From contig CAMGZM010000017.1 of the NCBI GenBank assembly GCA_946183145.1, positions 1-32,450 on the forward strand: DNA of 32,450 nucleotides, given 5' to 3'. The notes below the pieces were generated by a model. It searched no databases. It was not told the origin of the DNA and saw nothing but the letters and a program-made list of their open reading frames with translations. Below, piece after piece: positions 1-32,450 of this stretch. This DNA is from an uncultured Fretibacterium sp. (GTDB taxonomy: Bacteria; Synergistota; Synergistia; Synergistales; Aminobacteriaceae). Numbering within the stretch: position 1 is the stretch's first letter; the number at the start of each line of letters is the position of its first letter. Made by a program: the position numbers and the translations under genes.

Positions 1-20
1 TACATTAAGGCATAATTCGC

Positions 21-55
21 CCTGAGTCCTGAGTCCTGAGTCCTGAGTCCTGAGT
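21..55. repeat. Tandem repeat, five copies of CCTGAGT
   Basis: Five perfect, contiguous copies of the 7-mer CCTGAGT occupy 35 bases just upstream of the tRNA promoter. The unit contains GAGTC, a pentamer that is also common throughout the window. No gene covers the repeat. Its role is unknown; a 7-bp unit is prone to slippage, so copy number may vary between strains. Confidence 0.95.
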
Positions 56-129
56 TAATTATACTCATAATAGGTTTGTCAACCGCCTTTCTAATGGAAT
101 GTCGAAATTATATCAGAGAACGTACAAAC

Positions 130-158
130 TTGACGCAAAATAACATGAGCTGTAAAAT
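130..158 (+). promoter_or_regulatory. Probable sigma-70 promoter of the tRNA cluster
   Basis: A -35 box TTGACG (130-135) and a -10 box TAAAAT (153-158) are separated by exactly 17 bases. Transcription would begin near position 165, about 23 bases before tRNA-Leu, which suits a tRNA operon. Both hexamers are one base from consensus. The assignment rests on sequence alone. Confidence 0.6.
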
Positions 159-187
159 ACCCTTTGTGCTAAATCACCAGTGCAAAC

Positions 188-274
188 GCCGGGCTGGTGG
201 AATGGTAGACACACGGGACTTAAAATCCCGAGGGCGTAAAGTCCGTGAGAGTTCGAGTCTCTCGTCCGGCACCA
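188..274 (+). tRNA. tRNA-Leu (UAA anticodon)
   Basis: The 87-base sequence folds as a class II tRNA. The acceptor stem pairs GCCGGGC (188-194) with GTCCGGC (264-270), with one G-U pair. The anticodon stem CGGGA/TCCCG encloses a seven-base loop with TAA at 221-223. A long variable arm follows, as in leucine tRNAs, then a T arm with stem GAGAG/CTCTC and loop TTCGAGT. The discriminator is A and CCA is encoded at 272-274. It is the first of three tRNAs in a row. Confidence 0.95.
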
Positions 275-294
275 TAAAAACAGCACGTTGACAC

Positions 295-371
295 CGCGGG
301 GTGGAGCAGTTTGGAAGCTCGTCGGGCTCATAACCCGAAGGTCAAAGGTTCAAATCCTTTCCCCGCCACCA
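295..371 (+). tRNA. Initiator tRNA-fMet (CAU anticodon)
   Basis: The 77-base tRNA carries the anticodon CAT at 329-331. Two initiator hallmarks are visible: the first acceptor position is unpaired (C1 opposite C72), and the anticodon stem has three consecutive G-C pairs, GGG (324-326) with CCC (334-336). The rest of the acceptor stem pairs fully, and CCA is encoded at the 3' end. It lies 20 bases after tRNA-Leu and 8 bases before the next tRNA, so the three are probably one transcript. Confidence 0.95.
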
Positions 372-379
372 ATCTTTAA

Positions 380-456
380 GGCGGTATAGCTCAGTTGGCT
401 AGAGCACGCGGTTCATACCCGCGTTGTCCCCGGTTCGAATCCAGGTGCCGCTACCA
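380..456 (+). tRNA. Elongator tRNA-Met (CAU anticodon)
   Basis: The 77-base tRNA has acceptor arms GGCGGTA and TGCCGCT, an anticodon stem CGCGG/CCGCG, anticodon CAT at 414-416 and an encoded CCA. It lacks the initiator features, and its D arm, anticodon arm and 3' end resemble Bacillus-type elongator tRNA-Met. The alternative, tRNA-Ile with lysidine-modified CAU, is less likely. The T stem (CCCGG against CCAGG) has one C-A mismatch in the middle pair, unusual for a working tRNA. No clear terminator hairpin follows. Confidence 0.88.
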
Positions 457-534
457 TTTTTCCCAATCTCGCAATTTACATCACGCAGAAAGAAGCATGA
501 AGGCCATTTCTGACCCTCACGCAATATACTTCAT

Positions 535-1686
535 TCAGCGTTTATTCTCGTAATCCTGTTCAAAGTCCAGAAGCTCGCGAACTTCAACGGCTTTGCACGG
601 AGTCATGTGCGCTAATGAGTTTCGGAATGAACGCAAGAGAGATATATATTCCTTCAGCATAATATCATCAATCTTAACCATGTTTGCGCGGCATATCAGG
701 TGAAACAATCCGCCTATGTCAATGTCCTCAAGGTCTGTTACGGTTTTCCCGTCGCTTTGTGTCATCGGGCTGCCGTGCGACTCAAGATACGACAGCGCGA
801 ACTGAATCCTTCCTGCGAGATTCTCATCACTGCGGATAATTCTTACCCTCGCAAGCTCTATCATCGGGAAAAATACTTGCACTTGCGCCGTCCAGATTCG
901 ACTCATAACGGCTGCTTCATCGTTATCGTTAAGCATTCCGAGAATGTGAGACGAGTCCGCGCTTCTTTCGGGGAAAATGTCAGCAATCATTCTCAGCACG
1001 TCAAGAGGCTCGCTGAATGTGAAATCCGCTGAACGTATGAATCTCTCCGCGACTTCAGCGTCAGATCCGCAAAGCATGGCCGCAAGTGATGAGAGATAAT
1101 GTTTCCAGTTACGGCTATATTGCGGGCGTGAATACTCCTTTGCGTCAAGAAGGAACGAGGCGAAAATCATTGTGTCGTAGCTCTCTGCGTAATCCGAAAA
1201 ATTTACGGCTCTCATTCTTCCTGCTGGCAATAAATTCTCGTACTCAGTATCAAGAATGAAGAGTCCTTTTACGGCTGAGTCTGATGGATATTTAGAGCAG
1301 AAGTTAAGCCAGTCGGAAATCTGCGATTTGTCCCTGAAGTTATGCACCCAAAAAATATGGTTCTTCAGCAAGTTGTTACGCAAAAAAAACTCCTGAACGC
1401 TTGAGAGTCTGCTCCTGTATTTTCGGTTCGTGTCATATTTCGACAGCATGAAATCTTCAGCATTTCCGGGACATTCTGAGCCGGCGTTTATGATTGTGAT
1501 GTAAATATCTCCGCCGGATAAATTCCCGTGAAGAATGTTGCGCATTTTCTCAGGCCACGGGGTGAAGGCAGGCACTCCCAGAATTATGCTGTAACCTTCT
1601 GAGAGCGCGTTTTCGGCGGAATTAATCATCTCGCAAGGCCCTGTGATGTTGTTCCACCAAAAATTTTCGGGGGAAAATTCCTGCAT
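535..1686 (-). CDS. Uncharacterised protein with a C-terminal HEPN-like motif, partner of the large ATPase
   Basis: I do not recognise a named family for this 383-residue protein. It has no signal peptide and no clear membrane segment. The N-terminus has an aromatic box, FWWNNITGP (residues 9-17), then a hydrophobic strand and a loop, SIILGVPAFTPW (33-44), arranged like a degenerate nucleotide-binding fold. Near the C-terminus, within predicted helices, is R355-N-S-L-A-H360. This matches the R-x4-6-H motif of HEPN ribonucleases, where Arg and His sit in the active site, in the usual place near the end of a helical domain. The ATG shares one base with the TAA of the upstream ATPase gene (TAATG), so translation is probably coupled and the products probably act together. 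A metal-independent RNase or toxin-like effector is an inference; HEPN folds can also be non-catalytic. Confidence 0.6.
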   Translation of the reverse strand: MQEFSPENFWWNNITGPCEMINSAENALSEGYSIILGVPAFTPWPEKMRNILHGNLSGGDIYITIINAGSECPGNAEDFMLSKYDTNRKYRSRLSSVQEFFLRNNLLKNHIFWVHNFRDKSQISDWLNFCSKYPSDSAVKGLFILDTEYENLLPAGRMRAVNFSDYAESYDTMIFASFLLDAKEYSRPQYSRNWKHYLSSLAAMLCGSDAEVAERFIRSADFTFSEPLDVLRMIADIFPERSADSSHILGMLNDNDEAAVMSRIWTAQVQVFFPMIELARVRIIRSDENLAGRIQFALSYLESHGSPMTQSDGKTVTDLEDIDIGGLFHLICRANMVKIDDIMLKEYISLLRSFRNSLAHMTPCKAVEVRELLDFEQDYENKR

Positions 1687-4600
1687 TATTCACCTGTCCT
1701 CAAAACTGAGTCTTCATCAGGCCATATTGATTTTACGAACGACTGACGGCGGAATCTGTAGCTCCCGTTCGATAAGCGGCTTAATATTCCCATGTCTGAC
1801 ATCTCGCGCAACATTGCATCATACGCTTCGTAGCTTTCACCCGTCATGCACTGCGTCAATTCTGAGTCGGCCTCTATGATTTCGCTTACGGTGAAGCCCC
1901 TGAATGACCCGGAGTTTTCACCGCCCCCGCTGTAGTGAAGATACGCTATGCACTGTGCGAGCATAAAATATTTGTCGAGGCTCAAAGAGAGTCGCAATGT
2001 GTGAGTCGCTGCCTCTGTGAGTTCCTGAGACGCTATTACGCTTCCGAGCAATGAGTCATCAACGGGGAAAGGCGGCATAATTTCATCGGAGCCGGAATTT
2101 ACGCACCTGTCTGTGAACTTCTCAAGCAATGTATACCCGAAATACTGAATCACACCGGGGTAATAATTCGTCGCGGTCAAAATTGTCTCTAAATGCCTTT
2201 CAGGATCTATTCTGAATCCCAAATATTCGAGCGGCTCAAGAAGCAATCTCTGTGCCTCAAACGGTGAAAGAGGACGGATGCACAGCGCATAACCTAACTG
2301 GCCGAGGGGGTTATTGTCGGCGGCGTATTTCTTTGCGCGCATAACGTTATGAAGCCCCGCAAGGACAAAACGGAATTTGTGTTCAGTGGATTTTCTCAGG
2401 TTCACGAGGGGCAATAAAGGCTCATAGTTTTCACCGCGAATCGAGTCGAGGAACGAGTCAGCCTCATCAAGCAAGAGCATGAATGACGCGGCTTTTTTCG
2501 ACGAGATTAACGACTCTATGTTGTCGCACATGGCCTGAAGCGTGGTGCTTATGCTGAGGAGTCCCGGAACTTTTGCGTTCACGCTGTGTATTATGCTTCT
2601 GACAAAATCAGGCTCGCTGAATCCGTTCTCAAATAATTTCTTGAGTCCGTTCGCTGTCAAATCGCTGTAGAATGCAAACTTCATTTTTTCGGGATTGTGT
2701 TCGAGAGTCTCGGCGCGTCTGAGGAGTGATGTTTTTCCGAGCTGCCTCCCTCCGTAAACGATTGATGATCCTTCAGGGCTGCGAATGTCGGCTAATTCTT
2801 TTTCCCTCCCGTAGAACATTTCAGGCGCGACATATCCGCTTCCTTTCGTGAAGGGAATGCACGACGTATACGGCAATGTACACTGCAGCAACGCCGAAAG
2901 CCTGCCGCTTGTGTCCTGCAATGTGAGAAATAATGCTAATACCCTGTCAACGAGGAGAAAATATTTGTCCTGCCTCCCGTGAGTCCTGAAAGATTTTGCG
3001 AACTGGCTGCGGACGTTTTTGCTTACGTGATAATCCATCAGCAATATTGATGTGCCGGGTTCGCGTTCCATCACGGAGCTTACGATTTTTTCGGGATTAC
3101 CTGAGCCGTAAAGGATAATCACGCTCAAGAAATCCAGTTTTGTGCCGAATTTCGCGATTGGGTGCGAGCAGTTTCGGCCGTCATTCTTCTTCATCGTTAC
3201 GGAGAATATTTCCATGTTCGGGAAATCGGGATTTGCGGTTTCTTTGTGTACGCTGTCTTTTCCTGTTTCGGGGCTGAATCCTAACCCGGCGACAAGCGCG
3301 CGTATCTGTTCCTGCGATGAATTTCCGAGCCGTGAAGGCCAGTTGTCTATTATCGCGGTACGTTCGTCCTTGAGCTTTCGTGAGAGAGTCGGCCATTCTT
3401 CCGGCGGATTGTCCTCGATATAGCTTTTGCCGAGAGATTTCAGAGTCTTTTCTTTGCTCTTGGGCTTGTCGCATTCGGTGTAAAGCTCGTCGAATTTCGT
3501 CATGAACTGCGTGAAAGCGTCAATCTCTGTGCGTTCGCTGTGTACTTCAGGCGCGGGGATTCCCATAGCTTTCGCTGACTCGTAACGGTTGAGATATGAC
3601 TCGGCTGCGTTGAGGCTTCCTTCTTCTGCGAGTGTCAATGCTTCCGCCAAAATTTTCGGGCATTCTCCGCTCGTCTCAATGCAGGATTTTATTTCAGCCG
3701 TAATTCTCCCTTTGCTGACCTCTGAAATGTCTTCCGCGTTAAGCCTTATTGCCTCCAAAAACTGCCGCCAGCATCCGAAATCGCCCCCGGCCATGATGTA
3801 ATCATTCTCAGTGATAAGCGACTTGAGAGTCTCCGCGTCATCCTCCGAGATTCGCCCGAACGCGTAATCAGTATCAATCTTCAGCCTGAAATCCTCCGTG
3901 TATTTCTCTGCTGATTCACGCGCCCTTTTCGCGTCATCGCCCAAATCTGACTCGCGTCCCGTAATCCTGTATATCATTTCGAGCTGGTGAAGATTCTCAT
4001 ACATCGGTGATTTCTCATCGTACAATATTTTCTCTTCTGCCTGTGAAAGTGTGAGCTTCTTTGCGTTTCTGAATCTCATCATATTTCGTATAGGCTCATA
4101 ATATTTCACGTCAGGTATTCCGAGAATGGGCAGTCCGTCATTGCCGATTGGTATTATTCCGTTCGTCAGCAAAACAGCAAAGTATTCAGGCGCGGGGGAA
4201 TTTGTGAGCTTTGCGCGTATGTCCTCAAGCGCCATTATGACGGCTGATTTTCCCGGCTTGCCTTTGAGCTTTGAGACTGCTGACTCTGAGAGTGATAATA
4301 TATCGTTTCTCGCTGAGATTAACGCTTCTGTGTCGAAATTCACCGCTTCAGTTTCAACTGCTGATAACCATTTATGAATTATCGCGAGCCTGACATAAAA
4401 CGCTCTTTCAACGCTCGTACGCAGATTTGAGATTAACGGGCGGACTCTTCCCTGCATTGCCCCTGCTCTTTCGTGCCAGACATCAGCCCAGACTTTATTG
4501 ATGTAATCCTCCATTTTTACGGCTGACATTTTCTCGTTAGGGTCATAATATTTCTCAGCGAATGCGCGAACGTCATCAATTTTGCTTCTGTCATCATCGC

Positions 4601-7145
4601 TTACAGCCTTCAAGCACGGGTAAATCTCGCAGGACGGCCCGAAAAATTCACGCGCGAAAAACGGCAGTACCTTCATGTCCTTGTTGAACGTGGGAATAGA
4701 AAGGAGGCTTTCTGCTTCTGTCTTAATCCGTGAGAGTCCTGTTTCGTGTTTATTTTCACCGGACTTCATGAGGAAATCTTCCGGGAAAATTCCGCATGTC
4801 TTGTGAAACTCGTAAATCCTCGCAAAAACTTTCCGTGCTTCTCTTGCTGACGGGAAAAATGAATCGTAATCCGCGTTAATTTCGTCAAGTCTGCGTTTCA
4901 TCTTGAAATCTGAATAGGGCATCTCAGGAGAAATCATAGCGCGCAAGTATGCCGCAAGCATCAAGCCTTCAGAGACATCATCACCCGCCGGGCTTCCGGG
5001 AAAAATCATCGAGAGCTTTGCGCCGCTGTATTCTGGCGAATCATGAAGAACGTTTGCGGCCATGTCAATTTTCTCTGACAGCTCGGAACATCTCACATTT
5101 TCGGGGATTAACGCCGCCGCTTTTGCCGTAAGCGCTGCCGTAATCAGTGAGGGGTACGGAATTTCTTTGCTCCCTGTGTCTGTGTCATTGAGGAGCGAAA
5201 TTATGTCATCGGCTAAAGTGTCATCGTCAGGGATTTCGGGAATCGATTCGCCTGCGTTCGAGTCTGAGTCATCTTCATGTGAGTCAGAGTCATCATGCGA
5301 GTCAGAGTCATCATGCGAGTCTGAGTCTTCTGCGTGAGAATCTGAGTCATCAGCTGCGATTTCCGGGAGAGATTCAGAGTCACCGGGGTAATTCACGGAG
5401 TCTGAAAGCTCAATTGCGTTTACGTTTTCGGGTTCTTCCGGAAGGTCAGAGGCTGAGTCATTGTCGCTGTCAAAGTTGAAGCCTAACTGCGAGTCAGGGT
5501 CATGAAGCAAATCATCAGGGAGGTAATCAGCATCATCATCAACAATATATTCATCATCATCAACATATTCATCATCATTATCAAGAATTGCTGTTAATCC
5601 TCTGAACATATTACCGCTGCCATCAACGGCAAAAATTTTATCTCTCGTTTCATCATCAAGGCTTTCAAGCACAGGAGATATTTCTTCAAGGCCATTTTTC
5701 GCAACAACAAGCGCGCAGGAGTCCGGCTGACTCTGTGAGACGAATGATATTGCCTCTTCAGGTGAAAAGAACAATGTGCATCTGTACTCTTTATCGTCAA
5801 GGAACAAAGGCACGGACGCTTCATTGAGTGTGCATTTTGTGCCGCTGAGAATTGCGCCGAGCCTGTCAATCATATTGCTGTTCTCACACGCAAACATGTA
5901 ATCCAGTATCATAGAATTTCTCAGAGTAACATTCACAGCGTCATATTCTGAGAGCTCGTTATCCGCGCCGAAAAGGAATTTTCCTACAGCCGGCTCCTTG
6001 TAGCGTTTGCGTACTTCTGCTTTGTCGAGCGAACCTGCAACCCATTTCGTGAGGCAGTAAACATCATCTTCATCATTTCCGCGTGAAAAGAATGACACAG
6101 CTTTTTTTCTCTCTAACCATTCGAGGGCGGTTTTGATTGAGCTGTAGCCGTCTTTCTCAGCCTTGATAGTTTTCTCTGTGATAAATTCTCCGCGTTCCTT
6201 GATGTCTTTGATGCCCTGTGCGATGTAGTAGACTCTGAAGTCAAAAGCCTGCTGAAGCGTCAAGATTCCGTAATGTGAAAATATGTTGAGAAGCTCTATA
6301 GCGTCATGGCCGATTTCGTGTCCTGCACTCATTGCGCTTTTTGCGAGTTCGTCGCGGAATGCTTTTGCGCTGGGCTTCTTGGGTTTTACGGGAGTTCTTG
6401 ACGTGAGAATCTTGCTGTTGAGCCGGGGATTCTCTTCCTGCGTTCCGGGAATTTCTGCGTGAGATTCTGTTTCAGGTTTTGGGGAAATTTCCTGCGATTC
6501 TGATTCGTCTTTTGGCTGAACGGGAATTTTTGCGGGCGCGGGATTTGCGTTTGAGTCCTCACTGTCTATGCTGTATTTTCCTGATGTGAGTCCTATAACT
6601 GTCATGGGCGGGAAAATTTTAGACAGCTCTAAAGTGTGTGATACGTTGCCTTCTGTGATTTCCTGGTCAAGCATCGCAAGAAATTTCTGATACTTCAACG
6701 CTTCATTGAGGGCTGATTTTCTCGCGCTTCCTGTAGGATTCTGCTCCAGCCTTTGCAGTAACTTTTCTGCTTTTTCCTGAACGGGTTTTATCTCCTCGCT
6801 GAATGCCGCCATTGATGATTTGATTCTGATGAAACGCCGCAAGTCATCTTTTGCTAATTCTTCAGCCTCGTTTATGCCTGAAACTATTTCGCGTAACTCT
6901 GAAGCGGATAATTCTTTGCGCGAAATTTCCAGCATGTTCGACTCTGAAGCTATCATTGAGCATACAGACTCGTAAAGTTTGCGCAAGCCTCTCAATGACG
7001 CAAAAAGACTCATAGTCGCGCTTTCTTCAGGGGAATAACCTTCTTTGAGTTTCATATCGACATCAAGAAGAATCTTCCGCGCATCTTCCGTAAGTTTTTG
7101 GAACTTGTCAAGCTCGGAAAAAATTTGCTGCTGTATGTCCTGCAT
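1686..7145 (-). CDS. Giant multidomain P-loop ATPase (STAND/AAA-like), 1819 residues
   Basis: Visible regions in order are: a helical, coiled-coil-like N-terminus (about 1-170); a Pro/Glu/Ser linker (about 185-245); a possible winged-helix region (about 250-360); a small alpha/beta region; a very acidic, low-complexity segment with DSDSH repeats (about 520-650); a long helical middle; and a C-terminal ATPase. The ATPase has the entry box EMFYGRE (1442-1448), Walker A GGRQLGKT (1465-1472), Walker B LLLDEAD with D1560 and E1561, and a later strand FRFVLAGL, followed by probable winged-helix segments. This order resembles archaeal-ATPase, STAND or ORC-like NTPases. No nuclease motif is evident. 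The start is ATG 7145: AAGGAG lies 7 bases upstream, whereas the longer frame to 7259 runs over the promoter. It heads an operon with the HEPN-like gene and may act as its sensor or regulator (inference). Confidence 0.75.
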   Translation of the reverse strand: MQDIQQQIFSELDKFQKLTEDARKILLDVDMKLKEGYSPEESATMSLFASLRGLRKLYESVCSMIASESNMLEISRKELSASELREIVSGINEAEELAKDDLRRFIRIKSSMAAFSEEIKPVQEKAEKLLQRLEQNPTGSARKSALNEALKYQKFLAMLDQEITEGNVSHTLELSKIFPPMTVIGLTSGKYSIDSEDSNANPAPAKIPVQPKDESESQEISPKPETESHAEIPGTQEENPRLNSKILTSRTPVKPKKPSAKAFRDELAKSAMSAGHEIGHDAIELLNIFSHYGILTLQQAFDFRVYYIAQGIKDIKERGEFITEKTIKAEKDGYSSIKTALEWLERKKAVSFFSRGNDEDDVYCLTKWVAGSLDKAEVRKRYKEPAVGKFLFGADNELSEYDAVNVTLRNSMILDYMFACENSNMIDRLGAILSGTKCTLNEASVPLFLDDKEYRCTLFFSPEEAISFVSQSQPDSCALVVAKNGLEEISPVLESLDDETRDKIFAVDGSGNMFRGLTAILDNDDEYVDDDEYIVDDDADYLPDDLLHDPDSQLGFNFDSDNDSASDLPEEPENVNAIELSDSVNYPGDSESLPEIAADDSDSHAEDSDSHDDSDSHDDSDSHEDDSDSNAGESIPEIPDDDTLADDIISLLNDTDTGSKEIPYPSLITAALTAKAAALIPENVRCSELSEKIDMAANVLHDSPEYSGAKLSMIFPGSPAGDDVSEGLMLAAYLRAMISPEMPYSDFKMKRRLDEINADYDSFFPSAREARKVFARIYEFHKTCGIFPEDFLMKSGENKHETGLSRIKTEAESLLSIPTFNKDMKVLPFFAREFFGPSCEIYPCLKAVSDDDRSKIDDVRAFAEKYYDPNEKMSAVKMEDYINKVWADVWHERAGAMQGRVRPLISNLRTSVERAFYVRLAIIHKWLSAVETEAVNFDTEALISARNDILSLSESAVSKLKGKPGKSAVIMALEDIRAKLTNSPAPEYFAVLLTNGIIPIGNDGLPILGIPDVKYYEPIRNMMRFRNAKKLTLSQAEEKILYDEKSPMYENLHQLEMIYRITGRESDLGDDAKRARESAEKYTEDFRLKIDTDYAFGRISEDDAETLKSLITENDYIMAGGDFGCWRQFLEAIRLNAEDISEVSKGRITAEIKSCIETSGECPKILAEALTLAEEGSLNAAESYLNRYESAKAMGIPAPEVHSERTEIDAFTQFMTKFDELYTECDKPKSKEKTLKSLGKSYIEDNPPEEWPTLSRKLKDERTAIIDNWPSRLGNSSQEQIRALVAGLGFSPETGKDSVHKETANPDFPNMEIFSVTMKKNDGRNCSHPIAKFGTKLDFLSVIILYGSGNPEKIVSSVMEREPGTSILLMDYHVSKNVRSQFAKSFRTHGRQDKYFLLVDRVLALFLTLQDTSGRLSALLQCTLPYTSCIPFTKGSGYVAPEMFYGREKELADIRSPEGSSIVYGGRQLGKTSLLRRAETLEHNPEKMKFAFYSDLTANGLKKLFENGFSEPDFVRSIIHSVNAKVPGLLSISTTLQAMCDNIESLISSKKAASFMLLLDEADSFLDSIRGENYEPLLPLVNLRKSTEHKFRFVLAGLHNVMRAKKYAADNNPLGQLGYALCIRPLSPFEAQRLLLEPLEYLGFRIDPERHLETILTATNYYPGVIQYFGYTLLEKFTDRCVNSGSDEIMPPFPVDDSLLGSVIASQELTEAATHTLRLSLSLDKYFMLAQCIAYLHYSGGGENSGSFRGFTVSEIIEADSELTQCMTGESYEAYDAMLREMSDMGILSRLSNGSYRFRRQSFVKSIWPDEDSVLRTGE
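5281..5334. repeat. 18-bp in-frame repeat within the ATPase gene
   Basis: Two perfect 18-bp copies (5281-5298 and 5299-5316) are followed by a diverged copy (5317-5334), with further partial copies on both sides. On the coding strand each unit adds six acidic and Ser/His residues of the DSDSHD type. Changes in copy number would keep the frame and only lengthen or shorten the acidic linker. Confidence 0.85.
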
Positions 7146-7177
7146 ATCAAGACTCCTTTTGTAATGGGATATGTGAA

Positions 7178-7205
7178 ATTCTAAACACGAAAGCCGAAAA
7201 GTGAA
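7178..7205 (-). promoter_or_regulatory. Putative promoter of the ATPase/HEPN operon
   Basis: Reading the minus strand, a TTCACT -35 box (7205-7200) and a TAGAAT -10 box (7183-7178) are 16 bases apart. The -10 matches consensus at five of six positions and the -35 at four. The start codon at 7145 lies about 33 bases beyond the -10 box, with a good ribosome-binding site between. It overlaps the region feeding flgB on the other strand. Confidence 0.45.
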
Positions 7206-7210
7206 TAGTG

Positions 7211-7216
7211 TATAAT
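7211..7216 (+). promoter_or_regulatory. Putative -10 box upstream of flgB
   Basis: A perfect TATAAT lies 45 bases before the flgB start. No convincing -35 hexamer is seen 16-18 bases upstream, so the promoter may depend on an activator or another sigma factor. It lies only a few bases from the -35 box of the divergent ATPase promoter, so the two may compete. Confidence 0.3.
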
Positions 7217-7260
7217 TACGGTAAAATTCAGCAGACAAAAGAACAAAGGAGTGATGCAAA

Positions 7261-7662
7261 ATGCTCGGCGATTACACATGGAGCGTAATCGACAAGGAAG
7301 CAGAATGTCTCGCGCAAAGATTCCAAGCCGTAAGCAAAAACGTAGCCAACGCAAACACACCCGGTTATGCGCGTCATAATGTCTCGTTTGAGGATCAATT
7401 ACGCGAGGTTATGGAGCAGGGGAAGAAACTTCACATGACAGTAACAGATCCGGGGCATATACCTTCACACCCGTTAAAGATTAAGGATGTTCACGCGGCT
7501 GACGTGAAAATTATGGATGAGCAGTACAGACTTGACTTGAACAACGTAGACCCCGAAAGAGAGATGGCGGTTCTTGCTGAGACCCGAATGATGTACACGG
7601 GCTTCATGAGAATAGCGGCGAACAAGCTCACGACTCTGAAATCAGTAATAGCCGGAAGGTGA
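7261..7662 (+). CDS. flgB: Flagellar basal-body rod protein FlgB
   Basis: This 133-residue protein forms part of the proximal rod of the flagellar basal body in the periplasm. It shows the rod-protein N-terminal motif, in which LAQRFQAVSKNVANANTPGY (about residues 17-36) corresponds to the usual LxxxSxNxANxxTPGY signature, and a helical C-terminus. Length is normal for FlgB. AAAGGAG lies about 9 bases upstream of the ATG. flgC follows after 6 bases, the usual order, but the fliE and fliF genes that commonly follow are absent. Confidence 0.93.
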   Translation: MLGDYTWSVIDKEAECLAQRFQAVSKNVANANTPGYARHNVSFEDQLREVMEQGKKLHMTVTDPGHIPSHPLKIKDVHAADVKIMDEQYRLDLNNVDPEREMAVLAETRMMYTGFMRIAANKLTTLKSVIAGR

Positions 7663-7668
7663 TGTAAC

Positions 7669-8088
7669 ATGAAAATTTTTGACAGCTTAGAAGTTGCAGG
7701 AAGTTCATTGACGGCACATCGTTTATGGATGGACACAATATCATCAAACCTCGCCAACATCAACACGACACGCACGAAAGCAGGAGGCCCGTACAAGCGC
7801 AGAGTCCCCGTGTTCGCAGAAATGCTTGACACGACATTAGGCGGGTATCACGACATCGGGGGAGTCAGAGTCTTGGGAATAAGTGAGGATCAGGGCGCGC
7901 CGAGAATGACATATCAGCCCGATCACCCTGACGCAAACGAGGAAGGTTACGTAGCGTACCCGAATGTTAATCTTGTCCGTGAGATGACAGACATGTTAGT
8001 GGCGAGCCGGGCATATGAGGCAAATTTGAGCGTGGTAACGACAGGCCGGGATATGTGGAATGGTGCGCTTGACGTTCTGAGAGGGTAA
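7669..8088 (+). CDS. flgC: Flagellar basal-body rod protein FlgC
   Basis: A 139-residue rod subunit that assembles next to FlgB in the basal body. The N-terminus has MDTISSNLANINTTRT, the rod-family signature in its FlgC form, and the C-terminus has MLVASRAYEANLSVV, typical of FlgC, where SRAYEAN is strongly conserved. It is separated from flgB by 6 bases and is followed by a strong hairpin, so the transcript appears to end here. The other rod, hook and export genes must lie elsewhere. Confidence 0.94.
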   Translation: MKIFDSLEVAGSSLTAHRLWMDTISSNLANINTTRTKAGGPYKRRVPVFAEMLDTTLGGYHDIGGVRVLGISEDQGAPRMTYQPDHPDANEEGYVAYPNVNLVREMTDMLVASRAYEANLSVVTTGRDMWNGALDVLRG

Positions 8089-8103
8089 AAATTTCTGAGG
8101 ATA

Positions 8104-8150
8104 AAAAAATTTCCCGGAGGATTCGTGAATGAGTCTTCCGGGAATTTTTG
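8104..8150. terminator. Bidirectional terminator between flgC and yjfF
   Basis: An imperfect inverted repeat built on TTCCCGGA and TCCGGGAA, with A-rich sequence before and T-rich sequence after, sits between two converging genes. On the plus strand it ends flgBC and on the minus strand it could end the long sugar-transport operon. Confidence 0.8.
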
Positions 8151-9182
8151 TTATTTGCGTCTTCCTGTTGACGTTACTACAAATCGCTGTATGCAAATGA
8201 AGAGTAACAATAACAAGCCTGTTGCGATTTTTCCCCACCATGAGAGCAAATTTCCGTTGAACGTAATCAAGGCAGGAATTACGGACTTCAACAGCACGCC
8301 GAAAAGAGTCCCTATCATGTAGCCGACTCCGCCCGTGAGAAGAGTCCCGCCGATAACAGCGCACGTAATCACTTCGAGTTCTCCGCCCTGCAATGACAAA
8401 TTCCAGCCGCTTTTGACGTAAAGAGCATAGCTTATCCCCGCCAAAACTGAGCATAAACCGTTGAAGCCGTAAACTAAAACTTTTGTGCGTCCTACAGGGA
8501 GTCCCATTAATGATGCTGATTGTTCATTGCCTCCAATAGCGTAGATGTTGCGCCCGAATCTTGTACGCTGTAAGATGAACGCGCCGATAAGAATCATCAC
8601 GAGGAAAAGTATCACGTTGAAGTTCACGAACGCAATCGGCTTGATTCGTACCCATTTCCCGTCAGCAAACTTCATGAGATAAATTTTCCAGCTTGCAAGA
8701 GCGTCAAACATTGGGTGATGTATGTCGATTGACTCGCGGCTGATTAGCGAACAGACTCCCCGCGCTAAGAACATTCCCGTTAATGTCGTGATAAACGGAG
8801 GGACATTGAGATAATGTATAACCCATCCCATAAGCAAGCCTAATCCGACTCCCATCACTAACGCCGCGAAAATGCAGGTCATCGGGTGAAGGTGCAATAT
8901 TGTAGTGCCGTAAGCTATGAACATTCCCGTGAGAGAAGCTACAGCACCGACCGACAAATCAATGCCGCCCGTGATAAGCACCATTGTCATGCCTACAGCA
9001 GAGATGCCGAAATAAGCATTGTCAATGAAGAGATTGACGAACGTACGAACAGTGAGAAAGCCTTTATCACCGTAAAGCATTCCCCCCGCGGCGTAAATGA
9101 CGAGAAAGATTCCTATAGTTGCGTAAACCATTATGTATTTTGGATTAGTGAGACGGGCAAAGAGAGATTGTTTCTTGCTCAT
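8151..9182 (-). CDS. yjfF: Sugar ABC transporter permease, YjfF type
   Basis: A 343-residue inner-membrane permease of the ribose/galactofuranose importer family (BPD_transp_2). It has many hydrophobic helices, the motif GGIDLSVGAVASLTG (about residues 67-81) and the segment RTRFGRNIYAIGGNEQSASL, which closely matches Escherichia coli YjfF (known for galactofuranose import), as does the C-terminal SWWGKIATGLLLLLFI. It should pair with YtfT to form the membrane channel for YtfR and YtfQ. Its ATG overlaps the ytfT stop by 4 bases, so translation is probably coupled. It is the last gene of the operon. Family is certain; substrate is less so, since arabinofuranose or other sugars are possible. 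Confidence 0.85.
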   Translation of the reverse strand: MSKKQSLFARLTNPKYIMVYATIGIFLVIYAAGGMLYGDKGFLTVRTFVNLFIDNAYFGISAVGMTMVLITGGIDLSVGAVASLTGMFIAYGTTILHLHPMTCIFAALVMGVGLGLLMGWVIHYLNVPPFITTLTGMFLARGVCSLISRESIDIHHPMFDALASWKIYLMKFADGKWVRIKPIAFVNFNVILFLVMILIGAFILQRTRFGRNIYAIGGNEQSASLMGLPVGRTKVLVYGFNGLCSVLAGISYALYVKSGWNLSLQGGELEVITCAVIGGTLLTGGVGYMIGTLFGVLLKSVIPALITFNGNLLSWWGKIATGLLLLLFICIQRFVVTSTGRRK

Positions 9183-10243
9183 GACTTAGCACCTGCCCTT
9201 CTCATGGCCGCGCGCTTGGCAAAATATTTCCTCACTGGTTCAGACTGCAACACGATAACTACAGCGATGATTAACGCCTTGAATGCCATCGTTGCCTCCG
9301 CGACAATCCCGAAATAATACACGAACGTAACAATCGTACGAATAATCAGCGAGCCTATTACCGTTCCTGCGAGGCTGAAGCGTCCTCCGGCCATGTTAGT
9401 GCCTCCGATAACAACAGCTAGTATTGCGTCCATCTCGAAATTCAGCCCGGCATTGTTGGAGTCGTTCGACATTATTCGGCTTGAATATATGAGTCCTGCA
9501 ATCCCCGACAAAAGTCCCGTTATCAGGAAGACAAGCAATATGACATTCCCGGCCTTTATGCCTGAAAGACGGCTTGCGCTCGGATTGACTCCGACTGACT
9601 CAACGAACGCCCCGAAAGCTGTTTTTCTCGTGAACAATGCGACCGCTACAACAACGATTATTGTTATGATTATGGGCATGGGTAAACAGAGAAAACTTCC
9701 CTGACCGATGACTCTGAACGGAGAATAGCCCGTAGTGAACTGCTTTCCGTCCGTGAGAATCTGAGCGACTCCCCTTCCGCAGACCATAAGAATCAATGTC
9801 GCTATTATCGGCTGAATACCTCCCTTTGCGACTAAGAAGCCGTTGAAGAGTCCCATTAACGCGCACACGATTAACGGCACTGCAATAACGAGAATATACG
9901 GGTAAACGGTGTAATTTCCGGGCGTTGTGTAGGTGAGAACGTCCCAGCGCAAAAACTTCAAGGCAATAGCTCCCGCAACCGCAACAAGCGCGCCGACAGA
10001 AAGATCCGTACCGCCTAACGCTATAACGAGAGTCATACCCATTGATATTATTGTGATTTCGGCTGAACGGTTCACGATGTCTATCAAGCTCCCGTAAAGC
10101 ATTCCCGTTGAAGGCTGATAGCTTATGCTGAAGAAGTCCGGCCTTATGATGAAGCACACGAGGAGAATTAATGCCTCAGCGATTACAGCCCATGTTACTT
10201 TTGACTGCATGAGACCCGAAAGGTCAAAACGTTTCACGGCCAT
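9179..10243 (-). CDS. ytfT: Sugar ABC transporter permease, YtfT type
   Basis: A 354-residue polytopic permease, partner of YjfF. It shows GGTDLSVGALVAVAG in place of the usual GGIDLSVG, then RKTAFGAFVESVGVNPSASR and a C-terminal VVIGGTNMAGG, all features of YtfT-like permeases. The start is ATG 10243 with AAGGAG nearby; the longer frame to 10285 would run into the preceding dehydrogenase gene. The start region (10232-10258) is nearly identical to that of the upstream dehydrogenase gene, suggesting a duplicated junction. It acts in the cytoplasmic membrane and is probably co-transcribed with ytfR. Confidence 0.85.
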   Translation of the reverse strand: MAVKRFDLSGLMQSKVTWAVIAEALILLVCFIIRPDFFSISYQPSTGMLYGSLIDIVNRSAEITIISMGMTLVIALGGTDLSVGALVAVAGAIALKFLRWDVLTYTTPGNYTVYPYILVIAVPLIVCALMGLFNGFLVAKGGIQPIIATLILMVCGRGVAQILTDGKQFTTGYSPFRVIGQGSFLCLPMPIIITIIVVVAVALFTRKTAFGAFVESVGVNPSASRLSGIKAGNVILLVFLITGLLSGIAGLIYSSRIMSNDSNNAGLNFEMDAILAVVIGGTNMAGGRFSLAGTVIGSLIIRTIVTFVYYFGIVAEATMAFKALIIAVVIVLQSEPVRKYFAKRAAMRRAGAKS

Positions 10244-10258
10244 ATTATGCAGCTCCTT
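10232..10258 (-). repeat. 27-bp start-region repeat, copy at ytfT
   Basis: This segment, covering the ribosome-binding site, start codon and first four codons of ytfT, matches 11085-11111 at 25 of 27 positions. Similarity stops abruptly on both sides. It brackets the dehydrogenase gene together with the other copy. Confidence 0.9.
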
Positions 10259-10262
10259 TCTT

Positions 10263-11096
10263 CTAATAGTTTGTAGTCTCCGCAATGCTCCTCATATCGT
10301 TCATTAGCTTGGCTGTATTTTCGCAAATATTCCGTATTCCGTCGCAGCTGTCTGTTCCCATCGGCAATGACTCATAAGGCTGATCCATTTTCGCAACTTT
10401 GATATAAAGTCTTGCTGCCTTATGCGGATCTCCTGCCTGATTTCCGTCCTGCCCCATGTAAAATTTCATGTTCTCATCATAAAGAGATTTGTACGGAGAA
10501 TCTTCCGGCGCGGTTGTCTTGTAGGATGAGCCAAAAAATTCCGTACGCATGAATCCGGGCTTGACATCCGTAACATGAATCCCGAACTGCCTCACTTCCT
10601 GCGCAAGAGTTTCGGATATTGCCTTCACAGCGTGCTTTGTTGCGCAATATATCCCGGAAAGAGGGCCGACATTATACGCGCCCAAGCTGCTCACGTTAAA
10701 GATATGGCCATGTCCCTGCATCCGCATTTGAGGGAGGATATTCCGTATCACGCTAAGCATTCCGAAGACGTTTATATCAAATTCTTCTCTGACATCAGAA
10801 TCGCTCATCTCTTCAACCGTAGCAAGGTGTGTGAAGCCTGCATTGTTCACAGCGACATCAATCCTGCCGAATTTTTCCGTCGCAAGTCTGATAGCTTCCT
10901 TCACGCTTGATTCGTCCCTGATATTCATTGAGAGCGGGAGAAATTTCTCACTTTCAGCACCGAATATACGCTCAAGATTTTTCTTATCCCGGCTCGTTCC
11001 TGCTACTGAATATCCCTGCTTCAACAGCTCTTCAACGAGTGCTTTCCCAAGACCTTTTGAGCAGCCTGTTACGAACCATACTTTTTTCACGGCCAT
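10263..11096 (-). CDS. Short-chain dehydrogenase/reductase inserted in the transporter operon
   Basis: A 277-residue classical SDR oxidoreductase, probably cytoplasmic and NAD(P)-dependent. It shows the cofactor-binding motif TGCSKGLG (about residues 11-18), the structural NNAG motif, a catalytic serine in NVSSLGAYN and the active-site pair in YCATK. Length is typical. The start is ATG 11096; the frame to 11117 contains the ribosome-binding site, so it is not used. It lies between ytfR and ytfT, where no such gene is found in the Escherichia coli ytf operon, and it is flanked by near-identical 27-bp copies of the start region. The substrate cannot be read from sequence; a sugar or an alcohol freed by the esterases are guesses. 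It ends with TAG. Confidence 0.85.
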   Translation of the reverse strand: MAVKKVWFVTGCSKGLGKALVEELLKQGYSVAGTSRDKKNLERIFGAESEKFLPLSMNIRDESSVKEAIRLATEKFGRIDVAVNNAGFTHLATVEEMSDSDVREEFDINVFGMLSVIRNILPQMRMQGHGHIFNVSSLGAYNVGPLSGIYCATKHAVKAISETLAQEVRQFGIHVTDVKPGFMRTEFFGSSYKTTAPEDSPYKSLYDENMKFYMGQDGNQAGDPHKAARLYIKVAKMDQPYESLPMGTDSCDGIRNICENTAKLMNDMRSIAETTNY

Positions 11097-11111
11097 GTTA
11101 CGCAGCTCCTT
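11085..11111 (-). repeat. 27-bp start-region repeat, copy at the dehydrogenase gene
   Basis: Copy of 10232-10258 with two mismatches, both transitions. Here the first half also encodes the end of YtfR (the residues before and including its stop), so this is likely the ancestral ytfR-ytfT junction and the copy at ytfT carries a relic of the ytfR end. Confidence 0.9.
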
Positions 11112-12600
11112 CCGCAATGATTCTCAGAATGTCCTGCTGTGTGCATGACTCGCCGTCAACCTCCGCGACTTTTGCCCGGTCTCTCATGATGATTATCCTG
11201 TTTGAGCATCGTATGATTTCGTCAAGTTCCGAGCTTATGAATATGACGGAGACTCCCTCGCCGCACATTTCGAGCATGAGCCGCTGAATTTCTGCCTTTG
11301 CTCCGATGTCGATTCCGCGTGTGGGTTCGTCAAGTATCAACACTTTCGGACTCGCTGCCATCCATCGCGCAAGAATGACTTTCTGCTGATTTCCTCCGGA
11401 TAATTCGCCTGCTTTCTTCTCGCAGTCAGGAGTCGCAATCCCCAATAACTTTATGTACTTGTCTGCTAATTCTGTCTGCTCTTGCCTCGTCATCGGGTGC
11501 ATGAATCCTTTTCGTGATTGAACAGCAAGCATTATGTTTTCTCGTATCGACAAATCGCCTATTATGCCGTCGCGCTTGCGGTCTTCAGGACAAAACGCAA
11601 TCTCGGATTTTATTGCGTCAAAAGGAGTCTTGATGCTGACATTCTGGCCGTCAACAAAAATTTCACCGTGAACAGCACGCGATGCCCCGAACAACATTTC
11701 AGCCGTTTCTGTTCTTCCGCTTCCCAAGAGTCCCGCAAAGCCGATAAGCTCGCCTTTCTTGAGGGTAATGGATATGTCATCGATTCGCGAGGAGTCCCCG
11801 ATATGTTCAGCCTTCAGCATTATGGGCGCGTCTGGTGAAACTTCTGCGCGTTTGAGGCTGAATATCACATCCATATCCTTCCCGACCATTTTCGTAACAA
11901 GCTCAACTTTTCCCAGCTCGTTAATGTCATACGTTCCGACTAAATGACCGTTGCGCAAAATTGTCATCCTGTCCGAAACCGCGTAAATCTGATCAAGAAA
12001 GTGTGTGATGAAAATTATTCCCATTCCTGACGCTTTCAATTCACGCATGACGGAGAAAAGCAGCTGCACTTCATTTTCATCAAGGGAGCTTGTCGGCTCA
12101 TCGAGAATCAAAATTTTTGCTTGAACGTCAACAGCTCTTGCTATTGCGGTCATTTGCTGAATGGCTGTCGAGTAATAAGACAACGGGCGAGTCACGTCAA
12201 TGTCAAGATGGAATCGGGACATTAATTCTTCTGCGCGTCTGTTGATTTCCTTCCAGTCGATTTGATTGTGCTTCATGGGCTGGCGGCCGACAAAAATATT
12301 TTCTGCCACGCTCAAATTCGGACACAAATTTACTTCCTGAAACACCGTAGATATTCCGAGCTGCATTGCGTCATAAGGGCCGGAAGGATTGATTTCTTTT
12401 CCGTCAAGAAGAATCACGCCGGAGTCTTTGCGATTTACTCCGTTGATACATTTGATGAGGGTAGATTTTCCCGCGCCGTTCTCGCCAAGAAGGGAATGAA
12501 TTTCTCCCTCCCTCAGCGAGAAGTCAACGCCGTCAAGAGCCTTAACTCCCGGAAATTCTATCGTTATCCCCCTCATTTCAAGGATATTTTTTCCCGGCAA
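11098..12600 (-). CDS. ytfR: Sugar ABC transporter ATP-binding protein, YtfR type
   Basis: A 500-residue protein with two fused ATPase domains that powers the YtfT/YjfF permease. The first domain has Walker A GENGAGKST, Q-loop VFQEVN and Walker B ILDEPTSSLD, but an altered signature (YYSTAIQQ). The second has a degenerate Walker A (GLLGSGRTETAE), a good signature LSGGNQQK and Walker B ILDEPTRGID. This asymmetry is usual in monosaccharide importers, and segments such as FCPEDRKRDGII closely match Escherichia coli YtfR. TTG 12600 is chosen as start because GGAG lies 8 bases before it; the upstream GTG at 12609 overlaps that site. It follows a permease of the second transporter after 12 bases. 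Confidence 0.85.
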   Translation of the reverse strand: MPGKNILEMRGITIEFPGVKALDGVDFSLREGEIHSLLGENGAGKSTLIKCINGVNRKDSGVILLDGKEINPSGPYDAMQLGISTVFQEVNLCPNLSVAENIFVGRQPMKHNQIDWKEINRRAEELMSRFHLDIDVTRPLSYYSTAIQQMTAIARAVDVQAKILILDEPTSSLDENEVQLLFSVMRELKASGMGIIFITHFLDQIYAVSDRMTILRNGHLVGTYDINELGKVELVTKMVGKDMDVIFSLKRAEVSPDAPIMLKAEHIGDSSRIDDISITLKKGELIGFAGLLGSGRTETAEMLFGASRAVHGEIFVDGQNVSIKTPFDAIKSEIAFCPEDRKRDGIIGDLSIRENIMLAVQSRKGFMHPMTRQEQTELADKYIKLLGIATPDCEKKAGELSGGNQQKVILARWMAASPKVLILDEPTRGIDIGAKAEIQRLMLEMCGEGVSVIFISSELDEIIRCSNRIIIMRDRAKVAEVDGESCTQQDILRIIAEGAA

Positions 12601-12612
12601 GTTAAACACTCC

Positions 12613-13578
12613 TTACTTGATAACTTTCAAGGCTTTGCGGTCAATAGTAAGCGCAACAAATATCAGGAACACGACTCCTTTAATCAACTGCTGAGTCGCC
12701 GACTCGAATCCGAGCATGACGAGTCCGTTGTTCAGAACCGTATACATTAACGTTCCGACAACGATATTAGAGAAACGCACCTTTGCACCGCCCGTAATCG
12801 GAAGCCCTCCGAGAACGAGCGAGATTAGAATCTGAGTCTCAAGCTGATTCCCTGCTGTCGATGTTATAGAGCCTACTTTGATTACGTTGACGAAAGCGGC
12901 GAGTCCCGTTAATGCTCCAGCCGCCACGAACGCGAGAAACTTCACTTTGTCCGTGCGAACGCCTGAGAATTTCGCGGCAGTTTCTCCTGAGCCTACAGCC
13001 TTAACATCATTTCCGATTCGTGTGAACTTGAAGAGGAAAAACGCAACAATCAGAACCGCGATTGTGATTCCTATTTTGAGGTTGTCGCTGTCGAGTGCCT
13101 TAATCGCCGCTGAAGCAGGGATTGCCGTTTCTGTTGTGAAGTAAGCGCAGACTCCTCTGAACAAGTACATCGTGCAAATCGTAACAATGAAGCTCTGCAA
13201 TCTGAATTTCACGTGAAAGAATCCATTTACCGCACCGATAGCCGCGCCCGTAAGAATGCCGCCGATAATCGCAAGAGGAATATTGTAGAACGAAAGCACC
13301 GACACAACGATTGACGCAACACCGAGAGTTGAACCCTCCGTGAAGTCGATTGAGCCGAGAGTCATCACAAAAAATACTCCCGTCGCAACAATCATCGGGT
13401 AATATACCTGTGAGAGGAGAAGCCGTAATCTTTTGGGCTGCATAATCCGCCCGTCCGTCAGGTAATACATCGCGCCGAGTATCACAACAAGCCCGATAAA
13501 CGGCAATAACCCTTTGAACGTATCACTGTCGAGGAACGCAGAAAGTTTTGACTGATTCATATCGTCATTTCTTGCCAT
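12613..13578 (-). CDS. Sugar ABC transporter permease, RbsC-like, second importer
   Basis: A 321-residue polytopic membrane protein of the ribose-type permease family. The family motif GGIDLSVGS appears here in altered form as GSIDFTEGS (about residues 77-85), while FTRIGNDVKAVGSGETAAKFSG and LVLGGLPITGG keep the family pattern. The start is ATG 13578 with an AGGCGGTG ribosome-binding site 6 bases away. It lies 12 bases after the divergent ATPase gene and should form a heterodimeric channel with the permease at 15107-16045. Substrate unknown. Confidence 0.8.
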   Translation of the reverse strand: MARNDDMNQSKLSAFLDSDTFKGLLPFIGLVVILGAMYYLTDGRIMQPKRLRLLLSQVYYPMIVATGVFFVMTLGSIDFTEGSTLGVASIVVSVLSFYNIPLAIIGGILTGAAIGAVNGFFHVKFRLQSFIVTICTMYLFRGVCAYFTTETAIPASAAIKALDSDNLKIGITIAVLIVAFFLFKFTRIGNDVKAVGSGETAAKFSGVRTDKVKFLAFVAAGALTGLAAFVNVIKVGSITSTAGNQLETQILISLVLGGLPITGGAKVRFSNIVVGTLMYTVLNNGLVMLGFESATQQLIKGVVFLIFVALTIDRKALKVIK

Positions 13579-13590
13579 AATTTTCACCGC

Positions 13591-15093
13591 CTAAACCATT
13601 TTCGCGATTAAGTCCTCTTCACTTAGGGACTCGCTCCGCATAAATTCGCCGTTGATTCTGCCGTCCTTCATGATGAGTATTCTGTCGGACATTCCGAGAA
13701 GTTCGGGAATCTCCTCGCTGATCATGATGATGGATTTCCCCTGCGCTGTAAGCTCCTGCATTAGGGCGTAGATTGCCTGCTTCACTTTTACGTCAATTCC
13801 GCGAGTCGGTGAGTCAAGCACAAGAATATCGCTGCCCTTGCCTAACCATCGCGCTAACACAACTTTTTGCTTGTTCCCGCCGGACAAGTCCGAAATGAAT
13901 TGATTGATACCCTGCATTTTCGTCTGCATTTTGTCGGCGAACTCCTGCGCGAATCGGTTGAGCTTTCCCGCTTTGAGTATGTGATTCTCGGCGAGGTCAT
14001 CAAGCGACGGAAGGACGATATTATTCCGTATTGACTCGTTGAGGATGATTGACTCGTTGTCGCGGTCTTTCGAGGCGTAACCGATTGAGTGATGTATAGC
14101 CGTAGGAATGTCGTTAATCTGAGTCCCGTCAGCAAGCGTTACAGTTCCTTCCCTGTCGAGCGATGCACCGAAAACGGCCTTTCCTGCCTCGTGCATTCCG
14201 CATTCACTCAAGCCGCCGAAACCAAGAATTTCCCCGCGGTGTAATTCAAAGCTGACATTCTCAATTTGCCCGGGCACTGTAACATTCTTCACGCTGAGCA
14301 CAACTTCAGGCGATATAGTTTTGCCGTAATCAGTCCTGTAATACGCGCTTCCGATTTCGCGGCCTACCATGAGGCGTTTTATGTCGTCTTCGTTCACGTC
14401 CTTTGCGTTTACGGTGTCGATATATTCGCCGTCCCTGAGAATCGAAATTGTGTCGCAGTGAGTCAATATCTCGTTCAAGTCGTGGCTGATGAAAATTACG
14501 CTCCGTCCGTCAGCCCTCACAGCGTCAATAATCTTGTAGAGTTCGAGTCGCCCGTTCTGTGAAAGCGCGGTTGTTGTCTCGTCAACGATTAGGATTTTCG
14601 GCTTCATGTACGTTGCTTTGACGATCTCGACTAATTTCCTGTCCTCAAAGTTATAGCTGTCGATCATCGCGCCTGCTTTGATGTTCGTGAATCCGTACTC
14701 ATCAAGAAGTTTCTGACCCTCGCGAATCATGGCCGGAGTGTTTTTGATTCCGTGATTCATGAAAGGCTCTTCATGGCCGAGAAATATATTTTCTGCTACA
14801 GTGAGTCCCGAAAGAGTTCCCATTTCCTGAACGATGATTGAGACTCCGAGTCTGTTCGCTTCAACCTGATTGCGGACGTTCACTGGCTGGCCGTCAAGCG
14901 TGAAAGTTCCTCCGCCTATCGTGTAGATACCGCAAAGCATTTGGCAGAATGTAGATTTTCCGCTTCCATTCTCGCCAATCAGCGCGCGAATTTCCCCGGC
15001 GTAAACGTCAATGCTTACATCATTAACCGCGTGAGTGATTCCGAATCTCTTGTCGATATGTTCAGCCTTGAGGAGAATTTTTTTGTCAGACAT
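13591..15093 (-). CDS. Sugar ABC transporter ATP-binding protein, divergent, second importer
   Basis: A 500-residue double ATPase of the RbsA/MglA type that energises the second sugar importer. The first half has Walker A GENGSGKST and a Walker B region ILIVDETTTAL, where the usual proline of DEPT is threonine, and its signature is weak (YNFEDRK). The second half has a lost Walker A (GLSECGMHEAGK), a perfect signature LSGGNKQK and a Walker B LVLDSPTRGID, in which the catalytic glutamate is serine. One composite site should still work, built from the first Walker motifs and the second signature. AAGGAGG sits 8 bases before the ATG. It ends with TAG and is followed closely by its permease partner. 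Confidence 0.82.
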   Translation of the reverse strand: MSDKKILLKAEHIDKRFGITHAVNDVSIDVYAGEIRALIGENGSGKSTFCQMLCGIYTIGGGTFTLDGQPVNVRNQVEANRLGVSIIVQEMGTLSGLTVAENIFLGHEEPFMNHGIKNTPAMIREGQKLLDEYGFTNIKAGAMIDSYNFEDRKLVEIVKATYMKPKILIVDETTTALSQNGRLELYKIIDAVRADGRSVIFISHDLNEILTHCDTISILRDGEYIDTVNAKDVNEDDIKRLMVGREIGSAYYRTDYGKTISPEVVLSVKNVTVPGQIENVSFELHRGEILGFGGLSECGMHEAGKAVFGASLDREGTVTLADGTQINDIPTAIHHSIGYASKDRDNESIILNESIRNNIVLPSLDDLAENHILKAGKLNRFAQEFADKMQTKMQGINQFISDLSGGNKQKVVLARWLGKGSDILVLDSPTRGIDVKVKQAIYALMQELTAQGKSIIMISEEIPELLGMSDRILIMKDGRINGEFMRSESLSEEDLIAKMV

Positions 15094-15106
15094 TTTCCCC
15101 GCCTCC

Positions 15107-16045
15107 TTACTTTACGACAGAACCCCGGCCGCCGCGAGCCGTAAGCGTTACGATTGCCAGAAGTGCCGCGCCTGTAACAACATTCTGTATTGTCGTGGGT
15201 GCTCCGAGTGCTACAAAGCCGTTGAAGATGATTGCGATGATGAACTCACCGATAACGATTGCGCTAATCGGATTGCCGTATTTCCTGAAAGCCACGCCGA
15301 AGAACGTACCCATCAACGGCTGAAAGTTACGGCTCATTGTCGACATTCCGGTTAATGCTGTCATTGTTGTACCGTAAGACACCGTGAGAATTGCCATGAT
15401 TCCCACAAAGAAATGAAGAAGCGCAAAGCCTATGAGCTTGTATTTCTTGACATCGATTCCCATATTCTTGGCGGTAAATTCATTTGAGCCGATAGCGTTG
15501 CAGTATGTTCCGATTCGCGTGTAGTTGAGAATGAACCACATTAACGCGAACGCAAGAGCCGCTAGAATGATATTGCCCGGCGCGCCAGAAAAGAATCGTA
15601 ATTCAGGTGCTAACGTCTGCTTCACTCCGCCCGCCGCGAAAACCGCAACGCTCTCAAGAATGAGCATAATACCGACAGTAACAATCATTGACGGGACATT
15701 GAGCTTGTTATACAGGAAACCGATTATGATTCCGATTACCGTACCGCAGCCCAGACAGCCGAGAATGAATCCCGGATAGCCGAGTTTCTCAGAGAGAATG
15801 ACTCCGACGATTGACGACAGCACGATATTTGCGCCGACCGCGAAATCAAACAGTCCCATCACGACAATGAAATACAATCCACAGCCACCGACGGAGTAAA
15901 TGATTGATGACTGGAAATAGGAGAAGAGATTTGCGGGGCTTCCGAAATTCGAGGGCGTAAGGAATTTGAAGAGGGCGTAAAAGAAGATGACCATTGCCGC
16001 AAGAATCATGAAGCCGAAAAAGCGCGAGTTTCTGAAACCTTGCAT
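15107..16045 (-). CDS. Sugar ABC transporter permease, divergent, second importer
   Basis: A 312-residue polytopic membrane protein of the ribose-type permease family. The loop that is usually GGIDLSVG reads GLFDFAVGA, and NYTRIGTYCNAIGSNEFTAKNMG keeps the family pattern after the central helices. It lies between the second binding protein and the divergent ATPase and ends 13 bases before the ATPase start. A terminator-like hairpin just upstream may lower its expression relative to the binding protein. The ribosome-binding site AAGGA is about 12 bases from the ATG, slightly long. Substrate unknown. Confidence 0.8.
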   Translation of the reverse strand: MQGFRNSRFFGFMILAAMVIFFYALFKFLTPSNFGSPANLFSYFQSSIIYSVGGCGLYFIVVMGLFDFAVGANIVLSSIVGVILSEKLGYPGFILGCLGCGTVIGIIIGFLYNKLNVPSMIVTVGIMLILESVAVFAAGGVKQTLAPELRFFSGAPGNIILAALAFALMWFILNYTRIGTYCNAIGSNEFTAKNMGIDVKKYKLIGFALLHFFVGIMAILTVSYGTTMTALTGMSTMSRNFQPLMGTFFGVAFRKYGNPISAIVIGEFIIAIIFNGFVALGAPTTIQNVVTGAALLAIVTLTARGGRGSVVK

Positions 16046-16069
16046 GATTAATTCACATCCTTAGTCAAC

Positions 16070-16108
16070 AAAAAAAACAGAGCCGGAATTTTGCGGACTC
16101 CGACTCTG
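16070..16108 (-). terminator. Intra-operon terminator after the second binding protein
   Basis: On the minus strand a hairpin with a 10-bp stem (one mismatch; arms 16078-16087 and 16099-16108) is followed by a run of eight T. It lies between a binding-protein gene and its permease gene. Partial termination here would give more binding protein than membrane components, as is common in ABC import operons. Confidence 0.8.
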
Positions 16109-16127
16109 CACATGCCATAATTACAGC

Positions 16128-17246
16128 CTACTTTGCGTGGCGCGACACAACGTCTTCAACAGAAAGTTTTGCACAGGCCGCCGCGAGATCATCATAGCTC
16201 ATCTCAGCGAGGGCTTTAATTTCGTCCGCGTTGTAGGGAAGCTGATCGCCCGTGAAGTATTTTGCGTAGTTCGCGTAATCTTCAGGGGAAGCAACGTACA
16301 TATACGGGAAGACCATATCATGGAAGCCCGTTGTGCTGGGTTCATATTTTCCGCGCACTGTGTTGTACACCATGAGGAACGCGAAGAAAGGATCTGCGTA
16401 ATGACCGCCGGACTCAGCCGCCATTGCTCCACTCTTGAGTTTTGCGTCAAGGTCGGGAAGGAAGTCCGTTGAGACGACAGCAATCTTGCCCGTTAAGCCT
16501 TTTGCCTCGATTGCCGCGATTGCTCCGAGAAGTGTATCACCGCCGCCGCCCGCTACTATGAGCGCGTCAATGTCCGGGTTCGCGTCAATGATTGCTTCAG
16601 CCGTTGCGCGTCCTGTGTCTGTCGTTGTGCGTCCGTACTGAGGATCAAGCAATACTACTTTGTCATCGGGGTGCTTTGCGTTCCATTCCTCGACTCCTGC
16701 CTTGTAGCCTGCCCAGCGTCCCAAGAATGTAGCGTCGCCGGGTTCCCAGCCCTCAAGGCCGATTTTCCTGCAACCCTTCTGACCCGCAAGAATGAGTACT
16801 AACGTTTTGCCGTTGTCGAACTCTGACTCATGCACTGCTCCGACATAGTATTTTGACTCGGTTGCCTGCTTGTATTCTTCCGGGTTCGTGTTTTTGTCGA
16901 TTGAGCGGAAGAACTGAGCTACGTACACTTCATTTTCATCGCAAGTTTTGATGACTGATCCCATTTCGGCGGAAGCACTGTTGCAGATGATTATTCCGTC
17001 GCACCCGGCAAGGGCTAATGTCTCTGCGCTTGATGTTACCTGCTCTGAGATATGCGCTTGGTCAACCCACTGCGTTTCAACTCCGAGGGCTTTTGCGGCC
17101 GAGTCAATCATTCTTTTGCACTCACTGCCGAGCGTGTCTGTTGATGACCAAATCGATATGCCGATTTTCACGGGAGCTGCGAACACTGCCGGAGCTGCTG
17201 AGAAAATCATTGATACTGCGAGTAATAATGCGACTGCTTTTTTCAT
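16128..17246 (-). CDS. Periplasmic sugar-binding protein, second importer
   Basis: A 372-residue solute-binding protein of the ribose-binding (Peripla_BP_4) class. A signal peptide is clear: basic MKK, a hydrophobic core and a cleavage region AVFAAP near residues 20-25, with no lipobox, so it should be free in the periplasm. The mature protein opens with VKIGISIWSSTDTLGSECKR and contains CDGIIICNSAS and DIDALIVAGGGGDT, the usual positions for sugar-contact loops. AGGAGG lies 13 bases upstream of the ATG. It follows ytfQ by 25 bases and precedes a terminator hairpin. Ligand unknown; it probably serves the divergent permease/ATPase set directly downstream. It ends with TAG. Confidence 0.82.
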   Translation of the reverse strand: MKKAVALLLAVSMIFSAAPAVFAAPVKIGISIWSSTDTLGSECKRMIDSAAKALGVETQWVDQAHISEQVTSSAETLALAGCDGIIICNSASAEMGSVIKTCDENEVYVAQFFRSIDKNTNPEEYKQATESKYYVGAVHESEFDNGKTLVLILAGQKGCRKIGLEGWEPGDATFLGRWAGYKAGVEEWNAKHPDDKVVLLDPQYGRTTTDTGRATAEAIIDANPDIDALIVAGGGGDTLLGAIAAIEAKGLTGKIAVVSTDFLPDLDAKLKSGAMAAESGGHYADPFFAFLMVYNTVRGKYEPSTTGFHDMVFPYMYVASPEDYANYAKYFTGDQLPYNADEIKALAEMSYDDLAAACAKLSVEDVVSRHAK

Positions 17247-17271
17247 GATACGAATTTTTCCTCCTGCTGAA

Positions 17272-18264
17272 TTAATATCTGCGCTGTGAAATTACGTCAG
17301 CGGCTTTCACTGATTTCACTGACCCTAAATCGATTCCGCCGTCTGTGTCAAATACTCCTTCTTCAGGGTGAATGACTTGCTTGCTGAACTTCTCGCCTTT
17401 TTCGAGTCCTTCAATCGTGGGAACGACAAACGCGCCGTAAAGCGGTGTGCATTCAACCGTGCAATTCATTTCTCCCGCTACAATCGCGTCAAAAGCGGCT
17501 TTCACTGAGTCGCATCCTACGATGATAATATCTTTTCCCGGGACTTTTCCGGCGGCCTTGATTGCGTCAATAGCTCCGAGTGCCATATCATCATTCTGTG
17601 CGATGAGTACATCAATTTTCGGGATTGACTTCAACCAGCTCTCCATTACTGCTTGGCCTTCAGCGCGTGTGAAGTTTCCTGACTGCTGGCCGACAAGTTT
17701 CAAGTGCGGGTATTCTTTGAGGGCTGCAAGGTTGCCTTCTGTGCGTCCTGTCTGTGCGCTTGCTCCCGTAGTGCCTTCCATGATTACGAGGTTGACATCT
17801 TCATTGCCCCGGCCGGCTTTCTTCAAATACTCGCCTGCCCAAGCAACTTGCCTTCTTCCCTCTTCAACAAAATCTCCGCCGAACGCCGCAACGTAATCAA
17901 TCTTATCGGCGCAATCCGGGATTCTGTCTATGAGGAGCAGCGGTATTTCGGCCTCGTTGACTTCCTTCAACACTTCGTCCCATCCTGTAGACACAACGCC
18001 CGTGAAAAGTATGTAGTCTACATCTTGAGTGATGAAGTTCCGCAGGGCTTTGATCTGGTTCTCCTGCTTCTGCTGGCCGTCATCATAGACGAGCTTCCAG
18101 CCCGGATGATTCTCGATTGCCGAACGCAAGTCGTCAGTGTTGGCTGTTCTCCAGTCGGACTCCTGCCCAATCTGTGAGAAAGCTATCACGACATCTTTCG
18201 CGCTCGCCGCAGAAACGCAAACGAGAAGCACTAGCGCAAGGGTGAAACATAAAACTTTCTTCAT
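17272..18264 (-). CDS. ytfQ: Periplasmic sugar-binding protein, YtfQ type
   Basis: A 330-residue binding protein that closely follows Escherichia coli YtfQ, the galactofuranose-binding component: FSQIGQESDWRTANT, DDGQQKQENQIKALRNF, EIPLLLIDR, GTTGASA, SGNFTRAEGQAVMES and NDDMALGAIDAIK all have direct counterparts there. The N-terminus is a signal peptide with cleavage after ASA (about residue 22) and no lipobox. GGAGGG lies 10 bases before the ATG. As first gene of the operon it is separated from its presumed partners ytfR, ytfT and yjfF by four genes of a second importer. It diverges from galM, which fits a role in aldose uptake. Galactofuranose, arabinofuranose or a related sugar are the likely ligands. 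Confidence 0.87.
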   Translation of the reverse strand: MKKVLCFTLALVLLVCVSAASAKDVVIAFSQIGQESDWRTANTDDLRSAIENHPGWKLVYDDGQQKQENQIKALRNFITQDVDYILFTGVVSTGWDEVLKEVNEAEIPLLLIDRIPDCADKIDYVAAFGGDFVEEGRRQVAWAGEYLKKAGRGNEDVNLVIMEGTTGASAQTGRTEGNLAALKEYPHLKLVGQQSGNFTRAEGQAVMESWLKSIPKIDVLIAQNDDMALGAIDAIKAAGKVPGKDIIIVGCDSVKAAFDAIVAGEMNCTVECTPLYGAFVVPTIEGLEKGEKFSKQVIHPEEGVFDTDGGIDLGSVKSVKAADVISQRRY

Positions 18265-18367
18265 GAGAAAATTTCCCTCCGTTTATGAGATTGTGAATTG
18301 TATAATTGAAGTGTGAAAATCCTACAACAAACGCGAAAAAAATTCAATTTGTGAAAGGGCTGATTTG
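18265..18367. promoter_or_regulatory. Divergent intergenic region between ytfQ and galM
   Basis: The 103-base region must hold promoters for the nine-gene operon and for galM. A TATAAT at 18301-18306 could serve galM, without a clear -35 box. TTGTGAA occurs at 18291-18297 and 18349-18355 and a related AGTGTGAA at 18310-18317; these could be regulator contacts but are too short to assign. No regulator gene for the sugar operon lies in the window. Confidence 0.3.
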
Positions 18368-19402
18368 ATGATCGCAAAAAGTTTATTCGGCGTTCTTTCT
18401 GACGGAAGGCACGTATACAATTACACGCTCAAAGATGAGTCCGGCCAGAGCGTAACAATCTCTGAATACGGCTGTGCGATTCTTGAGATTAACGTTTTCG
18501 GGAATGACGGAGTACTTCATGACGTTGCATTAGGTTATGCCTCGCTGTCTGAATACGTGAATGACAAATGCAATTTCGGTGTTACTGTCGGAAGATTCGC
18601 GAACAGAATCGCCGGGGGAAAATTTACCCTTAACGGCGTAACATATCACCTCCCTAAGAATGACGGCAGCAATACATTACACGGAGGCTATAACGGATTC
18701 GGAAAACGAGTTTTTGCCTCACGGTGCGAGAATGATTCCGTAATCTTCACTCTGAAAAGCCCGGATTTAGACGAGGGATTTCCGGGGAATTTTGCGCTGA
18801 AAGTTTGCGTTACGTTTTCTGACGGGCGAATCCGAATGCAGTACGAATATGTTTGCGACAAGGACACGCCCGCGAGCATCACCAATCACAATTACTTCAA
18901 CCTTAACGGGCATGGCCGGGGAAATATTCTGAATCACACTGTGAAGATTAACGCGGAAAAATATTGCCGTGCAAATGATGAGTTACTTGCGCTCGCACCG
19001 TGCGTTAATGTCGAGGGGACTCCGTTTGATTTCAGGGAAGGGAAAAAGATTGCTGACGGTGTGAACACATATTCGCCCGAACTCATAAGCGCGTGCGGAG
19101 GATATGATCACTGCTACGAGATTTCCGGGACAAAAGCCGCTGAAGCTGTGAGTGATGTTACGGGCATAAAGCTGGAAGTATTTTCCGACATGCCTGCAAT
19201 GCAATTTTACACGGGGAATCAGATCGGCCATGTTCGCGGGAAAAACGGAGCAGTCTACAACAGCTTTGACGGATTCGCGATGGAGTGCCAGAAATTTCCG
19301 AATGCAATAAATGAGCCGTCCTTCCCTGACTGCGTAATCAAGGCAGGACAGCCCGAAAAATCATATATCGAGTACAGACTCTCGCGTGCGGACAAACAGT
19401 AG
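18368..19402 (+). CDS. galM: Aldose 1-epimerase (mutarotase)
   Basis: A 344-residue cytoplasmic enzyme that interconverts alpha and beta anomers of free aldoses such as galactose, glucose or arabinose. Family motifs are in order: VGRFANRIAGGKF, LHGGYNGFGKRVF, the catalytic histidine region TNHNYFNLNGH, GGYDHCYEI, FYTGNQI and the C-terminal AMECQKFPNAINEP with the catalytic glutamate. Length is normal. The start is ATG 18368, with AAAGGG 8 bases upstream, rather than the adjacent TTG. It is divergent from the sugar import operon, so it probably processes the imported sugar. It ends with TAG, five bases from the end of a converging esterase gene. Confidence 0.93.
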   Translation: MIAKSLFGVLSDGRHVYNYTLKDESGQSVTISEYGCAILEINVFGNDGVLHDVALGYASLSEYVNDKCNFGVTVGRFANRIAGGKFTLNGVTYHLPKNDGSNTLHGGYNGFGKRVFASRCENDSVIFTLKSPDLDEGFPGNFALKVCVTFSDGRIRMQYEYVCDKDTPASITNHNYFNLNGHGRGNILNHTVKINAEKYCRANDELLALAPCVNVEGTPFDFREGKKIADGVNTYSPELISACGGYDHCYEISGTKAAEAVSDVTGIKLEVFSDMPAMQFYTGNQIGHVRGKNGAVYNSFDGFAMECQKFPNAINEPSFPDCVIKAGQPEKSYIEYRLSRADKQ

Positions 19403-19407
19403 CGTTT

Positions 19408-20334
19408 TCACTGGTGAGCCTCCCAGAATTTCACGGCGTTGTTCAGCCATCCTTCAGCGGCTGTATTTTCGCCAAGCCCGAAGCCGTGAGGAAGTCCCGG
19501 AAAAATCTCAAGCATCGCATCAGTTCCGTTAGCTTTGATTCTGTTCACGTAAGACTGCACTGACCTATAGGGGGCTATTCCGTCTGATGTTCCAACACAG
19601 GCATATGTAGGAGGCTAACGCCCGGTGATTTCCGAAAGCCCGGTGTACTGCATTATTACAGCAGCGGGACGGGGATATGACTTTCCGATGAATGACTCAG
19701 TTCCGTATGAGCCGAGCCACGCCGACATTCTCGCACCCGCAGAGCCTCCCCACAATGAATAGCCGCTCACGTCAACGCCCAAATCATTCGCGTGTTCATG
19801 TATGAATGCTATTGCCCTCGCTAAGTCCTCGCAAGCCGTATCAGCTCCCGGCCTGTATATCAATGCGAAAGCGTTATAGCCCCTGCGTGAAAGCTCCAAT
19901 GCGTGAGGGAAGCTGTCATGAATCGCTCCGACAAAAACGAATCCTCCTCCGGCGTTGCAGACCGCGAATTTTGCGCCGCGTTTACCCCTGAAGAAAAACA
20001 GCCCCGTAACTTTTGAGCGTGAATCATCGTCGGGATATATGCGGTAAAATATCTGCCTGCCGTCATTCACCTAGTCAAGCATATGATTTATCACGTCAGC
20101 AGTTCTTGAAGGGTTAATGCAGCTGTACCATGTCAGGCGCAAATCACCCAATGTTTTGCCGCTGTAATAATATTCGTCAAGCGGGAAAATCATCCGTCCG
20201 TAATTCCCGAATGCAGGATTATTCACAACGTCAGAAATTTTTGTGCTGACATTAACTTTTTCACGCGCAAAAGCCGCCCCGCCCGCAGCAATACACAGAA
20301 GCAGGGCAGCAGACATTCTCATCAAGATATTCAT
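19408..20334 (-). pseudogene. Exported alpha/beta hydrolase interrupted by two in-frame TAG codons
   Basis: A single frame of 308 positions runs from ATG 20334 to TGA 19408 and is interrupted only by TAG at codon 88 (20071-20073) and codon 240 (19615-19617). No frameshift is present and similarity to the esterase fold continues through both. A signal peptide ends near AFA (residues 21-23). The oxyanion loop NAGGGF, nucleophile motif WGGSAG (Ser198), a candidate aspartate in GTSDG (Asp251) and histidine in GLPHGFG (His283) are all intact, but the last two lie after the second TAG, so the truncated products would be inactive. The ATG overlaps the upstream carboxylesterase stop by 4 bases. Two amber mutations in a recently dead gene are the plain explanation; amber readthrough is the alternative. 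Confidence 0.85.
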
Positions 20335-21917
20335 TCCGTCAAAAGTTTCAACAGTTCATCATCATGATGATTCACTAATACAGGCACATCATCAAATATC
20401 ATTGTCGCGCCGTTCTCAGGGGTATACGCTTCCCATCCCGGGCTGCCTGTTCTCGCAAAGTCTATCCACGCCTGACTCATTTTGTCCGCGAGTGCCTGAG
20501 CTTTTTCTCCGCCGCCTGTAGCTTTCTCGCTGAGGGCTATATTATTGAACACAAACGGAAGTTCGGAGCAGTGATACGCCATCGCATAGCCGCCCATTAT
20601 AGGAGTCTCCCACGTGAATATATATGCGTAAACGGGTGCGGGCTGTTTTGCTTTCGTGTTGAGAGTCTCAATAGTTCCGAGACGCAGCCACGAATCAACA
20701 TAGAGAGAGTCTACGGCCTTTTTCCATGTGTACGCCTTGAGGAACGCCGCTGTAATTTTGTCTGTCTTGTCGCCGAAACGTTCACGGAGTTTTGCTGACG
20801 TTTCAGAGTCGTCCCAGAAATTTTTATTGTCGCTCTGAGCCGCTGCCATTTTCGGGACAAATTCACGGATTGTTATCCATTCATTAAGCACAGATCCGGC
20901 CATGAGGGGAATATCTTTTGTCCATTCACTGAAGCCGCCTCTTACCGGATCTTTAGGGATATAATCTCCGTCCTTGACTGGTGCCCACGAGATTTTGACC
21001 TCAGCAAGTGCTTTTCTTCCGGCCATGTCGAGACGCTCAAAGGGAATATCTTTCAGGCTGTCGACATTCGCGGGGTCAATGCCCAGATCCGCAAGCACTA
21101 ATTCCGCGACTCTGCGTGAAATTTTCTGATCCGGCAATGTTATTCCCATCATCTGAACCGCGCCGCTCTGCTCGATTGCCTTGTGGAAGAGTCCTTTTGC
21201 TGACGGCATAGACATTAGTGTTAAAATTTTCGCCCCGCCTCCTGACTGACCGAACAGCGTAACATTATCCGGGTCGCCTCCGAAATGTGATATATTGTCC
21301 TTTACCCATTCGAGAGCCGCAACGATGTCCATCATACCGAGATTGCCGGAATACTTGTACTTTTCGCCGTAAGCAGACAAATCAAGAAAGCCCATAATAT
21401 TCAGCCTGTGATTTAAGCTGACGACTACGAGATTTCCTTTACGGGATAAATTTTCACCGCGAAAAACATCCTCAGCAAGCGATGACCCCGCCTCGAATCC
21501 TCCGCCGTGAAGCCAAACCATTACGGGGCGTTTTACGTCATCAAGTCCGGGAGTCCAGATGTTAAGATTCTGGCAGCTGTTATCCTGCGGGTAATTCCTT
21601 CCTTCCCACAAAGGCCAGTAATAATGAACGGGGAACATGTCATTTTCGGGCTTAATGTTCTGCGGGGACATAGAGCCGTAATTCAGCGCGAGTTTCACGC
21701 CGTCCCATGATGAGACTTTTACCGGGGGCATGAATGGCTCTGCTGTTGCGTACTGGACTCCGTGATACGTGAATATTCCGTCTCGTATGAAGCCCTGAAG
21801 TTTTCCGTTCTCCGTCTCTGCTACAGCTATTCCCGGCCCTGCGAGAATTTCAGCTGATGATATGCCTGACAGAGAAAGCGCAATCACAAGAGAAAGCGCA
21901 AATATTTTCCTCATCAT
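20331..21917 (-). CDS. Exported type-B carboxylesterase
   Basis: A 528-residue carboxylesterase/para-nitrobenzyl-esterase family protein that hydrolyses carboxylic esters. The signal peptide covers about residues 1-22. Motifs in order are an early region ending FTYHGVQYA, QNLNIWTPG, the oxyanion loop VWLHGGGF (to residue 141), the nucleophile motif LFGQSGGG with Ser225, and the histidine region AYHCSELPFVF. The nucleophile elbow is GQSGG rather than the usual GESAGG. The protein should act in the periplasm or outside the cell. It starts 3 bases after the upstream hydrolase gene and overlaps the next by 4 bases. The natural ester is unknown; acetylated or feruloylated plant sugars are an inference from the neighbouring sugar genes. 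Confidence 0.88.
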   Translation of the reverse strand: MMRKIFALSLVIALSLSGISSAEILAGPGIAVAETENGKLQGFIRDGIFTYHGVQYATAEPFMPPVKVSSWDGVKLALNYGSMSPQNIKPENDMFPVHYYWPLWEGRNYPQDNSCQNLNIWTPGLDDVKRPVMVWLHGGGFEAGSSLAEDVFRGENLSRKGNLVVVSLNHRLNIMGFLDLSAYGEKYKYSGNLGMMDIVAALEWVKDNISHFGGDPDNVTLFGQSGGGAKILTLMSMPSAKGLFHKAIEQSGAVQMMGITLPDQKISRRVAELVLADLGIDPANVDSLKDIPFERLDMAGRKALAEVKISWAPVKDGDYIPKDPVRGGFSEWTKDIPLMAGSVLNEWITIREFVPKMAAAQSDNKNFWDDSETSAKLRERFGDKTDKITAAFLKAYTWKKAVDSLYVDSWLRLGTIETLNTKAKQPAPVYAYIFTWETPIMGGYAMAYHCSELPFVFNNIALSEKATGGGEKAQALADKMSQAWIDFARTGSPGWEAYTPENGATMIFDDVPVLVNHHDDELLKLLTE

Positions 21918-21920
21918 AAT

Positions 21921-22964
21921 TTACATCCCCTTTGACTTGAGCCATTCAGCGACATGTTCAGCAACGACATCATTATTCTTGTCCTGAAAGATGAAATGTT
22001 CATTGCCCGTAATGCCGATTTTCGGAAGGTCTATAACTGTGCAGTCGCCCCCGTGTTTGTTGACGCATTCCGCAAACTTGAACGCCATAGCCCTGACTCC
22101 GCGCCAGTAATCACGCGATGGAATCTCTACAGGCTCATCGGGTATGAAGTCGCCGAAATAAATTATGATTGGCTGGTCGATGAGTTTTGCGAAATTTTCG
22201 GGTGATACTGCCTGCGCTCTTACAGGTGCGTAATTCGTGGGAATATTTTCGGGAGTCTCGCCTTCAGGGAAATAGAACAATCCGCCCGGCTCAACTGCAA
22301 CTACAGCCTTCACTTTGTCGGACTCAATCGCGATATTCCAGCCGGGGATTCCTCCCTGCGAGTGAGTGAAGAGAATCCCATTTCCGCAACGCTCAAAGAT
22401 TTCCACAAACGCCGCGACAATCACATTCACGTCAAAATCGCCTGTGTTGGGAGTCATCTGCCGGAAAAACTGATTGAGGCTCTCCTGGTCATCGGGGAAC
22501 TGCGAACCCTCGTATGTTTTCGGCCAGAGTCCTATACGGAACTGCGTGTACCAGTTCTGATCCTGCATGAGAGTCGAAATCTCTGCTGCTTTGCTTGTCT
22601 GTCCTGCCTCGCCTCTTCTGGGCTGGTCAACGAGATAAACCCCGTAGCCTTTGCGGAGAAATATATCGCTCCATCCCGGGCGGCCGTCGGGAGTCGTCAT
22701 CCATCCCATTCGCGATTGTCCGTAGCCGTGAAGGAACACCATCGGCAACTTGCTGTTTCCTTCTGGAATCTGGTAGAGAACATTTGCGTGGTCAGCGTGG
22801 TGAGTCTGGCCTTTCGGGTCAAACTGTCCGTGAACAGGGTCAAATGTCCCGTCCGTTGAAAGAACAACACCGCCCGCCGAAAATATTCCCTGCTCTTTGA
22901 TGTTAAGAGCGTGAGAAGGAACAGCAAGCGACAACAACATTAACGCGCATAAAAATTTCTTCAT
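21921..22964 (-). CDS. Exported alpha/beta hydrolase (esterase)
   Basis: A 347-residue alpha/beta hydrolase with a signal peptide ending at about SHA (residues 17-19). It shows the oxyanion region VFLHGYGQS (residues 77-84), the nucleophile motif THSQGG with Ser202, and a C-terminal histidine in GNEHFIFQDKNN. A ribosome-binding site AAGGAGGAG lies close to the ATG. It is the first gene of a three-hydrolase operon read from a promoter with a 19-base spacer next to a divergent MerR-type regulator, so it is probably induced by that regulator. The substrate cannot be stated; an esterase or lipase is likely. Confidence 0.85.
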   Translation of the reverse strand: MKKFLCALMLLSLAVPSHALNIKEQGIFSAGGVVLSTDGTFDPVHGQFDPKGQTHHADHANVLYQIPEGNSKLPMVFLHGYGQSRMGWMTTPDGRPGWSDIFLRKGYGVYLVDQPRRGEAGQTSKAAEISTLMQDQNWYTQFRIGLWPKTYEGSQFPDDQESLNQFFRQMTPNTGDFDVNVIVAAFVEIFERCGNGILFTHSQGGIPGWNIAIESDKVKAVVAVEPGGLFYFPEGETPENIPTNYAPVRAQAVSPENFAKLIDQPIIIYFGDFIPDEPVEIPSRDYWRGVRAMAFKFAECVNKHGGDCTVIDLPKIGITGNEHFIFQDKNNDVVAEHVAEWLKSKGM

Positions 22965-23002
22965 GAGAATCTCTCCTCCTTGTGTGATTGTGAATGCCGC
23001 AA

Positions 23003-23033
23003 ATTATAATAACCGCCAGTAACAAACGCTCAA
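23003..23033 (-). promoter_or_regulatory. Putative MerR-type promoter of the hydrolase operon
   Basis: On the minus strand a TTGAGC -35 box (23033-23028) and a perfect TATAAT -10 box (23008-23003) are 19 bases apart. Promoters activated by MerR-family proteins typically have an overlong 19-20-base spacer that the regulator untwists. The divergent gene encodes such a regulator. I see no clean dyad in the spacer. A plus-strand TATAAT at 23005-23010 overlaps and could serve the regulator gene itself. Confidence 0.55.
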
Positions 23034-23056
23034 TTTTTGCCGGGAGTGAATAAATT

Positions 23057-23473
23057 ATGATTTATACAATGCTCGAAGCCTGCCGCGAAACAGGAATGAC
23101 ATATCAGGGACTCAAGTTTTACTGCAATGAAGGACTTGTGCCGAATGTGAAGCGCGACAGGATTAACCGCCGTGTGTTTGATGAGAATGATATTGCGTGG
23201 ATAAAGAGCCTGCGAAAATTGCGGAAATGCGGAATGAGTCTCAGCGACATAAAAGAGTACATGAATTTGTGCCTTGAAGGTGAGAAGAGCATACCTCAGC
23301 GAAAAGTCATACTCAGCAGGACACGTGAAAGACTCTGCGCCCAAATCGAGGAGCTTAAAGAGGCCGTGAAATATATTGACGGCAAACAGGGATTTTATGA
23401 CGGAGTTTTATCCGGGGCAGCGGAATATGTGAGCAATCTTCTTCCGTGTTCGTGCAGTCTGGACAAACAGTAA
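23057..23473 (+). CDS. MerR-family transcriptional regulator
   Basis: A 138-residue cytoplasmic DNA-binding protein. The N-terminal winged helix has the family pattern: MLEACRETGMTYQGLKFYCN (residues 4-23), where MerR proteins usually have TGVSxxTLRYYE, then GLVPN, NRRVFDENDIAWIKSLRKLR and CGMSLSDIKEYM. A helical dimerisation segment follows (about residues 80-115) and then a short C-terminus with two cysteines in LPCSCSL. It is divergent from the three-hydrolase operon and 53 bases before another exported hydrolase gene, so it probably controls both arms. The effector is unknown; small hydrophobic or phenolic ligands would suit the length. GGGAG lies 10 bases before the ATG. Confidence 0.88.
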   Translation: MIYTMLEACRETGMTYQGLKFYCNEGLVPNVKRDRINRRVFDENDIAWIKSLRKLRKCGMSLSDIKEYMNLCLEGEKSIPQRKVILSRTRERLCAQIEELKEAVKYIDGKQGFYDGVLSGAAEYVSNLLPCSCSLDKQ

Positions 23474-23526
23474 CAACCGCAAAATATATTTATCCTGCAA
23501 AAATTTTTACAGGAGGAATCAATCCC

Positions 23527-24603
23527 ATGAGACTCACAATAATATTCATGGCCGTATGTTTCATGCTCGTATGCGGGACTGCTTTTGCTGACATGATGCC
23601 CGCAAAAAGTTTCACCGAACGACAGCCCAAGACCCACAACGCTAACCCGTGGGGACTCGTTTACGCCGGAGCAATCACGGAGAACGTTCCCGGAAAAGTC
23701 AACATTCACCCGATAAGCTACCAGCTCAACGGAATAACCATCGCCGCGAATGTCTATACCCCGGCAGGCTATGACCCGTCAAAGAAATATCCTGCTGTTA
23801 CGGTCGCGCACCCTAACGGAGGAGTCAAAGAGCAGGTTGCGGGACTCTTTGCGCAGAAATTAGCGGAGGCCGGGTACATCGCAATAGCTGCGGACGCTGC
23901 ATATCAGGGTGAAAGCGGCGGGCTTCCCAGACACACGGATATACCTTTCTTCAGGACAGAGGATATTCACGGAATGGTTGACATACTTACGGTTTATCCC
24001 GGAGTCGACGCGAATCGAATCGGTATGCTCGGCATTTGCGGGGGAGGAGGCTACACTCTCAACGCGGCGAAATCAGAAAAGCGCGTGAAATCTGTTGCGA
24101 CATTGAGCATGTTCAACACCGGGCGCGTAAGGCGTGAGGGTTACATGAGCAGCCAAATCCGCGACATTCAGGAGAGACTCACGCAGGCTTCATTAGCGAG
24201 GGGCGAAAATTTTGCGGCGGGGACGGTAGATTTTGACGCTCTCACGGACGAATCAATCAACGCAATTACTAATGACCTTTACCGCGAGGGAATGAAGTAT
24301 TACGGCAAAACTCACAGGCACCCTAATTCAACGTTTGAATACACACGTTACAGCCTCACAGAGTTAATGCAGTGGGACGCAACAGACAACATCAAGCTGA
24401 TTAATGTTCCATTGCTCATGATGGCCGGAAGCACAGCCGACTCCCTCTACATGTCGGAGGACGCAATCGAGAAAGCAACAGGCACGAACGACAAAGAATT
24501 ATTCCTGATACAGGGAGCATTTCACATTCAGACGTATTATGTTCCTGAATATGTAGAGCAGGAAATCAACAAGCTGAAGGAATTTTTTGGGAGGACGCTA
24601 TGA
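23527..24603 (+). CDS. Exported alpha/beta hydrolase with a cysteine nucleophile elbow
   Basis: A 358-residue hydrolase resembling dienelactone hydrolase and YcjY-like enzymes. The signal peptide ends near AFA (residues 19-21). After a strand PAVTVAHPNGG it has the elbow LGICGGGGY, which places Cys171 where serine is usual, as in dienelactone hydrolase. A likely aspartate lies in GSTADSLYM and a histidine in GAFHIQTYY. The start is ATG 23527, with AGGAGG upstream and a signal peptide directly following; a longer frame from 23446 overlaps the regulator gene. It is followed by an exported CMD protein with a 4-base overlap. The role is probably hydrolysis of an ester or lactone outside the cytoplasm. 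Confidence 0.82.
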   Translation: MRLTIIFMAVCFMLVCGTAFADMMPAKSFTERQPKTHNANPWGLVYAGAITENVPGKVNIHPISYQLNGITIAANVYTPAGYDPSKKYPAVTVAHPNGGVKEQVAGLFAQKLAEAGYIAIAADAAYQGESGGLPRHTDIPFFRTEDIHGMVDILTVYPGVDANRIGMLGICGGGGYTLNAAKSEKRVKSVATLSMFNTGRVRREGYMSSQIRDIQERLTQASLARGENFAAGTVDFDALTDESINAITNDLYREGMKYYGKTHRHPNSTFEYTRYSLTELMQWDATDNIKLINVPLLMMAGSTADSLYMSEDAIEKATGTNDKELFLIQGAFHIQTYYVPEYVEQEINKLKEFFGRTL

Positions 24604-25430
24604 GGGCCGCAATAATTTCCGCGCTGATTCTTGTGCTTGTGTCATCAGCATATGCCAGCACCCTTGACGGTTACGACCGTGCGAAAGTTGCAGATGAGAA
24701 TTACGCGCTCGCAAACGGAGGGGCGGCCATGCCGGAAGCCGCGAATGACCCGGAACTTTCAGCAGTCATGAAGAAATATATCTACGCTGACATAGTGAGG
24801 CAGGCAAAAATTTCTCAGACTGAACGCAAACTTGTTGAAGTTGTTGTGCTGACTACGAACCAGAATCACAAATTTCTTGCGCGTGTTGCTGGTGAGGCTC
24901 TTGCATTGGGAGTGAAACCGATTGAGATTCGCGAGGCACTTTATCACGTTGCGCCGTATATAGGATTCCCAAAAGTCTTTGAGGCTCTTGATGTCGTCAA
25001 TGAAGTGTTCACAGCAAAAGGAATCAAACTGCCGCTCGAAAATCAGGGTACTACAACTGACGCAGACAGATTCGAGAAAGGACTCGCGTTTCAGGTCAAT
25101 GCGTACGGTGAACGTATCAACAAGATGAGGGACTCAACGCCGGATTATCAGAAACATTTGCAGGATAACTTATCGGCGTTTTGTTTCGGCGACACATACA
25201 CGCGGGGGACTCTTGACATGAAGACCCGCGAGATGATTACGATGGCGGTAATCGGGACTCTTGGGACGGCTGAAGCTCAGTACAAATCACATGTACTTGG
25301 GACTCTTGAGGCCGGAGCGACAAATGAGGAAGTAATCGGAGTAATCACGGTGATGAATCCTTATATCGGATTTCCCCGTACGCTTAACGCATTACGGATC
25401 GCGAATGAAGTTTTTGACAGCAGAAAATAG
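24600..25430 (+). CDS. Exported protein with two carboxymuconolactone-decarboxylase-like repeats
   Basis: A 276-residue protein with a signal peptide (cleavage near YAS, residues 18-20) and two CMD-type helical repeats. The repeats, at about residues 65-140 and 200-275, share the patterns ERKLVEVVVLTTNQN and TREMITMAVIGTLGTAEAQ, then NPYIGFPRTLNAL or APYIGFPKVFEAL and a closing NEVF. The redox CxxC pair of AhpD-type members is absent. Known members include 4-carboxymuconolactone decarboxylase of aromatic degradation and peroxidase-like proteins. Export is unusual. Its ATG overlaps the hydrolase stop by 4 bases, so the two are translationally coupled. The actual reaction is not known. Confidence 0.8.
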   Translation: MRAAIISALILVLVSSAYASTLDGYDRAKVADENYALANGGAAMPEAANDPELSAVMKKYIYADIVRQAKISQTERKLVEVVVLTTNQNHKFLARVAGEALALGVKPIEIREALYHVAPYIGFPKVFEALDVVNEVFTAKGIKLPLENQGTTTDADRFEKGLAFQVNAYGERINKMRDSTPDYQKHLQDNLSAFCFGDTYTRGTLDMKTREMITMAVIGTLGTAEAQYKSHVLGTLEAGATNEEVIGVITVMNPYIGFPRTLNALRIANEVFDSRK

Positions 25431-25449
25431 CCTTTAACCCTGTACCATG

Positions 25450-25490
25450 AAAAAAGCGGATGCCCAAATCTTTAGGGTGTCCGTTTTTTT
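25450..25490 (+). terminator. Terminator after the CMD-like gene
   Basis: Arms 25450-25465 and 25475-25490 pair along 16 positions, including G-U pairs, around a 9-base loop and end in a run of seven T. It lies 20 bases after the stop codon and closes the regulator/hydrolase/CMD transcript. Confidence 0.88.
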
Positions 25491-25525
25491 GTGTGCAATT
25501 TTATCCGCGCAGACTCTCACAGCGC

Positions 25526-25573
25526 AAAAAAAAACAGGCAGCGCGCCGGAATTTTTCCCGGTTACACTGCCTG
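25526..25573 (-). terminator. Terminator of the araA-araD operon
   Basis: On the minus strand CAGGCAG (25573-25567) pairs with CTGCCTG (25541-25535), with an inner CCGG/CCGG stem, and is followed by nine T. It lies 8 bases beyond the araD stop. Confidence 0.85.
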
Positions 25574-25580
25574 AAACACT

Positions 25581-26291
25581 CTAATCTTTTGCCGACTTCT
25601 GCCCGTAATAGGCGTTAGGCCCGTGCTTGCGGAGATAATGTTTGTCCTGAACATATTGCGGGGCTTCGGGAGCTTGCGCAAAAATGTTCACGGTGTACAT
25701 TGCCATTTTCGCAACTTCCTCAAGAACAACAGCATGATACACAGCCTGAGCAGCATTTTTCCCCCACGTGAAAGGCCCGTGAGAATGGCATATTACCCCC
25801 GGAACAGCAAGAGGGTCTAACCTTCTTTCAGCAAAAGTTTCTGCGATAACCTTCCCCGTGTTAAGCTCGTAATCTTCATCGACTTCCTGAGCCGTAAGAT
25901 TCCTCGTGCATGGTACAGAGCCGTAAAAGTAATCCGCGTGTGTTGTTCCGTAGCAGGGAATATCGCGCCCGGCCTGCGCCCATCCTACAGCGTGAGGGCT
26001 GTGCGTGTGAACGATACCGCCGATTTCAGCAAACGATTTGTACAGCTCAACATGAGTCTTTGTGTCTGATGACGGATTCATATCCCCTTCAACAATCCTG
26101 CAATCCATATCGACAATAACGAGATTTTCCGGCGACAAGTCTTCATATTCGACTCCTGAAGGCTTGATGACTACGAGTCCTTTTTCGCGGTCAATCCCGG
26201 AAACATTTCCCCAAGTGTAGACTACGAGTCCGCGTTCGGGCAATTCCATGTTTGCGCGGTAAACTTCCTCGCGTAATTCTTTGAGCATCAT
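25581..26291 (-). CDS. araD: L-ribulose-5-phosphate 4-epimerase
   Basis: A 236-residue zinc-dependent epimerase that converts L-ribulose 5-phosphate to D-xylulose 5-phosphate, the last step of arabinose breakdown before the pentose phosphate pathway. It follows Escherichia coli AraD through its length: TWGNVSGIDREKGLVVIKPS, SSDTKTHVELY, the zinc ligands in HTHSPHA, TTHADYFYGSVPCTR with the catalytic aspartate, HSHGPFTWGKN with a third histidine, and the C-terminal DKHYLRKHGPNAYYGQ with the catalytic tyrosine. The start is 2 bases after the araA stop, with two adjacent ATG codons; 26291 is chosen but 26288 is possible. No araB is nearby. It ends with TAG. Confidence 0.95.
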   Translation of the reverse strand: MMLKELREEVYRANMELPERGLVVYTWGNVSGIDREKGLVVIKPSGVEYEDLSPENLVIVDMDCRIVEGDMNPSSDTKTHVELYKSFAEIGGIVHTHSPHAVGWAQAGRDIPCYGTTHADYFYGSVPCTRNLTAQEVDEDYELNTGKVIAETFAERRLDPLAVPGVICHSHGPFTWGKNAAQAVYHAVVLEEVAKMAMYTVNIFAQAPEAPQYVQDKHYLRKHGPNAYYGQKSAKD

Positions 26292-26293
26292 GA

Positions 26294-27769
26294 TTACTTC
26301 AGCTTCCACGCAAGGTCAGCAAGGAACAAATCCTTTTCGAGGCTTTCAGGCGTTGTATCTTTGCCGATGTGAACGAACTCAATATCCATAATACGCGCCC
26401 AATCCTTAATCATTTCCGCGTCTGCGTCGTAACTCAGCGTTGTATGATGCGCGCCCCCTGCGAGTATCCAGCACTCAATACCCCTCTTGAGATCGGGAAG
26501 AGCCTTCCACATTACGCGTGCGACGGGCAAATTCGGCATTGGCATAATAGGCTTCACGCACTCTATATCCTGGCAGATGAGTCTTAACCTTCCGCCCATG
26601 TCAACAAGACTCACAGCGACGGCTTTGCCTTCATGACCCTCAAAAACGAGTCTCGCGGGGTCTTCACGGTCTCCGATTCCGAGCGGGTGAACCTCAATTC
26701 GCGGTTTTGCTGCTGCTACTGACGGACAAACTTCAAGCATGTGCGCTCCGAGGCTGTACTCGCTTCCGGGGACAAGGTGATACGTGTAATCCTCCATGAA
26801 CGCCGAGCCGCCTTTGAGTCCCTGTGTCATGAACTTGATGATTGCTGTCATGGCCGCGACCTTCCAGTCTCCTTCAGCACCGTAGCCATATCCTGACGCA
26901 AGCAAGTGCTGTGTAGCGATTCCGGGTAACTGCCTCATTCCGTACAAATCCTGAAACGTGTTTGAGAACGCGCAGCAGCCTTCAGCGTCTAACATCTTCT
27001 TCATGGCAATCTCCTCGCGTGCCTGATAGCGGATTGCGTCAATGTTATCCGTTGCGATTTCGTAGAGTGACTCATATTCCTTCATGAGCGCGTCAACTTC
27101 TGAGTCTGTTACAGCGTTCATGATTTCTACGAGTTTTCCGACTGCCCACGTGTTGACCTGCCAGCCTAATTTTGTCTGTACTTCTACTTTGTCGCCTTCT
27201 GTTACTGCAACTTCTCTCATGTTATCGCCGAAACGCATAACCTTTAACGTTTTGGAGAACTCCGCGCCCGCAGCACTCCTCATCCAATGCCCTAACCTCT
27301 GCTGAACGTCCGAGTCCTGCCAGAATCCCGCGATAACTTTTCTCGGTGCTCTGAGCCTTGCGCCTATGAATCCGTGTTCTCTGTCTCCATGCGCCGCCTG
27401 ATTCAGGTTCATGAAGTCCATATCAATCTCATCATTCGGGATTTCGCGGTTGTACTGAGTCGCAAAATGGCACCAAGCCTTCTGAAGGTGCGAGAGTCCG
27501 TTAATCCACATTTTTGACGGGCTGAACGTATGACACCATGTGATTATTCCGGCGCATTTCGTGTCATAATTTGCCTCGCGTATAACGTCTGAGATTTCCG
27601 CGTTTGTTTTGGCTGTAACTTTGTAGATTACTTTGCAGGGAAGATTGCCGAAAGCGTTGAGAGCGTCTGTCATTTCCTGAGCGCGTTTTGCTACTGTTTC
27701 GAGAACTTCCGGGCCGTAGAGATACTGACTTCCTACGACAAACCAGAACTCATAATCTTTCAGGTTCAA
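26294..27769 (-). CDS. araA: L-arabinose isomerase
   Basis: A 491-residue manganese-dependent isomerase that converts L-arabinose to L-ribulose in the cytoplasm. It matches the AraA family along its length: FWFVVGSQYLYGPE near the start, WCHTFSPSKMWINGL, IDMDFMNLNQAAHGDRE, the metal-site glutamates in GAEGDWK and FMEDYTYHL, and histidines in LGAHMLEVCPS and GGAHHTTLSYD. Length is normal. The start is TTG 27769 with AAGGAG 9 bases upstream. araD follows after 2 bases. Ribulokinase is absent between and around them, so another kinase must supply L-ribulose 5-phosphate. On the minus strand TATACT at 27817-27812 is a possible -10 box, without a clear -35. Confidence 0.96.
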   Translation of the reverse strand: MNLKDYEFWFVVGSQYLYGPEVLETVAKRAQEMTDALNAFGNLPCKVIYKVTAKTNAEISDVIREANYDTKCAGIITWCHTFSPSKMWINGLSHLQKAWCHFATQYNREIPNDEIDMDFMNLNQAAHGDREHGFIGARLRAPRKVIAGFWQDSDVQQRLGHWMRSAAGAEFSKTLKVMRFGDNMREVAVTEGDKVEVQTKLGWQVNTWAVGKLVEIMNAVTDSEVDALMKEYESLYEIATDNIDAIRYQAREEIAMKKMLDAEGCCAFSNTFQDLYGMRQLPGIATQHLLASGYGYGAEGDWKVAAMTAIIKFMTQGLKGGSAFMEDYTYHLVPGSEYSLGAHMLEVCPSVAAAKPRIEVHPLGIGDREDPARLVFEGHEGKAVAVSLVDMGGRLRLICQDIECVKPIMPMPNLPVARVMWKALPDLKRGIECWILAGGAHHTTLSYDADAEMIKDWARIMDIEFVHIGKDTTPESLEKDLFLADLAWKLK

Positions 27770-27836
27770 GATAAATTTCTCCTTCTTGATGTGCTTTTGT
27801 GAGGATGATAATAGTATACAGCCTCTGAAAAATTTT

Positions 27837-27845
27837 TGTGATAAT
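27837..27845 (+). promoter_or_regulatory. Putative extended -10 promoter before the MgtC-like gene
   Basis: TGTGATAAT fits the extended -10 pattern TGnTATAAT with one change and lies 39 bases before the start codon. No good -35 is seen, which is typical of extended -10 promoters. It would drive the MgtC-like, ilvE and ispE genes. Confidence 0.4.
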
Positions 27846-27884
27846 ATTTCGGCTTAAAATAAACTTTCACGGAGATGATTCCCA

Positions 27885-28619
27885 ATGAACAATAACCCTT
27901 TCACAGATGATTTCATAGCTGACATTCTCGGCGATTGGTCGACAGGCGTAAACGTTTACTCAATAATATTCCGTATATTTCTCGTGATAATTCTTGCGTC
28001 AACAATCGGCTGGGAGCGTTCGAGCAAAAGACATTCTGCGGGCTTGCGTACGTTCATTATTGCGTCAATGGGCTGTGCGATTTCGGCCATGATTGACTCG
28101 TGCGTTATGTCCGTGAGCCAGAGCAATATCCCAATAATTTCGGCGGCCTCTGTGATTTCCGTTGCAATGCTGAGCGGAAATTCTATCCTCTTCAGCTCAA
28201 GGAGTCAGATAAAGGGACTCACGACATCTGCGGGATTATGGGCTTGCGGCGTTATCGGTCTTGCGATAGGGTGCGGACTCTACACGATAGGCATTGCGTC
28301 ATTCATCGCGCTGATATTCTGCATCTCACAATTGCCGAAAGCTGAAGTGATTCTCAAGGACAGGTCTAATCATTTCGAGCTTCATTTAGAGTTGCGGAAC
28401 AGCTATAACCTTCAGGATTTTGTTACGACGATTCGCAGGCTCGGCATGATGATAGACGATATAGAGTCAAATCCTGCTTACACAAATTCGGGATTAAGCG
28501 TGTATTCAGTCTCAATAACAGTAAGTGATAATGACTTCAAGAAATACAAGAGCCATAATGATATTATTGAAGCGCTGCGCTCCCTTGATTATATTCACTA
28601 TATCGAGGAAATGAATTAA
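27885..28619 (+). CDS. MgtC/SapB-family inner-membrane protein
   Basis: A 244-residue membrane protein. The first part has about four hydrophobic segments and the family motifs GWERSSKRHSAGLRT (residues 42-56) and IKGLTTSAGLWACGVIGLA (109-127). The glycine-rich segment between them, usually like GFLGAG, reads AMLSGNS. A soluble C-terminal domain (about 155-244) has an ACT-like appearance, as in full-length MgtC. In pathogens MgtC aids growth at low magnesium and restrains the F-type ATPase; in other bacteria the role is unclear. It is followed by ilvE after 44 bases and is probably co-transcribed. GGAG lies 10 bases before the ATG. Confidence 0.85.
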   Translation: MNNNPFTDDFIADILGDWSTGVNVYSIIFRIFLVIILASTIGWERSSKRHSAGLRTFIIASMGCAISAMIDSCVMSVSQSNIPIISAASVISVAMLSGNSILFSSRSQIKGLTTSAGLWACGVIGLAIGCGLYTIGIASFIALIFCISQLPKAEVILKDRSNHFELHLELRNSYNLQDFVTTIRRLGMMIDDIESNPAYTNSGLSVYSVSITVSDNDFKKYKSHNDIIEALRSLDYIHYIEEMN

Positions 28620-28663
28620 AATGTGGTATTCACAAATACATGATAAAGGAGAAAAATTTTCAT

Positions 28664-29728
28664 ATGCAGATAAGTATCACAAAGAATCCGCATCCCGGAA
28701 AAATGCCGCCTGAAAATGAGTTAGGCTTCGGAAAAATCTTCACCGATCACATGTTCATAATGGACTACACTGACTCGGAAAAATGGCACAATCCCCGCAT
28801 AGTTCCTTACGGCCCGTTGTCGCTTATGCCCTCAGGAGACGGAATCCAGTACGCGAATACAGTCTTTGAGGGAATGAAGGCATACCGCTGGGCAGACGGA
28901 TCAATTCACCTCTTCAGGCCTATCGAGAACGCCAAACGCATCAACGTATCAGCCGAGAGAATCGGACTCCCTCAGATTCCGAACGATATATTTCTTGAGG
29001 CAGTCCGCGAGCTTGTGAGAATTGACTCGTCATGGGTGCCGTCAAGCGAGGGAACATCATTGTACATTCGCCCGTTCATTTTTGCGACAGACGAGGAATT
29101 AGCGTTGCACGGAATCCACAAGGCAATATTCGTAATCATCCTTTCACCGAGCGCGAGCTACTTTGCGGAAGGCATAAAGCCCGTGAAAATTATGCTTGAG
29201 ACTGAGGACGTAAGAGCGGTAAGAGGCGGAACAGGTTACACGAAATGCGGAGGGAATTACGCGGCCTCAAACCGTGCGGGAGATCGTGCAATGGAGAAAG
29301 GGTATTCGCAGGTCTTGTGGCTTGACGGAGTACACCGCAAATACATCGAGGAAGTTGGCGCAATGAACGTAATGTTCAAGATTCGCGGGACAGTCGTAAC
29401 ACCCTCGCTTGAGAATGGCTCAATCCTCAGCGGAATAACCCGCAAATCATGCCTTGAAGTATTGCGTCATTGGGGCGTTCCTGCTGAAGAAAGATTGCTG
29501 AGTGTTGACGAGCTAATGACAGCGGCGGCTGACGGAGGATTAGAGGAGGCATTCGGAACGGGAACAGCGGCGGTAATTTCACCGATCGGGGAGCTTTTCT
29601 ACAACGGGAAGAAATACACCGTCAACAATTTCCAGATAGGCGAGACAGCGCAGAAACTTTACGACGAATTGACCGGGATACAATGGGGGAAACGGCCTGA
29701 TCCGTTCGGTTGGACGGAATGCGTTTAA
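28664..29728 (+). CDS. ilvE: Branched-chain amino acid aminotransferase
   Basis: A 354-residue pyridoxal-phosphate enzyme of fold type IV that transfers amino groups between glutamate and the keto acids of leucine, isoleucine and valine. It shows the substrate loop YANTVFEGMKAYR, the arginine region SLYIRPFIFATDEEL, the cofactor lysine in YTKCGGNYAASN, EEVGAMNVMF and a C-terminal GTGTAAVISPIGEL. This is the longer form of the family, related to Bacillus YwaA and mitochondrial enzymes. The start is ATG 28664: the strong AAAGGAG lies inside a longer frame from 28640, which rules that start out. ispE overlaps its 3' end by 10 bases. Confidence 0.94.
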   Translation: MQISITKNPHPGKMPPENELGFGKIFTDHMFIMDYTDSEKWHNPRIVPYGPLSLMPSGDGIQYANTVFEGMKAYRWADGSIHLFRPIENAKRINVSAERIGLPQIPNDIFLEAVRELVRIDSSWVPSSEGTSLYIRPFIFATDEELALHGIHKAIFVIILSPSASYFAEGIKPVKIMLETEDVRAVRGGTGYTKCGGNYAASNRAGDRAMEKGYSQVLWLDGVHRKYIEEVGAMNVMFKIRGTVVTPSLENGSILSGITRKSCLEVLRHWGVPAEERLLSVDELMTAAADGGLEEAFGTGTAAVISPIGELFYNGKKYTVNNFQIGETAQKLYDELTGIQWGKRPDPFGWTECV

Positions 29729-30507
29729 TCCTTCCGACATTCGCAAAACTGAATCTGACATTGCGCGTTGTGGGCAAACGTTCGGACGGCTATCACAATC
29801 TCGTATCAACATTCATGAAAATACCTTCCGGCGATGTCCTGTATATTTCTGAGTCGACAGCTGGAATCGATGTTGTGAACGCGAATATACCGCTCAAGGG
29901 TGAAAACATAGTAGCAAAAGCCCTGAGGGTAGCGCGTGAAAATGGCTTCAAGATTCCCCCGCTGAATGTGAAGATACACAAGAGCATACCGCCCGGCTCA
30001 GGATTGGGAGCAGGCTCAGGAAATGCGGCGGCGGTTCTGACTCTTTTCGGAGCTGAGAGAGTCGCGGCTAAGGTTGGTGCTGACGTTCCGTTTTTGTGTT
30101 CAGGGAATAAATTTGCGCTCGTCTCAGGAATCGGAGATCACATAGAGCCTGTGAAGACCAGCGAAATTCACGGAGTAATAGCGATACCGAACTGGGAGAC
30201 GGAAACGAAATCGGCCTATGCAGAACTCGACTCGCTCGGCTATGAGGTCGGAATAATGTTAGCGAGGACAGAAGCCCGCGATATATATTACGCGAACGCA
30301 GGCCGTAAAGTCGGACTATTGCCGAATGATTTTCTCAAAGTGTTGATGAAGAAGCACCCGAAGTACAGCGAGTTGTTCCGAATGTTTGAGTCTGCTGATG
30401 CTGACTGCTGGGGCATAACAGGCTCCGGGAGCGCGGCATTTGCGGTGCTGAAAGAGTCCGTAAAATTTTCGTGGCCTTCTTACGTGAAGCACGTGCTGTA
30501 TTTCTAG
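29719..30507 (+). CDS. ispE: 4-diphosphocytidyl-2-C-methyl-D-erythritol kinase, short form
   Basis: A 262-residue GHMP-family kinase that phosphorylates CDP-methylerythritol in the non-mevalonate isoprenoid pathway. It shows the N-terminal FAKLNLTLRVVGKRSDGYHN, the phosphate loop PPGSGLGAGSGNAAA (usually PxGGGLGGGSSNAA), KVGADVPFLCSG with the aspartate conserved in the family, and the third motif ITGSGSAAFAV. It is shorter than the usual 280-300 residues: between the phosphate loop and GADVPF only about a dozen residues remain where about 27 are normal. The start, ATG 29719, lies inside the end of ilvE; TTG 29710 is possible. It ends with TAG before a strong terminator. Identity is firm, activity less so. 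Confidence 0.88.
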   Translation: MRLILPTFAKLNLTLRVVGKRSDGYHNLVSTFMKIPSGDVLYISESTAGIDVVNANIPLKGENIVAKALRVARENGFKIPPLNVKIHKSIPPGSGLGAGSGNAAAVLTLFGAERVAAKVGADVPFLCSGNKFALVSGIGDHIEPVKTSEIHGVIAIPNWETETKSAYAELDSLGYEVGIMLARTEARDIYYANAGRKVGLLPNDFLKVLMKKHPKYSELFRMFESADADCWGITGSGSAAFAVLKESVKFSWPSYVKHVLYF

Positions 30508-30516
30508 CGTGAAAAG

Positions 30517-30556
30517 AAAATCCCCTCTCAGAGAAAATCCGGGAGGGGAAATTTTT
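30517..30556. terminator. Bidirectional terminator between ispE and the AIPR gene
   Basis: TCCCCTC (30521-30527) pairs with GAGGGGA (30543-30549), flanked by AAAA on the left and a run of T on the right. It lies between two converging genes and can stop transcription from both sides. Confidence 0.85.
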
Positions 30557-30564
30557 TGTCTTGA

Positions 30565-32346
30565 TTATTGCCTCTTGAAAATATCCATTGCCGTTTTGAT
30601 TTCAGTGCCGAATGTCATAGAAAGGTGATTTATGAACGTACTTAATATTCGGTCTGTATATTGGCTGTCAGACTTGAAGAAGTAATTTGCGCTTGTTGTT
30701 ATGCCGTCGAAATAAGCGGCTCTGTAAGAGTCTGCCGTAATTATCACTATGATTTTTACCAGCTTGTTCAATTTCTCGTTTATGTCATCGCCCGTATAAT
30801 TCGATATGAAACTGCCGTAAACAAAATCCCTGCTTTTGGCAATATTTTTGTCCTGCAAAAGCTCCTGTTCTGTAATATCACCGTTAGCGAGCCTGTACAC
30901 GATACCGAGAAGCGCGAAAATTACCTGTGTGCCGTTTTTCATTATGCTGACTTGTTCAGAATTAAGCCCTGATTTTTTCAGCTCAGTTGTTACTGTGATG
31001 TACCTGCCGTAAAGCTGTATTAAGTCAACGAGGAATGCTTTTTTGTCCGCGTCTTTTTCATAGTTGACTCTGAACACGCTGTTATACAGTCTGGGAGACT
31101 CAAAAATCTTTTTGGTGCTGTTTCTTGCGACTCCTGGGATCTGGTTGACCATAGACAGAATTAACTGCGCGAGCACGTCATTTTTCACGGAATATGCTGG
31201 CTTGAATCCTCTGGGCTTCTTTGCGCCGCGTTTGATTTCAAGATATATGCCGTTATACTGAAGCATTCTTGCGAGCCGGATCATTTCAGGCGAATTTGAT
31301 TTCAAGTCTCTTGGGAGTATGGGCTTCTGCGAGTTCGTAGCTTCTGCTATTTTTGTGGCGAAAGGAATTTCAGACTGTCTTTTTTTCTCGGCGACTATCT
31401 TGCAGGGGATATAGAACACTTCAGAATTTGCGCCTTTGTATTCACCGATGAGATAAGTTGTCTGTCCTCCGTTGACGATGGAAAAATTCGTGAGATTTAT
31501 CCTGCTTCCGTCAATGGTAAAATCCTCGCAGGCTATAACGATTCCGTTGTTGAGAAACCAGAAATCCCCTCTGTTTTTGCTGAGAGTCGCTTTAATTTTG
31601 TCGTCAACAAGCTGATTGCGGATGTAGCGGCGTATGTTCATGTCAAACAGTCCTTTAGAGGCAAATTTATTGTATAAGGCTCTCAAGGAAGTTGATTTTA
31701 CGTTGACTAAAATTCCTTCAGCGTGTTCTGTATCATACTGAAGAACATTTCCCGGCTTGTCGATCTCAAGTTTTGCGGAAGGAACTGTAATAATTTCCGA
31801 GAGTTTTTCCTGAATTTTCTTCTCGATGTCCTCGCACGCATAAACCGACACAGAAAATTTTGCGAGGTCAGGAATGTCATTAGCCAGCTTTGTGAGCATG
31901 TCTTCAATGTCATTGATATTTGCCGACGTGAAGAAAGCGATCTCAATATTATCTTGCTCGTCATCCGGCAGACGGTCTAAGAAATTCTGCAAAGTCCGCT
32001 TGACATTTTCATTATATGCTCCTGTGTTGCCTTTCCTGAAGTTGTTGACAGTATCACAAATTTTGTCGAACTCGTTTCTTATATCGCCGTATGAAATATT
32101 TTCTGTATATTTTGACTGGCATATGAATAGCTTTGATTCCTCGTCATCGAAGTACAGAAAATCGACTCCGCCGTCATTCGCCCCGTCGGTAACGCAGTCA
32201 TATTTGTCGTCAAAATCTTTTACATCGAAAAAGTACGTGAGAAGCACATAACTGAAAGCCCTGTCATCAGGAACATCTGAAGATTTGTTTTGCTGAAATT
32301 CTTTGCGGGCTTTAGTTGTCTCAACTTTCAGGATTTCACTAGGCAT
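30565..32346 (-). CDS. AIPR-family protein with N-terminal restriction-nuclease-like motif
   Basis: A 593-residue protein of the AIPR (abortive infection phage resistance) family. The core motifs are FWFLNNGI (residues 262-269) and SIVNGGQTTYLI (289-300), followed by IPFATKIAEATNSQKPI, all typical of the family. The N-terminal part has GGVDFLYF with Asp62 and CQSKY with Gln77 and Lys79, a D...QxK arrangement as in Mrr-type PD-(D/E)xK nucleases. Members are associated with phage resistance and often lie in defence islands, some beside restriction-modification genes; here no methylase or helicase is adjacent. The start is ATG 32346 with GGAG 10 bases upstream; TTG 32355 lies too close to that site. 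A cytoplasmic nuclease acting on phage or modified DNA is an inference. Confidence 0.85.
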   Translation of the reverse strand: MPSEILKVETTKARKEFQQNKSSDVPDDRAFSYVLLTYFFDVKDFDDKYDCVTDGANDGGVDFLYFDDEESKLFICQSKYTENISYGDIRNEFDKICDTVNNFRKGNTGAYNENVKRTLQNFLDRLPDDEQDNIEIAFFTSANINDIEDMLTKLANDIPDLAKFSVSVYACEDIEKKIQEKLSEIITVPSAKLEIDKPGNVLQYDTEHAEGILVNVKSTSLRALYNKFASKGLFDMNIRRYIRNQLVDDKIKATLSKNRGDFWFLNNGIVIACEDFTIDGSRINLTNFSIVNGGQTTYLIGEYKGANSEVFYIPCKIVAEKKRQSEIPFATKIAEATNSQKPILPRDLKSNSPEMIRLARMLQYNGIYLEIKRGAKKPRGFKPAYSVKNDVLAQLILSMVNQIPGVARNSTKKIFESPRLYNSVFRVNYEKDADKKAFLVDLIQLYGRYITVTTELKKSGLNSEQVSIMKNGTQVIFALLGIVYRLANGDITEQELLQDKNIAKSRDFVYGSFISNYTGDDINEKLNKLVKIIVIITADSYRAAYFDGITTSANYFFKSDSQYTDRILSTFINHLSMTFGTEIKTAMDIFKRQ

Positions 32347-32388
32347 ACAAGACAATCTCCAATATGAATAAATTTTTAGGATAAATGA

Positions 32389-32397
32389 ATTATACCA
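32389..32397 (-). promoter_or_regulatory. Extended -10 promoter of the AIPR gene
   Basis: On the minus strand TGGTATAAT is a perfect extended -10 element (TGnTATAAT), 42 bases before the start codon. No strong -35 hexamer is needed with this type. The remaining bases to the window end show no other feature. Confidence 0.55.
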
Positions 32398-32450
32398 TGA
32401 TGGACGGAAAAACGGCTAATGAAGCGAGATATTAATCATTGATACGCATA

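Follow-up and report, generated by a model that had tools for sequence, protein, structure and literature searches.

Esterases of the BD-FAE and Abhydrolase_3 families (PF20434 and PF07859) share with the gene analyzed here the fold family and the GxSxG nucleophile motif, as judged from weak profile matches. Intact orthologues from Synergistaceae, such as those in RGIG4945 (L085) and in an uncultured Fretibacterium sp. (L087), resemble it in length, catalytic motifs, and position after a carboxylesterase gene, and are 75–81% identical to it. These orthologues, however, contain no in-frame stop, and the two positions taken by TAG codons in the focal gene, residues 88 and 240, are Gln or Glu in them. 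In-frame TAG within a coherent frame is also a feature of pyrrolysine proteins, for example, MttB-type methyltransferases. The focal gene differs from them in belonging to an unrelated family, in carrying two TAGs at Gln/Glu sites, and in residing in a genome in which PylS, PylB, and a CUA tRNA were not detected. Among the titles listed by literature searches, none was a report on the focal gene or on pyrrolysine in the genus.

The focal gene occupies positions 20334–19408 on the minus strand of the window, the whole analyzed stretch of 32,450 nucleotides. Translation of the window gave a single frame of 309 codons including the final TGA, starting with ATG at 20334 and ending at 19410–19408, without any frameshift. 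Two in-frame TAG codons were located at codon 88 (20071–20073) and codon 240 (19615–19617), both on the minus strand. The N-terminus contained a signal-peptide-like stretch. The GGSAG nucleophile motif (Ser198) precedes the second TAG, and the TSDGIA (Asp251) and LPHGFG (His283) motifs both lie beyond it, so that the Ser-Asp-His triad is in canonical order; all three residues were invariant across the orthologue alignment. Re-translation thus reproduced what had been described in the initial annotation, namely, an otherwise unbroken frame that has two TAGs, ends in TGA, and retains every catalytic motif, two of them after the second TAG. Pfam searches yielded BD-FAE and Abhydrolase_3 with E-values of 4.2e-7 and 2.3e-6, respectively, and an alignment with the esterase 6a6o in the PDB covered the Ser and His motifs. 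None of the NCBIfam equivalogs matched the protein at the cut-off. The correspondence of the frame to one gene is far beyond chance, and by its sequence the gene belongs to the alpha/beta-hydrolase family, with the product predicted to be an esterase.

The window corresponds to contig C17 of a genome of 2.55 Mb in 25 contigs, which was rated 100% complete and is probably a metagenome-assembled genome (MAG). The closest named records were Synergistaceae MAGs, most of them from ruminants. Based on Pfam and neighbor comparison, an intact carboxylesterase gene (COesterase; 20331–21917, minus strand) lies directly upstream and overlaps the focal start by ATGA, and it is preceded by an intact alpha/beta hydrolase gene (21921–22964, minus strand), the first in an apparent operon. 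The focal gene lies at the 3′ end of this apparent operon of three hydrolase genes, and the host is a rumen-type member of the Synergistaceae. The carboxylesterase gene adjoins the focal gene in nearly all relatives, as does the first hydrolase gene in several, and some relatives, including L087, have an extra hydrolase-like gene between these genes. Promoter and terminator scans gave signals no higher than the chance level. The remaining main genes in the window are open frames. Among them, the gene at 30565–32355 (minus strand) encodes an intact AIPR/AbiU-like abortive-infection protein (Pfam AIPR, 4.4e-30; PADLOC AbiU, 1.5e-39), and the gene at 1686–7259 (minus strand) encodes a protein of 1857 amino acid residues that has an AAA ATPase domain at its C-terminus and also contains an acidic stretch of Asp/Ser/His repeats. 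The latter is adjoined by a gene for a 383-residue protein (535–1686), and no defence model matched either of these two proteins.

Among 24 genomes of the same genus, 11 carried a full-length open orthologue and two carried a partial one cut by a contig end; in the other 11, some of which are incomplete, a strong match was missing. A second, intact paralogous copy was searched for in the focal genome and none was found. The orthologue alignment spanned the whole focal length at about 68–81% identity, and none of the 87 relatives, sampled as the best-scoring matches, contained an in-frame stop. Most close relatives carried Gln or Glu at residue 88, which varied more widely in distant ones, and residue 240 was Glu in 84 and Asp in three of the 87 relatives. 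Both TAG sites differ from the catalytic residues. The genome of RGIG4945 carries a second copy at L157:6001–6852, with 70% identity to the focal protein, and relatives at about 60–68% identity are widespread in Firmicutes; the family may have been duplicated or transferred among gut bacteria.

None of the 44 tRNAs found with the Rfam model had a CUA anticodon when each anticodon was read, and ARAGORN likewise detected no such tRNA in 1.45 Mb. Profile searches of the genome for PylS and PylB gave nothing above the cut-off. Two frames, of 820 and 662 amino acid residues, matched the PylS C-terminal model at only 24 and 22 bits, respectively (cut-off, 178); most control genomes gave the same matches, which are probably ordinary synthetases. 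For PylB, with a cut-off of 348 bits, the matches reached 132 and 97 bits and were consistent with related radical-SAM enzymes. The PylS N-terminal domain was absent from the focal genome and 40 relatives, and the Methanosarcina control was positive. Release factor 1 (RF1), the factor that terminates translation at UAG, is encoded in the genome (538 bits). A selenocysteine tRNA, which reads TGA, was located at L079:8468–8565 (G000:C2, about 108468), and TGA may be recoded as selenocysteine at some codons in this genome.

The usage of TAG was surveyed in stretches amounting to 1.45 Mb, about 57% of the genome. TAG terminated 124 of the 584 long open frames in this sample. In the window, it ends galM, ispE, araD, the gene for an SDR dehydrogenase, and that for the second binding protein, as previously annotated, and also one ABC ATPase gene. 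Selection by coding score yielded 31 candidate in-frame TAGs in the same 1.45 Mb, each flanked on either side by coding-like sequence. Except for the two in the focal gene, these were followed by ATG at most 19 codons downstream or, once, by GTG with a preceding Shine-Dalgarno sequence, and they look like boundaries of tandem genes; no further in-frame TAG unlike a gene boundary was present in the 1.45 Mb. These results bear out the earlier argument against wholesale reassignment of TAG. A handful of similar frame interruptions by TAA or TGA occurred elsewhere in the genome, indicating that interruption is not special to TAG. Three of these frames, at C1:380929 (+), C5:50493 (−), and C4:147433 (+) of the focal genome, comprise, as named by eye, a Sel1-repeat-like protein and a TPR-like protein interrupted by TAA, and a probably secreted protein interrupted by TGA; they are either pseudogenes or true gene ends.

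The initial annotation regarded it as notable that both interruptions are amber. A count of every single-base route to a stop, made in the focal sequence as well as in related ones, put the probability that two nonsense mutations would both be TAG at about 0.11–0.18 and the probability that they would be the same stop at about 1/3. The coincidence thus needs no special cause. When a codon model was allowed its own omega on the focal branch, the estimate there was 0.32, compared with 0.107 in the background (2ΔlnL = 10.6). The focal value, the highest among all branches tested, was significantly below 1 (2ΔlnL = 7.1). Besides the stops, five of 151 conserved positions were altered in the focal sequence. 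For the intact neighboring carboxylesterase gene, used as a control, omega on the same branch was 0.20 versus 0.12 (2ΔlnL = 8.1). Part of the rise may therefore be lineage-wide, and relaxed selection on the focal gene is only suggestive. The omega values and altered positions of the focal sequence would fit a gene that was under constraint for a long time and recently came under relaxed selection.

These results indicate that the focal gene is very probably a young nonsense pseudogene of a secreted alpha/beta-hydrolase (esterase). It is homologous to intact genes yet has premature stops, and no means of decoding the stops was found. The lack of a CUA anticodon among the tRNAs found and the plain Gln or Glu at both sites in homologues are the observations that had been named beforehand as supporting a simple pseudogene; among the options offered at that time, the results favor recent pseudogenization and lend no support to readthrough through a suppressor tRNA or pyrrolysine. 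Two independent nonsense mutations would have placed UAG at the Gln/Glu position 88 and the Glu position 240, and RF1 would stop translation at codon 88, leaving an inactive fragment of 87 residues (20074–20334, minus strand) predicted to contain only the signal peptide and the N-terminal region. Restart at the GTG adjoining the first TAG was rejected, since no Shine-Dalgarno sequence is present and the 151-residue product would lack the signal peptide and the catalytic Asp and His. A gene boundary at the first TAG was also rejected despite the adjacent GTG, since homology to the orthologues continues straight across it. The good preservation of the rest of the gene, with all catalytic motifs, no frameshift, and an omega significantly below 1, counts against a pseudogene, and the inactivation must accordingly be recent.

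The conserved remainder of the frame and the probable MAG origin of an assembly in 25 contigs would also fit a consensus error, in which the real gene is intact or the consensus mixes strains. This is unlikely, because it would take two independent base errors, both nonsense, in a single gene of a window whose other main genes are open, and because the raised omega and the five changed conserved positions fit real decay. The perfect frame, the catalytic residues past the second TAG, and the possible recoding of TGA in the same genome are compatible with a suppressor tRNA or pyrrolysine allowing amber readthrough to the full-length enzyme. This possibility is nevertheless very remote, given the absence of a CUA anticodon among the 44 tRNAs found, the subthreshold PylS and PylB matches, the presence of RF1, the common use of TAG as a normal stop with no other candidate in the 1.45 Mb, and the noncatalytic Gln/Glu sites. 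Gene-specific readthrough yielding an active esterase in the focal species without a recognizable CUA tRNA or pyl genes is extremely improbable. Trace active enzyme might be retained in the population by low-level UAG leakage through near-cognate tRNAs or by strain polymorphism, and site 88, occupied by Gln or Glu in relatives, would tolerate Gln. However, leakage would be needed twice per message, resulting in a negligible yield in bacteria, and nothing in the sequence points to a switch, making this explanation highly doubtful.

The focal gene, as a probable young pseudogene, seems to be dispensable, because 11 of the 24 same-genus genomes, some of them incomplete, lack a strong match, and its decay seems to have begun. 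The in-frame ambers here need no new decoding, and a pseudogene call suffices. The locus provides a small example of accessory hydrolase loss in a gut Synergistaceae genus, with no copy seen in about half of the genomes sampled from it.
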